This document shows positions 1-64,000 of a stretch of 64,000 nt of DNA, piece by piece (positions within the stretch are counted from its first letter, which is position 1; each line of letters starts with the position of its first letter). This DNA comes from Pandoraea norimbergensis. Its GTDB lineage: Bacteria > Pseudomonadota > Gammaproteobacteria > Burkholderiales > Burkholderiaceae. The DNA lies in contig NZ_CP013480.3 in assembly GCF_001465545.3 (NCBI RefSeq), forward strand, positions 4,464,001 to 4,528,000. The letters are read 5' to 3'. A program made the position numbers and the translations under genes. The notes beneath the pieces are model-generated. The model saw nothing but the letters and a program-made list of their open reading frames with translations, was not told the origin of the DNA and did no database searches.

Positions 1-236
1 TGCTGCCGCTGTTCTGGAGCCTGCCCACGGCGTTTCTGGGCGGAACCGCTGCGGCAGCCGGTATCGCGATGATCAACTCTCTGGGTAACCTCGCGGGCTT
101 CGTCGGCCCCTACCTGATCGGCTTTCTCAAAGACACCACGCAAAGCACCAACAGCGGTATGTACCTGCTCACCGCCTTCATGGTGATCGGCGGTCTGCTC
201 ACGCTCGCCGTGCCGGCGCGGCTGGTGAACCAGTGA
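1..236 (+). CDS. MFS permease, C-terminal end (partial)
   Basis: The reading frame enters from the left edge (first full codon at 3) and stops at TGA 234-236. About 77 residues are visible, covering roughly the last two membrane segments. The stretch SLGNLAGFVGPYLIGFLKD followed by a hydrophobic final helix is typical of the anion:cation symporter branch of the major facilitator superfamily, which includes sugar-acid and phthalate permeases. The substrate cannot be told from this fragment. The hairpin at 388-420 may be its terminator. Confidence 0.8.
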   Translation, partial: LPLFWSLPTAFLGGTAAAAGIAMINSLGNLAGFVGPYLIGFLKDTTQSTNSGMYLLTAFMVIGGLLTLAVPARLVNQ

Positions 237-314
237 CGGCGGTGTCTCTTCGAGGCGAATCCGGCGTACTAAGCGGAAGGTTTTTTCGACGCGCCGCCGG
301 ATCGCTGTATAAAA

Positions 315-420
315 CAACGTCTTGATCGCCGAGACCGAGACGCGGCGGGCGTTGTAGTCGAGTGCCCGCCTTGGGAGTAACATGCATCAGGCCATCCGCT
401 CCGGGATGGCCTGTTTTTTT
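315..420 (+). ncRNA. Candidate leader or small RNA ending in an intrinsic terminator
   Basis: A TATAAA hexamer lies at 308-313. It is followed by a 7-bp hairpin (344-350 with 364-370), a Shine-Dalgarno-like GGGAG at 373-377 and a perfect terminator at 388-420. This could be the tail of the upstream permease mRNA, a free small RNA of about 100 nt, or an attenuated leader of the efflux pump. No convincing -35 is seen, so the promoter is weakly supported. Confidence 0.3.
388..420 (+). terminator. Intrinsic terminator just before the DHA2 pump
   Basis: Stem CAGGCCATCC (388-397) pairs perfectly with GGATGGCCTG (404-413) across a 6-nt loop, followed by seven T. It ends only 12 nt before the likely ATG of the pump gene at 433. 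Confidence 0.85.
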
Positions 421-432
421 CCCCGAAACCGC

Positions 433-1947
433 ATGCCCGCCAACGACTCACAGACGACGCCGGCCGGCGTCTCGCTCACGCCCGCCGAGATCAAGTCGAT
501 TCTCTCCGGCCTGCTGCTAATCATGTTTCTCGGTTCGCTCGACCAGACCATCGTCGCGCCGGCGCTGCCGACGATTGCCCGCGATCTGGGCAGCTTCGAC
601 GCCGTCTCGTGGGTGGTCACCGCGTATCTGCTCTCGTCGACCGCGATCACACCGATCGTTGGCAAACTCTCCGATCTGTTCGGGCGGCGCGGCATCATCG
701 CCCTGAGCGTCGCGGTGTTTCTGGTCGGCTCGATTCTGTGCGCGCTCGCGCCCACGATGCTCACACTCATCATCGCGCGCGGCGTGCAGGGGCTGGGCGG
801 CGGCGGGTTGATCGCGCTGTCCAATACGGTCATCGCCGATATCGTCTCGCCGCGCGAACGTGGCCGGTATCAGGGCTATATCTCGGGGATGTTCGCGGTC
901 TCGGGCGTCGCCGGGCCAGTGACGGGCGGCGTGTTCGCGCAGTACCTGAACTGGACGCTCATCTTCTGGATCAACATCCCGCTGGGCTTGCTCGCGATCT
1001 ACCTGAGCGACCGCGCGCTGCGCCGTCTGCCCCGCCGTGTGGGGCGTCCGACGATCGACTATCTGGGCTCGCTGCTGTTGATCGTCTCGACGGTCGCCCT
1101 GTTGCTCGCGCTCACGTGGGGCGGTCATCGTTACCCGTGGGCGTCGAAGGAAATTGTCGGGTTGGTCGTGGTGACGGTCGTGATGGGTGCCGCGTTCCTG
1201 CGACGCCAGCGCAGCGCCGCCGAGCCGTTGTTGCCGCTCGCCTTGCTGGCCAACCCGGTGTTTCGCGTGACCTCGACAATGGCCGTGCTGGTGATGATGG
1301 TGAACATCAGCATCGGCATCTACGTGCCGCTCTATCTGCAATTGCAGCGCGGCCAGTCGGCCAGTAGTTCTGGCCTGATGCTGATTCTGCCGTTGCTTGG
1401 CATCGTGATCGGCGCGCTGTCTTCCGGGCACTACATGCGCGCGACCGGGCATTACAAACGCCCGCCGCAAATTGGGTTGCCTGCCGCGTTGCTGGGGCTC
1501 GCGGTGATCGCTATCGGCGTTGAGTCATTGCCGCTCGTGGTCATCGGTGCGTGTCTGGGGCTGGTCGGCATCGGCTTCGGCTCGGCCATGCCGGTCATGA
1601 CGGTGGCCACGCAGAACGCTGTGGCGCCACGCGATATCGGTATTGCCACCGCCGCGCATGCGTTCTTCCGCGCGCTGGGCGGGATGATCGGGGTCGCCCT
1701 GTTCGGGGCGATCATCGTCGGGTTGCTGGTGATGGGCGGCGACGGTTCGGCACCGCACGAGCTGACCGACTTCCTGCGCCCCGGCGGCGCACCGGCCGGG
1801 ATGGAAGATCATCTGCGTCTCGCATTCGGCGCATTCTTCGGCGGCAGCGCACTCGTCGCGGCACTCGCCATCGTAGCGCTCAGCCGCTTGCCGGAGATTC
1901 CGCTGCGGCAGAGTTCGGCGAACGAGGCGGTGGCGGCGATCGACTGA
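433..1947 (+). CDS. DHA2-family MFS drug efflux transporter (EmrB/QacA type)
   Basis: This is a proton-driven inner-membrane exporter with about 14 transmembrane segments and 504 residues. The first segment carries FLGSLDQTIVAPALPTIARD, the diagnostic DHA2 motif with the helix-1 Asp. The loop 2-3 motif GKLSDLFGRRG and the motif-C-like glycines GVAGPVTGG follow. ATG 433 (MPANDSQ) is chosen because a terminator ends at 420. An in-frame ATG at 382, preceded by GGGAG, would add 17 residues and put the terminator inside the coding region. No HlyD/EmrA-type adaptor gene is adjacent. The drug or solute exported is unknown. Confidence 0.88.
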   Translation: MPANDSQTTPAGVSLTPAEIKSILSGLLLIMFLGSLDQTIVAPALPTIARDLGSFDAVSWVVTAYLLSSTAITPIVGKLSDLFGRRGIIALSVAVFLVGSILCALAPTMLTLIIARGVQGLGGGGLIALSNTVIADIVSPRERGRYQGYISGMFAVSGVAGPVTGGVFAQYLNWTLIFWINIPLGLLAIYLSDRALRRLPRRVGRPTIDYLGSLLLIVSTVALLLALTWGGHRYPWASKEIVGLVVVTVVMGAAFLRRQRSAAEPLLPLALLANPVFRVTSTMAVLVMMVNISIGIYVPLYLQLQRGQSASSSGLMLILPLLGIVIGALSSGHYMRATGHYKRPPQIGLPAALLGLAVIAIGVESLPLVVIGACLGLVGIGFGSAMPVMTVATQNAVAPRDIGIATAAHAFFRALGGMIGVALFGAIIVGLLVMGGDGSAPHELTDFLRPGGAPAGMEDHLRLAFGAFFGGSALVAALAIVALSRLPEIPLRQSSANEAVAAID

Positions 1948-2093
1948 GCGTCAGGTGGTTTGGGTGAAATGGCTGGAACGGGTAATTGAGGGGACGGCTC
2001 TACGGCGAATGAGCGCTGCATGAAAGTGACGAAGCAAGCGCGGCGGCACGATGTTTCTCATCGTCTCCGCCCTCCTTGTCATAGGACTCTGCC

Positions 2094-3401
2094 GTGTTTC
2101 CAGTCAATGCTTACCATGTCACCCCGCCCCGTACACCAGCGGATTCCATCGCAGACAACTCGTCTTCGACGATCTCCGGATCCACCGATAGCGGGAGGCC
2201 GGCCGTCGATGACCACGACACGGCGCGTGACCGGCTGCCCGGCGGCTTCGGCGGACCGGACGATGGCAACTGCACTGACGCGACGCGTAGGGATGCGCAG
2301 CGAGAGCGTAGTGCCGCGTTATCGCGTATCTCACCCGCCATCGCCCTGAACGCGAGCGCCAATGCGGTCATGCGCGATATCGCCGATCTGCCCGATTCCG
2401 CACTCGACGCGACACTGCAAGCCATCGCCACAAATCCGAACAGCCTGCAATTCCACACCTTGTGCGAAAGTCTCAAGCACCTGCCCCTAGCCGACGCACA
2501 ACGTCTGTTTGGCCGTCTGGCGGGAAGACTCGAAGCGTCGCCCCTGATCAGGGAATGGGGACAGGCGTTCGAACAGTTGGCGGCGTTGCGTATTCCCCTG
2601 CAACACCGTATCGCCGACGCCATTCTGGCCATCCTTCCCAGCTCGGAAGACGATCGCCACGGACATGCGTTCTCATTGGCTTGCGAGACGGTCGAGGCGC
2701 GTCTGGACGCCGCGTTGCTGCAACATACCCACGCCCTGGCGCACTGCGCCATGCCGGCAGCATCGACACTCGCCTCTCCCGATGCTGCGCAGACCGCGAC
2801 GCCGCAGCCTTCACCCGCGCCGATAGTCGCTTCGCGACACGCACAATTGTGGGAAAACACGCTCACCGGTTTGCGGCGCGCGGGCGACTATTGCGACGCG
2901 GGCCGGTTGACCCGGCTTGCACGGGCAATCCCCTCGTTGCCGGAGAGTGAGCGAACAGCGGCTTCCACGGCAACGTTGAGTGCCGCCCTGAATGCCGACA
3001 ACAGCGAGACTACCTGGGGCTGGGGCGAACTGGCGACGGTGCTGATGGACGTCACCCCGGAGAGAGATCGCGTGCCCCTGGCGCAAACGTTGCTCGATGC
3101 CGTCGCGTTCGCCTCACATCCGAACGCAACCCTGGACGTTCTGAAAGCGCTGGCACAGGCAGTGCCGCAGTTCCCCGAGGACCACGTCGACGTGATCGTG
3201 AGCACGCTCACGAACCTCGCGGCGATGCGCGCGGAATACGCGCAACTGCCGATCTTCACGAAAGAGCAATCGCTCGACGCCCTGCAAGCAGTGCGCAACG
3301 CCACCGAGTTGGACCACGCGCGACATTATCCGCGGCCCGATTTCGACGCGCTTCTCAGCGAAGCGCTGGAAGACCTTGCTGAGCGCGTATATGGGACGTA
3401 A
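2094..3401 (+). CDS. Unknown protein, member A of a paralogue pair
   Basis: 435 residues. GTG 2094 is chosen because AGGA at 2083-2086 sits 7 nt upstream. I recognise no family. Residues 1-80 are polar, rich in Ser, Thr, Asp and Pro, and probably disordered. Residues 90-215 and 250-435 look all-helical. A Pro/Ala/Thr linker at about 220-248 separates the halves. Residues 105-181, 253-318 and 380-420 align without large gaps to the next gene, and both proteins end near an [HD]YPRP[DN]FD motif (here 411-418). No signal peptide or membrane segment is visible. A disordered N-terminus on a helical body is common in secreted effectors, but no secretion gene is nearby, so that remains conjecture. 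Confidence 0.75.
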   Translation: MFPVNAYHVTPPRTPADSIADNSSSTISGSTDSGRPAVDDHDTARDRLPGGFGGPDDGNCTDATRRDAQRERSAALSRISPAIALNASANAVMRDIADLPDSALDATLQAIATNPNSLQFHTLCESLKHLPLADAQRLFGRLAGRLEASPLIREWGQAFEQLAALRIPLQHRIADAILAILPSSEDDRHGHAFSLACETVEARLDAALLQHTHALAHCAMPAASTLASPDAAQTATPQPSPAPIVASRHAQLWENTLTGLRRAGDYCDAGRLTRLARAIPSLPESERTAASTATLSAALNADNSETTWGWGELATVLMDVTPERDRVPLAQTLLDAVAFASHPNATLDVLKALAQAVPQFPEDHVDVIVSTLTNLAAMRAEYAQLPIFTKEQSLDALQAVRNATELDHARHYPRPDFDALLSEALEDLAERVYGT

Positions 3402-3450
3402 GCGCGGAACGTAATCGCGGGATTTGACCACGGGACGTAATCGGTTGACC
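3393..3450 (+). repeat. Imperfect repeats of GGGACGTAATCG around the stop codon of gene A
   Basis: GGGACGTAA (3393-3401, its TAA being the stop codon) recurs as GGAACGTAATCG (3406-3417) and GGGACGTAATCGG (3432-3444). TTGACC follows the second and third copies (3424-3429 and 3445-3450). Confidence 0.6.
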
Positions 3451-3517
3451 GAACACCATAGCCCGGGCGCTAGCATCGTGACACCCTGCCGCTCCCCTCA
3501 TGTCATTGGAGTTCGAC

Positions 3518-4663
3518 TTGTTCGCTATCGGCCCTTCAAGCAGCACCCCGCAACGACTGACACACCCGACGCAGGAAGGTGAACCGCCGGCGAAACGGTA
3601 TCAAGCCGACCTGCCCTCGTTCGTCACTGACTTTGATGGCATCAGTGATACGAATTTCTGCTTCGTCACGACGTTCGCCCCCACCTGTGTGCCGACAACC
3701 GCGCCCCGGCTCACGCAAGTCGTCACGCCCCAGCTAGCGCTCGACGTCGACAACGTCGTGCCGGCAGGTGTCACGGATGGGACCTTGATCACTATCGCCA
3801 GTGATCCGAAAAGCTTGTCAGCGCTGGCCACGCACGTTCATCTGACAACGTCCCCGCTGCCTGAAGCGAAGCGGCATTTCGAGCATCTCTTACGTTCGCT
3901 CCAAGCGAACCCGAATCTGACCTGCTGGAATTCAGCGTTCGAAAATTTGCTGGCCTTGCACAACACGCTTGAACAAAGAACGACACAAGCAATGGTCGAC
4001 TTGATGTTCGACACATCTGCCGAACAGCACCTGCCGGACGCCAAAGTGCTGGTGCGTACCGCACGTAACACGCGTTTTGACTGCGTACTGCGTAGCCGTC
4101 TCGATGCTATCGCCGCAATGCCGCAGGCCGCGCGATTGAATGCCTGGCGCGACACGTTTGCCAGTGTCCAGCGCTGCGAGGGGTACTACGAGACGTCGAC
4201 AGCCAACCAATTGGCGAAATGCATCGCTGACTTGCCCGATGCGGATCGGGAGGTGGCCATACTTGGGATGTTGAGTAACGGGGCAAAGGTCATACGCGGG
4301 CCCGGATGGGATGCGCTGGCGACGACGTTGTACGGAGCCTGTGCGGCCGGCTCGCTTCCTCAGATCATGCGCGCGACGTTGGACGCCTCTACCCGCGCCC
4401 ACGATGCCGATATCAAGGATGCGGTAATGGCGACGGCCCGGCATATCGATCGTTGCCCGCCACAGGATGCCGAACAGGTGCTGGCGAGACTGGTCGCGAT
4501 CACGTCACTGGAAGACGAGTACGACCAGTTGGGCTTTACCGATCTCGAAGCGATTTCGATGTTGCGCGACCTGCGCCATTTCAGTAACGACGACAGACGT
4601 GACTACCCTCGCCCGAACTTTGACTATCTGATCCAGCAACAATGTAACTACGCAGCCGATTAA
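3518..4663 (+). CDS. Unknown protein, member B of a paralogue pair
   Basis: 381 residues from TTG 3518, which has GGAG 6 nt upstream (3508-3511). ATG 3500 is in frame but lacks a ribosome site. Starting at 3518 gives MFAIGP, close to MFPVNA of gene A. The protein lacks the Pro-rich linker of its neighbour. Shared segments include the start of B 88-164 (DGTL-ITIASDPKSL), 210-272, and the C-terminal RDYPRPNFDYLI (361-372). It contains more Cys and aromatic residues than A. The DNA looks less GC-rich than its surroundings by eye (not computed). The pair probably arose by old tandem duplication. Function is unknown. Confidence 0.72.
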   Translation: MFAIGPSSSTPQRLTHPTQEGEPPAKRYQADLPSFVTDFDGISDTNFCFVTTFAPTCVPTTAPRLTQVVTPQLALDVDNVVPAGVTDGTLITIASDPKSLSALATHVHLTTSPLPEAKRHFEHLLRSLQANPNLTCWNSAFENLLALHNTLEQRTTQAMVDLMFDTSAEQHLPDAKVLVRTARNTRFDCVLRSRLDAIAAMPQAARLNAWRDTFASVQRCEGYYETSTANQLAKCIADLPDADREVAILGMLSNGAKVIRGPGWDALATTLYGACAAGSLPQIMRATLDASTRAHDADIKDAVMATARHIDRCPPQDAEQVLARLVAITSLEDEYDQLGFTDLEAISMLRDLRHFSNDDRRDYPRPNFDYLIQQQCNYAAD

Positions 4664-4670
4664 CGCAAAA

Positions 4671-4693
4671 GCGCCAGCCGCAATGGCTGGCGC
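4671..4693. terminator. Hairpin between convergent gene B and hemY
   Basis: GCGCCAGCC pairs with GGCTGGCGC around a 5-nt loop, with A-rich sequence on the left and a short T-containing tail on the right. It probably serves both strands. Confidence 0.65.
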
Positions 4694-4706
4694 CGTCTTA
4701 TGTCAC

Positions 4707-5879
4707 TCAGGCCGTAGCACACGCCCGGTAATGGCGATTGGCCTGTTCCATCTGGCCAAGCCCTTCGAAGAGCTGCGCGAGCGCCAGATGCAGACGCTGT
4801 TGCAGATGACGGTCGTCGGTGTGACGCAACGCCCCTTCGAGGAACGTCTGCGCCTTGCCCCACAAGCGTTGGTGCTGGCAGAGCTTGCCGAGTGCGTAGA
4901 GCAGGTCGGGATCGTTCGGGTGGCGTTGCTGCCACGCTTCGGCCTTCTGGATGAGCGGCAGTGCGTCGCCCCCCGCACAGTCAGCGTAGCGGCGCAGCAA
5001 ACGCGGGTCCCAATGTTCGGCCAATGCTGCCTCGACGATGTCGCGGGCTTCACGCGGGCGATCGAGCGCAATCAGCAACTCCGCCGCCACATCAGCCGTA
5101 CGCGACGACGTGCGCGCGTCGGCCGGCAGTTCGTGCCAGCACTTGAGCAAGGCGTCGGCATCGTGGCGGTGATCACGCAAGATACCTTCACTGGCCGTCT
5201 GCTTGAGCTTGGCCGCCAGCGCCGGATGCAGCGCTTCGCGCTTCTCCAGTACCTTGAGCAGACTCAGCACTTCAGGCCAGTGCTTCAGATGCTGATGCGC
5301 CCGCAGGGCCACCAATTGCGCCTGCATGCGCCGTGCGCCTTGCGCCCGCATTTCAGTCAGCGCTTCGAGTGCGCCTTCTGCATCGCGCGTGTCGACGCGC
5401 AGCTCGGCCGTCTGCAACAGACGGGCTTCTTCGAGATTCGCGCCCTGCGCTTCGGCCAGCCACGTATCGCGACGCGCAAACTCTCGCATGCGATGCGCCG
5501 CACGCGCGCCGATGATGGCCGCCACGCCGCGGTTATCGTCCTGCTCTGCCGCTTCACGCGCGGCTTTTTCAGCCCGCGTGTAACGGCCGGCGAAGAGATT
5601 GGCCACGGCGTCGCGCAACGCGATGTTTGCGCGACGGCTGCGTTGGCGATTGCGGTACGCCGCGACGCGCTCCGGCATCTTGTAGATGTTGCGCAGCACG
5701 CGAATGATCACGTATAGCGCGAAGAACAGTGCCAGCAGTGCCAGCACGAACAGGTTCAGCGAAACGTCCACACGGTACGGCGGCACCAGCATCACCACCT
5801 GCCCGTGATTGAACGTGGCCAGCACGGCAAAGCCGGCCGCCACCGCGAACAGGAGCGTCAACCAGATCAATCCTCTCAT
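4707..5879 (-). CDS. hemY: Heme biosynthesis-associated TPR protein HemY
   Basis: 390 residues. Two N-terminal membrane helices (about 4-22 and 41-62, with VRNLFVLALLALFF-like hydrophobic runs) match the HemY N-terminal domain. The rest is helical, tetratricopeptide-like and mostly cytoplasmic or peripheral. HemY of this type lies in the hemCDXY operon of gamma- and betaproteobacteria. It is linked to late heme synthesis, though its exact role is unsettled, and it is unrelated to the Bacillus protoporphyrinogen oxidase of the same name. It is last in the operon, 10 nt after hemX. Confidence 0.92.
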   Translation of the reverse strand: MRGLIWLTLLFAVAAGFAVLATFNHGQVVMLVPPYRVDVSLNLFVLALLALFFALYVIIRVLRNIYKMPERVAAYRNRQRSRRANIALRDAVANLFAGRYTRAEKAAREAAEQDDNRGVAAIIGARAAHRMREFARRDTWLAEAQGANLEEARLLQTAELRVDTRDAEGALEALTEMRAQGARRMQAQLVALRAHQHLKHWPEVLSLLKVLEKREALHPALAAKLKQTASEGILRDHRHDADALLKCWHELPADARTSSRTADVAAELLIALDRPREARDIVEAALAEHWDPRLLRRYADCAGGDALPLIQKAEAWQQRHPNDPDLLYALGKLCQHQRLWGKAQTFLEGALRHTDDRHLQQRLHLALAQLFEGLGQMEQANRHYRACATA

Positions 5880-5889
5880 CCAGGGCTCC

Positions 5890-7035
5890 TTACGGCTTGT
5901 CCTTGACGTCCTTGACCTGACCGATGGCGGTCAGGCTGGCGTCAAGCGTGGGCAGTTCGATGGTGCGGGCACCCGAATCGACCTGATCGAGCAACGTTTT
6001 GACCGCACCGATGCGACGCGACTTGCCGTCGAAGTACTTGTCGAGGGCGGCCTGTGCCACCAGCACATCGGTGTGCACGGCGGCCGCATTGCGTGCGAGC
6101 AACGCCAGACGCGCGTTCAGCAGGCGCAGCTTCAGGTTGGCCCGCAGGAACGCCCCTTGCTCCGGCGCGACGAGCATCACGTCCGGGTCGTCCAGACGGC
6201 GCACCTGCACCAATTGCTTGAGACTGCCGAGCATCTCGCCCGACAAACGGTTCAGTGTCTCGCGCCAGCCGGTGTCGCCGGCCCCGCTCGGGCCCGTGGC
6301 GTCGGACTTCGGCGCAGCACGTTGCTCTTCCGCTTGCAACGGCAACGTATCGATCATGGCGATGGCCTGATCGAGCTTGCCGGTCAGTTGCGGCAAATCG
6401 GCCGCCGGTACCGCCTTCAGACGATCGATATCTTTCTTGAGCGCATCGCGCACGCCAGCCAGTTGCGGCGCGCCAGTGCGCGCCAGACGCGCATCGGCGC
6501 CTTCGAGCGCAATCAGCGCGCCACGCACGTTACCGGTGAGCTGCAACTGCTGGTTGGCACTCGTGACGATCTGCTCGGTCTCGGCCAGCACCCACTCATC
6601 GCGGTTGTGTGCGAGTTCCTGATAGAGCTGTTCGAGCGACGCCTGCTGACTGCGCGAATCGGCCACGCGGCCTTCGAGCGCTGTGAGCCGGTTCTGTAAG
6701 TCGCGCTGGTTATCGAGCGCCTGTGCGGTGCGCACCTGCGCCTGCATGACCTGTGCGTCGCCAGCCTGCGCACGGCGGGCCATCTCTTGCTGTACGCGGT
6801 CGAGCTTCTGATTGAGAGACCAGCCGCCGATACCGGCGCCGGCCGACACCAGCACGAAGAGCAGCCACGGCAGGGCTGCCCCGCTGCCGCGACGCTTTTG
6901 CGGCGGCTCGGGCGGTGTCCACGCGGGCGGAACACCCGCCGTGCCGTAAGGCGCAGCCGAGGGGCTCGACGCCGCCGGGCCGGTCGATGCCGGCGAATTT
7001 GGGGAAGACTCGGGAACGCGATTATCTGTCGTCAT
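5890..7035 (-). CDS. hemX: HemX-family membrane protein of the heme operon
   Basis: 381 residues from the ATG at 7035 (MTTDNRVPES). An upstream in-frame extension would run far into hemD and is rejected. A Pro/Ser/Ala-rich cytoplasmic head (1-50) is followed by one membrane helix at about 54-72, then a coiled-coil-rich periplasmic domain. Databases often label this family uroporphyrin-III C-methyltransferase, but no methyltransferase motif is visible, so an accessory or scaffolding role is likelier. Its start overlaps the 3' end of hemD by 14 nt, implying translational coupling. Confidence 0.9.
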   Translation of the reverse strand: MTTDNRVPESSPNSPASTGPAASSPSAAPYGTAGVPPAWTPPEPPQKRRGSGAALPWLLFVLVSAGAGIGGWSLNQKLDRVQQEMARRAQAGDAQVMQAQVRTAQALDNQRDLQNRLTALEGRVADSRSQQASLEQLYQELAHNRDEWVLAETEQIVTSANQQLQLTGNVRGALIALEGADARLARTGAPQLAGVRDALKKDIDRLKAVPAADLPQLTGKLDQAIAMIDTLPLQAEEQRAAPKSDATGPSGAGDTGWRETLNRLSGEMLGSLKQLVQVRRLDDPDVMLVAPEQGAFLRANLKLRLLNARLALLARNAAAVHTDVLVAQAALDKYFDGKSRRIGAVKTLLDQVDSGARTIELPTLDASLTAIGQVKDVKDKP

Positions 7036-7972
7036 GCTTGACTTGAATGGGATCCGCCCATGTTTTGAGTGCCGCCAGCAAGTTCTCGTCGCCAGCCGCG
7101 CACTGCGTAATCCTATCAAACCCCGCAGCCCGCGCGGCATCGGCGATGCGCGCATGCGACGTAAAGCACGGCGCAGCAAGGATTTGCGCCAGAACGTGCG
7201 GGGTGCCGGGCGTATGTACGCCTTCTTGTGTTCCGTATCGGGCCGCCAGCATCGACGCCAGATGGCGCACGGCTTCAGAGCTGGTCAGCACCCAAGCGCA
7301 AGGCACGCTTGAGGTCAGTCGGGCTTCAAGCGCCGCCCAAGCGGATGCGTCCGGGGCCGGGGCACGTCGAGTGTACGCGCTCACGATGTCGACCTGAGCG
7401 CCGGCGGCACGAAACGTGTCGGCGAGCAACTCGCGCCCGCCGTCACCGCGCACGATCAGCACGCGGCGTCCGGCCAATGCAGCGACATCGAGTTCTGCCA
7501 GCAACGCTTCGGAATCGAAGCGCGCGTCGGGGCCGCCCGGGGGCACGATCACCTGATGCTGCGGCGGTGCGATGCCCGCTTCTGCCAATGCCTGTGCGCT
7601 GCCCGGGCCGACGACAGCCACCGGCAGCGCCATCGGCCAATACGCCGTTGCAGTACTCGCAGCACCCGTAGCCCCCATGCCCACCGATGTGGCGCTCGCG
7701 CCCGACTTCAGAAACACGAGCCGCGACAACGCGTGTGACACGGCATTCGGCGAGACAAACACCGCCAGTGCGTACGTGGAGAGATCGTTCAGCGCGGTAT
7801 CGAGCGCCGCCAAGGCATCGGCGTCGGCTTGCGCCGCAATGTGCAGCAGCGGGAAGGCGAACGAGTCGATGCCTTCCGCTTGCAGAGCGGCGGCGAGCGC
7901 ACCGCTCTGCCCGTCGGGGCGCGTCAGGATGACACAGCGTGAAGGAACCGGCGCGCGCGGGCCCAAACGCAT
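7022..7972 (-). CDS. hemD: Uroporphyrinogen-III synthase
   Basis: 316 residues. The enzyme closes hydroxymethylbilane with inversion of ring D to give uroporphyrinogen III, the branch point for heme and corrinoids. The N-terminal VILTRPDGQSGALAAALQ and the later ADTFRAAGAQVDIVSAYTRR are family-typical in an otherwise variable family. The protein is longer than the usual 250-270 residues, mainly through an inserted loop around residues 85-110 (KSGASATSVGMGATGAAS). The start overlaps the hemC stop in a TGATG junction. An unusual loop aside, the assignment is secure from context. Confidence 0.9.
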   Translation of the reverse strand: MRLGPRAPVPSRCVILTRPDGQSGALAAALQAEGIDSFAFPLLHIAAQADADALAALDTALNDLSTYALAVFVSPNAVSHALSRLVFLKSGASATSVGMGATGAASTATAYWPMALPVAVVGPGSAQALAEAGIAPPQHQVIVPPGGPDARFDSEALLAELDVAALAGRRVLIVRGDGGRELLADTFRAAGAQVDIVSAYTRRAPAPDASAWAALEARLTSSVPCAWVLTSSEAVRHLASMLAARYGTQEGVHTPGTPHVLAQILAAPCFTSHARIADAARAAGFDRITQCAAGDENLLAALKTWADPIQVKHDDR

Positions 7973-8931
7973 CAGTCCTTTGACTCGGACGGCGGCACCA
8001 GTGCCAGCCCACCCGCGTCGATGAGTTCCTGCGCAACACGCTTGCCAAGGGCTTCGGCACCGGCCACGTCGCCTTGTTCAACCGTTGCAGCGCCTTCGGC
8101 GCGCAACACCGTGGCGCCGTCCGTCGAGGCGATGAACGCGCGCAGCGACAGCGCGCCCTGTGCGTCGAATTCGGCGAACGCACCGAGCGGCACCTGACAC
8201 GAGCCACCCAGCGCACGCGACACCGCGCGCTCGGCGCTCACAGCCAATGTGGTGCGGGCGTCATGCAGCGGGGAGAGCCATTGCAGGATTTCGGGACGTC
8301 CGGCACGCACTTCGATGCCCAATGCGCCCTGACCGGCCGCCGGCAGGCTCGCTTCCGGTGGCAGAATGGCACGGATACGCTCACCCAGACCCAGACGCTT
8401 CAAACCGGCAGCGGCAAGAATGATTGCCGAGAAGTCGCCACGGTCGAGCTTGCCCAGACGCGTATCGAGATTGCCGCGCAACGGCGCCACTTTCAGATGC
8501 GGATACTGCGTGCGCAAGCTCACCTCGCGACGCAGGCTCGACGTGCCGACCACGGCACCGGCGGGCAGCGCATCGAGGCTGTCGTAGTCATTGCTCACGA
8601 ACGCGTCGCACGGATCTTCACGCTCGAGCACCGCAGCAAGCGTGAAGCCCTCGGGCAGTTGCATCGGCACATCCTTGAGCGAATGCACGGCGAGATCGGC
8701 GCGTCCGTCGGCGAGCGCGAGTTCGAGTTCTTTGACGAACAACCCCTTGCCGCCGACCTTGGCGAGCGAGCGGTCGAGGATCTGGTCACCGCGAGTAGTC
8801 ATGCCGAGGATACTCACGTGACACTGCGGATATAATTTGTGCAGCGCGTCACGCACGTGTTCGGCTTGCCACATGGCGAGTCGGCTCTCGCGCGATGCGA
8901 TCACCAGGGTTTCAGGAGCAGCGAAGTTCAT
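7972..8931 (-). CDS. hemC: Porphobilinogen deaminase (hydroxymethylbilane synthase)
   Basis: 319 residues, normal length. The cytosolic enzyme joins four porphobilinogens on a dipyrromethane cofactor. Visible motifs: KGLFVKELE (62-70), HSLKDVP (83-89) with the catalytic Asp in this region's family position, GTSSLRR (129-135), RGNLDTRL (152-159), and the cofactor-attachment Cys245 in GGSCQVPLG. It is the first gene of hemC-hemD-hemX-hemY and diverges from ppc across about 80 nt. Confidence 0.97.
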
Positions 8932-9013
8932 TCAGCAACCGCGTGAAGACCAAAAGAAAAAATGGTATCACGCTTGGCCGGCGGCTCAGACTGCCGGCTT
9001 CGAGAGGAGCGAC

Positions 9014-11986
9014 ATGAAGAGCAGCGCAACGGCAGATACCCCGCAAGAGGGTCTCGCCCCGTCGGTCGGCAACACGTCACCCGCAGAAGCAGCATCGGCG
9101 GCCACATCCACTACTGGTGAGGCCGCAGCCGCTTCGCCGCCGGGCAAGGAACGCGCCCGCCGCTCTCGCGAGGACAAAGACGCCCCGCTGCGCGAGGACA
9201 TCCGCTTCCTCGGCCGCCTGCTGGGCGACGTGCTGCGCGAGCAGCAAGGCAGCGACGCCTTCGATCTGGTCGAAACCATTCGCCAGAACGCCGTGCGCTT
9301 TCACCGCGAAGACGACCGCAGCGCCGCCCAGGCGCTCGATACGCTGCTCAATGGCCTGTCGAACGAACAGGCCATTCAGGTGGTACGCGCCTTCAGCTAC
9401 TTCTCTCACCTCGCGAACATTGCCGAAGACCGCCATCACAACCGCCGCCGCCGCGTGCACGCGCTTGCTGGCAGCAAGGCACAGCCGGGCAGTCTGGCCG
9501 CCGCACTGCAAAGCCTGAAAGACGCCGGTCTGGCCGATCCCGCTACGCTGCAAGCGTTCTTCGCGAGCGCGCTGATCGTACCGGTGCTGACCGCTCACCC
9601 GACCGAAGTGCAGCGCAAGAGCATTCTCGACGCCGAGCGCGAGATCGCCCGCCTGCTCGCCCATCGCGACGACGCCCTCACCGAACGCGAATCGGCCCGC
9701 AATACCGAAGCGATGCGTGCCTACGTGACCACCCTCTGGCAGACACGCATGCTGCGTAGTTCGCGCCTGACGGTGGCGGATGAGATCGACAACGCGCTGT
9801 CGTATTACCGCAGCACGTTCCTGACCGAAATTCCGGGCCTGTATGCCGACGTGAGCGCCGAGTTGTCGGAAGCCGCGCCCGGCGTTCGCCCGCAGGCGCT
9901 TGGCCGTTTCCTGCAAATGGGTAGCTGGATCGGCGGCGATCGCGACGGCAACCCGAATGTGACGGCGCAGACGCTGCAACTGGCGATCACGCGTCAGGCC
10001 ACCGAGATCTTTGCGCACTATCTGGAACAGGTGCACTTGCTCGGGGCAGAGCTGTCGGTGTCGCAACTGCTGGCCGGTGCCAGCGACGCGTTGCTCACGC
10101 TTGCAAAGCGCTCGCCCGACGATTCGCCGCACCGCACCGACGAGCCGTATCGCCGCGCGCTGATCGGCGTCTACGCTCGTCTGGCAGCCACCGCGCACGC
10201 GTGGGTCGGTCACGTGCCGCATCGTGGCGCCGTGGGCGAGGCCAGCCCGTATCTCGACGCCGCCGAGTTCGTCTCGGACCTGAATACTGTCGTCGCATCG
10301 CTCATGTCGCATCACGGCGGCGCGCTGATTTCGCAGCGCCTCGGGCCGCTGGTGCGCGCGGCCGAAGTGTTCGGCTTCCATCTGGCCAGCATCGACCTGC
10401 GCCAGAGTTCGGACGTGCATGAAGCCGTTATCGCCGAACTGTTCGCCAAGGCGGGCGTCGAGGCGAATTACGCGCAATTGTCGGAGGACGAAAAGCTCGC
10501 GTTGTTGCTGCAAGAGCTACGCGAACCGCGTCCGCTGTTCTCGCCTTATCTCGACTATTCGCAACGCACGCGCGACGAGTTGGCCGTGTTCGGCGCAGCG
10601 CGCGAGATCCGGGCGCGCTTCGGCGCACGTGCGGTACGCAACTACATCATTTCGCACACGGAAACGGTGAGCGATCTGGTCGAAGTCATGCTGCTGCAAA
10701 AAGAGACCGGGCTCTTCCAAGGGGCGCTCGGTACTGCCAACGTGACCGACGCGGACGGCGAGCCCACGACCGGCATCAAGGTTGGCGCAATGGTCATCCC
10801 GTTGTTCGAGACGATTGCCGACTTGCGCAACGCGCCGGTCATCATGCGCGCGCTGTTCGACATCCCCGGCATGGCCGACGTGGTGACGCAGCAAGGCGGT
10901 GAGCAGGAAGTCATGCTCGGCTACTCGGACAGCAACAAGGACGGCGGCTTTCTCACGTCGAACTGGGAGTTGTACAAGGCCGAACTGGCGCTGGTGCACC
11001 TGTTCGAAGAAAAAGGCATCCGGCTGCGGCTCTTCCATGGCCGTGGCGGCACCGTGGGCCGTGGCGGCGGCCCGACGTATCAGGCCATCCTGTCGCAACC
11101 GCCGGGCACGGTGAAGGGGCAGATTCGCCTCACCGAGCAGGGCGAGATCATCGCGAGCAAGTTTGCCAACCCCGAAATCGGGCGGCGCAATCTTGAGACC
11201 ATCGTCGCGGCCACGCTCGAAGCCACGCTGCTGCCCAGCCGCAACCAGCCGCCGCAGCTCGACGCCTATGAAGCCGTCATGCAGACGCTCTCGGATACCG
11301 CGTTCAGCGCCTATCGTCATCTGGTCTACGAGACGCCCGGCTTCACCGATTACTTCTTCTCGGCCACGCCGATTGCGGAGATCGCCGAGCTCAATATCGG
11401 CTCGCGCCCCGCGTCGCGCAAATTCTCGGACCCGAAGCAACGCCGCATCGAAGACCTGCGGGCGATTCCGTGGGGCTTTTCATGGGGACAATGCCGCCTA
11501 TTGATCACCGGCTGGTACGGCTTCGGCAGCGCGGTCGCCGCATATCTCGACGCCGCGCAAGACGACACGGCACGCAATGAACGGCTGGAGACGCTGCGCC
11601 AGATGGTCAAGCACTGGCCGTTCTTCGCGAACCTGCTGTCGAACATGGACATGGTGCTCGCCAAGACCGATCTGGGCGTGGCGTCGCGTTATGCCGAGCT
11701 GGTGCCCGACGAGGCCCTGCGCAAGCACGTGTTCGACCGTATCGTCGCGGAATGGGAGAGCACGTCGAAGGCGCTGGCCCTGATTACCGGGCATGAAGAG
11801 CGTCTGGCCGACAACCCGATGCTCGCCCGCTCGATCAAGAATCGCTTCCCGTACCTCGATCCGCTCAATCACTTGCAAGTGGAACTGCTACGCAGACACC
11901 GTGCGGGTGAATCGGACGAACGTGCACGACGCGGCATTCATCTGTCGATCAACGGCATCGCCGCCGGCCTGCGTAATACGGGCTGA
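9014..11986 (+). CDS. ppc: Phosphoenolpyruvate carboxylase
   Basis: 990 residues. It carboxylates phosphoenolpyruvate with bicarbonate to oxaloacetate, replenishing the TCA cycle. ATG 9014 has GAGGAG just upstream. The first 55 residues or so are a polar Ala/Ser/Arg-rich head not needed for the fold. The catalytic His motif [12 protein letters not shown] lies near residue 195. The glycine loop [20 protein letters not shown] begins near residue 675, and the protein ends in RNTG, close to the conserved C-terminal NTG. It is divergent from the heme operon. Confidence 0.97.
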
Positions 11987-12143
11987 TCAGGCGGCCCGGG
12001 CATCCCCGGGACATGGCGTCGGCGCAGCTGGAATCGCGTCGACGCCAGCCGGTTCCTTGGGATTCTCCCCAACGACAAAACGGTCGATAGGGCGGTATAT
12101 TGCGACGCATCCGATTCGATTGTTGCCGGGGGGCCAATCCATC

Positions 12144-13004
12144 ATGCATTCCCTTCTGTTGTTGCCGCATGCGCGCCGCGTGCAGACCACGTTGCAACGT
12201 GCACGGCCACGCGGTACCGTTCCCGCCGCTGCCTTCGCATCAGTCTTTGCTTCCGTCCTCGCATCTCTGTGCTTCCTGAGCGCTCCCGCGCATGCCGGTG
12301 CCCCTTCCGCGGGCGATATTGCCGACACCGCCGCCCCATCCACCGCCTCTCCCGCTACGGCGAATGCCCAACAGGACGCGGGCGTATTTACCGCCGCACC
12401 GCATGGTCTGCGGGGGTTTGCGGTGCGGCTGGTCTCACAAGCATTGGCGGGCAAGGTGACGCAGCCGTCGCCACCACCAGTCATCGACCCCATCCTTGAC
12501 CCGCTCATGCGCGGCATTCTGGAGCGTCTGGCGATCAGCGAAGCGGTCGCACGCACGAAATTCGGCTCCGGCAAACCCGTGCAGGACACACCCCGCGAAC
12601 AGGCCCTGCTCGACAGCGTCGGCGAGCGCGCCAGCCAGTACGGCCTGACGCCCGCGCAGGCACGCACGTTCTTCCGGCTGCAAATCGAAGCGGGCAAGCT
12701 CGTGCAGACCGCCCTGCTCGCCCGCTGGGCACGCGAAGGGCACGCGCCGGGGCAACCGGTTGATCTCGCAACGCGCCTGCGCCCCGCGCTCGACCGGCTC
12801 GGCGGCTCGCTGATGCACGACCTCGGCCGTCTCTGCGCGCTACCCGACGACCCGACACGGCTGGCCCGCATTCATCAGGCACGCGAGCGCATCGCCAAAG
12901 CGGCGAAACTCGAAGCGCTGCAACGCGCCGCGTTCGACGAAGCGACCTCCGGCCTTTGTCTGTCGGCGCCGCCGCGCATCTGGACGCTGTCGATGGCGCA
13001 GTGA
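12144..13004 (+). CDS. Periplasmic monofunctional chorismate mutase (AroQ-gamma class)
   Basis: 286 residues. ATG 12144 (MHSLLLLPHARR) begins a signal peptide ending near FLSAPAHAG at about residue 52, with a long n-region. The helical domain around 125-215 carries RLAISEAVARTKF, PREQALLDSV and FFRLQIEAGKLVQ, the pattern of secreted AroQ-gamma mutases that convert chorismate to prephenate. The Arg, Lys, Arg and Glu of the active site appear in place. Exported chorismate mutases occur in many pathogens and symbionts. Why chorismate would be processed outside the cytoplasm is unknown. Only a weak G-rich ribosome site precedes the start. Confidence 0.85.
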   Translation: MHSLLLLPHARRVQTTLQRARPRGTVPAAAFASVFASVLASLCFLSAPAHAGAPSAGDIADTAAPSTASPATANAQQDAGVFTAAPHGLRGFAVRLVSQALAGKVTQPSPPPVIDPILDPLMRGILERLAISEAVARTKFGSGKPVQDTPREQALLDSVGERASQYGLTPAQARTFFRLQIEAGKLVQTALLARWAREGHAPGQPVDLATRLRPALDRLGGSLMHDLGRLCALPDDPTRLARIHQARERIAKAAKLEALQRAAFDEATSGLCLSAPPRIWTLSMAQ

Positions 13005-13115
13005 CGCTGGGAGGCGTGACAGCTCGGGTAACAGTCGAACAGGTGAGCCGGTGAGCGGGCGAACAGGTGCCCAAGCACCCGCGATCGACCCCAAGACCTG
13101 ACGGGGCGCGGGCGT

Positions 13116-13124
13116 TGGTATAAT
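13116..13124 (+). promoter_or_regulatory. Extended -10 promoter candidate for argH
   Basis: TGGTATAAT is a perfect extended -10 box 74 nt upstream of the argH ATG. No good -35 is seen, as expected for extended -10 promoters. Confidence 0.55.
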
Positions 13125-13197
13125 CACGGTTTGCCGTGTTTTCACTACGGTCCGCTTCAATCTGCCTCGATTGGCCTCGATTAGCTACGCTACGACA

Positions 13198-14595
13198 ATG
13201 ACCTCCCAACTCCACAAGAAGGGCGAAGCCTGGTCGGCTCGCTTTTCCGAACCCGTTTCCGAACTCGTCAAGCGCTATACCGCGTCGGTATTCTTCGACA
13301 AGCGTATGGCCCTGTTCGACATCGAAGGGTCGCTCGCCCACGCCGACATGCTGGCCGCACAGGGCATCATCAGTGCCCAGGATCTGGCCGATATCCAGCG
13401 CGGCATGACGCAGATTCGCGGCGAAATCGAGCGTGGTGAATTCGAATGGCAACTGGATCTCGAAGACGTTCACCTGAACATCGAAGCGCGCCTGACCGCG
13501 CTGATCGGCGACGCCGGCAAGCGCCTGCACACGGGCCGCTCGCGTAACGATCAGGTCGCCACCGACATCCGCCTGTGGCTGCGCAGCGAAATCGACCGCA
13601 TCGGCACGCACCTCGGCGACCTGCGCAGTGCGCTGCTCGATCTGGCGGAACAACACAGCGCCACGATCCTGCCGGGCTTTACCCATCTGCAAGTCGCACA
13701 GCCGGTGACCTTCGGTCATCACCTGATGGCGTATTTCGAGATGTTCAGCCGCGACGCCGAGCGCATGATCGACGTGCGCCGCCGCGTGAACCGCCTGCCG
13801 CTGGGCGCTGCCGCGCTGGCCGGCACGAGCTACCCGATCGACCGCGAGCGCGTCGCCGCCACGCTGGGCTTCGAAGAGGTCTGCACCAACTCGCTGGACG
13901 CCGTCTCGGACCGCGACTTCGCGATCGAATTCACCGCTGCCGCCGCACTCGTGATGACGCACATCTCGCGCTTCTCGGAAGAGCTGGTGTTGTGGATGAG
14001 CCCGCGCGTGGGCTTTATCGATCTGGCCGACCGTTTCTGCACGGGCAGCTCGATCATGCCGCAGAAGAAGAATCCCGACGTGCCGGAACTGGCCCGTGGC
14101 AAGACCGGCCGCGTGAACGGTCACCTGATTGCGCTGCTGACGCTGATGAAGGGCCAGCCGCTCGCCTACAACAAGGACAATCAGGAAGACAAAGAACCGC
14201 TGTTCGACACGGTCGACACCGTGATCGACACGCTGCGTATCTTCGCGGACATGGTGCCGGGCATCAAGGTGCGTGAAGAGAACATGCGCAACGCCGCGCT
14301 GCAAGGCTTCTCGACGGCGACCGATCTGGCCGACTATCTGGTCAAGAAGGGCCTGCCGTTCCGTGACGCGCACGAAATCGTGGCCCACGCCGTGAAGATC
14401 TGCTCGGATCGCGATATCGATCTGGCCGACCTGTCGCTGGCCGAACTCCAGAAATTCTCGCCGCTCGTGGGCGAGGACGTGTTCGGTTTCCTGACGCTCG
14501 AAGGCTCGGTCTCCAGCCGCAATCACATCGGCGGCACGGCCCCCGAGCAAGTGAAGCGCGCCATCGCCGCCGCCCGCGCGAAGCTGGCGAAGTAA
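13198..14595 (+). CDS. argH: Argininosuccinate lyase
   Basis: 465 residues, normal length. It splits argininosuccinate into arginine and fumarate, the last step of arginine synthesis. ATG 13198 ([12 protein letters not shown]) is preferred to TTG 13171. Visible motifs: [11 protein letters not shown] near 108-118, the catalytic-loop signature [13 protein letters not shown] near 282-294, and [14 protein letters not shown] near 162-175. It is monocistronic, with a strong terminator immediately after. Confidence 0.97.
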
Positions 14596-14635
14596 GCGGA
14601 CGAAGTCAGCTGAACCGCAACGCCTCGCAACGATG

Positions 14636-14667
14636 AAAAAGCCACCCGATTGGGTGGCTTTTTCTTT
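14636..14667. terminator. Bidirectional terminator between argH and gltS
   Basis: GCCACCC and GGGTGGC flank a GATT loop, with five A before and TTTTTCTTT after. It serves the convergent genes on both strands. Confidence 0.9.
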
Positions 14668-14694
14668 GCCTGCTCGACTTTGCAACGACCGATA

Positions 14695-15924
14695 TCAGAA
14701 GATCGGTAACGACAGAAAGCCCTTGATCACGATGGCGTTGACGATGTCGATGAAGAACGCTCCAACCATCGGCACGATCAGGAAGGCGAGATGCGACGGC
14801 CCGAAGCGTTCCGTGACCGCCTGCATATTCGCGATAGCCGTCGGCGTCGCCCCAAGTCCGAAGCCGCAATGGCCAGCCGCCAGCACTGCGGCATCGTAGT
14901 TACGTCCCATCACGCGGAACGTGACGAAGATCGCATAAGCGGCCATCGCCACCACCTGCACGCTCAGAATCACGATCATCGGCACCGCCAGCGTCGACAG
15001 ATCCCACAGGCGCAGGGCCATCAGCGCCATCGCGAGGAACAGCGACAAGCTGACGTTTCCCAGTACCGACAACGACCGGTCGAACACCTCGTAGCCGACC
15101 AGCGCCAGCGCATTGCGCACCACCACGCCCGTGAACAGCACGCACACGAAGGTGGGCAGCTCGAAGGCCGTGCCCGACAACCACGCCGCGATGACTTCCC
15201 CACCCAGCAGGCAGATCGCAATCATGGCCACCGTTTCGATCAACGCCTGTGCGGTGATCAGGCGAACCGTATGCGGCTGCTCGAAGCCTTCGGGGGCCGG
15301 GGCTGACGTTGACGTATCTGCACCGGGTGCGTGGGCGCCATAGCGCCCCAGACGCCCTACGAGATACCTTGCCACCGGGCCGCCGAGCAGACCGCCGAGC
15401 ACGAGGCCAAACGTGGCGCAGGCCATCGCGATTTCGGCGGCAGACTGCACGCCGTAACGCTCGGTCATGACGTGCCCCCAAGCAGCACCGGTGCCATGAC
15501 CACCGGCCAGCGTGATCGACCCGCCCAGCAGCCCCACGCCGGGCGGCAGCCCAAGCAGCATGGCCAGACCGACGCCGATCGTGTTCTGCATGACCAGCAT
15601 GCCCACGACCACGGCGAGAAACAGTGCCAGCGTACGCCCCCCCGCCCGCAGGCTTGCCAGATTGGCAGACAGCCCGATGGTCGCGAAAAACGCCAGCATC
15701 AGAGGGGTTTGCAACGAGGTATCGAACTTCAGTTCGAAGTGCCCGAACTGACGCAGGGCCAGCGTGGCGAATGCCACCAGCAGGCCCGCCGCGACAGGTT
15801 CGGGAATGCTGTACGTCCGAAGCGGCCCGATCCATTCGACCAGCTTGCGGCCTAGCAGCAGGACCAGTGTGGCGCAAACGAGCGTGCCGTAATTGCTGAA
15901 GACCAGTTGTCCCGTAACACCCAT
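14695..15924 (-). CDS. gltS: Sodium/glutamate symporter GltS
   Basis: 409 residues, normal length. It is an inner-membrane Na+-coupled glutamate importer of the ESS family, with about ten hydrophobic segments. The two family pore loops are recognisable: GGSITLAGGHGTGAAWG in the first half, and AGHCGFGLGATPTAIANMQAV near the C-terminus. It is followed by the bidirectional terminator and has its own leader of about 275 nt before the repeat array at 16200. Confidence 0.95.
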   Translation of the reverse strand: MGVTGQLVFSNYGTLVCATLVLLLGRKLVEWIGPLRTYSIPEPVAAGLLVAFATLALRQFGHFELKFDTSLQTPLMLAFFATIGLSANLASLRAGGRTLALFLAVVVGMLVMQNTIGVGLAMLLGLPPGVGLLGGSITLAGGHGTGAAWGHVMTERYGVQSAAEIAMACATFGLVLGGLLGGPVARYLVGRLGRYGAHAPGADTSTSAPAPEGFEQPHTVRLITAQALIETVAMIAICLLGGEVIAAWLSGTAFELPTFVCVLFTGVVVRNALALVGYEVFDRSLSVLGNVSLSLFLAMALMALRLWDLSTLAVPMIVILSVQVVAMAAYAIFVTFRVMGRNYDAAVLAAGHCGFGLGATPTAIANMQAVTERFGPSHLAFLIVPMVGAFFIDIVNAIVIKGFLSLPIF

Positions 15925-16199
15925 GATCCCCCCTCCGACATCCGAAAAGCGACGAGTTTAGCAACGGGATTACGTCACATTCTTGGGTAATTTCCCAAAA
16001 ATAGGACGACCAAGCATACCCTTAACGCCATCGATTTACACCGGGATCGGGGTGTTTGCCATCGTTTTCCCGGCATCTCGGCGGGATTTTGACGACATTG
16101 GGAACATTCGGGCAAAGCGGAGACACGCGTTTGGGCGATATCCGCAAGTTGCGATGCGAGAAAGCGGCGTATGGCCAGTGACAGCAGGCATCGGAATTC
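15925..16199. other. Intergenic region upstream of gltS
   Basis: No supported gene. A minus-strand frame through this region (15975-16337) encodes the 12-bp repeats as SGCLSGCL-type residues and lacks family features. It probably holds the gltS promoter, but I see no convincing hexamer pair. Confidence 0.4.
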
Positions 16200-16259
16200 A
16201 CTCAGGAAATCACTCAGGAAATCACTCAGGCAGCCGCTCAGGCAGCCGCTCAGGAGGCC
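16200..16259 (+). repeat. Tandem repeat, five 12-bp units
   Basis: Units are ACTCAGGAAATC (twice), ACTCAGGCAGCC, GCTCAGGCAGCC and GCTCAGGAGGCC. The invariant core is CTCAGG. It lies between the gltS leader and the decarboxylase terminator. Confidence 0.9.
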
Positions 16260-16269
16260 GCCCAAAACG

Positions 16270-16307
16270 ACAACACCCTGCGAACCAGATGGCTCGCAGG
16301 GTGTTGT
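16270..16307 (-). terminator. Terminator of the basic amino-acid decarboxylase gene
   Basis: A perfect 14-bp stem (ACAACACCCTGCGA with TCGCAGGGTGTTGT) and a 10-nt loop lie 54 nt beyond the stop. On the minus strand it is followed by CGTTTTG, a weak T run. Confidence 0.75.
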
Positions 16308-16360
16308 GGGTGCCATCACAGCCCCGCGCACGGGCACGGGGCGGTCAAGGCAATCGCCGA

Positions 16361-18655
16361 TTAACTGGCGTCTTGGCGCACGCAGTCCACGAAGTATTCC
16401 GGACGGCCGTCGACCTCTTCGACCACCAGACCGTGAATATCGGTGTGGAAGCCCGGGAAACGCTCGTTGAAGTCACGTGCGAAGCGCAGGTACTCGATGA
16501 TCGCGGCGTTGAAGCGCTCGCCCGGAATCAGCAGCGGAATGCCCGGCGGGTACGGCGTGAGCAGCACGCTGGTCACGCGCCCTTCGAGTTCGTCGATCGA
16601 CACGCGGTCGATCTGGCGGTGTGCCAGCTTCGAGAACGCGTCGGTCGGCTTCATCGCCGGCTGCATGTCCGAGAGATACATCTCGGTCGTTACGCGCGCC
16701 ACGTCGTTGGCCTTGTACACGCTGTGAATCTGATCGCACAGGTCGCGCAGACCGATACGCTCGTAACGCGGGAATTTCGCCACGAACTCGGGCAGCACGC
16801 GCCACAGCGGACGGTTGTGATCGTAGTCGTCCTTGAACTGTTGCAGCTCGGTCACCATCGAGTTCCAGCGGCCCTTGGTGATACCGATCGTGAACATGAT
16901 GAAGAACGAGTACAGACCGGTCTTCTCGACGATGATGCCGTGCTCGGCAAGGTACTTGGTGACGATAGCGGCCGGAATACCCGATTCGCCGAACTCGCCG
17001 TCCACGTCCAGCCCCGGCGTGATGATCGTCGCCTTGATCGGGTCGAGCATGTTGAAGCCTTCGGCCAGATCGCCGAAGCCGTGCCAGCGCTCGTTCGCGC
17101 GCAGCACCCAGTCGTCGCGCTGAATCGTGCCTTCGTCGCCCAGATTGTCCGGGCCCCAGACCGAGAACCACCACGAGTCGCCGTACTCGTTCGCCACCTT
17201 GCGCATGGCGCGGCGGAAGTCGAGCGCCTCGACAATCGACTCTTCCACCAGCGCCGTGCCGCCCGGCGGCTCCATCATCGCGGCCGCCACGTCGCACGAG
17301 GCGATGATGGCGTACTGCGGCGACGTCGACGTGTGCATCAGATACGCCTCGTTGAAGCGGTACGTATCGAAATTGCGTGTGTCCGCTTCTTGCACCACGA
17401 TCTGCGAGGCCTGCGAGATACCCGCGAGCAGCTTGTGCGTGGAGTGCGTGGCGTAGATGGTCGCTTCCGACGAGCGCGGGCGGCCTTCGCCAATGGCGTG
17501 CATGTCGCGATAGAACTCGTGGAACGTCGCGTGCGGCAGCCAGGCTTCGTCGAAGTGCAGCGTGTCGATCGTGTTGCCCAGCACTTCCTTGATCATCTCG
17601 ACGTTGTAGATCACGCCGTCATACGTGCTTTGCGTGATCGTCAGGATGCGTGGCTTGGCGTTCGGGTCGCGCTCCAGCACTTCGCGGGCGAACGGGTTGG
17701 CCTCGATCTTCGCGCGGATCACTTCCGGGTCAAATTCCGACTTCGGAATCGGGCCGATGATGCCGAGGTGATTACGCGTCGGCGTGAGGAACACCGGCAC
17801 GGCGCCCGTCATCGTGATCGCGTGCAGGATCGACTTGTGGCAGTTGCGGTCGACCACGACGATGTCGCCCGGGGCGACGGTCGCGTGCCAGACGATCTTG
17901 TTCGACGTCGACGTGCCGTTGGTCACGAAGAACAGGTGATCGGCGTTGAAGATGCGCGCAGCATTGCGCTCCGACGCGCCCACCGGACCGTTGTGATCAA
18001 GCAGTTGACCAAGCTCTTCCACGGCGTTACAGACGTCAGCGCGCAACATGTTCTCGCCGAAGAACTGGTGGAACATCTGGCCCACCGGGCTCTTCAGGAA
18101 CGCCACACCGCCCGAGTGCCCCGGGCAGTGCCACGAGTACGAGCCGTCGGCCGCATAGTGCGTGAGCGAGCGGAAGAACGGCGGCGGCAGCGAGTCGAGG
18201 TACGACTTGGCTTCACGGATGATGTGACGCGCCACGAACTCGGGCGTGTCTTCGAACATGTGAATGAAGCCGTGCAGCTCGCGCAGGATGTCGTTCGGGA
18301 TGTGACGCGACGTGCGCGTCTCGCCGTACAGGAAAATCGGAATGTCAGGATTGCGGCGGCGCACTTCCTGCACGAACGCGCGCAGGTTGATGATGGCCAG
18401 CGCCAACTCGCCCTCGCCTTCACCGCCCGCTTCGCTCGAGAACGTGCCGAACTCATCGTCGTCGATCGACAGAATGAAGCTCGACGCGCGGCTGGCCTGT
18501 TGCGCGAACGACGTCAGATCGCCGTAGCTCGTCAGGCCATTGACCTCCATGCCCTCGGCTTCGATGGCCTCCGCCAAAGAACGAATCCCGGATCCGGAGA
18601 TATTTTCGGAGCGGAAGTCCTCGTCAATGATGACGATCGGAAAACGGAATTTCAT
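16361..18655 (-). CDS. Arginine/lysine/ornithine decarboxylase (PLP fold type I)
   Basis: 764 residues. ATG at 18655 (MKFRFPIVIID) has AAGGGA upstream. An N-terminal receiver-like wing domain (1-130) is followed by the large PLP domain. The pyridoxal Lys sits near residue 407 in ATHSTHKLLAG, HSGGVAF precedes the cofactor-contact region, and DEAWLPHA holds the PLP Asp. The C-terminal PYPPGIPLLIPGE is typical. It decarboxylates a basic amino acid to a polyamine or agmatine, consuming protons. Which substrate (lysine, ornithine or arginine) cannot be settled by eye. No adjacent antiporter gene is present, which favours a biosynthetic or constitutive role. Confidence 0.92.
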   Translation of the reverse strand: MKFRFPIVIIDEDFRSENISGSGIRSLAEAIEAEGMEVNGLTSYGDLTSFAQQASRASSFILSIDDDEFGTFSSEAGGEGEGELALAIINLRAFVQEVRRRNPDIPIFLYGETRTSRHIPNDILRELHGFIHMFEDTPEFVARHIIREAKSYLDSLPPPFFRSLTHYAADGSYSWHCPGHSGGVAFLKSPVGQMFHQFFGENMLRADVCNAVEELGQLLDHNGPVGASERNAARIFNADHLFFVTNGTSTSNKIVWHATVAPGDIVVVDRNCHKSILHAITMTGAVPVFLTPTRNHLGIIGPIPKSEFDPEVIRAKIEANPFAREVLERDPNAKPRILTITQSTYDGVIYNVEMIKEVLGNTIDTLHFDEAWLPHATFHEFYRDMHAIGEGRPRSSEATIYATHSTHKLLAGISQASQIVVQEADTRNFDTYRFNEAYLMHTSTSPQYAIIASCDVAAAMMEPPGGTALVEESIVEALDFRRAMRKVANEYGDSWWFSVWGPDNLGDEGTIQRDDWVLRANERWHGFGDLAEGFNMLDPIKATIITPGLDVDGEFGESGIPAAIVTKYLAEHGIIVEKTGLYSFFIMFTIGITKGRWNSMVTELQQFKDDYDHNRPLWRVLPEFVAKFPRYERIGLRDLCDQIHSVYKANDVARVTTEMYLSDMQPAMKPTDAFSKLAHRQIDRVSIDELEGRVTSVLLTPYPPGIPLLIPGERFNAAIIEYLRFARDFNERFPGFHTDIHGLVVEEVDGRPEYFVDCVRQDAS

Positions 18656-18761
18656 TGGCGTCCCTTCGACAAAAGAACGAGCCACGGTCCGACATGGCCG
18701 TGGCTCTTGGGCAGTGCAATAGAGAGGATGCTCACCGGCGGCGAGTCACTAGCGTAATGGG

Positions 18762-19331
18762 CTAGGTTTTCGGCAGCGTGACACCACGCTGTCCTTGATA
18801 CTTCCCGCCGCGGTCCTTGTACGAGGTCTCGCAGACTTCGTCGGACTCGAAGAACAGCACTTGAGCAACGCCTTCGTTGGCGTAGATCTTGGCCGGCAGC
18901 GGCGTCGTGTTCGAGAATTCCAGGGTCACGTAGCCCTCCCATTCGGGTTCGAACGGCGTCACGTTCACGATGATGCCGCAGCGGGCATACGTCGATTTGC
19001 CCAGACACACGGTGAGCACACTGCGCGGAATGCGGAAGTACTCGACGGTGCGGGCCAGCGCGAACGAGTTCGGCGGAATGATGCAGACATCGCTCTCGAC
19101 GTCGACAAAGGACTTCTCGTCGAAGTTCTTCGGATCGACGATCGTCGAATTGATGTTCGTGAAGACCTTGAATTCAGGCGCACAGCGGATGTCGTAGCCG
19201 TAGCTCGACGTGCCGTAGCTGACGATCTTCTGCCCGTCCTGGGAATAGCGGATCTGCGTCGGCTCGAAGGGCTCGATCATGCCGTGCGCTTCGGCCATTC
19301 GCCGGATCCATTTATCGGACTTGATGCTCAT
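18762..19331 (-). CDS. dcd: dCTP deaminase
   Basis: 189 residues, normal length. It deaminates dCTP to dUTP, feeding thymidylate synthesis. Visible are [13 protein letters not shown] (42-54), [18 protein letters not shown] (85-102), the KSTYARCGI loop and [18 protein letters not shown] with the catalytic Glu. It lies about 107 nt upstream of the decarboxylase on the same strand, so co-transcription is possible. Confidence 0.97.
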
Positions 19332-19467
19332 GTGTGGGCCTGAACTGGGGTAGTACGTAAAAAGTGGGCGTATTTTACGCGATTGTTGCGGTGCGGTGAT
19401 TTTTTCACACGCACCGCCCGGCAGCCCGCCCCAACAGCCGCGCCGTCAGCCTGCGCAGTCAACCCGC

Positions 19468-20550
19468 TTACGTGTTCTGAACCACGATCGACGGGAACTT
19501 GCTCGTCATGTCCTTCTGCTTCGAGGCGATCTTCACCGCGATCTTGCGGGCAATGGCCTTGTACAGCTCGGCAACGCGGCCGTCGGGGTCACCCACCACG
19601 CTTGGCATGCCGGCGTCCGCGTGCACGCGGATGCTCATCTCCAGCGGCAGCTTGCCCAGCAGATCGACATCGAAGTCGTGGCTCATGCGCTCGCCGCCGC
19701 CCACGCCGAAGATCGGCTCTTCATGACCGCAGTTTGAGCAGATATGCAGGCTCATGTTCTCGATCAGCCCCAAAATCGGGACGCCAACCTTCTCGAACAT
19801 CTTGAGACCCTTGCGCGCGTCAAGCAGCGCCAGGTCCTGCGGGGTGGTCACGATGACCGCGCCCGTGACCGGCACCTTCTGCGCCAGCGTGAGCTGAATG
19901 TCGCCCGTGCCCGGCGGCATGTCGACGATCAGGTAGTCGAGATCCTTCCAGTTGGTCTGGTTGAGCAGTTGCTCGAGCGCCTGTGTCACCATCGGGCCGC
20001 GCCACACCATGGGGTTGTCCGGCTCGATCAGAAAGCCGATGGAGCTGGCCTGCAAGCCGTGGCCGACCATCGGCTCGAGCGACTTGCCGTCCTTCGACTC
20101 GGGCTTGCCGTGAATGCCCAGCAGCGTGGGCAGCGACGGGCCGTAGATGTCGGCATCGAGAATCCCGACATTCGCCCCTTCGGCCGCCAGCGCGAGCGCC
20201 AGATTGACCGCCGTGGTGCTCTTGCCCACGCCGCCCTTGCCCGAGGCAACCGCCACAATGTTTTTCACATTGGGAAGGAGCTTGACGCCACGTTGAACGG
20301 CGTGCGCGACAATCTTCTGGCTGATTTCGACAGCAACCCGCTCTACCCCGGGCAGTTTGCCGACGGCGTCGGTGATGCGCGCGCGCATGGCTTCGAACTG
20401 ACTTTTCGCCGGGTAACCGAATTCGATGGCGATGCCGACATGACCGTGCTCGGCGTCGACTCGTTTCACATACTTGCCGGCGACCAGATCCAGCCCCGTA
20501 TCGGGGTCGACGATGCCTCGCAGTACGTCGTTGATTTGCGCTACTTCCAT
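19468..20550 (-). CDS. apbC: Iron-sulfur cluster carrier protein ApbC/Mrp
   Basis: 360 residues from the ATG at 20550 (MEVAQINDVL). An in-frame extension to 20613 is possible but less typical. Residues 1-85 form the MIP18-like domain often fused to Mrp. The deviant Walker A GKGGVGKST (104-112) and the CSNC pair (Cys271, Cys274) that bridges a 4Fe-4S cluster at the dimer interface are both present. It is a cytosolic P-loop protein delivering Fe-S clusters to apo-enzymes. It diverges from the OmpA-like lipoprotein gene. Confidence 0.95.
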   Translation of the reverse strand: MEVAQINDVLRGIVDPDTGLDLVAGKYVKRVDAEHGHVGIAIEFGYPAKSQFEAMRARITDAVGKLPGVERVAVEISQKIVAHAVQRGVKLLPNVKNIVAVASGKGGVGKSTTAVNLALALAAEGANVGILDADIYGPSLPTLLGIHGKPESKDGKSLEPMVGHGLQASSIGFLIEPDNPMVWRGPMVTQALEQLLNQTNWKDLDYLIVDMPPGTGDIQLTLAQKVPVTGAVIVTTPQDLALLDARKGLKMFEKVGVPILGLIENMSLHICSNCGHEEPIFGVGGGERMSHDFDVDLLGKLPLEMSIRVHADAGMPSVVGDPDGRVAELYKAIARKIAVKIASKQKDMTSKFPSIVVQNT

Positions 20551-20823
20551 GTCGGTCTCTCGCTCTGTAGCGGCACGCGGACGGGCCGGCGCATCGCTAA
20601 CAACTTGTAACATCCGTGGCGCGCGCTCTCGATTAGCATGCGAGGCGCACGTGTTTTGGGGAACCAGTCACCGTGGCAATCTGTCCTTGCCAGCGGTTGA
20701 CACTCGGCACTATTGTAAAAGACGTCGCGCCGGCTGGCGTCAAAACCCATGCCAGGCGCGCGTGCTTCCGCGAAGTGCTCACGTGTGTCTCATCACAGCA
20801 AGCTAATCGAGAAGGAGCCTTAT

Positions 20824-21480
20824 ATGAATAAGAACACTCTGCGCGCTTCGGCGCTTGTCCTGGTCGCCGCCGCCATGCTGGCCGGCTGCCAGACGCCGCA
20901 GGGCACCAACACGGCGGTCGGTACCGGCGTCGGCGCGGCGGTCGGGGCGGGTCTGGGTAACCTCATCGGTGGCAACACGACGGGCACGTTGATCGGCGCT
21001 GCGGTAGGTGCCGCCGCCGGTGGTGCGGCGGGTTACAACTGGCAGTCCATCAAGAACACGCTGGGCGGCCACACGGCCGGCACCGGCACGCAAATTACCG
21101 AACGCCCGGACGGCCAGCTTCAGGTCAACGTGCCGAGCGACGTGACGTTCGATACCAACCAGTACGCCATCAAGCCCAATTTTGCTGCCGTGCTGACCGA
21201 CCTCGCCAATTCGCTCAATCAGAATCCGGGCATTACGGCACGCGTGATCGGGCATACGGATAGCACCGGTGGCGACCGTATCAACATTCCGCTCTCGCAA
21301 AACCGTGCCAATTCGGTCATCCAGTTCCTGACGAGCCGCGGTGTTGCCGCGAACCGTTTGCAGGGTGTGGGCGTGGCGTCGAGCCAGCCGGTCGCGTCGG
21401 ATGCCACGGCCGAAGGCCGCGCGCAGAACCGCCGCGTCGAAATTCTGCTGCAAGCCCCGCAGCAACAGGCCCCGCGCTGA
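20824..21480 (+). CDS. OmpA-family outer-membrane lipoprotein
   Basis: 218 residues with AAGGAG upstream. The signal peptide ends in lipobox LAGC with Cys22 as lipidation site. Residues 30-75 are a Gly/Ala-rich stretch with GAAVGAGLG and GAAVGAAAGGAAG, like the glycine-zipper motif of SmpA/YMGG-type proteins. The C-terminal OmpA domain (about 100-215) contains VTFDTNQYAIKP, GHTDSTGG and NRANSVIQFL, the peptidoglycan-binding core. It probably links the outer membrane to the cell wall. Monocistronic. Confidence 0.93.
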   Translation: MNKNTLRASALVLVAAAMLAGCQTPQGTNTAVGTGVGAAVGAGLGNLIGGNTTGTLIGAAVGAAAGGAAGYNWQSIKNTLGGHTAGTGTQITERPDGQLQVNVPSDVTFDTNQYAIKPNFAAVLTDLANSLNQNPGITARVIGHTDSTGGDRINIPLSQNRANSVIQFLTSRGVAANRLQGVGVASSQPVASDATAEGRAQNRRVEILLQAPQQQAPR

Positions 21481-21658
21481 TCAACGCGATCGGTGCGGCG
21501 TAGCCGATGATGTGCCGGCCGCATGTTGCGCCGCAGCATCAAAAAGTTGGCACATCGGTTGAACTAATCCCGCGTCACGTCGCTCTGACCCTTCGGAAGT
21601 GCCTACCGTGGGCGCTTCCATCTCCTCTTTGTTATTGACGTTACGTGTGCCTAGTTAT

Positions 21659-21685
21659 GCCGGAACCTGGTTCCGGCTTTTTTTT
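21659..21685 (+). terminator. Terminator downstream of the OmpA lipoprotein gene
   Basis: GCCGGAA and TTCCGGC pair across a 5-nt loop, followed by eight T. It lies 179 nt after the stop codon. The 348-nt gap before metG holds this element, GGCCGAAC direct repeats after it and the metG promoter, and nothing else I can identify. A short RNA ending here is possible but has no visible promoter. Confidence 0.85.
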
Positions 21686-21781
21686 GGCCGAACGCTTTTC
21701 AGTCGAACCCTTTCTGGCCGAACCCGTTTGAAGCCGTTATTCCCGCCAAGTGGCCCCGTTTGGGCGGCAACGCGCCGCGCC

Positions 21782-21790
21782 TGCTAGAAT
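21782..21790 (+). promoter_or_regulatory. Extended -10 promoter candidate for metG
   Basis: TGCTAGAAT matches an extended -10 box and lies 39 nt upstream of the metG ATG. No clear -35 is present. Confidence 0.5.
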
Positions 21791-21828
21791 CGTCCTTTCC
21801 CCGCCACTACAACCCACACGCAAACTCC

Positions 21829-23937
21829 ATGTCCCGCCGCATTCTTGTCACCTCCGCCCTGCCGTACGCCAATGGCCAGATTCACATCGGTCACTTGGTG
21901 GAATATATCCAGACAGATATCTGGGTGCGGTACATGCGGATGCAGGGCCATGAGGTGTATTACGTGGGTGCGGACGACACGCACGGCACGCCGGTCATGC
22001 TGCGTGCCGAAAAGGAAGGCCTCACGCCCAAGCAACTGATCGAGCGCGTGTGGACAGAGCACAAGCGCGATTTCGACAGCTTTGGCATCTCGTTCGATAA
22101 CTACTATTCGACGGATTCCGAAGAAAACCGCGAATTGTCCGAAAACGTCTATCTGGCGCTCAAGGAACAGGGGCTGATCGAGGCGCGCGATATCGAACAG
22201 GCGTATGACCCGGTCAAGGAGATGTTCCTGCCGGACCGCTTCATCAAAGGCGAATGCCCGAAGTGCGGCGCCAAGGACCAGTACGGGGACTCGTGCGAAG
22301 TCTGCGGCTCGACCTACGCGCCGACCGACCTGCTCAACCCGTACTCGGTCGTCTCGGGCGCTACGCCCGTGCGCAAGACCTCGACGCACTACTTCTTCAA
22401 GCTGTCGGACCCGCGCTGCGAGCAGTTCCTGCGCAAGTGGGTGGCAGGTCTCGCCCAGCCGGAAGCCGCGAACAAGATGAAGGAATGGCTGGGCGAAGAC
22501 GGTGAGTCGACGCTGGCCGACTGGGATATTTCGCGCGACGCGCCGTATTTCGGTTTCGAAATCCCGGGCGCGCCCGGCAAGTATTTCTACGTCTGGCTCG
22601 ACGCGCCGGTCGGCTACTACGCCAGCTTCAAGAACCTGTGCGCCCAGCGCGGCCTGAACTTCGAAGAGTGGGTCAAGCCGGGCTCGACCACCGAGCAGTA
22701 CCACTTCATCGGCAAAGACATCCTGTACTTCCACACGCTGTTCTGGCCGGCGATGCTCGAATTCTCGGGCCATCGCACGCCGACCAACGTGTTTGCACAC
22801 GGCTTCCTGACCGTCGACGGCCAGAAGATGTCGAAGTCGCGCGGTACGTTCATCACCGCACAAAGCTTCATCGACACCGGCCTGAACCCCGAATGGCTGC
22901 GCTATTACATCGGCGCCAAGCTCGGCAACACGATGGAAGACATCGACCTGAACCTCGATGACTTCATCGCACGCGTGAACAGCGATCTGGTCGGCAAGTA
23001 CGTGAACATCGCCAGCCGCGCCGCAGGCTTCCTGCTCAAGCGTTTCGATGGCCGCGTCTCGGCCGACGCCATGCAAGCGCCGCTGCTCGTGCAGTTGCGC
23101 GGCGTGGCACCGCAGATCGCTGCCCATTACGAAGCGCGCGAATTCGGTAAGGCCTTGCGTCTGGTGATGGAACAGGCGGACGCCGTGAACGGCTACGTCG
23201 ACACGGTCAAGCCGTGGGATCTGGCGAAGGACCCGGCACAAGCGGGCGCGCTGCATGAAGCCTGTTCGGTGTGTCTGGAAGCGTTCCGCCTGCTCACGCT
23301 GTATCTCAAGCCCGTGTTGCCGACAACGGCCGCGGCGGTCGAGCAGTTCCTGAGCATTGCCCCGCAAACGTGGCAAGACGTCGCCACGCCGCTGACCTCG
23401 GCCAGCGCCATCTCGGCTTACAAGCACCTGATGACGCGCGTCGAAGGCAAGCAGGTCGAGGCACTGGTTGCCGCCAACCGCGATTCGCTGCAAGCGACGG
23501 CGGCCCCGGCCGCAGCATCGGCTGACGCGGGCAAGGCGAAGGGCAAGGACAAGGCCGCCACAGCGGCAGCCGCCCCGGCGGCGGCAGACGACGGTGTCAT
23601 CACCATCGACGACTTTGCCAAGATCGATCTGCGCATCGCGCGTATCGTTGCCTGTCAGGCCGTGGAAGGCTCGGACAAGCTGCTGCAACTCACGCTGGAT
23701 GTGGGTGAAGCCCAGACGCGTAACGTCTTCTCGGGCATCAAGTCGGCGTATCCGCAACCGGAAGCGCTGGTCGGCAAGCTCACCGTCATGGTGGCTAATC
23801 TGGCCCCGCGCAAGATGAAGTTCGGTCTGTCGGAGGGGATGGTGCTCGCGGCTTCGGCCGCAAACGAGAAGGCCGAACCGGGCATCTACATTCTCGAACC
23901 GCACGACGGTGCCAAGCCGGGTATGCGCGTGAAGTAA
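21829..23937 (+). CDS. metG: Methionyl-tRNA synthetase
   Basis: 702 residues. The class I synthetase HIGH motif is at about 19-22, the zinc-binding knuckle CPKCG...CEVCG at about 142-160, and KMSKS near 333-337. A Lys/Ala-rich linker (about 565-585) leads to a C-terminal EMAP-like tRNA-binding domain ([27 protein letters not shown] begins it), which mediates dimerisation. This is the E. coli MetG architecture at normal length. ATG 21829 ([16 protein letters not shown]) fits the family start. Confidence 0.98.
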
Positions 23938-23972
23938 GCACGAGCGCAATCGCCGCAACAAAGTCGTACCCG

Positions 23973-24011
23973 TCACCCCAAGCGCCGGAGATCATCCCGG
24001 CCTTGGGGTGA
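23973..24011. terminator. Hairpin between metG and the convergent methyltransferase gene
   Basis: TCACCCCAAG pairs with CTTGGGGTGA, with an inner CCGG pairing, followed by AGTCTTTTGG. Probable terminator for metG and perhaps both genes. Confidence 0.7.
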
Positions 24012-24066
24012 AGTCTTTTGGGGCGCTGGCGCTCAAGACATTGCCCCTCGCCCGCTGAGACAAAGC

Positions 24067-24795
24067 CTACGTGTGCGCTGAGACCATCAGCATCATGGGG
24101 CGCTCCAGTTCTTCGGCCAACGCCGGCATTTGCTGGATTTGCTCAGGCGTCGGCGCAAACTCCTCCACCCGCTGCAACTGAAAGCCCACACGCATCAGCG
24201 CGTTCAGCGTCGTGCCGAGCGTGCGGTGATACTTCAGCACGCCCTTGGCAAACCAGTCAGTGCGGCGTTCGCCCTCAATGCTGTAGCCGTTCACCGGCCA
24301 CGTCTTGCGCCCGTCCGCTTCGGCCAGCCAGTGGGGATGGGCTGCCGCCATGAAAATCGGATGTTCGACAGTGAACACGAGATGTCCGCCGGGCGCGAGC
24401 GACTGATGAAGATGCTTTGCCAGACGGTCGAAATCGCGAACGTAGTGAAAGGTCAATGCGCTGTAGGCGACGTCGAAGGCCGCCGCAGGCAGATCGAGCG
24501 TGTCGAGGTCGGCAATGCGGTATTCGATCGCAGGGTCGGAAGTGTCCGCCCTCGCCCGCGCAATCATGTTCTGCGACAGATCGAGCCCGAGTACCGACGC
24601 CGCCCCTTGCTCGCGCATCCAGCGCGAGGCCCAGCCGAAGCCACAGCCAAGATCGACCACGCGCTTGCCGCGCAGGTCCGGCAGCATCGCCCGGATGGCC
24701 GGCCACTCGGGTGCGCCGTCCAGTCCCAGCACTTGCCGGGGTAGCTGGCTGTAGCCCGTAAAGAAATCCGGGTTGTCGTAGATGTTCTGTGCCAT
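24067..24795 (-). CDS. SAM-dependent class I methyltransferase
   Basis: 242 residues from the ATG at 24795 (MAQNIYDNPDFF). Motif I VVDLGCGFGWAS lies at about 46-57, the acidic motif II VLGLDLSQNM follows, and motif III is LAPGGHLVFTVEHP. The fold is a standard Rossmann methyltransferase resembling the UbiE/biotin-synthesis BioC group. The substrate is unknown. It lies 47 nt beyond the stop of the Lrp-type regulator on the same strand, so the regulator gene is read first and the two may be co-transcribed. Confidence 0.88.
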   Translation of the reverse strand: MAQNIYDNPDFFTGYSQLPRQVLGLDGAPEWPAIRAMLPDLRGKRVVDLGCGFGWASRWMREQGAASVLGLDLSQNMIARARADTSDPAIEYRIADLDTLDLPAAAFDVAYSALTFHYVRDFDRLAKHLHQSLAPGGHLVFTVEHPIFMAAAHPHWLAEADGRKTWPVNGYSIEGERRTDWFAKGVLKYHRTLGTTLNALMRVGFQLQRVEEFAPTPEQIQQMPALAEELERPMMLMVSAHT

Positions 24796-24842
24796 GTCGG
24801 TATTTCCGGTCAAGCCGCTGGCGTGAGCAAGGCAAGCGACGC

Positions 24843-25304
24843 CTAGCGCAAATGCTCCACTGGCAACGCTGTGGTGAATTTCACCGTCTCCATCGAGAAA
24901 CTGGCGCTGATGTCCTGCAAATCGGCTACGCGGATGAGCTTCTTGTAGAAACGATCGTAGGCGGCGATATCGGGGAGATACACCTTGAGCAGATAGTCGA
25001 TGTCCCCCGCCATGCGGTGAATCTCGACGATTTCCGGGAGTTCGCGCGCGCCGGAGACAAACCGCACCATCCACTCTTCGCTGTGTGTCGCGGCCTTGAT
25101 GAACACGAACGCCGTGACGCGCAAATCGAGTTGCTGCGGGTCGCACAGCGTGACCTGCCCGGTGATCACGCCGTTCTCGCGCAGGCGTTGCACGCGCCGC
25201 CAGCAGGGCGTTGGCGACAGGTGCACGGCTTCGGCCAGCTCCCCCAGCGAACGCGAGGCATCCACTTGCAGGTTTTCGAGAATCGCTAGATCAGTTTTAT
25301 CCAT
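24843..25304 (-). CDS. Lrp/AsnC-family transcriptional regulator
   Basis: 153 residues from the ATG at 25304 (MDKTDLAILENLQ). GTG 25313 would add three residues. The N-terminal winged helix-turn-helix contains LGELAEAVHLSPTPCWRRVQRL (about 19-40). The C-terminal RAM domain has GDIDYLLKVYLPDIAAYDRF. Such proteins sense amino acids as octamers. Its divergent position suggests it may control the DUF6356 gene, the downstream methyltransferase and itself, but no operator was identified. Confidence 0.93.
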   Translation of the reverse strand: MDKTDLAILENLQVDASRSLGELAEAVHLSPTPCWRRVQRLRENGVITGQVTLCDPQQLDLRVTAFVFIKAATHSEEWMVRFVSGARELPEIVEIHRMAGDIDYLLKVYLPDIAAYDRFYKKLIRVADLQDISASFSMETVKFTTALPVEHLR

Positions 25305-25421
25305 GATCGCCACATGAAGGGAAAAATTTTCTCAATCCTACTCGATTTGAGCCAAACTTTGAAAGCCTTTACCTGTGGCTGCCCGGTAGACTGGCCAGAC
25401 ATTTCGAAAACGGGCGATGCC

Positions 25422-25667
25422 ATGAAAATCTTTACCGAACACCCCGCTTCCGTCGGCGAAAACTACGCCCAGCATATGGGCTCTGCCGTCTCGTTCGCGT
25501 TGCCGTTGCTCGGCGCCGGCCTTGCGTGTCTCGTCCATGCGCTGCTGCCGTTCGCCTTCGAGAAGACCGGCAGCAAGATCATCGTGCGCTTGCATGAGCG
25601 GATGGTGACGCATCGCCATCGTCATGGAGCAGCGCCCGCGCAACCCGCTCAGTCCACGCCGGAATAA
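25422..25667 (+). CDS. DUF6356 small membrane protein
   Basis: 81 residues from ATG 25422. The sequence FTEHPASVGENYAQHMGSAVSF followed by a hydrophobic LLGAGLACLVHALLPFAFEKTGS matches my recollection of DUF6356, small proteobacterial proteins with one membrane segment and no known role. The C-terminal tail is His/Ala/Pro-rich. It diverges from the Lrp-type regulator. Confidence 0.75.
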   Translation: MKIFTEHPASVGENYAQHMGSAVSFALPLLGAGLACLVHALLPFAFEKTGSKIIVRLHERMVTHRHRHGAAPAQPAQSTPE

Positions 25668-25703
25668 GCGAATCCAGCAAATCCAACGAAAAGACCGGGT
25701 CTC

Positions 25704-25736
25704 GTGGATCGAGCCAATCACTCAGCCTCGATCCAC
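25704..25736. terminator. Hairpin between the convergent DUF6356 and lipoprotein genes
   Basis: GTGGATCGAG pairs perfectly with CTCGATCCAC across 13 nt. There is no long T run, so strength is uncertain. Confidence 0.55.
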
Positions 25737-25743
25737 CCGGCGT

Positions 25744-26349
25744 TCAAGGCCGCTCCGACGCCGGGTCGGGCGAGCGTGACGTCACCGTTACGCGGCCATC
25801 CGGGCCGAAGTGCGCGTTGAACATCCCCGCCGTATTCACACCGTCTTCGAGCCAACGCCAGCTCCACACCACTTCCTTCTTGAGCCGGTACTCCGCGACC
25901 GTGGTCGGTTTGCCGAGCAAACGACGCACATCGTCCTGCGACATCCCCGGCTGCACCTGTTCGAAGTTCTCTGCCGTCAGCGCCTGCGTGACGGCGCGCA
26001 GCTTGCCGTCGGGCGCGATATCGACCATGTACGTACGCAAGCCACCGGGCGCACGCGGATACTCCAGCCGGCGCGAGCCGTCGCTGTTCTCCCACACGAT
26101 CTCGGGCTTGCCCATCTGATCGCGCACCTGCGTCTCGGTCGTGACACCCGGCTTGAGATCGCGCAGCAGCATGTCGTCGGGCTTGACGGCATTGAACGTA
26201 TCGCGCGCTTTCTCGCGCACCTTGTCGATTTGCTGCTGATCGCAGCCGAACAGGCCCAGCAGACTCGCGAACAATCCCATGGCGACTCCCCAACGAACGC
26301 TGCGGCGCAGACCCTGCGCCGGTTGAATCGAATTACGCGACGTCATCAT
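25744..26349 (-). CDS. BamE/SmpA-like outer-membrane lipoprotein
   Basis: 201 residues from the ATG at 26349, 8 nt after GGAGG. GTG 26358 is the alternative. The signal sequence ends at LLGLFGCDQQ, giving a lipid-anchored Cys. Two repeated modules follow, each with a PG[VM][TS] start: LKPGVTTETQVRDQMGKPEIV and VQPGMSQDDVRRLLGKPTTV. These are the alpha-helix/beta core of the BamE fold, here duplicated. Its position next to tamA and tamB suggests a role in outer-membrane protein or lipid assembly, but this is inference. Confidence 0.8.
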   Translation of the reverse strand: MMTSRNSIQPAQGLRRSVRWGVAMGLFASLLGLFGCDQQQIDKVREKARDTFNAVKPDDMLLRDLKPGVTTETQVRDQMGKPEIVWENSDGSRRLEYPRAPGGLRTYMVDIAPDGKLRAVTQALTAENFEQVQPGMSQDDVRRLLGKPTTVAEYRLKKEVVWSWRWLEDGVNTAGMFNAHFGPDGRVTVTSRSPDPASERP

Positions 26350-26427
26350 CGATGGCACCTCCCTCTTCTACGTTGCGCCGTGCGCTCACCGCTGCCTCAT
26401 TGCTTTGCCTCGGCGCCCACACGGACA

Positions 26428-29400
26428 TCAATCGAAACGACGGTTGAACAGCACGTCGAAGCCCGACAGCGAACCGGTACGCAGCGCCAATTGCCAGCGG
26501 CGCGACACCTGCCACGTGATCTTCACGATACTCGCCGAGCTCGTCAGTCCTTGCTCGAAACCGAGCGCGAAGTTGTCCGAGATCGCCTTGCCCACTTTCA
26601 CCACCTGCTCGTCGTCCGACAGGCCCGACTCGCTGGTGCCGATGCTGAATTCGTCGATCCCCAGATCCTTGATGATGCGCTTGCCGCCCGTCGCGCCCAG
26701 CAGCACCGTCGCCGCACCGGCCATCGCCTGACGCTGGCCGAGCCCGGCGCCATCCGGACCGTGGCCGAACATCAGCCACGAGAGCTTTTCTTCGTCCGAC
26801 ACACTCGGCTCAGACACCAGCGACACGCGCGGCTGACGCACCGTGCCCGTCACCAGCACGCCCGCCGCCACTTCCTGATTGCGGCGCATGGCCTGAATGT
26901 AGAGGTCCGGGTTGTCGAGCGGACCGACAAAGTTGATCTGACCGCGCTCGATAGCGAGCTTGCGGTCAAACGCCTCGTAGGTGCCCTCGGCCACCGTGAT
27001 CGTGCCCGTGGCACGCATCGGCGACAGCGGCGCGCTCTGCACGTGCATGCTACCGCGCAACAGCAGATCCGCCCCTGCGCCGACAAAGCGGAAGTCGCGG
27101 CCCAGATTCAGTTCGATATCGATGCGCGGCGAGAAGCGGCTCGCGGGTTTCGCACTGATGCGCGCGGCCTCTTCCTTCGGATCGAGCGGCTTGCTGCGCG
27201 ACTGCGCGCCACCGCGCACGACGAGCACGTCGTCGCCCAGCTTCGGTGCACTCGTCGGCGGCAATGCGAAGCGGGCCCGATCGACGGTGAACTTGCCGGT
27301 CACCGACATCGTGTCGCCACTGCCCACTGCCTTCGCGTCGCCCGTGAGCGAAAGCTGGCGATCCGGGGCCGCAAACAGTTGCAGCTTGTCGGCGGCGAGC
27401 GTGATGCCCAGCGTCGGTTCGGGCGTGTCGATCCGAATACCGCCCGTGGCGCGTGCCGTGCCGCCACCGCCGCCGGTGAAGACCACATCGCGCAGCACGA
27501 TCTCCGACGGTGTAAGGGCAATGCGCACGTGGCCATCCTTCACGCTCACGCCCGTATCGAACATCTGTACCGACAAGTCGTCGGCGGTCAGTTCCCCCGT
27601 CGGACGCGGCTTCGCCACCGTGCCCGCCAGCGTCATCTGCAAGTTCGCGCGCCCCTTGAAGGCAAACTGCGCACCGGCCAGATTCTCGAACTTGGAAATG
27701 TCCGGGATGACCATCGCCACACGGCCGGTGAGCGGCGCGTCGTCCGGCAGGCTCGGAATACCGTCGGCGACACGCAGGCCGGTCTGCACGTCGGCGTCGA
27801 GCGTGCCGATCAGTGCCGACGCCGCCTTCACCGTCGCGCGCGCCGACTGTCCGGACAAGTCGATGCGCGCACGCATCTCCGAGATGCCCAGTGGCACGCG
27901 TGCGCCGATGCCGCCCTTTTCGGCACTCAGTCCCGGAATGCCGGTGATGGTGACCTTCACGTCGTCGTTGACGCCCCCACGGCGCAGCGTCACGTCACCG
28001 CTGCGGCGCACGATTTCGACGAAACCGTCGGCCCGTTGCGCCATGCTCACATTCCATTTGCCATCGAGCACCAGATCGCTGGCCAAGGCCGGTTGCTCAC
28101 CGGTGAAGGATGCGACCACGCGCAACACCTGACCGATATCGAGCGTATCGATGGTGCCGGCCGTCTTCAGTTGTCCCGCGCCGTAATCGAAGTTCGTGAG
28201 CGACAACGCGCCGACGCCCGTGACGAGCTTCGCCGCGCCCAGATGCACGCGCTCCGCGCTCGCTTCGACTTGCCACGGCGAAGCGAGTGTCAGCTTCGGC
28301 ATGCCCCGGTTTTCCAGCGCCTGAATCGTGCCGCGCCAGCCCGGTTTGCCACGGGTATCGGTCACGGCACCTGCGGCATCGACGTTCAAATCCAGCGGGG
28401 CTTCGCGCAACTTGCCTGCGGCCTTCAAGTGCAGCGTGTGGGCACCTCGTGTGCCCGCCAGCGCCACCGACAACTTGTCGAGACGCGCCACGTCGCTCGC
28501 GAAGCCATTGCCATCGAGCGTCACATTCAGGCGATCGCCCGGCGCGCCGGGCAGCCCGCCGCTCACATCGACCTTACCGGCAAGGTGATCCAGCTTTTGT
28601 GCGCCGAACACCAGTTTGTCGGCGGCAAGCGTTGCCACCACCGCCGGACGCTCGATCGTGCCCGAGACCTGTCCATCGAGTTGCAGACGTCCCGCTAATC
28701 CGAAGCCGAGTTTGTCGAGCGAGGGCGCGTCGATGTTCACGGCCATCTTGTCGCCTGCGGCGCCGAAACTGCCGCGCAACGCAACCTTGTTGCCCGCGAC
28801 GAGCAAGTTGGCATCGCTGGGCAGCAATCGCTTGCCTGCCACCTTCACGGTGCCCGTGCCGCTCATTGGCAGGTCAGCATAGACGCTGTCCTGTAGCGCG
28901 AATTTGAGCGTCACGCCCAACTCGGGCCGCAACACGCCCTGCGCGTCGAACTGGCCGGTAACGCTGGCCGCAGGCGGCTTGGCCGCGCCCTTCTTCGCGT
29001 GCGCGGCGTCGTAGAGGTCGTACCAAGCCGCCGGATCGAAACGCGTCAGCTTGAGTTGCGCCTGATACGCACCGGTGTCGCCGTTCTCCAGCACGCCGGT
29101 GGCCGCTGCCTTGCCCTGTCCGGCATCGAGCGAAAGGGTGTGAATCGTCGTGCCCTTCGCGTCGAGTCCGACGTCGGCCAGCACGCGACGCGTCGCATCT
29201 CGCCAGTCGAGCACGATGCGCTGTCCAGTGGCGTCGAGCTTGATGTTGAGCGGCCCCGAGAGTTTCGTCGCAGGCAACTTGCCGTAAAGCGCGCGCAGAT
29301 CGAGGTCTTGCATCGCCAGCGCAAAGCCACCGACGGTGACCTCGGCAGGGGCGTCACCGGCGGCCGCCGTGTGGGCGCTGGCCGCCGACGCCAGCGATGC

Positions 29401-30660
29401 CGATGCCGATGCCGATGCCAGCGCCGGTGCCGACGCGGTGGCGGCGACCTTCTCGCGACGCACGTCACCGCTGCCGGTGAGCAGCGCACGTCCGGCGAGC
29501 TTCAGTTCGATGCCTGTGAGCGCCTGACGCGTCGCGTCGAGCAATACCTCGGCACGCAAACTCTCGACCGGCAGCAATTCCGCATCGATCGCGCCGGGTT
29601 TCGCATTCGTCACCGAGACCGGCCCCAGCACGCGGAACTCCTTGGCGCCCGGTGCCGGTCGAAGATCGGCATTCACGGCGAGATCGGCTTGCGGCGCACC
29701 GGCAGAAAAGTCGCGCGGGTTCAGGTGATCGAGCGCAATCTGCGCTCGCGACAGCGGTACCGCACCGAACGGCGCCGCGGCAATATGCGCCGTGCCGTTG
29801 AGCTTCTCACCGGTCGCGACCAGATCGACGATCAATGCATCGAGCGAACCCGACAGGTCCGCCTTCAACGACACGGGGATATCGCCCGCTTTCGCTTGCA
29901 AACCGATGTTGCCGCCCAGTGCGAACGGGCGTTGCCCGTTCAATTGCAGATTCGCTTCGGCCTCGCCATAAGGTGTGCCGAGGTGTTCGATCTGCACGGT
30001 GTGCTGCGTGCCGTCACTGCGCGCCGCGACACGAATGTCGTCGAGCACGAGCGCTGGTGAATCGAGCGTGAGTTTCGCCACACGCACGTCGTTCAGCGTG
30101 AGGCCTAGCCCGAGTGGCAGACGCAAGCTGGTCGGCATCACCGTCGGCTTGTTCGACGGCGGCGACGGCGCAAACGCCAGCGCCACGTCACCCGCATGCA
30201 GCTTGTCGACGGTGAAATGCAGCGGACGCAGCGACAGTTGCCAGCGGCTTTCGAGACGGCTCACCGTGATGCGCGTGGCACCGTCGAGGTAACGCACGTC
30301 GTTCACCGTGAAGCCGTGCGCAAAGCTGCCGCTACGCCAGTCGCCTGCGAGCTTGCCGCCGAGCGAGGAGACCGCCGTCTGCCAGAGCCAGCGGCTGCCG
30401 CGCTCGGAGGACATCGCCCACAGCAACGCGCCGATGGCCAGCACGACGATCAGCAACAGCGTGAACAGCACGCCCGCGAGCCAACGGCCCCAACGCCTGC
30501 GCGGTGGCGGGGACACAGGCGGTGGCGTATTGGACGACGGCGGCGATCCACCCGTGCCGCCAGCGCCCCCGGCGCCCGATGGCGCGGCAGGTGCAAGCGT
30601 AGGTTCACGCTCAGCCGGTGGCGGCGAAGACATCATGGAATTGAGTGGCAAGGTCGTCAT
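26428..30660 (-). CDS. tamB: Translocation and assembly module subunit TamB
   Basis: 1410 residues. An N-terminal membrane anchor (about 60-82, preceded by a Pro/Gly-rich cytoplasmic head and PPPRRRWGRW) leads into a very long, beta-rich, AsmA/bridge-like periplasmic body. The C-terminal DUF490 domain ends FEQGLTSSASIVKITWQVSRRWQLALRTG and a final FNRRFD. TamB spans the periplasm and, with TamA, supports outer-membrane biogenesis and probably phospholipid transport. The ATG overlaps the tamA stop as TGATG, indicating coupling. Confidence 0.95.
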   Translation of the reverse strand: MTTLPLNSMMSSPPPAEREPTLAPAAPSGAGGAGGTGGSPPSSNTPPPVSPPPRRRWGRWLAGVLFTLLLIVVLAIGALLWAMSSERGSRWLWQTAVSSLGGKLAGDWRSGSFAHGFTVNDVRYLDGATRITVSRLESRWQLSLRPLHFTVDKLHAGDVALAFAPSPPSNKPTVMPTSLRLPLGLGLTLNDVRVAKLTLDSPALVLDDIRVAARSDGTQHTVQIEHLGTPYGEAEANLQLNGQRPFALGGNIGLQAKAGDIPVSLKADLSGSLDALIVDLVATGEKLNGTAHIAAAPFGAVPLSRAQIALDHLNPRDFSAGAPQADLAVNADLRPAPGAKEFRVLGPVSVTNAKPGAIDAELLPVESLRAEVLLDATRQALTGIELKLAGRALLTGSGDVRREKVAATASAPALASASASASLASAASAHTAAAGDAPAEVTVGGFALAMQDLDLRALYGKLPATKLSGPLNIKLDATGQRIVLDWRDATRRVLADVGLDAKGTTIHTLSLDAGQGKAAATGVLENGDTGAYQAQLKLTRFDPAAWYDLYDAAHAKKGAAKPPAASVTGQFDAQGVLRPELGVTLKFALQDSVYADLPMSGTGTVKVAGKRLLPSDANLLVAGNKVALRGSFGAAGDKMAVNIDAPSLDKLGFGLAGRLQLDGQVSGTIERPAVVATLAADKLVFGAQKLDHLAGKVDVSGGLPGAPGDRLNVTLDGNGFASDVARLDKLSVALAGTRGAHTLHLKAAGKLREAPLDLNVDAAGAVTDTRGKPGWRGTIQALENRGMPKLTLASPWQVEASAERVHLGAAKLVTGVGALSLTNFDYGAGQLKTAGTIDTLDIGQVLRVVASFTGEQPALASDLVLDGKWNVSMAQRADGFVEIVRRSGDVTLRRGGVNDDVKVTITGIPGLSAEKGGIGARVPLGISEMRARIDLSGQSARATVKAASALIGTLDADVQTGLRVADGIPSLPDDAPLTGRVAMVIPDISKFENLAGAQFAFKGRANLQMTLAGTVAKPRPTGELTADDLSVQMFDTGVSVKDGHVRIALTPSEIVLRDVVFTGGGGGTARATGGIRIDTPEPTLGITLAADKLQLFAAPDRQLSLTGDAKAVGSGDTMSVTGKFTVDRARFALPPTSAPKLGDDVLVVRGGAQSRSKPLDPKEEAARISAKPASRFSPRIDIELNLGRDFRFVGAGADLLLRGSMHVQSAPLSPMRATGTITVAEGTYEAFDRKLAIERGQINFVGPLDNPDLYIQAMRRNQEVAAGVLVTGTVRQPRVSLVSEPSVSDEEKLSWLMFGHGPDGAGLGQRQAMAGAATVLLGATGGKRIIKDLGIDEFSIGTSESGLSDDEQVVKVGKAISDNFALGFEQGLTSSASIVKITWQVSRRWQLALRTGSLSGFDVLFNRRFD

Positions 30661-32408
30661 CAGAAGGCCACTCCCAGCGAGATCGACGGCCGGAACTGAC
30701 GATCGTTGACGCCGTAGCCGAGATCGACGTTAACCGGCCCGACCGGGCTGCGCCAGCGCACGCCCAGACCGACGCCGTGATAAAGCGGCGTGGGGTGACG
30801 ATAGTCGTCGGTGGCCGTGCCCACATCCCAGAACGCCGCCCCGCCCCAGTCGCGCGTGAACCAGCGTTGATATTCGAGACTGCCGGTGCCGAGGTATTTC
30901 GTCGGGAACGTCGTGCCGTTCTGCTGCCGCCCGAGGCTCTGGTACGTATAACCGCGAACCGACGACGTGCCGCCCGCGAAGAACAGCAGCGACGACGGAA
31001 TGCGGTTGCTGTTGCCGTTGGTGATCACCGCGCCCAGTTCCAGCCGCGCAATGACGATATCGCGCTGGCCGACCGGGAAGTACTGGCGAATGCGGCCATA
31101 GACACGGCCGAACGTCTGATCTGTGAGCACCGGTTTGGCCGCGAAGCCGATCTGCGTATTGATGATGTTGCCGGTGCGCGGGAAGATCAGGTCGTCCACG
31201 TCGCGCCGTGTCCACGCGAAGGCCGGTACGAGGGCTTTGTTGACGAAGCGCGTGCCGCCGTCGGGGCGTTCATCCGTGTGATAGAAGTCCAGCGAATAGG
31301 CCCAGTCGTAGCGCTCGCGCGAGCGGGCTCGCTTGATGCCGACTTGCAGCGCACGTTGATCCAGACCGTTCAGGTCCGTGCGGTCGTACGAACCGCGCAG
31401 GCTGTTCGTGTAGGCGTCCGGGTCCGGTGGCATGGCCAGTTCGGCGTAACCGCCCTGCCGGAATTGTTCGAGACGCGCCTGCGTGTCGAACGTCCACGCA
31501 CTGCCGAACACGTTGTAGTACGAGTAGCGGCCGTTGACGCTGCCGCCGGTGTCCGTCGTATAGCCCACACCGCTTTGCACACGCTGCGTGGGGAATTCGT
31601 TCACCCTCACCTCGACCGGCGCGTTCTCCGCCTTGGTCGGGTCTTCCGTCACCGAGATGATCACGTTCGAGAAGTACGGCGTCGCCTGAATCTGGCGCTG
31701 CAACTCTTGCAACCGGCCCGCATCGAACGCCTCGCCCACCGAGAGCGGGTTCACGTTGCGGATGATCTGCTCCGGATAGCGGCGCGTGCCGGTGATGATC
31801 AGCGGCCCGAGCGTGAACGGCGGGCCGCTGTCATAGGTGGCCGCGAGCGACGCGGCGTCGTTATCGGCATCGACCACGGCGCGCGAGAACGTCATCTTCG
31901 CCGCGTGGTAGCGCTTCTGGCCGAGATTGAACAGCGTGTCGCTCTTCGCCTTGTCCCAGTCGGCCTGCCGGAACGGTGTGTCTACCGGCAGCCCCCAGCC
32001 GTTGCGCAGTTGCTCGACGCGTTGCGGGTCTTGTTCAGCGATGGGGCCGGTGAACTTCAGGTCCACGTCCTTGATATGGGTGCGCGGGCCCGAGTCGACC
32101 GTGACATGCACGTCGCGCTTGCCGTTGATCGTGGCCACGTCCACGTGGGTGACCGGCGAAAAGTAGCCTTCCGTGGACGTGAGTTCCTGAATTTGCTCGC
32201 CGATTGTGGCGATCAGATGCTCGAACTGCGCGTCGCCGATGTCATCTCGGTCGGCGTAGCGCACGAGGTCGAGGTTCGCGTTCAGCAGTTTGGCGAGGCC
32301 ATTGGGGGCGTCCACGCGAACGCGATAATCGGCCCGGGCGAGCGTGGGCAATGCGAGGGCGCAGGCCAGCGCGACGAATACGGCACGCATCCGGCGCATT
32401 GGGTGCAT
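30660..32408 (-). CDS. tamA: Translocation and assembly module subunit TamA
   Basis: 582 residues from the ATG at 32408, chosen because it begins a signal peptide (MRAVFVALACALALPTLARA within it). Longer in-frame starts up to 32537 add a basic extension and are unlikely. POTRA domains occupy roughly residues 30-230, and a C-terminal 16-strand Omp85 barrel ends in LGVAF with terminal Phe. GTSSVRGYTYQSLG is the conserved barrel loop. It is an outer-membrane assembly factor working with TamB. Confidence 0.94.
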   Translation of the reverse strand: MHPMRRMRAVFVALACALALPTLARADYRVRVDAPNGLAKLLNANLDLVRYADRDDIGDAQFEHLIATIGEQIQELTSTEGYFSPVTHVDVATINGKRDVHVTVDSGPRTHIKDVDLKFTGPIAEQDPQRVEQLRNGWGLPVDTPFRQADWDKAKSDTLFNLGQKRYHAAKMTFSRAVVDADNDAASLAATYDSGPPFTLGPLIITGTRRYPEQIIRNVNPLSVGEAFDAGRLQELQRQIQATPYFSNVIISVTEDPTKAENAPVEVRVNEFPTQRVQSGVGYTTDTGGSVNGRYSYYNVFGSAWTFDTQARLEQFRQGGYAELAMPPDPDAYTNSLRGSYDRTDLNGLDQRALQVGIKRARSRERYDWAYSLDFYHTDERPDGGTRFVNKALVPAFAWTRRDVDDLIFPRTGNIINTQIGFAAKPVLTDQTFGRVYGRIRQYFPVGQRDIVIARLELGAVITNGNSNRIPSSLLFFAGGTSSVRGYTYQSLGRQQNGTTFPTKYLGTGSLEYQRWFTRDWGGAAFWDVGTATDDYRHPTPLYHGVGLGVRWRSPVGPVNVDLGYGVNDRQFRPSISLGVAF

Positions 32409-32767
32409 CTGGCGCCTGGCGTGCAAGGGGCGCGCGCGCGACCGACGGCGTGCGTCGTAGCCGGGTTTGATCTGTGCGACGGTCAAAACCTTCCTTATTG
32501 TCATGGCATCCGCCGCCGATACTTTGGCGTGCGGCATATCGGCCTGTTCGGATGATGCTTATGGGCAATGCGCATGAAGCGTATTGCCGTATTTGACCAT
32601 ATCCCCGGTGTCACTTCACCCACGATGCCCAAACCGGCCCAAACCGGTCCGAAGCGACGCGTGGCGACCGGTTTGCGGTAGAATCAGCGTCGTTTGGCAC
32701 GGCTGCGGCTGTGCCGCTTTGCTGATTGCAGGCCGAATTGCCTGCCTAATTTTTGCGCAGACCGATC
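32409..32767. other. Divergent intergenic region, tamA to DUF3460
   Basis: Contains a 10-bp direct repeat CCCAAACCGG (32628-32637 and 32638-32647). CAAACCGG can pair with CCGGTTTG at 32668-32675. TAGAAT at 32679-32684 is a plausible -10 for the DUF3460 gene. No gene is supported. Confidence 0.45.
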
Positions 32768-32950
32768 ATGTACGAGTCCGACATCACCCAATTCATCAAC
32801 CAGTTGAAGAGCGAGAAGCCGACGCTGGAAGCCGAACAGCGCCAAGGCCGCTCCCTGCTGTGGGACAAGCAACCGATCGATATGGAAGAGCGCCGTCGCG
32901 CCCAACAATCGCGCGTTGCCCAGCAGCCGTACGTCTACCAGAGCGAGTAA
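32768..32950 (+). CDS. DUF3460 small protein
   Basis: 60 residues from ATG 32768 (MYESDITQFINQL). Highly polar with KPTLEAEQRQGRSLLWDK and a C-terminal YVYQSE. This matches the small betaproteobacterial DUF3460 family of unknown function. A five-residue upstream extension is in frame but unnecessary. It precedes scpA-panC-panD on the same strand. Confidence 0.85.
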   Translation: MYESDITQFINQLKSEKPTLEAEQRQGRSLLWDKQPIDMEERRRAQQSRVAQQPYVYQSE

Positions 32951-33050
32951 GCCGTGCCGGCGGGCTTGATGCGCGGCCATTCCAGCCATTAGCGCCATCG
33001 CCCGCCACGCCAAGCGCCCTCCCGCCTACCACCGCCAGCCCTGTATCGCG

Positions 33051-34091
33051 TTGAATCACACCACGCCTGACGATCCGTCGCAAACGCCCGAGCCCGTCCC
33101 CGAGACCGCGCCGGCGCCTTTGCACGTCGATCCGCCGGTCGATTCAACGGATGAGTCCGAAGTGGCCGAAGTGACCGAGGTCGCGAACGTGACCGAGGCG
33201 CCCGCCAGTGCCGGGGCCCCGCCCCGGGCAGCAAGCGGTGCCGTCGAAGGCAAGGCCGCAGAACTGCCGGCGCCCCCCGAAGGACAGGACACCACGCCCG
33301 ACACCGTCGACGGTGTTGCGCGGGCGCGTCTGTACGGCGAGCCGTTGTTCGCGATGCCGAACGACCTGTACATCCCGCCCGACGCACTCGAAATCTTCCT
33401 CGAAGCCTTTGAAGGCCCGCTCGACTTGCTGCTGTACCTGATTCGCAAGCAGAACTTCAACGTGCTCGACATTCCGATGGCGCAGGTGACCAAGCAGTAC
33501 CTGCTCTACGTCGAACAGATCCGCACCACCAACCTTGAGTTGGCGTCGGAATATCTGCTGATGGCGGCCATGCTCATCGAGATCAAGTCGCGCATGTTGT
33601 TGCCGGTCAAGAAGGCCGACACTGGCGAAGAAGCGGAAGATCCGCGCGCCGAACTCGTCCGCCGTCTGCTTGAGTACGAGCAGATGAAGCTGGCTGCGCA
33701 GAAGCTCGACACCTTGCCGGTGTTGGGCCGCGACTTCCTGCGCTCGCAGGTGTACATCGAGCAGAGTCTGCAACCGCGCTTCCCCGATGTCGATTCCGAG
33801 GACTTGCGCGCGGCGTGGGCCGAAGTGCTGCGCCGGGCCAAGCTGGTCCAGCATCACCGGATTTCGCGCGAAGAGTTGTCCGTTCGCGAGCACATGAGCC
33901 AGATTCTGCGGCGTTTGCAGGGTGCGCGGTTCATGGAGTTCAGCGAGTTGTTCGACGTCGGGCGCGGCGTGCCGGTCGTGGTGGTCAACTTCATCGCCAT
34001 GCTGGAACTGGCGCGCGAGTCGCTGCTCGAGATCACGCAGGCCGAGCCGTTCGCGCCGATCTACGTGCGCCTCACTTATTCGCCGAACTGA
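33051..34091 (+). CDS. scpA: Segregation and condensation protein A
   Basis: 346 residues if TTG 33051 is the start. The first in-frame ATG (33354) would cut into the conserved region, and GTG codons between are possible. The first 100 residues are a Pro/Glu/Val-rich, low-complexity head. The conserved kleisin begins near YIPPDALEIFLEAFEGPLDLLLYLIRK, where the N-terminal helices bind SMC. The C-terminal winged helix ends FAPIYVRLTYSPN. It is part of the Smc-ScpAB condensin. scpB is not in the window. The stop codon lies in a 13-bp tandem repeat. Confidence 0.93.
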   Translation: MNHTTPDDPSQTPEPVPETAPAPLHVDPPVDSTDESEVAEVTEVANVTEAPASAGAPPRAASGAVEGKAAELPAPPEGQDTTPDTVDGVARARLYGEPLFAMPNDLYIPPDALEIFLEAFEGPLDLLLYLIRKQNFNVLDIPMAQVTKQYLLYVEQIRTTNLELASEYLLMAAMLIEIKSRMLLPVKKADTGEEAEDPRAELVRRLLEYEQMKLAAQKLDTLPVLGRDFLRSQVYIEQSLQPRFPDVDSEDLRAAWAEVLRRAKLVQHHRISREELSVREHMSQILRRLQGARFMEFSELFDVGRGVPVVVVNFIAMLELARESLLEITQAEPFAPIYVRLTYSPN

Positions 34092-34165
34092 GTCGTCGTA
34101 CTGAGTCGTCGTACTGAGTCGTCGTACTGAGTCGTCGTACTGAGTCGGCAAACCGAGTCGCCCAA
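34088..34165 (+). repeat. Tandem repeat, six 13-bp units spanning the scpA stop codon
   Basis: CTGAGTCGTCGTA occurs four times exactly (34088-34139), then CTGAGTCGGCAAA and CCGAGTCGCCCAA. The TGA of the first unit (34089-34091) is the scpA stop. Confidence 0.95.
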
Positions 34166-34246
34166 CTGCGGCATCGAACTTAGCCACCGGGACGAGTCCG
34201 CTGATGGAGGCCTAGCCGGGCTTGTGGTTTTGCGCACGCCCGTTGA

Positions 34247-35191
<945 letters not shown>

Positions 35192-35338
35192 ATCCGAGTG
35201 CCGGCAACGACTGGCGTCTGACTGCGCGGTGTCGCAGGGCGGGCGAGAGGCGAGGCTGGCAGATATCGTGCGCGTGTCGGATGCGCGTGCTTAATTCGTC
35301 GCGCGGAGTGCGCGACATTGCAACACAAGAGGCAAGCC

Positions 35339-35752
35339 ATGTACCGCACCATGCTCAAGTCGAAGATCCACCGCGCCACCGTGACGCATTGCGAATTGCA
35401 TTACGAGGGCTCGTGCGCCATCGACGAGAACCTGCTTGAAGCGTCGGGTCTGGTCGAGAATGAGCAGATCGACATCTTCAACGTCAACAACGGCGAGCGT
35501 TTCACGACGTATGCCATTCGTGGCGAGCGCGGCAGCGGCATGATTTCGTTGAACGGCGCGGCGGCCCGTCGCGCGCAGTTGGGCGACATCGTGATCATCG
35601 TGTCGTATGCGCAGGTCGACAACAAGGATGTGCTGGCGGGCTTCAAGCCGCAGCTCGTGTTTGTTGACGAGAAGAACGTGCAGAAGGGCGAGCGCGATCA
35701 CGTGCCGCTGCAAGCGTGGGAAGAAACCCGCGCCTTCGACGCAGCAAAATAA
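35339..35752 (+). CDS. panD: Aspartate 1-decarboxylase proenzyme
   Basis: 137 residues from ATG 35339 ([15 protein letters not shown]). It makes beta-alanine for PanC. The self-processing site Gly24-Ser25 is present in HYEGSCAID, generating the pyruvoyl cofactor. [17 protein letters not shown] and NGAAAR are conserved. The C-terminal extension after about residue 118 is usual in Burkholderiaceae. Confidence 0.97.
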
Positions 35753-35776
35753 ACAAGAAGTAAGAAAGCGCAGCAC

Positions 35777-35810
35777 AAAAAAACCGGCCGAAATGGCCGG
35801 TTTTTTGTTT
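35777..35810. terminator. Bidirectional terminator after panD
   Basis: CCGGCC and GGCCGG around a GAAAT loop are flanked by seven A on the left and TTTTTTGTTT on the right. It ends panD mRNA and could also stop minus-strand transcription from the ParA-type gene. Confidence 0.9.
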
Positions 35811-35852
35811 CAGGAAGAGAAACCCAAAAAGACGCCGACAGCAAGCGCGGTT

Positions 35853-35950
35853 GCAACGGACAGGGGGAGATGAAACGAGTCGACGGCGCGCCCGACCGTT
35901 TGCAGATGCGAAGTGACGCAAATGGTTGGGCGTGTCGGCGACCGACCTTG
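35853..35950 (+). ncRNA. Structured RNA element, copy 1
   Basis: A conserved lead GGACAGGGGGAG-ATGA-ACGAG is followed by a long hairpin, arm 35879-35903 with arm 35918-35942, giving 25 paired positions around a 14-nt loop. Read on the plus strand, four positions are G-U, one (35883 with 35938) is A-G, and the rest are Watson-Crick. The tail GTCGGCGACCGACC resembles that of copy 2. No protein frame or promoter is convincing. Strand is inferred from the G-U pattern. It could also be a DNA repeat element. Confidence 0.45.
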
Positions 35951-35965
35951 AGGGTGGAAGCACGG

Positions 35966-36007
35966 GGCATGGGGAGGTACAGGGGGGTTAAGCGCAGGGG
36001 TGGGTGG
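35966..36007 (+). other. G-run cluster with quadruplex potential
   Basis: Runs of four or more G at 35963-36000 are separated by 3, 7 and 9 nt (GGGG, GGGG, GGGGGG, GGGG), followed by TGGGTGG. This fits a loose G-quadruplex motif on the plus strand. Confidence 0.5.
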
Positions 36008-36108
36008 CGACGGACAGGGGGAGGATGACGAGCCGCCGGTGCGCTGCCCGTTTTCCAAAGCGAATTACGTGGAGCGACGAAAACGGGTAGCGTGCCGGCG
36101 GCCGACCG
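36008..36108 (+). ncRNA. Structured RNA element, copy 2
   Basis: It shares CGGACAGGGGGAGGATGACGAG with copy 1 as an interrupted match and ends GTGCCGGCGGCCGACC. The hairpin arms 36033-36055 and 36079-36101 pair over 23 positions. Twenty are Watson-Crick and three are G-U on the plus strand (they would be C-A mismatches on the minus strand). The inner helix sequence differs from copy 1 while pairing is kept. The 23-nt loop is larger than in copy 1. A G-run (36123-36130) follows. Confidence 0.45.
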
Positions 36109-36154
36109 AGAGACTAGGCGAAGGGGGGGAGAGCGCGAGCGATCCTACCCAGCC

Positions 36155-36778
36155 TTATTCACCTACAAACTTAACGATCCCCTGCCACTGCGGCAGATCG
36201 CGTTCAACACGGCTGGGAGCAACATCCCACAGCGTGAGCCCGTGCGCGGCGAGTTGCACGTAGTTTTGCGTATCGCGCAGCATACCGAGCACCGGCAATC
36301 CGGCTTCGTCGCAATAGCGGGCGAGTTGATCGGCGGCGCGGGTACGGGCATCGACACGCATGCCAACCACGCCGATACGCACGTCGCCCTGACGGACCGC
36401 CTTCTCTTCCTGAAGTTTTTGGAGAAAATCGCGCGTCGCGAGGATATCGAAAATTGACGGTTGCAACGGCACCAGCACATGATTGGCGAGTTTGAGCACC
36501 GTCTCCAACCGTTTGCCGTGCAGACCGGCGGGGGTATCGAGCACCGCGTGCGTCGTGCCCTTGGGCGGACGGGCAACCTCACTATGATCCACGTCCCAAG
36601 TCGCAATGGGCCGTAGCGCCGGCGGACGCAGCCCCAGCCAAGCCCGGGAGGACTGCTGGCGGTCAGTGTCGCCCAGCATCACCGCGTACCCTTGAGCGGC
36701 CAGATAGCCGGCCAGATTCGTTGCCAGCGTGCTCTTGCCCACGCCGCCTTTCGGATTCGCCACCACGATCACCGGCAT
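36155..36778 (-). CDS. Orphan ParA-family ATPase
   Basis: 207 residues from the ATG at 36778, with GGGGAG upstream. The deviant Walker A KGGVGKSTLATNLA (about 10-23) is intact. Asp in GDTDRQQSS and the Walker B-like AVLDTPAG fit the short ParA class (like Soj, MinD or ParC-type cargo positioners) without an N-terminal DNA-binding domain. No ParB gene is adjacent. Many such orphan ATPases position chemoreceptors, enzymes or envelope complexes. The cargo here is unknown. It lies about 100 nt downstream of cobQ on the same strand and may be transcribed with it. Confidence 0.88.
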   Translation of the reverse strand: MPVIVVANPKGGVGKSTLATNLAGYLAAQGYAVMLGDTDRQQSSRAWLGLRPPALRPIATWDVDHSEVARPPKGTTHAVLDTPAGLHGKRLETVLKLANHVLVPLQPSIFDILATRDFLQKLQEEKAVRQGDVRIGVVGMRVDARTRAADQLARYCDEAGLPVLGMLRDTQNYVQLAAHGLTLWDVAPSRVERDLPQWQGIVKFVGE

Positions 36779-36879
36779 TACGCACTCCCCGAGGTCGATT
36801 TTCCGCACATCTTACAACGGCTGCGTGACGGCTTCCGGCGGCAACCGGCGGCATGTCTCAGGCGCTCAGCCCGCCAGCC

Positions 36880-38391
36880 TCACCGCAGACACCCCCACAC
36901 ACGCGGCAAATCCAGATGCGCAGCGAACGAATCGGCAAGGCGATCCAGCGACGCCTCGCGCAGCGCGTTGTAGTCCTGCGCTTCGATATCGCGTGCGCCG
37001 GCCCATGTCAGCAGCGCTTGCAGGGCTTCCGGAGTATCGAACAGGCCGTGCAGATACGTGCCCATGACCTGATCGTCCGCCGAGCGGGCGCCGTCGGGTA
37101 CTTCGCCGCCCTCGCCTGCCAGCAGCGCCGCCGGACGCGCCAGCGCCGCCCCGCGCGTCACGCCCATATGGATCTCGTAGCCACGCACCGGTGCGTCGCC
37201 CGCGCTCAGACGTCCGCTGACCACGCGCAACTGCTTCTGCGCCTCCATCGTCGTCTCGATTTCCAGCCAACCGAGGCCCGCCGTCGTGCCCGCATCGCCT
37301 TCCAGAGCGTCCGGATCGTGAATCGCTGTCCCGAGCATCTGCAAGCCGCCGCAAATACCGAGCACTTTGCCGCCGTAACGCAAGTGGCGCGCAATTGCCG
37401 GCTCCCAGCCCTGCGCCCGCAGCCACGCCAAGTCGGCACGGACATGCTTGCTGCCCGGCAGAATCACAAGATCCGAGGGCGGCCACGGCTCGCCCGTACT
37501 CACATAGCGGAAGTCCACTTGCGGATGCGCCCGCAACGCGTCGAAATCCGTGTGATTGCTGATACGCGGCAGTGCAGGCACCGTCACGCGCAAACGCGTC
37601 TCGCCGCTGGCCGCCGTGTGACGCTCGCCGGGGAGCATGTCCTCGCCATCGAGATGCAGCCCGTGCAGATACGGCAGCACTCCCAATACCGGAATTCCCG
37701 TGCGCGCCTCCACCCATTCCAGCCCGCTCGTGAGCAACGACGGATCGCCGCGAAAGCGATTGATGACAAACCCCTTGATGCGCGCGCGCTCGCTGTCCGA
37801 CAAACACGCCAGCGTACCGACCAACTGCGCGAAGACGCCGCCCCGGTCGATGTCCGCCACGAGCAACACCGGCGCATCGACGGCTTCGGCAAAACCCATG
37901 TTCGCGATGTCGCGCGCTCGCAGATTCACCTCGGCCGGACTGCCCGCCCCTTCCACGATCACGGCGTCGTAGCCCGTGCGCAGCCGCTCATACGCGGCCA
38001 GCACGGCCGCCATCGCGCGCGGTTTGTATTCCTGATAAGCCCGCGCGTCGAGATCCGCCACCACCTTGCCGCCGATGATCACCTGAGCGCCGCGGTCACT
38101 GCTCGGCTTGAGCAGTACCGGATTGAAGTCCGTATGCGGCGCAATACCCGCCGCTTGCGCCTGCAACGCCTGCGCGCGCCCGATCTCGCCGCCATCGGCC
38201 GTCACGGCGCTGTTGAGCGCCATGTTCTGCGGCTTGAACGGCGCAACGCGCACGCCCTCGCGATAGAGCAGCCGGCAGAGCCCGGCCACCACCGTGCTCT
38301 TGCCCGCGTCGGAGGACGTGCCCTGAATCATCAAGGTGCCACGGGGATGGCGCAAGGACAGCGCGCTGGAATTGGCAGGGATTTCACTCAT
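36880..38391 (-). CDS. cobQ: Cobyric acid synthase (glutamine-hydrolysing)
   Basis: 503 residues from the ATG at 38391 ([16 protein letters not shown]). It amidates the b, d, e and g side chains of adenosylcobyrinic acid a,c-diamide. The N-terminal dethiobiotin-synthetase-like ATPase carries [12 protein letters not shown]. The C-terminal class I glutamine amidotransferase has the nucleophile motif [10 protein letters not shown], with the catalytic His in GYEIHMG. It diverges from cobU across 40 nt with no room for a riboswitch. Confidence 0.96.
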
Positions 38392-38431
38392 GGTGCGGAT
38401 TATCGCATCGGGCGCTCGTACAATATCGCCC

Positions 38432-38983
38432 ATGAGTGCCCACGACCTGACTTTCGTGCTGGGTGGCGCGCGCTCCGGCAAGAGTGCGTTCGCCGAACGC
38501 CTCGCCTCGGAGAGCGGCCTGCCAGTCAGCTATCTCGCCACCGCTGCGGTGAGCGACGAACCCGAGATGCGCGCCCGCATCGCGCACCATCGATCCAGCC
38601 GGCCAGCCCACTGGCCCACCGTGGAAGTCGGCCGCGATCTCCCCGGTGCCGTGCGTGAAACCGCCCGCGAAGGACGCTGCCTGCTCATCGACTGCCTGCC
38701 GCTGTGGCTGGCCGGGTGGCTCTGCCCGCCTGACGACGGTCCTGACGCGCCAGCAGACGACACACAATGGCATGACGTTGTGAACCAACTGGCGCAGGCG
38801 CTCGCGACCGCCCCCGGCAAACTCATCGTCGTGAGCAACGAGATCGGACTCGGCGTGATCCCGATGGGCTCGCTCACGCGACGCTATGTCGATGAACTCG
38901 GCCGTCTCAACCAGCGCGTTGCTGCGCTGGCACCGCAAGTGCGATTTGTCGTCGCCGGCCTGCCCATGGCCGTCAAAGGATGA
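38432..38983 (+). CDS. cobU: Adenosylcobinamide kinase/guanylyltransferase
   Basis: 183 residues from ATG 38432 ([20 protein letters not shown]). The P-loop GGARSGKS (10-17) matches the CobU/CobP family, which phosphorylates adenosylcobinamide and transfers GMP to it. [16 protein letters not shown] contains the guanylylated-His region, and [11 protein letters not shown] is conserved. It heads the cobU-cbiB-cobD group. Confidence 0.95.
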
Positions 38984-38989
38984 TGGCGG

Positions 38990-39970
38990 ATGCTCACCGG
39001 ACTCGCCCCTGAATCTCTCTGGCTCGCCGGCCTCATCGGCGTGCTGCTCGACGCGTGGCTCGGTGAGCCAAAGCGCTGGCATCCGCTGGTCGGCTTCGGC
39101 TTCATCGCCAACGGCGTAGAAGCGTGGCTGAACTCGCCCGACATCCGCGACAAGCCCTTCACCGCGATGGTGCGCGGCACGTGGGCGTGGACACTCATGT
39201 TGCTCGTGCCCGTCCTCATCACGTGGGCACTGAGCTTCCTGCCCGGCTGGGGCGGCATCCTCTGGCAGGCGCTGGCCCTGTACGCGGCGCTCGGTGCACG
39301 CAGCCTGCGCGAACACGTCATGCCCATTGCCCGCGCGTTGCAAGACGGCGACCTCACGCAAGCGCGCGAGCTGACCGCACGCATCGTGTCGCGCGACACC
39401 GAAGACGCGAGTGCGTCGGACATCGCACGCGCCGCCGTCGAATCGACACTGGAGAACGGCAACGACGCCATCTTCGGCGCCCTCTTCTGGTTTGCCATTG
39501 CCGGGGCGCCCGGCGTCGTGCTGTTTCGCCTGGCCAACACGCTCGACGCCATGTGGGGCTACCGCACCGAACAGTTCCTGTATTTCGGCCGTCCCGCGGC
39601 ACGCATCGACGATCTGCTTAACTGGATTCCGGCCCGTCTCACGGCGGCGAGCTACGCCATCTTCGGCGACGTGGCCCGCGCCATCGACTGCTGGCGCACA
39701 CAGGCCAGCGCATGGTCGAGCCCCAATGCCGGGCCCGTCATGGCCGCCGGTGCCGGCAGTCTCGGCGTGCAACTGGGTGGCCCCGCCCGCTATCACGGCG
39801 AGTGGGAAACCCGCCCGCCACTGGGGTGCGGCATGGAACCGTCCGCGCAACACATCAAGGCCGCGTGGCGGCTCATTTCACGTTCGATGTGGATGTGGCT
39901 CTTGGTGAGCGGTGCGCTCGCGCTGTTCGCCGCATCGCAGGCCGACGCCGCCACCGTGGGGGTGTTGTGA
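38990..39970 (+). CDS. cbiB: Adenosylcobinamide-phosphate synthase CbiB
   Basis: 326 residues. It is an inner-membrane protein with several hydrophobic segments that attaches aminopropanol phosphate to adenosylcobyric acid. LDAWLGEPKRWHPLVGFG (20-37) is the family N-terminus. VESTLENGNDAIFGALFW and AGALGVQLGG-type repeats (here AGSLGVQLGGPARYHG) are typical. Start is 7 nt after cobU, and the stop overlaps the next start. Confidence 0.95.
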   Translation: MLTGLAPESLWLAGLIGVLLDAWLGEPKRWHPLVGFGFIANGVEAWLNSPDIRDKPFTAMVRGTWAWTLMLLVPVLITWALSFLPGWGGILWQALALYAALGARSLREHVMPIARALQDGDLTQARELTARIVSRDTEDASASDIARAAVESTLENGNDAIFGALFWFAIAGAPGVVLFRLANTLDAMWGYRTEQFLYFGRPAARIDDLLNWIPARLTAASYAIFGDVARAIDCWRTQASAWSSPNAGPVMAAGAGSLGVQLGGPARYHGEWETRPPLGCGMEPSAQHIKAAWRLISRSMWMWLLVSGALALFAASQADAATVGVL

Positions 39971-41061
39971 GCGTTTCGGCAACATCTGCAACCGCTGCTT
40001 TCGCGCCATCGTCATCCCCTGCCCCTCGCCATGGCGGCAATCTGGGCGAAGCGATTGCCCGCTACGGACGGCCACGCGAAGACTGGCTCGACCTGTCGAC
40101 CGGCATCAATCCGCTGGGTTATCCGGTGCCGATGCCGCCGCCCGAGGCGTGGCGCGACCTGCCCGACGCCTTCGACGATCTGACCGGCGTTGCCGCCAAC
40201 TACTACGGCGTGCCCGCGAACACCATCGTGCCCTGTGCCGGGTCGCAGGCGGTCATCCGGGCAATACCGACGCTGTTGCCCCCGGGACGCGTGGCGGTGG
40301 CCTCGCTCACTTACAGTGAATATGCACCCGCCTTTGCGCGTGCCGGCCATACGCTCGTACCGTGGATCGGTCCCGAAGCCGGACTCCCGGATGTCGATTA
40401 CCTCGTCTGGGTGAATCCCGATAATCCGACCACGCGGCACGTCTCGCGCGAAACCTTGTCATCGTGGCAAGCTTCGCTCGCGAGCCGTGGCGGGATGCTG
40501 ATCGTCGATGAAGCGTTCGCGGATGCGTCGCCTGCGGCGTCGATCACATCGCAGGTCGGGCGGGACGGGCTCGTCGTGTTGCGCTCCGTGGGCAAATTCT
40601 TTGGACTGGCGGGGATTCGGGCGGGGTTTGCGCTGTGCCCGCCGACGCTCGGCGCGTCACTGGCGCAGACTCTCGGGGCATGGACGGTCAGCGGCCCCGC
40701 GCGTTTTGCGGTGCGCACCGCGTTGCGTGACACTGCGTGGCAAATTGCCGCACGTGAGCGCTTGCAGCGCGACGGCGAGCGGCTTCTCGCGCTGTTACGC
40801 CGCCATGGCTGGCCAGCGCTGGGCACACCGCTGTTCGCATGGACCCCGCATCCGCTGACCCCCGTCTGGCATGAAACGCTGGCCGCACAAGGCATCTGGA
40901 CGCGTCTGTTCGATGCGCGTCCTGTCGTACTGCCCGCGCCGGATGCCGCCCTCGCAACGGCCGACATCCAGTGCCTGCCCAGCCTCCGATTGGGCCTTCC
41001 TGCGGACGAATCCGGCTGGCAGCGCCTCGCCGCCGGGCTGGCCGAATTGCCGGTGTCCTGA
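39967..41061 (+). CDS. cobD: Threonine-phosphate decarboxylase (CobD/CobC, PLP)
   Basis: 364 residues from GTG 39967, overlapping the cbiB stop in GTGA. It resembles histidinol-phosphate aminotransferase (fold type I). GGNLGEAIARYG and DLSTGINPLGYP are characteristic of L-threonine-O-3-phosphate decarboxylase, which supplies aminopropanol phosphate for CbiB. The PLP Lys is in SVGKFFGLAGIRAGF, and DEAFADASP carries the cofactor Asp. Naming differs between pathways: it is CobD in Salmonella and CobC in Pseudomonas. Confidence 0.92.
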   Translation: MSVSATSATAAFAPSSSPAPRHGGNLGEAIARYGRPREDWLDLSTGINPLGYPVPMPPPEAWRDLPDAFDDLTGVAANYYGVPANTIVPCAGSQAVIRAIPTLLPPGRVAVASLTYSEYAPAFARAGHTLVPWIGPEAGLPDVDYLVWVNPDNPTTRHVSRETLSSWQASLASRGGMLIVDEAFADASPAASITSQVGRDGLVVLRSVGKFFGLAGIRAGFALCPPTLGASLAQTLGAWTVSGPARFAVRTALRDTAWQIAARERLQRDGERLLALLRRHGWPALGTPLFAWTPHPLTPVWHETLAAQGIWTRLFDARPVVLPAPDAALATADIQCLPSLRLGLPADESGWQRLAAGLAELPVS

Positions 41062-41334
41062 ATTTTCTGGGAACTGCCGTGCCCGGCGGGTATCAAATTT
41101 CCCCGTTATGCTTCTGAACGGACGTGCCCTTCCCGTTCAACCGACGGCGCACGGCCTCACGGGCACCATCAGTGCCATCGGCGCCTTACGCCGTATTAAA
41201 CGACGTGCGTTTGCCGCCGTTTTCGTTACAAATTGAAGCATTTCTGCAACAAATGCACACAGCCTTCGCCTCAGGGCGCCGTTAGACTGAGGGTTCTTTC
41301 GCAAGGGCTTTCCCTATATCAAAAGGACGACCAA

Positions 41335-41556
41335 ATGAAAAAACTTCCGCTGTTGCTCGCTACGCTCGTAACCGCCACCGTCGTGATGGTGGGTTGCTCG
41401 AAGAAGGACGATCAAACCGCCGCCCCGGCCGCCGACACGTCGGCATCGGCACCGGCAGCTGCCCCGGCCGATAGCGCCCCGGCCAGCGATGCAGGCGCCG
41501 CCATGGCACCGGCTTCGGATGCAGGCGCTGCCGCCCCGGCTCCGGCTTCCAACTAA
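41335..41556 (+). CDS. Small Ala/Pro-rich lipoprotein
   Basis: 73 residues with AAAAGGA upstream. The signal ends in VMVGCS, with Cys20 as the lipidation site. The mature part is almost only Ala, Pro, Ser and Asp, with the repeat APASDAGAA twice. No catalytic domain is possible. Function is unknown. It may act as a spacer or be a small envelope stress protein. It converges with another tiny lipoprotein gene across a large palindromic terminator. Confidence 0.75.
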   Translation: MKKLPLLLATLVTATVVMVGCSKKDDQTAAPAADTSASAPAAAPADSAPASDAGAAMAPASDAGAAAPAPASN

Positions 41557-41615
41557 CGCTTCACAGCGCTGCCGCGGGCTTCGATCGGGCATCCGATCGA
41601 TCCTGCGGTGCGCTG

Positions 41616-41665
41616 AAACGACTACGCCCCCTGAACTCACATGAGTTCAGGGGGCGTAGTCGTTT
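41616..41665. terminator. Bidirectional terminator with a perfect 24-bp inverted repeat
   Basis: Arm 41616-41639 (AAACGACTACGCCCCC...) is an exact inverse of 41642-41665, with only CA between them. In RNA the top few pairs open to form the loop. A at the left edge and T at the right edge suit both strands. It separates two convergent lipoprotein genes. Confidence 0.85.
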
Positions 41666-41731
41666 ACATCGTTATGACGTTACGTCGTTACATCGTTATG
41701 GCGTTTTGTCGCCGGGTCGCGACGATCCGAC

Positions 41732-41911
41732 TTACTTGACGATGGTCACACCGCCATCGATGACACCGTAGGCTTCCACCTTGCCCGTACCGCTGCCGCT
41801 GCGGGCCGACGAACTCGAATCGCCCGTGCCGCTACCGGTATTGGCGCAAGCGCCGAGCATGACCGTCAGCGCCACCATCAGCGCACTCAACATCCCGAAA
41901 TTTCGTTTCAC
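41732..41911 (-). CDS. Very small lipoprotein
   Basis: 59 residues from GTG 41911, preceded by AAGGAG at 9 nt. The signal peptide leads to lipobox MLGACAN. The mature 37 residues are Gly/Ser/Thr-rich and end KVEAYGVIDGGVTIVK. I do not recognise the family. The short Tyr-Gly-x-Ile-Asp ending looks conserved rather than random. The ATG at residue 7 is a poorer start because it cuts the signal n-region. Confidence 0.65.
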   Translation of the reverse strand: MKRNFGMLSALMVALTVMLGACANTGSGTGDSSSSARSGSGTGKVEAYGVIDGGVTIVK

Positions 41912-42160
41912 GTCTTCTGACTCCTTGGCTCGCCCGGGCCTGATGCCGGGCACGTTACGCATCGTTCGACCGCAACCCGGTGACGTCAGTTCGCCACGGG
42001 CGCATCTTACCGTGCCTGCCGTCAGCGTGAGGGCCATGCGTCGCCGTCCTTGCAGCAACAAGGCAACCCGTCGAAAATGGCGAGGCTTTGTCGTCCTCAC
42101 GGTCGGCACTCCGCCTTGCTCTGCTCCCCATCACCCCTTTCCGCCTCCTACCGCCGGTCA

Positions 42161-43126
42161 ATGTCGCTCACTCTTCCGCCTGCCTCCCGTCGCCGCGCAC
42201 ACCATGCCGCCGCTGTTTTTTCGACTGTGCTTTCGACCGCTGTTTTGGCGTTCGGCTTCGCCGCAAGCGCGCATGCCGCCATCTCTGTGAAGGACGACAC
42301 CGGCGCCACCGTCACGCTGACGGCCCCTGCACAGCGCATCGTGAGTCTGGCACCGCACGCGACAGAGTTGCTATTTGCTGCCGGTGCAGGCGACCGCGTA
42401 GTCGGTGCCGTGGCCTACTCCGATTACCCCGAAGCGGCCAAGCGCATTACCCGCGTGGGTGACAACAGCGCCCTCGATCTCGAACGCATTCTCGCGCTCA
42501 AGCCGGACCTGCTGGTGGTGTGGATGCATGGCAATTCGCAGCGGCAAGTCGAAGCACTGCGTCAGTTGAAGTTGCCCGTGTTCTATTCGGAACCCAAGCA
42601 TTTGACCGACCTGCCCGACGCCATCGAGCGTCTGGGTGCGCTCACTGGCACCCCCGCAAAGGCGCAGGCGGCCGCCAACGCGTTCCGCGCGCGCTATGAG
42701 GCGCTACGCACGCAATACTCCTCGCGCGCGCCGGTGTCGGTGTTCTATCAAGTGTGGACGCAGCCGCTGATGACGCTCAACGGCACGCATATGGTCAGCG
42801 ACGTGATTCGTCTGTGTGGCGGCGTCAACATCTTCGCCGACGAGCCCGCGCTGGTGCCGCGCGTGTCGATCGAGGCCGTGCTCGCCAAACGGCCGGAGGC
42901 GATGTTCACGGCCACACCCGGTGCGACAAAGTCGGACAAGCCGCTCGCGACGCTCGACAGCTGGCGCAAGTGGACGCAATTGCCTGCCGTGGCGAACAAC
43001 AATCTCTTCGGCATCGACGGCGATCTGATCAACCGCCCCGGCCCGCGCATTCTCGACGGCGCCCGCACGATGTGCGAAGACCTCGATATCGCGCGTCAAC
43101 GACGCACGCAGGCGCACGCGCAGTAA
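42161..43126 (+). CDS. btuF: Periplasmic cobalamin-binding protein BtuF
   Basis: 321 residues from ATG 42161. The signal peptide ends near AFGFAASAHA (about residue 40). The TroA/BtuF two-lobed fold is shown by RIVSLAPHATELLFAAGAGDRVVG and VAYSDYPEAAKRITRVG, then a long linking helix and the second lobe with LCGGVNIFAD. It captures cobalamin or other corrinoids for the BtuCD importer. It is encoded apart from btuCD and converges on the minus-strand B12 operon. Confidence 0.9.
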   Translation: MSLTLPPASRRRAHHAAAVFSTVLSTAVLAFGFAASAHAAISVKDDTGATVTLTAPAQRIVSLAPHATELLFAAGAGDRVVGAVAYSDYPEAAKRITRVGDNSALDLERILALKPDLLVVWMHGNSQRQVEALRQLKLPVFYSEPKHLTDLPDAIERLGALTGTPAKAQAAANAFRARYEALRTQYSSRAPVSVFYQVWTQPLMTLNGTHMVSDVIRLCGGVNIFADEPALVPRVSIEAVLAKRPEAMFTATPGATKSDKPLATLDSWRKWTQLPAVANNNLFGIDGDLINRPGPRILDGARTMCEDLDIARQRRTQAHAQ

Positions 43127-43130
43127 TCGC

Positions 43131-43736
43131 TCAGGCGTTCCAGCGAACCAGCCGTGCGTGTCCGTCGCCGCTGAAGTGCAACTCACAAGCGGCACCGAAG
43201 CCGAGTGCCCACGACAGGCACGCAGCGGTCGGCAGGCGTAGCGCCGTCGCCGTGTGCAGCCGAATCGGTCCGGCGTGCGTCACGGCGATGTGCACGCCTC
43301 GTGCGGAGTGCGCCGTCGTGGCAACCAGCGCCGCCCTCGCCCATGCGTCCATCCGCACCACGACATCGCGAGCCGACTCGCCACCGGGTGGCGCAAAGCC
43401 TGCGACATCGTGTGCCCAGTCATCGAGTTGCACGCGATCGATGGAGTCCCAGCGCTGCATTTCCCACTCGCCGAAGTGCATCTCCGACAAGCGGGCATCC
43501 TCAGTCACCGGCAAACCCAACGATTCGGCAATCACGTTCGCTGCGCGGCGGGCGCGTTGCAAAGGGCTGCTATGGACAGCGACGGGCACGCGGCCATCGA
43601 GCCAAGTCGCGACGTTCTCCCGCATAGCCGCTACATACGCATCGAACTGCGCCGCGTCGACCGGCAGATCGGTCTGCCCGTAGCAGGTGCCCGGGGCAAC
43701 GTCGGGCGGCGGATGCCGCAGCAGAATCAGATCCAT
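43131..43736 (-). CDS. cobC: Alpha-ribazole phosphatase (histidine phosphatase family)
   Basis: 201 residues from the ATG at 43736 (MDLILLRHPPPD). The phospho-acceptor His is in LLRHP, the second His in VTHAGPIR, and HFGEWE is the family segment. In context it removes phosphate from alpha-ribazole 5'-phosphate or from cobalamin 5'-phosphate. The start overlaps the cobS 3' end by 10 nt. The last gene of the operon. Confidence 0.88.
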   Translation of the reverse strand: MDLILLRHPPPDVAPGTCYGQTDLPVDAAQFDAYVAAMRENVATWLDGRVPVAVHSSPLQRARRAANVIAESLGLPVTEDARLSEMHFGEWEMQRWDSIDRVQLDDWAHDVAGFAPPGGESARDVVVRMDAWARAALVATTAHSARGVHIAVTHAGPIRLHTATALRLPTAACLSWALGFGAACELHFSGDGHARLVRWNA

Positions 43737-44602
43737 GCGCACACCGTCAGATACAGCGCGAGTTCGCCGATCTGTTGTGCGAAGCCCAACGTATCGCCGG
43801 TGTAACCGCCCAGCCGTCGGCGCAGATACCGGATGAACGCAGCGCGCAGCACGATCAACACCACCACGCCGGTCGCGCCAGCGCGCCAATCCGGCCAGAA
43901 TGCCCACGGCACGCTGCACGCCACGCCGAACAGCAAACCCTCGAGACTCAGACGTTGTGCGACCGGCTTCGCCTTGCCCTGTGCACGCACATAGTCGAGC
44001 GCGCGCAACAGACTGATCGCCATGCAGCGGCTTGCCGCGTGCGCCCCGATCAGCACGACCGCAAAGCCACTCCAGCCGAATGCCGTTTGCACGTCGACCA
44101 GCGCCTGCCATTTGATCGCGAGCGCCAACCAGAGGGCAACCGCCCCATAGGTGCCGATGCGCGAGTCGTGCATGATCTCCAGCACGCGCTCTCGTTCGAA
44201 CGCACCGCCGAAGGCATCGACCGAATCGGCAAGACCGTCTTCATGAAACGCGCCGGTCAGCAGCACGCTCACCGCAAGCCCCAGCGCAATCGCCAGACGC
44301 GGTGACCAGAGCATGCCCATCGCCACCGTCAACAACGCCACGAGCACGCCGACGAACACCCCGACCATCGGGAAGTAGCGTGTTGCCGCGTTCAGTTGCG
44401 CGGGCGAATAGCCCACCCACGAGGGGATCGGCACGCGCGTGAAATAGCCGAGTGCCGTCAGGAACAGCCGCAGTTGCTGCTTGCCCCATCCGTCATGCGC
44501 ATCCGGGCCGGGCACTGCCGGCACGACCGCGTGCGACGCCGTCGCCTCGCCGGGAAGCGGTGCGGGATTCTCGTCAGACGGATCGGGGCGAGATATCGTC
44601 AT
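43727..44602 (-). CDS. cobS: Adenosylcobinamide-GDP ribazoletransferase (cobalamin synthase)
   Basis: 291 residues. It is an inner-membrane enzyme joining adenosylcobinamide-GDP to alpha-ribazole. A polar head (1-40) is followed by five to seven hydrophobic segments. FLTALGYFTRVPIP, TGAFHEDGLADSVDAFGGAF and IMHDSRIGTYGA are the family metal-binding signatures. The ATG at 44602 is the third of three ATGACGA copies created by an 11-bp repeat, and only this copy is in frame. Confidence 0.95.
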   Translation of the reverse strand: MTISRPDPSDENPAPLPGEATASHAVVPAVPGPDAHDGWGKQQLRLFLTALGYFTRVPIPSWVGYSPAQLNAATRYFPMVGVFVGVLVALLTVAMGMLWSPRLAIALGLAVSVLLTGAFHEDGLADSVDAFGGAFERERVLEIMHDSRIGTYGAVALWLALAIKWQALVDVQTAFGWSGFAVVLIGAHAASRCMAISLLRALDYVRAQGKAKPVAQRLSLEGLLFGVACSVPWAFWPDWRAGATGVVVLIVLRAAFIRYLRRRLGGYTGDTLGFAQQIGELALYLTVCAWI

Positions 44603-44622
44603 GTCGTCGTCATGTCGTCGTC
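44601..44622 (-). repeat. Two 11-bp units at the cobT-cobS junction
   Basis: ATGTCGTCGTC occurs twice in tandem on the plus strand (44601-44611 and 44612-44622). On the minus strand this gives three ATGACGA starts at 44624, 44613 and 44602. The first overlaps the cobT TGA as ATGA but is out of frame with cobS. Confidence 0.9.
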
Positions 44623-45709
44623 ATGCTGCCGGTGTGTCGCGATCGCTCACGCCTGCGCCTTCGAACGTAGCCATCTCGCGCAGGAACGCCGCAGCCGCCT
44701 GAATCAGCGGCATGGCCAGCGCCGCGCCGGTGCCCTCGCCCAATCGCAGCCCCAGTTGCAGCAGCGGCTTTGCACCCAGTGCATCGAGCATGGCGCGATG
44801 ACCGGCTTCGTCCGACGCGTGCGCAAAAATGCAGTAATCGAGGACTGCCGGGGCGAGACGCGCAGCCACGAGCAACGCCGACGTGCTGATGAAACCGTCG
44901 ACCACAACGACGAGGCCCAGTTTGGCCGCCGCCAGATACGCGCCGGTCATCATTGCGATCTCGAAGCCGCCGAACGTCGCGAGCACGTCGAGCGGATCGA
45001 CGTCACCGCTCAACGGATGGGCGTCGAGCGCCAGCGCCAGCACCGCCGTCTTGCGCGCCAGTCCTGCATCGTCCACGCCGGTGCCACGTCCCACGCAGGC
45101 AGCCAGCGGCAAACCGGTCAGACGCTGCATCACACAGGCCGCTGCCGAGGTGTTGCCGATGCCCATTTCGCCAAAGCCGATCATGCGCGTGCCACGCTGC
45201 GCATGAGCGACCACGCGCGCGGCACCGGCAGCGAGCGCCGCTTCGAGCTGCTCGCGCGACATGGCCGGGCGTTCGAGAAAATTCTGCGTGCCGCGCGCGA
45301 CGGGAATATCCACCAGCGAGGCATGCGCCGGGAAGTCGGCCGCCACGCCCGCGTTGATCACTTCCATCTCGATCTGATTGGCACGGCAGAACACATTGAT
45401 CGCCGCGCCACCTCGCAGAAAGTTGAGCACCATCTGCGCCGTGACCGCCTGCGGATACGGGCTCACGCCCGACGCCACGATGCCGTGATCGCCCGCGAAC
45501 ACCAGCATGGCCGGACGCGCGAGATCAGGCGTCACGCTCTGCTGGATGCGGCCGATTTGCAGCGCGATTCGCTCTAGCGCGCCGAGGCTGCCGGGCGGCT
45601 TCGTCTTGATATCGATGGCGTGCTGCAACGCGGCGTCCATGTCGGTGGACGGCGCGGCAACCTCGAACAATTCGGCCAGCAGCGGGCTGTATGCGGTCAT
45701 TGCGGTCAT
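44621..45709 (-). CDS. cobT: Nicotinate-nucleotide-dimethylbenzimidazole phosphoribosyltransferase
   Basis: 362 residues, normal length. It activates the lower ligand as alpha-ribazole phosphate. KTKPPGSLGALERIA, VFAGDHGIVASGVSPYP and GFGEMGIGNTSAA are the family signatures, and the catalytic Glu lies near the C-terminal third. The start has AGGAAG at 8 nt. A 9-bp duplication makes the N-terminus MTAMTA. Cytosolic. Confidence 0.96.
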   Translation of the reverse strand: MTAMTAYSPLLAELFEVAAPSTDMDAALQHAIDIKTKPPGSLGALERIALQIGRIQQSVTPDLARPAMLVFAGDHGIVASGVSPYPQAVTAQMVLNFLRGGAAINVFCRANQIEMEVINAGVAADFPAHASLVDIPVARGTQNFLERPAMSREQLEAALAAGAARVVAHAQRGTRMIGFGEMGIGNTSAAACVMQRLTGLPLAACVGRGTGVDDAGLARKTAVLALALDAHPLSGDVDPLDVLATFGGFEIAMMTGAYLAAAKLGLVVVVDGFISTSALLVAARLAPAVLDYCIFAHASDEAGHRAMLDALGAKPLLQLGLRLGEGTGAALAMPLIQAAAAFLREMATFEGAGVSDRDTPAA

Positions 45710-45778
45710 GCGTGAGACTTCCTGAAACGAAAACGAAAAACGGCGGCGTGCCGGTTGGGTCGAGCCGGGGGACGTCGC

Positions 45779-46438
45779 TTACATTTCCACGCCGGGCTGC
45801 GCGCGAATGCCCTGCGCGAAGGCGTGCTTAACCGGCGTCATGTCGGTCACCGTGTCTGCCGCGTCGACGAGCGCCTGCGGTGCGCCCCGGCCAGTGATCA
45901 CGACGTGCTGCATCTCCGGGCGCGACTCCAGATCGGCGATCACGGTGTTCACATCGAGATAGCCCAGCTTGAGCGCGATATTGAGTTCATCGAACAACAG
46001 CAGGCCGAAGGATGCATCGGCCAGCATGCGGCGCGCCTGCTCCCATGCCGCTTCGGCCTTGGCGATGTCGCGCATGCGGTCTTGCGTATCCCACGTGTAG
46101 CCTTCGCCCATCACGTGAAACTCGCATTCTTCCGGGAAACGGCGCAGAAATTTCTCTTCACCGGTCGGGATCGCGCCCTTGATGAACTGCACCACGCCCG
46201 TCTTCATGCCGTGGCCCATGGCGCGCACGACCATGCCGAAGCCCGAGCTGGACTTGCCCTTGCCGTTGCCGGTGGTGATGACGAGCACGCCGCAATCGTG
46301 TTGCGCCTGCGCAATCTTGCCGTCGATCAGCGCCTTCTTGCGCACCATGCGGGCGCGATGGCGCTCGTTGCGGGCCTCGTCGGCGTTGTTGCCCTCGGGG
46401 GTGGCGTTGGGATCGGGTTGTGGCGTTTCAGTCGTCAT
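45779..46438 (-). CDS. cobO: Cob(I)yrinic acid a,c-diamide adenosyltransferase
   Basis: 219 residues from the ATG at 46438 (MTTETPQPDP). The P-loop TGNGKGKSSSGFG and the central GEGYTWDTQDRMRD identify the CobA/BtuR/CobO family, which transfers the adenosyl group from ATP to cobalt. RMVRKKALIDGKI is the N-terminal helix. It lies between btuD and cobT, consistent with adenosylating imported corrinoids before assembly. Confidence 0.95.
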   Translation of the reverse strand: MTTETPQPDPNATPEGNNADEARNERHRARMVRKKALIDGKIAQAQHDCGVLVITTGNGKGKSSSGFGMVVRAMGHGMKTGVVQFIKGAIPTGEEKFLRRFPEECEFHVMGEGYTWDTQDRMRDIAKAEAAWEQARRMLADASFGLLLFDELNIALKLGYLDVNTVIADLESRPEMQHVVITGRGAPQALVDAADTVTDMTPVKHAFAQGIRAQPGVEM

Positions 46439-46447
46439 GAACAGCAC

Positions 46448-46483
46448 CTGTGGAATCTGTGAAATCTGTGGAATCTGTAAAAA
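46448..46483 (-). repeat. Tandem repeat, four 9-bp units before cobO
   Basis: CTGTGGAAT, CTGTGAAAT, CTGTGGAAT and CTGTAAAAA (plus strand) lie 9 to 45 nt upstream of the cobO start, in the btuD-cobO spacer. Confidence 0.8.
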
Positions 46484-46534
46484 CGGGCGCGCGGCGCGGT
46501 GCCACGCGCGGAAATGATGCGAAAAACCGGCGCC

Positions 46535-47383
46535 TCAGCCACGGCGGGCGGGCACGAGTGCCTCGTCCTCGCCATCGCGAATCAGGCGCAGCGGGTAACC
46601 GAACGCGTCGCTGCAATACTCGGCCGTGAGTACGTCGCGCACGGGGCCCGCGCGCCATGCCCCCCGCCCGTCGAGCAACAACGCATGGGTGGCAAAGCGG
46701 CGGGCGAGATTCAGATCGTGGCAGGAAAAGACCACGGCGGCATCGTCACGTGCCGCATGGTCGGCGAGACGTTCGAGGGCATCCATCTGGTGATGCAGAT
46801 CGAGATGCGAGATCGGTTCGTCGAGCAATAGCAACGGCGTCGCCTGCGCGAGTACTGCCGCCAGCGACACGCGCTGACGCTCACCGCCCGAGAGCGTAGT
46901 GACATCGCGCTGCGCAAACGCGTCGAGCCCGACCTGCGCCAGTGCGTCGAGCGCAGCGGCGATATCGTCGTCCGATTCCCATGCGCCCCAACGGCCCTGT
47001 GCCAGATACGGATGCCGGCCTGCGAGGACGACCTCGAGCGCCGTCGCGCCGAACGCATCGCGGGTCTGCTGCGGCATGAGCGCGCGCACCTTGGCGAGTG
47101 CGCCGACGCGCCACTGCGCGAGTGGTTTGCCCGCGATATCGACGCGGCCGGAGGCGGCAATGGCGTCGTCGCGATGCGGGGTTTCGTCGATGCTGCGCAA
47201 GCCGGCGAGCGTGCTGAGCAACGTGGTCTTGCCCGCGCCGTTCGGACCGGCGAGACACCAGCATTCGCCCGGGGAAACGGCAAAGTCGAGCCAGTCCACC
47301 AGCATCCGTTCGCCCGCGCGCAGCGTCAGCGCGTGGGTGTGCAGCAGCGGGGTCGGTGCCTTTACCGAAGTCGGGGCACTCAT
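46535..47383 (-). CDS. btuD: Cobalamin ABC transporter ATP-binding protein BtuD
   Basis: 282 residues. Walker A GPNGAGKTT, signature LSGGERQRVSLA and Walker B LLLLDEPISHLD are intact, with the switch His in FSCHDLNLA. The FecCD-type ATPase fits its partner btuC, whose stop overlaps this start by 4 nt (ATGA). Placement behind a cobalamin riboswitch assigns cobalamin rather than siderophore or heme. Confidence 0.9.
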   Translation of the reverse strand: MSAPTSVKAPTPLLHTHALTLRAGERMLVDWLDFAVSPGECWCLAGPNGAGKTTLLSTLAGLRSIDETPHRDDAIAASGRVDIAGKPLAQWRVGALAKVRALMPQQTRDAFGATALEVVLAGRHPYLAQGRWGAWESDDDIAAALDALAQVGLDAFAQRDVTTLSGGERQRVSLAAVLAQATPLLLLDEPISHLDLHHQMDALERLADHAARDDAAVVFSCHDLNLARRFATHALLLDGRGAWRAGPVRDVLTAEYCSDAFGYPLRLIRDGEDEALVPARRG

Positions 47384-48375
47384 CGAATCACCCGTCGCGA
47401 GAGCAGCCAGAGGAACAGCGGCACACCGATGATCGCCGTAATCACGCCGACCGGCAGTTGCGTCGGCGCAATGACGGTGCGTGCGACCAGATCGGCAACC
47501 ATCAACAGCACGCCACCGGCCAATGCCGCAGCGGGCAGCAGCATTCGCTGGTCGTTACCGAAACGCAGTCGCAGAATATGCGGCACCACGAGGCCGACAA
47601 AGCCGATGCTGCCGGCGGTGGTCACCGCCACCGCAGTTGCCAGCGACGCCGCCAGATAGATGCGCGCACGCAGCGGCCCGACCGACACACCGACGGCCTG
47701 TGCCACGGCTTCGCCGCGCAGCAGCACGTTCAACCGATGGGCCACCGGGCAGACGATGAGCAGCGTCGCGCCCAGTGCCAGCAACGGCAACGTGGCACGG
47801 TCGACGCCATTGAGATCGCCCGTGAGCCAGAACAGCATGCCGCGCAGGCTGGCGTCGGGCGCCAATGTGAGAATCAGCATGGCGAGCGCGCCGAAACCGG
47901 CGGCCATCATCACGCCGGTGAGCAGCAGGCGTGCGCTGCTGTCTTGTTCACCGGGACGGAAAAAGCTGCGGTGCGAGAGCGCCATCACGAGCGCAATAGC
48001 CGCCAGTGCACCGAAGAAGGCGCTCGTCTGCACCCAGAAGAAAGGCAGCATCAGCGCAAGCGAGGCCAGTGCCGCGACGGCCGCACCGCCGGAGATACCG
48101 AGCACGTAGGGGTCGGCCAGCGGATTGCGCAGCAGCGTCTGCATGAGCGCGCCCGACACCGCCAGTAATCCGCCGCAGGCAAAAGCGGCCAGCGCACGTG
48201 GCAGGCGCAGACGCCAGACCACGTCGCCGGCCAGCCCGACGTCGTGGCCGAGGATCAGACCGCCGATCTCACGTAGCGAGACCGGCACACTGCCCAGCAT
48301 GAGCGATGCCACGAGCACTGCCAGCGCGAGGCTGGCGAGTGCCGTCCAGATGGCGAGTGCGCGACGCAGCGTCAT
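47380..48375 (-). CDS. btuC: Cobalamin ABC transporter permease BtuC
   Basis: 331 residues with about ten membrane segments, FecCD family. RLPRALAAFACGGLLAVSGALMQ and NPLADPYVLGISGGA are the family signatures, and GSIGFVGLVVPHILR is the coupling region near the C-terminus. It forms the inner-membrane channel with BtuD. It starts 27 nt after btuB. Confidence 0.92.
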   Translation of the reverse strand: MTLRRALAIWTALASLALAVLVASLMLGSVPVSLREIGGLILGHDVGLAGDVVWRLRLPRALAAFACGGLLAVSGALMQTLLRNPLADPYVLGISGGAAVAALASLALMLPFFWVQTSAFFGALAAIALVMALSHRSFFRPGEQDSSARLLLTGVMMAAGFGALAMLILTLAPDASLRGMLFWLTGDLNGVDRATLPLLALGATLLIVCPVAHRLNVLLRGEAVAQAVGVSVGPLRARIYLAASLATAVAVTTAGSIGFVGLVVPHILRLRFGNDQRMLLPAAALAGGVLLMVADLVARTVIAPTQLPVGVITAIIGVPLFLWLLSRRVIR

Positions 48376-48402
48376 GCCGCTACGCCCCGCGATGCCGGTG
48401 CG

Positions 48403-50394
48403 TCAGAACTGCTTCCAGCCGAGCGTGACGTAAATCGCGCGCCCGATCGTGTTGTAGGCATAAACCGTCTGGTAGTTTTTGTTGAAGACGTTGTCCAGGT
48501 GCGCCGAGACGTACCAGGATTTGTCGATATCGTAACGCGCTTGCAGGTTCACGAGCGTGTACGCACCGAGATGCTGGCCACCGCTGTCGTAACGCTCGCC
48601 ACTGTAGAACACGTCGCCGCCGACGGTGAACTTGTCGAAGCGCTTGGACAGGCCGACCGAGCCGAACTGCTTGGCACGGCGCGCGAGTTGCTTGTCGGCA
48701 TCCAGATCGGTCGGGTTCTGACGCGTGAACGAGGCCCGCACGTCAACGCCGAAAATCGGACGGCCGGTGTACGTCAGCTCAAGCCCTTCGACACGCGCCT
48801 TGGCCACGTTCGAGGCCGTGTACGGAAACACCGTCAGGCCCTGAATCAGGTTCGTGTACTTGGTCTGGAAGCCGGTCAGCTTGACCAGACCCAGACGCTC
48901 GCCGCCGTTGAACTGCACGCCGAGTTCCTTCGAGATCGAACGCTCGGGTTGCAGGTTCGGATTGCCGTAGCCCGGGTAGAACAGGTCGTTGAACGTCGGT
49001 GCGCGGAAACCGTCCGACGCGTTGGCCATCAACTTCCATTGCGGCGTCAGGTTGTAGCCGTAGCCGACCCAGTAGCTGTTGGCGCCGCCGAAGTCGGAGT
49101 ACACGTCGCGACGCACGTTGGCCTGCACCTGATGCTTGCCGAAGGTGCCTTCGTAGCCGACGTAGCCCGAATCGACGTGGCGGTTGTTACGGCCATAGTT
49201 GGTGCTGCTCTCGACGGTTTGCTCCAGACGGGTGTAGCCGGCGATGAGCTTCTGGTCGGGCATGAAGGCGTATTCGTTACCCCAGTCGATCTGATTGCTC
49301 GACGTGTGGAAGTTGCCGTTGCCCTTGCCGTTCAGGTAGTTGTAGCTGTAGTCGTCGCCCTGCGTGACCGAGAAGCGTGTGCTCCACTTGTCGGTGACGT
49401 TGCCCTTCGCGTAGCCCGTGATCTGACGCACGCGGGCGTCGGTATCGTTCAGATCGGTGGGCTTGCCGTAGGCGTTGTCGTAGCTGCTGCTGCCGTCGCT
49501 CTGGAACAGGCGCGCGCCAACTTCCCACGTGTCGCCGAGCTTTTGCGAGATCGACGCGCTCACGCTCGTGTTGTCGTCACCGTTTCGGTTCGGATTCACA
49601 TTCTTCGGATAGAAGCGTGGGTCGATGGCCGTGATGCCATTCGTGTGAAAGCGCGACACATCCAGCGAGAAGTTGGTCTTGCCGTCATTGAACGCACCCG
49701 CAATACCGGCGTTGGCTTGCGTGGTGTTGTTCGTGCCGTAACCGATTTCCGCGTAGGCACGCGGCGGGCCGCCGTCGCCCTTGCGGGTAAAGATCTGAAT
49801 CACGCCGCCCACGGCTTGCGAACCATAGAGCGCCGAAACATTGCCGCGCACGATTTCGATGTGGTCAATTTGCGACACCGGAATCTGTGCGATGTTGGTC
49901 GTGCCCGTGGTGGCCGAGTTGACCGGCACGCCGTCGATGAGCACGAGCGACGCGTTCGACGCAGCACCGCGCATGAAGATGCTGGCCGACGTGCCGAAGC
50001 CGCCGTTCTGCACGATTTCCACGCCGGCCTGACCGCGCAGGAGCGTCGGCAGGTCTTGTGCCTGGCTTTGTTCGATGTCTTCGCGCGTGATCACCGAGGT
50101 GGCGGCGAGCGTGTCGGCCAGCTTCTGCTCGGTACGCGAGGCCGTCACGACAGTGGTCTTGAGCTGTGCCGCCGTGGTGTTGTCGCTGGTGGCTGTGTTG
50201 GCCGCGACGATGACGGGAGCGGCCGGTGCGGCGGTCGTTTCAGCCGAGGTTGCAGCAGCGGCCGGCGTGGCCGACTGGGCGTGCACGGCAAAGCTCAGTG
50301 AGGCGGCAAGCGAAGCACAAACGAGGGCGACGGTGCGCGGGGCAGGTGCAAAGGCAGGCGCGTGCGGCGCCATAGCGCGAACGTGGGAGCGCAT
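48403..50394 (-). CDS. btuB: TonB-dependent vitamin B12 receptor BtuB
   Basis: 663 residues from the ATG at 50394, with a signal peptide ending near FAVHAQS. A second ATG seven codons later is possible. The mature N-terminus carries a long Ala/Thr-rich stretch, then the TonB-box region TVVTASRTEQKLADT and the plug (LPTLLRGQAGVEI, FMRGAASNASLVLIDG). The 22-strand barrel ends in VTLGWKQF with the terminal Phe. It is the outer-membrane importer for corrinoids. Directly controlled by the riboswitch at 50579-50797. Confidence 0.94.
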   Translation of the reverse strand: MRSHVRAMAPHAPAFAPAPRTVALVCASLAASLSFAVHAQSATPAAAATSAETTAAPAAPVIVAANTATSDNTTAAQLKTTVVTASRTEQKLADTLAATSVITREDIEQSQAQDLPTLLRGQAGVEIVQNGGFGTSASIFMRGAASNASLVLIDGVPVNSATTGTTNIAQIPVSQIDHIEIVRGNVSALYGSQAVGGVIQIFTRKGDGGPPRAYAEIGYGTNNTTQANAGIAGAFNDGKTNFSLDVSRFHTNGITAIDPRFYPKNVNPNRNGDDNTSVSASISQKLGDTWEVGARLFQSDGSSSYDNAYGKPTDLNDTDARVRQITGYAKGNVTDKWSTRFSVTQGDDYSYNYLNGKGNGNFHTSSNQIDWGNEYAFMPDQKLIAGYTRLEQTVESSTNYGRNNRHVDSGYVGYEGTFGKHQVQANVRRDVYSDFGGANSYWVGYGYNLTPQWKLMANASDGFRAPTFNDLFYPGYGNPNLQPERSISKELGVQFNGGERLGLVKLTGFQTKYTNLIQGLTVFPYTASNVAKARVEGLELTYTGRPIFGVDVRASFTRQNPTDLDADKQLARRAKQFGSVGLSKRFDKFTVGGDVFYSGERYDSGGQHLGAYTLVNLQARYDIDKSWYVSAHLDNVFNKNYQTVYAYNTIGRAIYVTLGWKQF

Positions 50395-50578
50395 GATCTG
50401 GTGTGACTTCCGTAGTTTTCTTTTTTTGCCTTGACCCGTTCCCCCGCGGGTCGTCAGCGCACGGGGAGCGCCGGCGACAGGTCACGGATGCAAGTCGCAT
50501 GGAATCGCATCGACACATGAAAACGACGGCGAGCCGCCGGCGGCAGCGCCGGGCAGCATGACTTTTCCCCACTCGCTT

Positions 50579-50797
50579 GGCCGGTATCCGGGCTGGTCAT
50601 CGTCGCGCCTGACCAGCCTTCCCACAAGCGAAACACTTGCAGTGGCGATTGAGGCGAGGTGCGTTTTCGGAAACCTTTATGGCCGAAATGATGACTTACC
50701 GTTGCGGGGGCAGCACAGGTTGGCCAGCCCGTGTGGGGGCGCGGCTCCCTGTTTCCCGTTTAACTGCGCATGCCGGGGGGCGTGCGCGAGCACCGAA
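50579..50797 (-). promoter_or_regulatory. Cobalamin riboswitch
   Basis: On the minus strand the order is CGGTGC, GGGAAACAGGGAGC, the core GCTGCCCCCGCAACGGTAAG (50695-50714), GCCACTGC, GTGGGAAGGC, then the B12 box GCCCGGATACCGGCC (near 50579-50595). Adenosylcobalamin binding would repress btuB and the downstream genes. The box is about 185 nt before the btuB ATG, leaving room for a terminator or ribosome-site sequestration, which I did not resolve. It explains most of the 507-nt gap. Confidence 0.95.
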
Positions 50798-50868
50798 GCG
50801 CCGCAAGTGTAGGGGTCAATCGGACGAGCGTCAATGCTCGTTCATCGGGCATTGGCCGCCGATTCCGT

Positions 50869-50874
50869 TAGAAT
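50869..50874 (+). promoter_or_regulatory. Candidate -10 for the zapB-like/zapA operon
   Basis: TAGAAT lies 28 nt before the first ATG. No good -35 is visible. Confidence 0.35.
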
Positions 50875-50901
50875 GTAGGGCAATTAAGAGGACGCAGCCC
50901 G

Positions 50902-51213
50902 ATGCTCACCGATCTCGACAATCTCACTGACAAAATCGAACAGTTGGTTGTAATAAGCCAACGTTTTCATCAACACAATCAGGCACTGCTAAGTGAGCTT
51001 GAGCGCACACGCGCCGAATGCGACGATACCCGCGCCGCGATTGAACAATTACGCGCCGAGCGCGACGCCCTGCGTTTGCAGCGCGATCAGCTCGCCGCCA
51101 AGATCGACGAGGCTCAGGTTCGCCTGAATGCCATTCTGGAAAAGCTTCCGTCGCAAAACCCTGCTGAGGGTCAGATGGATCTGCTCGGTACCCCCGGTGG
51201 AGAACACGCATGA
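50902..51213 (+). CDS. ZapB-like coiled-coil protein upstream of zapA
   Basis: 103 residues. Residues 1-80 are a continuous coiled coil with heptads (LDNLTDKIEQLVVISQ, LLSELERTRAECDDTRAA, LRAERDALRLQRDQL). It matches my recollection of the TIGR02449 group encoded next to zapA. The last codons overlap the zapA ATG by 4 nt. It probably acts with ZapA at the division site, but identity with E. coli ZapB is not established. Confidence 0.75.
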   Translation: MLTDLDNLTDKIEQLVVISQRFHQHNQALLSELERTRAECDDTRAAIEQLRAERDALRLQRDQLAAKIDEAQVRLNAILEKLPSQNPAEGQMDLLGTPGGEHA

Positions 51214-51521
51214 CGATCAAGCAGCTCGAAGTTCATATTCTGGAACAGTCTTACCGTCTCGCGTGCCCGCCGGAACACGAGGCCGATCTGCTCTCCGCCG
51301 TCTCGCGCGTCGATGCCGAAATGAGCAAGGTTCGTGCACAAAGCAGCGTGCGCGGCACCGACCGGATTGCCGTCATGGCAGCGTTGAGCCTGGCATCCGA
51401 ATTGCTTGCACTGGAAAAAAGTATTGCTGCTGGACAATCTTTCCCCGCTGAAGAAATTCAGAGTAGAATGCAACGCATGAACGATCGATTAAGCGCTGTG
51501 ATCGACCAGTATCAAAGCTGA
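51210..51521 (+). CDS. zapA: Cell division protein ZapA
   Basis: 103 residues. MTIKQLEVHILEQSYRLACPPEHEADLLSAV is the N-terminal ZapA head, and DRIAVMAALSLASELL leads the C-terminal coiled coil. It bundles FtsZ filaments at midcell. Translationally coupled to the coiled-coil gene. The 6S RNA gene follows, the same arrangement as in gammaproteobacteria. Confidence 0.95.
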   Translation: MTIKQLEVHILEQSYRLACPPEHEADLLSAVSRVDAEMSKVRAQSSVRGTDRIAVMAALSLASELLALEKSIAAGQSFPAEEIQSRMQRMNDRLSAVIDQYQS

Positions 51522-51568
51522 GTCAACGTAGAAATTCACAGGCTGTCGCGCGATTCAAAAGGTTAGTT

Positions 51569-51745
51569 TTCCCTGCCTGGTTTGCGAAAGTCATAGATTC
51601 CTTGAACCAATGCTTTTTGCAGGTTGCGGAAGTTTGTAGTGCTGGCGTGAGCGTCACTCTGTCTGATGAACCCAAAGCGCTACTAACCGCGACCACCTTG
51701 AACCTCCCGGTTCAGGATGCCGGCTTAGCGGCTGTGGCGGGGACC
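51569..51745 (+). ncRNA. ssrS: 6S RNA
   Basis: About 177 nt beginning near CCCTGCC and ending near GGCGGGGACC, whose ends pair. The 3' half contains ACCTTGAACCTCCCGGTTCA and GCGGCTGTGGCGGGGA, close to the E. coli 6S 3' region. Position directly after zapA is the conserved site. It binds sigma-70 RNA polymerase holoenzyme and tunes transcription in stationary phase. Exact ends are estimates. Confidence 0.92.
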
Positions 51746-51751
51746 CAATAC

Positions 51752-51784
51752 ACGGCACTGCGTTCGCGCAGTGCCGTTTTTTTC
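51752..51784 (+). terminator. Terminator of 6S RNA
   Basis: ACGGCACTGCG and CGCAGTGCCGT pair around TTCG-type loop sequence, followed by seven T. Confidence 0.85.
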
Positions 51785-51833
51785 GCTCGATGATTGTCGT
51801 GCGATGAATGTGTCGTGCGATGACGGCAAAAAG

Positions 51834-51856
51834 AAAGGCGGCCCGCAGGCCGCCTT
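51834..51856. terminator. Terminator of the acyl-CoA dehydrogenase gene
   Basis: AAAGGCGGCC and GGCCGCCTTT pair across CGCA, with T on the right and A on the left side, about 35 nt beyond the minus-strand stop. Confidence 0.8.
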
Positions 51857-51890
51857 TTTTATTGCTCGCTACTGACGCTAAAGCTACCGC

Positions 51891-53672
51891 TCAGAACTGC
51901 GCTTCACTCAGCGACAGCGCCGAATCTGCGCCCTCGGTGATCGACTGTGCCAGTCCCGGTGCTTGCGTCAGGATGTGGTCGGCAAAGAAACGTGCGGTGC
52001 CGATCTTGGCACCGAAGAACGCCGGATCTTCCGCACGACGCGCCTGCGCTGCCAGCAACGCGCGGCCCATCTGCCAGCCACCCAGCACGATCCCCGCCAG
52101 CTTCAGGTACGGCACGCTGCCGGCAAACACGGCATTCGCGTTGTCTTGCGTGTTCGCGATGACGTAATCGACCACGATCGACAACGCTTCACGGCCCTTG
52201 GCCAGACGCTCGGCCACGCTCGTCGCCACGCCGCCTGCGGCGCGCAATTCGTTTTCGGTGGCCGCCACCTGCTCGAACAGCGAACGGGCCACGGCGCCGC
52301 CATCACGCAGCGTCTTGCGACCGATCAGGTCGTTGGCCTGAATGGCCGTCGTGCCTTCGTAAATCGGCAGAATCCGTGCGTCGCGATAGTACTGTGCAGC
52401 GCCCGTTTCTTCGATGAAGCCCATGCCGCCATGCACCTGCACGCCGAGGCTCGTGACGTCGAGCGACATCTCCGTGCTCCAGCCCTTCACGATCGGCACC
52501 AGAAACTCGTAGACGGCCTGTGCGCGCTTGCGCTCGCCCGCATCGGCGGCATTGTGTCCGATGTCAGCCTGCGCCGCCGCGACATACGCCAGCGCACGCG
52601 CCCCTTCGGTGAGCGCGCGCATCGTCATGAGCATGCGCTTCACATCCGGGTGATGAATGATCGCGACCGCATCGCGCGACGAACCATCGACCGGACGGCT
52701 CTGCAAACGATCACGGGCATACGCCACCGCATGCTGATAGGCGCGCTCGGCGACCGCGACCCCTTGCATGCCCACGGCGAAACGCGCGGCGTTCATCATG
52801 ATGAACATGTACTCGAGACCGCGATTCTCTTCGCCGATCAGGTAGCCCGTTGCGCCACCGTTGTCACCGAATTGCAGCACGGCGGTCGGGCTCGCCTTGA
52901 TGCCGAGCTTGTGTTCGATCGACACGCAGTGCACGTCGTTACGCGTGCCGAGCTTGCCCTCGGCATCGACGTTGAACTTCGGCACGATAAACAGCGAGAT
53001 GCCCTTCACGCCCGGCGGCGCATCGGGCGTGCGGGCCAGCACGAGGTGCACGATGTTCTCGGCCATGTCGTGTTCGCCGAACGTGATGAAGATCTTCGTG
53101 CCGAAAATCTTGTACGTACCGTCGCCTGCGCGGTCGGCACGTGTGCGTACCAGCGCGAGATCGGAGCCCGCCTGCGGCTCGGTCAGATTCATCGTGCCGG
53201 TCCATTCGCCAGAGAGCAGCTTGGGAACGTAGAGCGCGCGTTGTGCATCGCTGCCTGCCGTGAGCAGCGCTTCGACAGCACCGTCGGTCAGCAACGGGCA
53301 CAGGGCGAACGAGAGGTTCGCCGCATTGAGCATTTCGGTGCAGGGCGTGGCCACCAGTTTCGGCAGGCCTTGGCCGCCGAATTCCTGCGGGTGCAGCACC
53401 CCTTGCCAACCGGCTTCGGAGAACTGCTTGAAGGCTTCCTTGAAACCCGGCGTCGTGGTGACGACACCGTCTTTCCATGTGCTCGGCTGCTGATCGCCGA
53501 TGACGTTCAGCGGCGCGAGCACTTCCTGGTTAAAACGTGCGGCTTCTTCGAGCACGGCCTGTGCGATTTCGGGCGAGGCATCCTCGTAGCCCGGCAGCGC
53601 GGCAATACTCGACAGGTCCGCCAGCTCGTTCATCACGAACTGCATGTCCTTGATCGGGGCCTGATAACTCAT
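51891..53672 (-). CDS. Long-type acyl-CoA dehydrogenase
   Basis: 593 residues, start after GGAGGA at 5 nt. Compared with the 380-residue core family it has an N-terminal extension and a C-terminal domain, like the AcdA/DmdC group acting on 3-methylthiopropionyl-CoA or medium acyl-CoA. FAD-contact motifs MNLTEPQAGSDL and FITFGEHD are present, and the C-terminal catalytic-base region is ILPIYEGTTAIQANDLIGRK. It passes electrons to ETF, whose genes follow upstream on the same strand. Substrate is not determined by eye. Confidence 0.92.
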   Translation of the reverse strand: MSYQAPIKDMQFVMNELADLSSIAALPGYEDASPEIAQAVLEEAARFNQEVLAPLNVIGDQQPSTWKDGVVTTTPGFKEAFKQFSEAGWQGVLHPQEFGGQGLPKLVATPCTEMLNAANLSFALCPLLTDGAVEALLTAGSDAQRALYVPKLLSGEWTGTMNLTEPQAGSDLALVRTRADRAGDGTYKIFGTKIFITFGEHDMAENIVHLVLARTPDAPPGVKGISLFIVPKFNVDAEGKLGTRNDVHCVSIEHKLGIKASPTAVLQFGDNGGATGYLIGEENRGLEYMFIMMNAARFAVGMQGVAVAERAYQHAVAYARDRLQSRPVDGSSRDAVAIIHHPDVKRMLMTMRALTEGARALAYVAAAQADIGHNAADAGERKRAQAVYEFLVPIVKGWSTEMSLDVTSLGVQVHGGMGFIEETGAAQYYRDARILPIYEGTTAIQANDLIGRKTLRDGGAVARSLFEQVAATENELRAAGGVATSVAERLAKGREALSIVVDYVIANTQDNANAVFAGSVPYLKLAGIVLGGWQMGRALLAAQARRAEDPAFFGAKIGTARFFADHILTQAPGLAQSITEGADSALSLSEAQF

Positions 53673-53752
53673 GTCATTCCTCCAGGGGATTCCGTTTGCC
53701 TGCGGATGGTGGCGAATGCCGGGATTCTTGTTTTTTATTGTCTTGTGTCTGA

Positions 53753-53802
53753 CCGATTCATATGAGGACGCACCATGTTGCCCGCCTCCTCATGTGAATC
53801 GG
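53753..53802. repeat. 16-bp inverted repeat in the acyl-CoA dehydrogenase leader
   Basis: Arm 53753-53768 (CCGATTCATATGAGGA) pairs with 53787-53802 with one T-G position. It sits 81 nt upstream of the dehydrogenase ATG and 109 nt beyond the etfA stop. It has no T run on the minus side, so a terminator is not obvious. An operator or mRNA leader hairpin is possible. Confidence 0.6.
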
Positions 53803-53911
53803 CTGCGAAGCCAGTCTCTCGACCCGCTCCGCAGCGCGATGACTGCGCCACCTTGTGAGTGGCCTTATCTAACGTATCGGATGTATCCGACGTATCTGCT
53901 TGTCCAGCGGC

Positions 53912-54844
53912 TTACAGCGCGCTCACCAGTTCCGGCACAACGGTGAACAGATCGCCCACCAGACCGTAATCCGCCACCGAGAAGATCGGCGCTTCCGGAT
54001 CCTTGTTGATCGCCACGATCACCTTCGAATCCTTCATCCCGGCCAAGTGCTGAATCGCGCCCGAGATGCCCACCGCCACATACAACTGCGGTGCCACGAT
54101 CTTGCCCGTCTGACCGACCTGATAGTCGTTCGGCACGTAACCGGCATCCACTGCCGCGCGCGAAGCGCCCAGTGCCGCACCCAGCTTGTCGGCCAGCGGC
54201 TCCAGCACCTTCGTGTAGTTCTCGCCCGAGCCCAGACCACGGCCACCCGAGACGATGATCTTCGCGCTCGTGAGTTCCGGACGGTCCAGCTTCGTCACTT
54301 CACGGCCCACGAATTGCGACAGACCGGCGTCCGGCGTAGCAGCGATGGTCTCCACTGCGGCGCTGCCACCGGTAGCGGCTGCCGGGTCGAAGCCCGTCGA
54401 GCGCACGGTGATCACCTTCACCTTGTCGGCGCTTTGCACCGTCGCAATCGCGTTACCCGCGTAGATCGGACGCTCGAACGTGTCGGCGCTGTCGACCTTC
54501 GTGATATCCGAGATTTGGGCGACGTCCAGCAGTGCGGCCACGCGCGGGGCAATGTTCTTGCCGTAGGCGGTCGCCGTTGCGAGGATGTGCGAATAGTTAC
54601 CTGCGATCGACACCACCTCGTCGGCGATGTTTTCCGCCAGACCGTCGGCGAAGTAAGGTGCATCAGCGAGCAGCACCTTCTTCACACCCGCGATTTGTGC
54701 GGCAGCGTCAGCAGCGGCCTTGGCATTGCTGCCAGCGACCAGCACGTGAACGTCGTCACCGCATTGCAGTGCGGCAGCGACCGTGTTCAGCGTCGCCGCT
54801 TTGATCGATTGATTATCGTGTTCGGCAATTACCAGAATGCTCAT
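53912..54844 (-). CDS. etfA: Electron transfer flavoprotein alpha subunit
   Basis: 310 residues. The C-terminal FAD domain has SAKIIVSGGRGLGSGENY, LGASRAAVDAGYVPNDYQVGQTGK, and the closing AIQHLAGMKDSKVIVAINKDPEAPIF. With EtfB it carries electrons from acyl-CoA dehydrogenases to ETF-quinone oxidoreductase. It starts 12 nt after etfB. Confidence 0.97.
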   Translation of the reverse strand: MSILVIAEHDNQSIKAATLNTVAAALQCGDDVHVLVAGSNAKAAADAAAQIAGVKKVLLADAPYFADGLAENIADEVVSIAGNYSHILATATAYGKNIAPRVAALLDVAQISDITKVDSADTFERPIYAGNAIATVQSADKVKVITVRSTGFDPAAATGGSAAVETIAATPDAGLSQFVGREVTKLDRPELTSAKIIVSGGRGLGSGENYTKVLEPLADKLGAALGASRAAVDAGYVPNDYQVGQTGKIVAPQLYVAVGISGAIQHLAGMKDSKVIVAINKDPEAPIFSVADYGLVGDLFTVVPELVSAL

Positions 54845-54856
54845 CTCGTCGTCTCC

Positions 54857-55606
54857 TTACAGGACCTTGGCTTCGGTCTTCAGTTTGTCGACGAGCGTTG
54901 CCACGTCCGCCACCTTCACCCCTGCGCTGCGCTTGGGCGGCTCGGCCACCTTCAGCGTCTTCAGACGCGGCGCCACATCCACCCCCAGATCGGCAGGCTT
55001 GACCGTCTCGAGCGGCTTCTTCTTCGCCTTCATGATGTTGGGCAGCGTCACATAACGCGGCTCATTCAGGCGCAAATCGGTCGTGATGACCGCCGGCAGC
55101 GACAGCGAGATCGTTTCCAGACCGCCGTCCACTTCGCGCGTGACCTGTGCGCGGTTATCCGCCACGGTCACCTTCGAAGCAAACGTCGCCTGCGGCAGCT
55201 TCGCGAGTGCCGCGAGCATCTGGCCGGTTTGGTTCGAGTCGTCGTCGATGGCCTGCTTGCCCAGGATCACCAGTTGCGGCTGCTCCTTGTCGACCACGGC
55301 CTTGAGCAACTTGGCCACGGCCAGCGGTTGCAGTTCTTCGTCCGATTCGATCAGGATCGCGCGATCCGCACCGATCGCCAGCGCCGTACGCAGCGTCTCT
55401 TGCGATTGCGCCACACCCGCGGACACCGCAATCACTTCCGTCGCCACGCCCGCTTCCTTCAGACGCACCGCCTCTTCCACCGCGATTTCGTCGAACGGAT
55501 TCATCGACATCTTCACGTTCGCAATGTCGACGCCACTGCCGTCGCTCTTCACGCGAACCTTTACGTTGTAATCCACTACCCGTTTGACCGGTACAAGGAT
55601 CTTCAT
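54857..55606 (-). CDS. etfB: Electron transfer flavoprotein beta subunit
   Basis: 249 residues. [20 protein letters not shown] is the family N-terminus and [16 protein letters not shown] is conserved. [30 protein letters not shown] is the recognition loop and AMP-binding region. First gene of etfB-etfA with the acyl-CoA dehydrogenase downstream. Confidence 0.97.
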
Positions 55607-56004
55607 GAACTCGCTCCAAAGTTACGTTTACGTCAATCCGCTGCCATTATAACCACAGGGTTACTGACGCATTTATTGCATATTTATGGCATTTTGTGGC
55701 AACAGCCTAATGCACCCTCTGGATGTGCCACGCATGCGCGATCCTCGCGATAGCGTTGCCGGAACTGCGGTGGCACTTGCCGATACGCCATCACTGCCCC
55801 GAACGATCGTGCTATTTTTATGCAAATCGTGACGCTCAACCAGTGTCTTCGTGGTGCATTTCCTCTAGAGAAATCCACCCGTCGCACAGACGCCTATGAT
55901 CGAATGGCGCACCCGGAATTCAGACTGTCACACGCATGACGGCCCGCCGGGGATCCATTCGGAATTCGGTGACAAGCGCCCTGCCGCCGGGCGAGGAGGA
56001 AGAC
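55607..56004. other. Divergent intergenic region, etfB to hydrolase
   Basis: A minus-strand TATAAT (55646-55651 on the plus strand as ATTATA) is the likely etfB -10. The rest is more AT-rich than the surroundings at 55650-55700 and 55805-55830. No gene is supported. Confidence 0.4.
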
Positions 56005-56901
56005 ATGACCACGCATTCGGAATCGCGTCTGAAGGCCAGCGACGGCCTCGATCTGCACGTGCAGAGCTGGCGCCCGGACAACACAGGCACCACGGGTACG
56101 CCGCTGCGCGCGGTGGTCGCCATCGTGCACGGCATGGGCGAACACGGCGGGCGTTACGCGCGGCTCGCCGAGCACTTCGCCTCGCATCAGATCGCCACCA
56201 TCACGTACGATCTTCGGGGACACGGCCGCTCGGCTGGCGCACGCGTCTTCGTCAATCACTTCGACGAATATCTCGACGACACCGAGATTTTCCTCACCCA
56301 CGTGCGCCACACCTTCGGACAAGTGCCGCTGTTCGTGCTCGGCCACAGTATGGGCGGCGCCATTGCCGCGCTCTACACGATCACACGAGCGCCCGCCCAT
56401 GTGCGCGGGCTGATTCTGAGCAGCCCCGCCCTTGCGCCGGGGGAACCCGTTGCCCCGTGGCTCGCCAAGGCCGGGCGCTGGGTGTCACGCTGGTTGCCGA
56501 AGGTGCCGGTCTTCAAGATCGATCCGGCGATGATTTCGCGCGACAAGTCGGTGGTCGACGCGGCCAAGCAAGATCCGTTGAACGCCTATCGCGGCACCCC
56601 GGCACGCACCGCCGCCGAATTGCTCGACGCGATGGCGCGTATTCACGCCAACGCCGATGCGCTGCATCTGCCGCTGTACGTCTTTCACGGCACCGCGGAC
56701 AAACTCACCGCGCCGTGGGCCAGCGAGCAGTTTCATGACAACGCGGGCTCGCAGGACAAGACGCTGCATCTCTACAAGGGCCACTTTCACGAAACGCTCA
56801 ACGATCTCGACCGCGAGAAAGTCATCGGCGATCTCACACAGTGGATGTTGCAGCACCTGCCGGTCGCGAAAACGCCCGAGCCGGCCCACGATAGCGTCTG
56901 A
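56005..56901 (+). CDS. Alpha/beta hydrolase, monoacylglycerol-lipase type
   Basis: 298 residues from ATG 56005, with GAGGAGGA upstream. The nucleophile elbow LGHSMGG places the Ser near residue 114. Asp is in HGTADKLTAP and His in YKGHFHETLND. HGMGEHGGRYARLAEHF is the oxyanion-hole segment of the serine aminopeptidase S33 (Hydrolase_4, lysophospholipase PldB) group. No signal peptide. It probably hydrolyses monoacylglycerols or lysophospholipids. Confidence 0.88.
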   Translation: MTTHSESRLKASDGLDLHVQSWRPDNTGTTGTPLRAVVAIVHGMGEHGGRYARLAEHFASHQIATITYDLRGHGRSAGARVFVNHFDEYLDDTEIFLTHVRHTFGQVPLFVLGHSMGGAIAALYTITRAPAHVRGLILSSPALAPGEPVAPWLAKAGRWVSRWLPKVPVFKIDPAMISRDKSVVDAAKQDPLNAYRGTPARTAAELLDAMARIHANADALHLPLYVFHGTADKLTAPWASEQFHDNAGSQDKTLHLYKGHFHETLNDLDREKVIGDLTQWMLQHLPVAKTPEPAHDSV

Positions 56902-57002
56902 GCTCGCTGGCCCTGCGATCCCAACACGGGAGCAGGGTCTCACCCCGATAGGCCGCGCTGCGCGTTACACTGGGTTCGTACGAATTCGCGAGGAGCCCCG
57001 GC

Positions 57003-57776
57003 ATGCAAGCGCAGACGAAATACTCGCCGCAAACCGTCACCGGCGTGCACTTCTGGACGCCGACGATCTTCAGCATCAAGACCACACGGCCGCCCGGCCT
57101 GCAATTTGCGCCCGGGCAGTTCGTTCGGCTCGGCCTGCCCGGCGATGACGGACAACTGATCTGGCGCGCGTATTCTTTCGTGAATTCGCCTGCCGAAGAT
57201 ACGTTGGAGTTCTACGTAATCACGATTCCCGAGGGGCTGCTGACGCCACGCATGGCGAAGCTCAAGGTCGGCGATGAGATGCTCGTCGATCACTCCGCCT
57301 ACGGTTTTCTCACGCTCGATCGATTCACCGGTGGCGACGACCTCTGGCTGCTCGCCACGGGCACGGGCCTCGCGCCGTTCGTGTCGATATTGCGCGATCC
57401 GGCCGTGTGGCAGCGTTTTCAAAAGATCTACGTGGTGCACAGCGTGCGCTGGGAGCGTGATCTCGCCTATTACGAGGAACTGCGCCACTTCTCGCATCCT
57501 GACGTGGATCCGGCGCTGGTCGAGAAACTCCACTTCGGTGTTTGCGTGACGCGCGAGCAGACGCCCGGTGCGCTTTATGGCCGCATCACGTCATTGCTCG
57601 AATCGGGAGAACTGGAAACATCGATGGGCGCGACGCTCGACCCTGCCACGTCGCGCATCATGGTGTGCGGCAATCCGGACATGGTGAAGGAGCTGCGTGC
57701 GTGGTTCACGGGCAACGGCTATGCCGTAAGCCGCACGGCAACGCCGGGGCCGCTGGTGCTGGAGAAACAGTGGTAA
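57003..57776 (+). CDS. fpr: Ferredoxin/flavodoxin-NADP reductase
   Basis: 257 residues. FAD motif RAYSFVNSP (about 57-65) and NADP-binding GTGLAPFVSILRDP are intact. FLTLDRFTGGDDLWLLATGTG is typical of the bacterial subclass I Fpr. It reduces ferredoxin or flavodoxin in Fe-S assembly, biosynthesis and oxidative defence. C-terminal residue is Trp (LVLEKQW), as in E. coli Fpr. Confidence 0.95.
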   Translation: MQAQTKYSPQTVTGVHFWTPTIFSIKTTRPPGLQFAPGQFVRLGLPGDDGQLIWRAYSFVNSPAEDTLEFYVITIPEGLLTPRMAKLKVGDEMLVDHSAYGFLTLDRFTGGDDLWLLATGTGLAPFVSILRDPAVWQRFQKIYVVHSVRWERDLAYYEELRHFSHPDVDPALVEKLHFGVCVTREQTPGALYGRITSLLESGELETSMGATLDPATSRIMVCGNPDMVKELRAWFTGNGYAVSRTATPGPLVLEKQW

Positions 57777-57805
57777 ATCGCCGGTAGCGACAGCGCTATC
57801 GTCGC

Positions 57806-58606
57806 CTATGACTTCGCCCAACCCGGTGCGCGCTTTTCGATAAAGGCCTGTACGCCTTCGAGCGCGCTATCGTCCATCATGTTGCACGCCATCGTCTGGC
57901 CGGCCATCTGGTAGGCCGCTTCGATGCCCGTCTCCAGTTGCCGGTAGAACAGGCCCTTGCCGGCGGCGACTGCCGCCGCAGGCTTCGCGAGTATCGAAGC
58001 ACATAGCGCCGCCACTTCCGTGTCGAGCTGCTCCATCGGCACCACGCGATTGATGAGGCCACGTTCACGCGCGGTTTCGGCGTCGATGAAATCGCCCGTC
58101 AGCAGCATCTCCATCGCTTGCTTGCGCGACAGATTGCGCGAGAGCGCCACGCCCGGTGTCGCGCAGAACAATCCCACGTTAATGCCGGACACCGCGAAGC
58201 GTGCCACCGACGCTGACACCGCCAGATCGCACATCGCCACCAACTGACACCCTGCCGCCGTCGCTATGCCATGCACGCGTGCGATAACGGGCTGCGGCAT
58301 GCGCTGCATGGTCATCATCACGCGGGTGCATTGATTGAACAGTCGACGGTAGTAGTCGAGCGACGGCTCGGCGCGCATCTCCTTGAGATCGTGCCCGGCG
58401 CAGAACGCCGCCCCCGCTGCGGCCAATACGACAACACGCGCGCTGTCGTCGTTCGCGATGGCATCGAGTGCGTGTTGCAGCGCATCGAGCATCGCTTCGG
58501 ACAGGGCATTGAACTGGCGCGGACGATTCAACGTGAGCGTCACGACGCCTGCAAGGTCACCTTCACCGCGCGTGGTGAGAACCAGCGATTCGTCAGTGGC
58601 GCTCAT
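57806..58606 (-). CDS. Enoyl-CoA hydratase/isomerase family protein (ECHDC3-like)
   Basis: 266 residues from the ATG at 58606 (MSATDESLVLTTR). Crotonase-fold features: LNRPRQFNALSEAML, FCAGHDLKEM for CoA contacts, and HGIATAAGCQLVAMCDLAV in the oxyanion region. The second catalytic Glu seen in classical hydratases is replaced within FAVSGINVGLFCATPGVALSR. This pattern matches ECHDC3, whose activity is unclear. A role in beta-oxidation is plausible from nearby acyl-CoA dehydrogenase genes but not shown. Confidence 0.88.
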   Translation of the reverse strand: MSATDESLVLTTRGEGDLAGVVTLTLNRPRQFNALSEAMLDALQHALDAIANDDSARVVVLAAAGAAFCAGHDLKEMRAEPSLDYYRRLFNQCTRVMMTMQRMPQPVIARVHGIATAAGCQLVAMCDLAVSASVARFAVSGINVGLFCATPGVALSRNLSRKQAMEMLLTGDFIDAETARERGLINRVVPMEQLDTEVAALCASILAKPAAAVAAGKGLFYRQLETGIEAAYQMAGQTMACNMMDDSALEGVQAFIEKRAPGWAKS

Positions 58607-58680
58607 GATCGTCTCCTGTGCCACGTCATGCCGCGCGGCATCGAATAGGGTGAAGTGCAGGCGCCGCGCGATAAGCCGAT

Positions 58681-58792
58681 CGAAGCAGGCCGCTCGAAGC
58701 AGGCCCCTCGAAGCAGGCCCCTCGAAGCAGGCCCCTCGAAGCAGGCCCCTCGAAGCAGGCCCCTCGAAGAAGGCCACTCGAAGAAGGCCGCT
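58681..58792 (+). repeat. Tandem repeat, eight 14-bp units ending at a stop codon
   Basis: CGAAGCAGGCCGCT, then five CGAAGCAGGCCCCT, then CGAAGAAGGCCACT and CGAAGAAGGCCGCT. The last base (58792) is the final base of the minus-strand stop codon of the deacetylase-family gene. Confidence 0.95.
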
Positions 58793-59715
58793 CAAACGTC
58801 GGCGAGCACCTTCAGATGCGCCACAACGCTGCGGCCAAGTGCCGAGAGGTTGTAGCCGCCTTCGAGACAACTTACGATGCGCCCCTTCGCGTGACGATCG
58901 GCAATGACCTTCACGCGTTCGGTCATCCAAGTGAAGTCTGCTTCGGTCAGGCCGAGGTTACCGAGATCGTCTTCCCGATGCGCGTCGAAGCCCGCCGAGA
59001 AGAAAATCATTTCGGGACGGAACGCGTCGAGCTGCCCGAGCCAGCCGTAGTCGATGGCCTCGCGCGCGGCCATGCCCGATGTCCGCGCCGAGAGCGGGAT
59101 ATTGAGCATGTTCGGTGCGGGGTGATCGGCGCCCGAGAACGGATAGAACGGGTGCTGGAAGATGCCGCACATCAGCACGCGATCGTCGTTGGCGAACGCC
59201 GCTTCGGTGCCGTTGCCGTGATGCACGTCGAAGTCGACGATGGCCACGCGCGACAGTCCGTGCACTTCCAGCGCATGAGCCGCCGCAATCGCCACGTTGT
59301 TGAACAGGCAGAAACCCATGGCGCGCGTCGGCGTCGCGTGATGGCCCGGCGGGCGCACGCTACAGAACGCGTTGTCCAGTTCGCCGCGAATGACCGCATC
59401 GGTTGCCGCCACCGCCGCCCCTGCCGCGCGCGTGGCAGCACGCCACGAATACGGATTGAGCAATGTGTCGGGATCGATGGGGAAATAACCCGTTTCAGGG
59501 ATATTGTCGCGGATGAAGTCGATGTGATCTTGCGTGTGCACGAGTCGCAGGCTGGCCTCATCGGCCGCTGGCGCTTCACGGCGCTCGAGCAAGCCGTCGA
59601 TGCGCCCGGCGATCAGTTGATCCTCGATGGCGCGCAGCCGCTCGGGACATTCCGGATGCCACTCGCCCATCTCGTGACGGACGCAATCGGGGTGCGTATA
59701 AAACCCGGTAGCCAT
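58792..59715 (-). CDS. Histone deacetylase-family protein (AcuC-like)
   Basis: 307 residues from the ATG at 59715 (MATGFYTHPDCVRHEMG). A frame extension to 59850 is basic and unlikely. Zinc and catalytic motifs are complete: RPPGHHA with the charge-relay His pair, IVDFDVHHGNGT with the zinc Asp and His, and FFSAGFDAHREDDLG with the second zinc Asp. This matches class II-like bacterial deacetylases that act on acetylated proteins, polyamines or acetoin-related substrates. Substrate unknown. Confidence 0.9.
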   Translation of the reverse strand: MATGFYTHPDCVRHEMGEWHPECPERLRAIEDQLIAGRIDGLLERREAPAADEASLRLVHTQDHIDFIRDNIPETGYFPIDPDTLLNPYSWRAATRAAGAAVAATDAVIRGELDNAFCSVRPPGHHATPTRAMGFCLFNNVAIAAAHALEVHGLSRVAIVDFDVHHGNGTEAAFANDDRVLMCGIFQHPFYPFSGADHPAPNMLNIPLSARTSGMAAREAIDYGWLGQLDAFRPEMIFFSAGFDAHREDDLGNLGLTEADFTWMTERVKVIADRHAKGRIVSCLEGGYNLSALGRSVVAHLKVLADV

Positions 59716-60135
59716 TCGATGTGTCGCGTTCGTATCGTTATATTGGAACGAGGCGGGGGATACCCGCCGCGCCGTAGTCTCCACGTCCGGTAGCGGCCGG
59801 GCAAGGAGCCTGGCGAGCGTGAGCCGGATTGCACGGGTCTTCATTGGCAAACACTGGCAAACGCCTGCCTATGGCGGACATCCCCCATGAGCCTGTCACT
59901 GACAGTGCACAGGCCTAAAGGTATCACAGGTGCACTCGGTTATACTGCCTGCAGTCTCTTTCCAGCAGACCCGTGTCAGTTGGCGAGGGCCGTTCGTAGT
60001 GCAATATGCGAGACGGCCGGAACCGACACGAATGACCGACGCTCTAGACGTAACCGCTAGACGAAACGCTCACGCGACACCGCCGGCCCACGCCGGCATG
60101 TCGCATTCGGACTTCATACAGGCCTGACAGACAGC
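59716..60135. other. Divergent intergenic region, deacetylase to mltB
   Basis: TTATACT near 59940 is a possible -10 for the plus strand. Frames at 59930-60127 show no family features. No other structure seen. Confidence 0.35.
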
Positions 60136-61401
60136 ATGACATCACCGGTACGGATGCAAGACTCTCTCGCGCCGGCGCAATCGCGCCTCGCCCAACGACC
60201 GGACAACGGCCGCACCTCCTACGACGCCCAGCCACTCGCGCGCTCAATGCGCGCGCTGGGAACGACCTTAATCACCACCTTAAGCACCACCTTAGGCACC
60301 ACCTTAGGCACCGCGTTGTGCGTCGGCGTATTTGCCGTGACGACGCTGGGCGCGTCCAGCGTGCACGCGCAGACATCGCGCCCCAAGCAGGTCGCACAGC
60401 AATCGACAGAATTCGAGGAAGAAGTGGTGCCGCAACGCTACGCGGCCAACCCCGACGTCGACGCGTTCATCAACGACGTGGTCGCGCGCGACGGTTTCAA
60501 TCGCGCCGAATTGCAGAAGATTTTCTCGCGTGTGGTGTTCTCACAAACCGCAGCACGTCTCGCGGCCCCGCCCGCCACGCCGGGACAGAAGAACTGGATC
60601 AACTACGAGAAGCGTTTTCTCGATAACACGCGCATCAACGGCGGCGTGCGGTTCTGGAATCAGAACGCCGACACGCTCGCCCGTGCGGCGAAGCAGTACG
60701 GCGTGCCGGAAGAGATCATCGTGGCCATCATCGGCGTTGAGACGATCTACGGCCGCAACATGGGCAACTTCCGCACCATCGACGCGCTCACCACGCTCGC
60801 GTTCGACTACCCGCCCGCGCGCAATCGTTCGGAGCGCATGGCGCTCTTCCGTAACGAACTCGAGAACCTGTTGCTGTACGCACGCGAGCGCGCCGTCGAT
60901 CCTTTCAGCATCTATGGCTCGTATGCGGGCGCCATCGGCATTCCGCAATTCATGCCCTCGTCGATCCGCAACTATGCGGTGGACTACACCGGCGACGGCA
61001 AGATCAACCTGACGACCGACGTTGCAGACGCCATCGGCAGTGTCGCCAACTTCCTCAAGCAACACGGTTGGCAATCGGGTCAGCCGATCGTGTGGAATAT
61101 CGCGAACGACCGGGGCAGTCAGGGGCTGGCGGAAGCCGGTGCCGACGGTCAACCCGAGCCGCACTGGAAGCTCAGCGACTTCATCAAGGCCGGTATGCTG
61201 ATGAACGAGCCGCGCCTCGATGTGGGCGCGAAGCTCGACACGCCGGTACTGATCGTCGATCTGCCGACACCGGGTCAGGCAACGCAGTACCGCATGGGCT
61301 TGAACAACTTCTACGTGCTCACGCGCTATAACCGCAGCTTCTTCTATGCGATGTCGGTGTATGACCTCGCCGATGCGATCAAGGCGGCACGCGCGCCGTG
61401 A
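60136..61401 (+). CDS. mltB: Membrane-bound lytic murein transglycosylase B
   Basis: 421 residues from ATG 60136. An ATG 37 codons later (MRALGTTL) would give a more normal signal peptide. The signal region contains a 12-bp repeat encoding TTL-x-T. Cleavage is likely near SSVHAQT (about residue 83). There is no lipobox Cys. The catalytic Glu lies in GVETIYGRNMG. FDYPPARNRSERMALF and IPQFMPSSIRNYAVD are MltB-family motifs. It cleaves peptidoglycan to 1,6-anhydromuropeptides in the periplasm. Confidence 0.93.
   Translation: MTSPVRMQDSLAPAQSRLAQRPDNGRTSYDAQPLARSMRALGTTLITTLSTTLGTTLGTALCVGVFAVTTLGASSVHAQTSRPKQVAQQSTEFEEEVVPQRYAANPDVDAFINDVVARDGFNRAELQKIFSRVVFSQTAARLAAPPATPGQKNWINYEKRFLDNTRINGGVRFWNQNADTLARAAKQYGVPEEIIVAIIGVETIYGRNMGNFRTIDALTTLAFDYPPARNRSERMALFRNELENLLLYARERAVDPFSIYGSYAGAIGIPQFMPSSIRNYAVDYTGDGKINLTTDVADAIGSVANFLKQHGWQSGQPIVWNIANDRGSQGLAEAGADGQPEPHWKLSDFIKAGMLMNEPRLDVGAKLDTPVLIVDLPTPGQATQYRMGLNNFYVLTRYNRSFFYAMSVYDLADAIKAARAP
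60262..60309 (+). repeat. Four 12-bp units in the mltB signal peptide
   Basis: ACGACCTTAATC, ACCACCTTAAGC and two ACCACCTTAGGC. In frame these add Thr-Thr-Leu-x blocks to the hydrophobic core without shifting the frame. Confidence 0.9.
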
Positions 61402-61446
61402 CAGGTCACAGGCCGTCGTCATGCGGCGGCTTGAACAGCACCAACG

Positions 61447-61474
61447 AAAACGGGACCGCGAGGTCCCGTTTCTT
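61447..61474. terminator. Bidirectional terminator between mltB and cysM
   Basis: CGGGACC and GGTCCCG around GCGA, with AAAA before and TTTCTTC after. Confidence 0.85.
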
Positions 61475-61515
61475 CATTCTCAAGCTGTCGTGCGTGCACT
61501 CACGCAACTACGCGA

Positions 61516-62418
61516 TCACGCCGGGAACACACCCGTCGACAGATAGCGGTCGCCACGATCGCAGACCACGAACACGATGGTCGCGTTCTCGACTTCGTGC
61601 GCCAAGTTCAGCGCAATCTGGCAGGCACCTGCGGCCGAAATACCGCAGAAAATGCCTTCTTCAGCGGCGAGGCGGCGCGCCATGATCTCGGACTCGGCCT
61701 GCGTCACCGATATCGTGCGATCCACGCGAGCGCGATCGAAAATCTTCGGCAGATACGCCTCCGGCCACTTGCGAATGCCCGGAATACGCGAACCTTCGGC
61801 AGGCTCGGCACCGATGATTTGCACCGCGTCGTTCTGTTCCTTCAGATACTGCGACACGCCCATAATCGTGCCCGTGGTGCCCATGGCCGACACGAAGTGC
61901 GTGATGCGGCCTTCGGTATCGCGCCAGATCTCCGGGCCGGTGCTTTCGTAGTGCGCGAGCGGATTGTCCGGGTTGGCGAACTGGTCGAGGATCGTGCCCC
62001 GGCCGTCGCGTTGCATCTGCTCGGCGAGGTCGCGCGCGTATTCCATACCGCCCTTCACGGGGGTCAGGATAATCTCGGCGCCGTACGCACCCATGCTCTG
62101 GCGACGCTCGATCGAAAGATCTTCCGGCATGATCAGCACCATCTTGTAGCCACGGATGGCGGCCGCCATGGCCAGCGCGATGCCTGTATTGCCCGAGGTC
62201 GCTTCGATCAGCGTGTCGCCCGGTTTGATACGCCCGCGCTGCTCGGCGCGCTTGATCATCGAGAGTGCCGGGCGGTCCTTCACCGAGCCGGCCGGGTTGT
62301 TGCCTTCGAGCTTGCCGAGAATCACGTTGTTGCGGCGGCGGATTTCGTCGTCGGGCAAACGCACCAATTGCACCAGCGGCGTATTGCCGATGGTGTCTTC
62401 GATAGTCTTATAGGCCAT
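61516..62418 (-). CDS. cysM: Cysteine synthase B
   Basis: 300 residues from the ATG at 62418 (MAYKTIEDTIGNTPL). It makes cysteine (or S-sulfocysteine) from O-acetylserine with PLP. The Lys is in PAGSVKDRPALSM and EATSGNTGIALA binds the amino acid. RRQSMGAYGAEIILT and the short C-terminus without the CysE-interaction tail indicate CysM rather than CysK. Confidence 0.95.
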   Translation of the reverse strand: MAYKTIEDTIGNTPLVQLVRLPDDEIRRRNNVILGKLEGNNPAGSVKDRPALSMIKRAEQRGRIKPGDTLIEATSGNTGIALAMAAAIRGYKMVLIMPEDLSIERRQSMGAYGAEIILTPVKGGMEYARDLAEQMQRDGRGTILDQFANPDNPLAHYESTGPEIWRDTEGRITHFVSAMGTTGTIMGVSQYLKEQNDAVQIIGAEPAEGSRIPGIRKWPEAYLPKIFDRARVDRTISVTQAESEIMARRLAAEEGIFCGISAAGACQIALNLAHEVENATIVFVVCDRGDRYLSTGVFPA

Positions 62419-62529
62419 TGCGCTAAGCTTTTTCGGTCGGGAATCGAAACATTCTAATCCACCGGCCATGTCCGCGCTCAGGGTAAGGGCTTAGCGGGAA
62501 TCGGTTACGCAATGCGAGGGGGAAAGCGA

Positions 62530-62567
62530 AAGGCCGATCCGGGCGTGGTATTGCCCGGATCGGCCTT
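62530..62567. terminator. Hairpin between comEA-like gene and cysM
   Basis: A perfect 15-bp stem (AAGGCCGATCCGGGC with GCCCGGATCGGCCTT) and 8-nt loop lie 67 nt beyond the minus-strand stop of the comEA-like gene. Confidence 0.8.
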
Positions 62568-62634
62568 CAATATTGGTGACCTGCCGTTGTTCCCGATTGA
62601 GCAAGAACAAGTGCCGGATCACTGCATCACTGCA

Positions 62635-63459
62635 TCACGCTTTGGGTGCGCTCGCTGCCGCCGGTGCCTTGGCCTTCTTAGATTTGCTGGGCTTGGCCGG
62701 TGCAGCGTCGGTCGAAGCACCCGGTGCCGAGGCTGCCGACGGCGCAGCGGCTGCGGTTGCCTTCGATTTGCTCGACTTCGTCGCCTTGGCCGCATCGGCT
62801 GCCGGTGCGGCAGCGCCGGCCGCAGAAGCGCCGGCCGGTGCGGCGGCAGCATCCTTGGCTTTCTTAGACTTCGACGACTTGGTCTTGGCCGTCGAGTCAG
62901 TCGCGGAGGCGGCGGCCGCGCCCGTTGCTGCCGCTGCCGGTGCCGCCGTCGGGGCGGGGTTCGCCGTCATGGCCGGTCCGGGCGACGTGGACTTCATCGC
63001 GGTGCCGGGGGCCGGTGCAGGTTGCATAGTCGTCGACGGCGCAGGCTTCATGGTCGTGGCAGGGGCCGGGGCTGCGGGTGCCTGTGCGGTGGCTGGCGCG
63101 GGCTTGGCAGGGGCGGCAGGCGCCGGTGCCTGAGCCGCAGGGGTCGCGGGGGCAGTTGCGGGCTTGGTTGCCGCCACCGGGGCAGCACCGCCGCCCTGCC
63201 CGTTGATGGTCATGCCTTCAGTTTGCAGCGTCGAGACCGACTTGGCGCCGAGTCCTTTGACGCGCTTGGCGACATCGGCGGCGTCTTTATAAGGGCCGTG
63301 CGCGTTGCGCTCGTCGATGATGGCCTTGGACTTGACCGGGCCGATGCCTTTGAGAGATTCGAGTGTCGCCTGATCGGCGGTGTTGATGTCGACGGCGGCC
63401 ATGGCCAGGCCGCACAGGGCAAAAAAGGTAACAACTGCCAGCAAGAGCTTGCGGAGCAT
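62635..63459 (-). CDS. ComEA-like helix-hairpin-helix protein with histone H1-like tail
   Basis: 274 residues from the ATG at 63459 (MLRKLLLAVVTFFALCG). A signal peptide ends near AMAA (about 21). The HhH DNA-binding domain (VDINTADQATLESLKGIGPVKSKAIIDER to about residue 80) matches the periplasmic ComEA used in DNA uptake. The remaining 190 residues are low complexity: Ala/Pro-rich (95-180), then three Lys/Ser blocks KSSKSKKAK, KSSKSKAT and KPSKSKKAK, as in bacterial H1-like tails. Ordinary ComEA proteins here are about 100 residues. Confidence 0.88.
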   Translation of the reverse strand: MLRKLLLAVVTFFALCGLAMAAVDINTADQATLESLKGIGPVKSKAIIDERNAHGPYKDAADVAKRVKGLGAKSVSTLQTEGMTINGQGGGAAPVAATKPATAPATPAAQAPAPAAPAKPAPATAQAPAAPAPATTMKPAPSTTMQPAPAPGTAMKSTSPGPAMTANPAPTAAPAAAATGAAAASATDSTAKTKSSKSKKAKDAAAAPAGASAAGAAAPAADAAKATKSSKSKATAAAAPSAASAPGASTDAAPAKPSKSKKAKAPAAASAPKA

Positions 63460-63620
63460 GGTGCAATCCTTTTTGAGACAGTCGGCAACTTGCCGCGTCC
63501 AACGTCCGGCGCCATGCGCGACGTTGGGAAAAACGGCGTGGCTCGACGAACCAGACCGGCGATGGCGAGCGGATCGTGATGTCCTCCCGGCCACCTCCTC
63601 CCTTTGCTGCCCGCTCCCGA

Positions 63621-63660
63621 GTTCCGGTGTTCCGGTGTTCCGGTGCTCCGGTGCTCCGGT
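63621..63660 (+). repeat. Tandem repeat, five 8-bp units
   Basis: GTTCCGGT three times and GCTCCGGT twice, without interruption. Confidence 0.92.
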
Positions 63661-63827
63661 CAGGCAGCCCTACGCGCCCTTCTCCATCCTTGCGTAGTCA
63701 GAACCCGTCCACTCTCTGGCCGATGCGCCCTTACCCGGGCGCACGCCGGAAAATGATACGTATAACGAGGTTAACGCACCCGAACGCTTCCGGATGACAT
63801 CCGGCGTCAGGTGGCGCGCAAAACAAA

Positions 63828-63852
63828 ACGGGGAACCCACTGGGTTCCCCGT
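63828..63852 (-). terminator. Terminator of hldD
   Basis: ACGGGGAACCCA and TGGGTTCCCCGT are perfect inverses with one base between. On the minus strand TTTTGTTTTG follows. Confidence 0.85.
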
Positions 63853-63881
63853 CGTTCAAGCGAATCGCTTCGTGGCGCCGC

Positions 63882-64000
63882 TCATCGCGCCAGCAACCAG
63901 CGGACGTAACGCGAGACGCCTTCGCCCACCGTATAGAACGGCTGCGTATAACCACCCGCCTGACGCAGATGGTCGATATTCGCCTGCGTAAAGCTCTGGT
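63882..64000 (-). CDS. hldD: ADP-L-glycero-D-manno-heptose 6-epimerase, C-terminal end (partial)
   Basis: The last 39 residues or so enter from the right edge: [20 protein letters not shown], then [12 protein letters not shown] and TGA. This matches the C-terminus of HldD/RfaD, which makes the heptose for lipopolysaccharide inner core. Gene order with comEA-like and cysM supports it. Confidence 0.8.

Follow-up and report, generated by a model that had tools for sequence, protein, structure and literature searches.

The question raised by this locus is what kind of element fills the gap between panD and the ATPase gene running against it in the window, that is, the whole 64,000-nucleotide stretch of Pandoraea norimbergensis DNA that was analysed. 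An initial annotation had placed a tandem pair of long hairpins downstream of panD, and both were located there, with the following parts and neighbours (window positions):

35318..35752, plus strand: panD, aspartate decarboxylase (PF02261, E 3.9e-50), a neighbour outside the element
35778..35806, no strand assigned: bidirectional intrinsic terminator, a neighbour that separates panD from the unit
35849..36107, plus strand: the whole two-hairpin unit, about 260 nt, found again as a whole at other places in the genome
35849..35869, plus strand: lead 1, GGTTGCAACGGACAGGGGGAG, a direct repeat
35879..35942, plus strand: hairpin H1, a 25-position helix with a 14-nt loop at 35904-35917
35943..36031, plus strand: linker, G-rich and C-poor (G 0.52, C 0.16), which includes lead 2 at 36003-36023
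36032..36102, plus strand: hairpin H2, a 24-position helix with a 23-nt loop at 36056-36078
36060..36075, plus strand: apical core, GCGA (36060-36063) ... GAGC (36072-36075), seen in the subfamilies of alignments A1, A3, and A4, with covarying core pairs
36155..36808, minus strand: ParA/CobQ-type ATPase gene (PF01656, E 9.2e-19), a neighbour that runs against the unit

The plus-strand folds of H1 and H2 are more stable than all of 200 shuffles (z -4.2 and -5.4, respectively); on the minus strand, H1 gives z -1.0, with 33/200 shuffles equally stable, and H2 gives z -4.2, with 0/200. The annotated count of eight non-Watson–Crick helix positions, seven of them G-U on the plus strand, was reproduced among the 49 positions of both helices, the eighth being A·G as read by eye. 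Open reading frames cover parts of the hairpin region on both strands, but a protein frame is no explanation for the hairpins, as had been proposed, because the loops are near-identical by letter while the stems change in a paired way. The annotation had also treated the pair as two related elements. The relatedness of the leads stands, since the two 21-nt copies begin at 35849 and 36003 (an offset of 154 nt) and are 90% identical, and the hairpins are real; nevertheless, H1 and H2 are better regarded as one two-hairpin unit than as two copies of a single element, because their loops differ in type and an H1-type hairpin precedes an H2-type one in 30/30 units read across the genus.

The element was expected to be multi-copy, and indeed the unit at 35849-36107 recurs at 81% identity (query 40-298) at C1:755350-755609 of the same genome, between aldehyde dehydrogenase and aminotransferase genes, and two further units lie back to back at C1:1631695-1632302. 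Altogether, four units and seven further relatives were found in the window's genome (G000), and six of the seven have the loop type AGGCGAGUUGAAC..UGAGCAG. The aldehyde dehydrogenase locus holds full units in G000, G015, G022, and G019, and in G021 (L049, around 1500) a degenerate H2-like hairpin of 56.9 bits.

Across the genus, a model of H2 alone (R1) gave weak matches in 15/32 Pandoraea genomes at E 0.01, and blastn in 13/32. The weak R1 matches led to subfamilies whose stems share little with H2 and which retain the core in the loop (AAGCGACUUUCARGUGGAGC and kin). The pattern AAGCGANTTTCN{0,4}GTGGAGC occurs in 15/398 genomes of the family, all in one of 25 genera, and its reversed control in 2/398, once each. 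The covariance model R2, built from four subfamilies in 11 rows, finds 269 matches in 27/32 Pandoraea genomes, with up to 22 per genome; with stricter filters over the family sample, it matches 27/398 genomes, all Pandoraea, and none of the 366 other Burkholderiaceae genomes. In named genomes, the exact loop pattern occurs in eight stretches, seven of them in four Pandoraea species and one in Pontibacter, which is probably a chance match.

The homologues bear out the proposal that the inner helix sequence changes while pairing is kept; they are present elsewhere and their helix changes are compensatory. In the H2 alignment A1 (30 units, 25 distinct rows), 99.2% of the cells are paired, with both-sided change in 9/25 pairs, whereas slid controls reach only 37-53%. 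The R2 alignment A4 (11 rows) has 95.7% of cells paired and both-sided change in 19/23 pairs. For H1, a first alignment, A2, combined two H1 types poorly; its replacement, A5, leaves out five rows of the panD/aldehyde dehydrogenase type, and the 25 units of A5 show 95.2% paired cells and both-sided change in 6/21 pairs. Finally, A6, with 17 hairpins from other genera, has 99.0% of cells paired and both-sided change in 33/39 pairs. On any measure, shuffles matched the observed values in 0/500 cases for A1, A4, and A6 and in 0 or 1/500 for A5, controls that are inflated by related sequences and that refer to structures named from the very sequences on which they were counted. Mean ungapped stem identity between loci is about 0.48, and the loops are nearly invariant in the H1 and H2 alignments. 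The 81% recurrence and the stem covariation across the genus support the hairpins more strongly than the folding scores do.

The core common to the families is 5'-GCGA-N ... N'-GAGC-3', which pairs as G-C, C-G, G·A, A·G, and N-N', the last being C-G, A-U, G-C, or G-U and often unpaired in the H2 subfamily. In Pandoraea, the second pair can become U-A, so that GCGAC..GGAGC turns into GUGAC..GGAAC. CsrA-like GGA sites were considered and set aside, as the core of the F7 subfamily has no GGA. A long helix of nearly free sequence would present a small, near-fixed internal or apical core, to whose pairs (G-C, C-G, G·A, A·G, and a covarying one) a protein or a second RNA could bind.

The strand on which this fold is selected can be read from the mismatches. 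With hairpins detected so that G-U and A-C were penalised alike, 118 unique hairpins hold 246 G-U, 14 A-C, and 97 other mismatches, and G-U exceeds A-C in 106 hairpins, with 12 ties and no reversal. At threshold 8, the counts are 260 G-U and 20 A-C, with 2/125 hairpins reversed, and a lenient setting that includes chance hairpins gives 617 G-U, 301 A-C, and 1340 others, with 40/209 reversed. The 17 hairpins of other genera, counted on the structure named here, have 28 G-U and 0 A-C. The selected fold is therefore that of the plus strand, since G-U exceeds A-C 246 to 14 in strand-blind counts. This excess fits RNA best, a folded DNA strand being the alternative, and G-U stands far above A-C and the other single mismatch types, which RNA allows more than DNA. 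The structured plus-strand element of the initial annotation is consistent with all of this, from the folds to the covariation across the genus.

The same strand information bears on the proposal that the working strand is the reverse complement, a C-rich, G-poor stretch acting as a Rho loading site that ends the mRNA of the flanking gene. All 30 linkers are G-rich on the plus strand (G 0.43-0.57, C 0.09-0.22), hence C-rich and G-poor on the minus strand, and in 42/74 antisense cases the element follows a stop codon at a distance of 12-144 nt, and no intrinsic terminator was detected in the interval. However, the pairing of the hairpins is kept for the opposite strand, and a missing intrinsic terminator is common anyway, so that a Rho site seems very improbable. 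A conserved G-quadruplex was also rejected as an account of the G-rich stretches: tracts of this kind occur in 11/30 linkers against 7.1 expected from composition (the window linker has some), in 10 of 95 5' flanks against 8.9, and in 16 of 95 3' flanks against 8.7, which allows at best for a modest enrichment downstream of the hairpin. By eye, a weak shared motif, such as GCGGGATGTGGTGTT or GGGNGGTTTT, follows many hairpins at about 5-50 nt in the 3' flanks of L099-L185.

In a wider search, of 399 genomes of the order, R2 matched G000 and one genome of another family. The latter match (E 4e-4) is chance-like by its E-value but turned out to be a real relative, a long hairpin that carries the same core plus an additional apical stem. 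A pattern taken from it occurs at 36 places in 6/244 genomes of the order, in 2/117 genera, and its reversed control in two genomes, once each. Three Variovorax replicons (1.2-1.3 Mb) also carry relatives, and a Burkholderia anthina plasmid carries a single one; one of the two further genera may be Variovorax. Among the 17 cores of other genera, GAA/UGA occurs ten times, GAG/CGA five times, and GAA/UUC twice, the last in two Variovorax copies in which the core G·A pairs have become Watson–Crick; the Burkholderia plasmid core is GUGAA..UGAAC. Because the core, its C-G to U-A substitution, and the outward pairing are all shared, the Pandoraea and other-genus elements are probably homologous, a judgement that rests on these shared features and to which convergence is the alternative. 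On the B. anthina plasmid, typed as conjugative, the hairpin (L293 2465-2590) lies in sense between two co-directional catechol meta-cleavage genes. In the L276-L290 hairpins, the core strand includes AAAGGAGG, which presumably resembles a strong Shine–Dalgarno sequence, and some copies have an AUG opposite it; this AUG varies (ACG, AUU) and is thus not conserved.

No Rfam 15 family reached its gathering score in the element region and 19 related loci, so that the element matches no known family there, and in nine other-genus loci there was no match up to E 0.05, RF02278 included. Elsewhere in the window, a 6S RNA (51567-51747, plus strand) and a cobalamin riboswitch (50562-50813, minus strand) score above gathering. 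The kinship with the betaproteobacterial toxic small RNAs that had been suggested did not hold up, as RF02278 is absent among the seven weak matches obtained over 35400-36700 up to E 1, all far below gathering scores. RF02278 is likewise multi-copy, several of its small RNAs being described for one Burkholderia genome (PMC4603805), but the present elements do not match its covariance model.

Several other systems are alike in one respect or another. REP sequences, which are accompanied by RAYT transposases, are intergenic hairpins scattered over the genome, frequently as oppositely oriented pairs; they have a conserved stem sequence and are linked to a rayt gene. The present elements are also dispersed, intergenic, and found in opposite pairs; however, their stems are largely free and covarying, and the hairpins measure about 60-115 nt. 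Correia repeat enclosed elements of Neisseria are mobile inverted repeats whose conserved core can be bound by RNase III, with cleavage or protection as the outcome (PMC2649163). The same source gives more than 120 copies in a gonococcal genome, against about 12 found in the window's genome, where stems covary. NcS25, a small RNA of Burkholderia, Paraburkholderia, and Pandoraea, is reported as conserved into Pandoraea (PMC10117139). By this description, it is set apart by occurring at a single conserved position next to a porin gene and by its presence in Burkholderia, in contrast to R2, which finds 0/366 other Burkholderiaceae genomes. The Burkholderiales-1 motif, put forward in 2010 as a possible structured motif in the same order, is listed as ambiguous as RNA and with no Rfam accession in the table (Weinberg et al. 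2010, PMC2864571); it may be part of the present family, the likeness being one of description. In the excerpts of literature on Pandoraea small RNAs and intergenic hairpin repeats, and on Burkholderiales palindromic hairpin repeats, no mention of these elements was found, and the dispersed intergenic hairpin family is apparently undescribed so far.

One alternative reading is that the element is mobile DNA, REP-like or MITE-like, acting as a folded single strand whose hairpin a transposase or chromosome proteins would recognise. Among the panD loci compared, the unit is present only in G000 and absent from the three closest relatives, G022, G015, and G019, whose panD stretches are 98%, 96%, and 95% identical to that of the window, respectively, and in which the same terminator lies a short way before the end of the ATPase gene. 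The panD copy was thus gained or lost recently; the simplest account is a gain in the G000 lineage, although a distant source or several losses are possible, because this copy is 19% diverged from the aldehyde dehydrogenase copy. Blastn found no phage or plasmid match as a source of the window unit. Two viral-contig matches of a loose loop pattern were discarded, as no flanking arms could be seen by eye, and the two-part other-genus pattern had no match in viral contigs.

Mobility would also suit the homogenisation of arrays within genomes, where, at a given locus, 53% of cores are identical within a genome and 7% across genomes; a comparison of different loci in the same genome gives a weak signal (5.6% against 1.8%, with 3/200 relabelings as high). 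Moreover, arrays of up to seven hairpins adjoin mnmG/gidA (L099 7029-9006, L166 4944-6617, L173 5300-6916), interspersed with GTTTCACGTGAAAC or GTTCCACGTGAAAC sites and followed by TTATCCACA repeats. The former sites are presumably parS-like and the latter presumably DnaA-box-like, an adjacency that would agree with recognition by chromosome proteins, and hairpin arrays beside parS-like sites at mnmG constitute a separate puzzle. However, besides the excess of G-U described above, a link to RAYT transposases was not borne out: PF01797 is present in 32/32 genomes, including five without R2 matches, and no core hairpin lies in the 7-8 kb around the Y1 gene of six genomes (one strand scanned, with a broken extra copy standing for G012). 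Furthermore, 74/85 element clusters occupy loci common to several genomes. Mobile DNA is, on these grounds, rather unlikely as the explanation. The Y1 transposase-domain gene itself lies at G000:C1:5765358-5765681; 30/32 genomes have one copy, and G012 and G028 have two, one of each two with a stop.

The genomic placement of the elements was read with a crude codon-based gene caller over 85 clusters holding 148 elements, collected by a strict core search; eight further loci yielded no element in that search and lie outside these clusters, six being at R2 matches with a slightly different core and two not being at R2 matches. None of the 85 Pandoraea clusters overlaps a called gene. By flanking proteins, they fall into 19 groups, and the nine groups common to more than one genome are those that hold 74/85. 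Neither a tRNA nor an Rfam RNA (up to E 0.1) was found in the large gap of locus group 4. Where both neighbours were called (74 clusters), the gap is convergent in 34 cases, tandem in 40, and divergent in none, against 42, 198, and 82, respectively, among element-free gaps of 100-2000 nt at the same loci; by locus group, 0/18 are divergent, which against an expected quarter would arise by chance about 0.5% of the time. Of the pairs of oppositely oriented neighbours lying no more than 1.5 kb apart, 30/32 point outwards, a count that drew on the best 167 of 269 R2 matches and whose two exceptions lie inside one -+-+ row. The same holds for 21/22 pairs inside the 85 clusters and 10/10 in other genera, although the pairs are not independent, many loci being orthologous.

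The reading preferred here is a dispersed intergenic element whose folded plus-strand RNA, with a factor bound to the core, would form a boundary against antisense read-through. The element would act in transcripts about to enter the neighbouring gene, chiefly those reading through in convergent gaps, and the hairpin would cause their cleavage, arrest, or decay. The covariation in four alignments, the G-U strand bias, the intergenic outward placement, and the 0/74 divergent gaps all agree with it. The next gene end lies at a median of 97 nt where the element is antisense to the gene (74 cases) and 265 nt where it is sense (41 cases). However, gene 3' ends lie opposite the 3' end of the element in 73 cases and gene 5' ends in 28; for the 5' end of the element the counts are 40 and 18, a similar ratio, so that the end-facing counts single out no orientation. 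In tandem gaps, antisense placement prevails in no more than six locus groups against two, the others being mixed. Also against a boundary are the orthologous other-genus loci L278 and L289, where elements lie between divergent genes, L288, where some 30 nt of an element extend into the end of a called gene, and the sense copy on the Burkholderia plasmid. Because the end-facing counts favour no orientation, the boundary reading was lowered somewhat and its rivals slightly raised, and it is held only tentatively, as one that may well prove wrong. A replacement of intrinsic terminators by the element was discarded, being indistinguishable from background: such terminators occur within 300 nt in 31/74 antisense and 7/41 sense cases, a further comparison within 150 nt gives 36/98 and 16/182, and in genes running into an element they are about as frequent as in other genes.

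Each unit could also be an independently transcribed small RNA gene, with the core as an RNA-binding-protein site or active loop and with redundant copies retained, as several are in other multi-copy small RNAs. The plus-strand covariation, the regular unit length and array spacing, and the conserved loci (74/85 clusters in nine shared groups) speak for such genes, and outward arrays would suit central divergent promoters. Nevertheless, no enrichment of sigma70-type promoters was detected in 95 5' flanks, where the mean best score was 4.9, against 5.3-5.8 in other flanks and 5.45 in shuffled ones, with an approximate promoter model; this lack of signal would in turn suit mobile DNA. On the choice between a small RNA and an mRNA element, both proposed in the initial annotation, neither a promoter signal in these flanks nor a tie between the strand of the element and that of the preceding gene was found. 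Some outward pairs have only 46-65 bp between their hairpins, and the run of T (U in the transcript) that marks an intrinsic terminator is missing after H2 in the window copy, the only one inspected, where CGACCGAGAG follows. A set of small RNA genes is the main rival, held to be about as likely as the boundary and just as tentatively.

The boundary reading can be extended to an order-wide superfamily of RNA boundaries, in which hairpins of free sequence with a fixed tandem-G·A core would be copied, facing outwards, into gaps at gene ends and would recruit a dedicated Burkholderiales factor that stops or destroys antisense transcripts. In this broad form, the proposal is unlikely to be right as a whole. 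The tendency of paired elements to point outwards, together with their avoidance of divergent gaps, offers a testable link to transcription at gene ends.

Covariation this strong, with free stems and a fixed core, is in the authors' judgement unusual for a bacterial interspersed repeat. The combination implies recognition of the core as part of a helix, irrespective of the sequence of that helix. If the element acts at the RNA level, it would reveal a new RNA-binding or processing system in a large bacterial order, with natural variants ready at hand.
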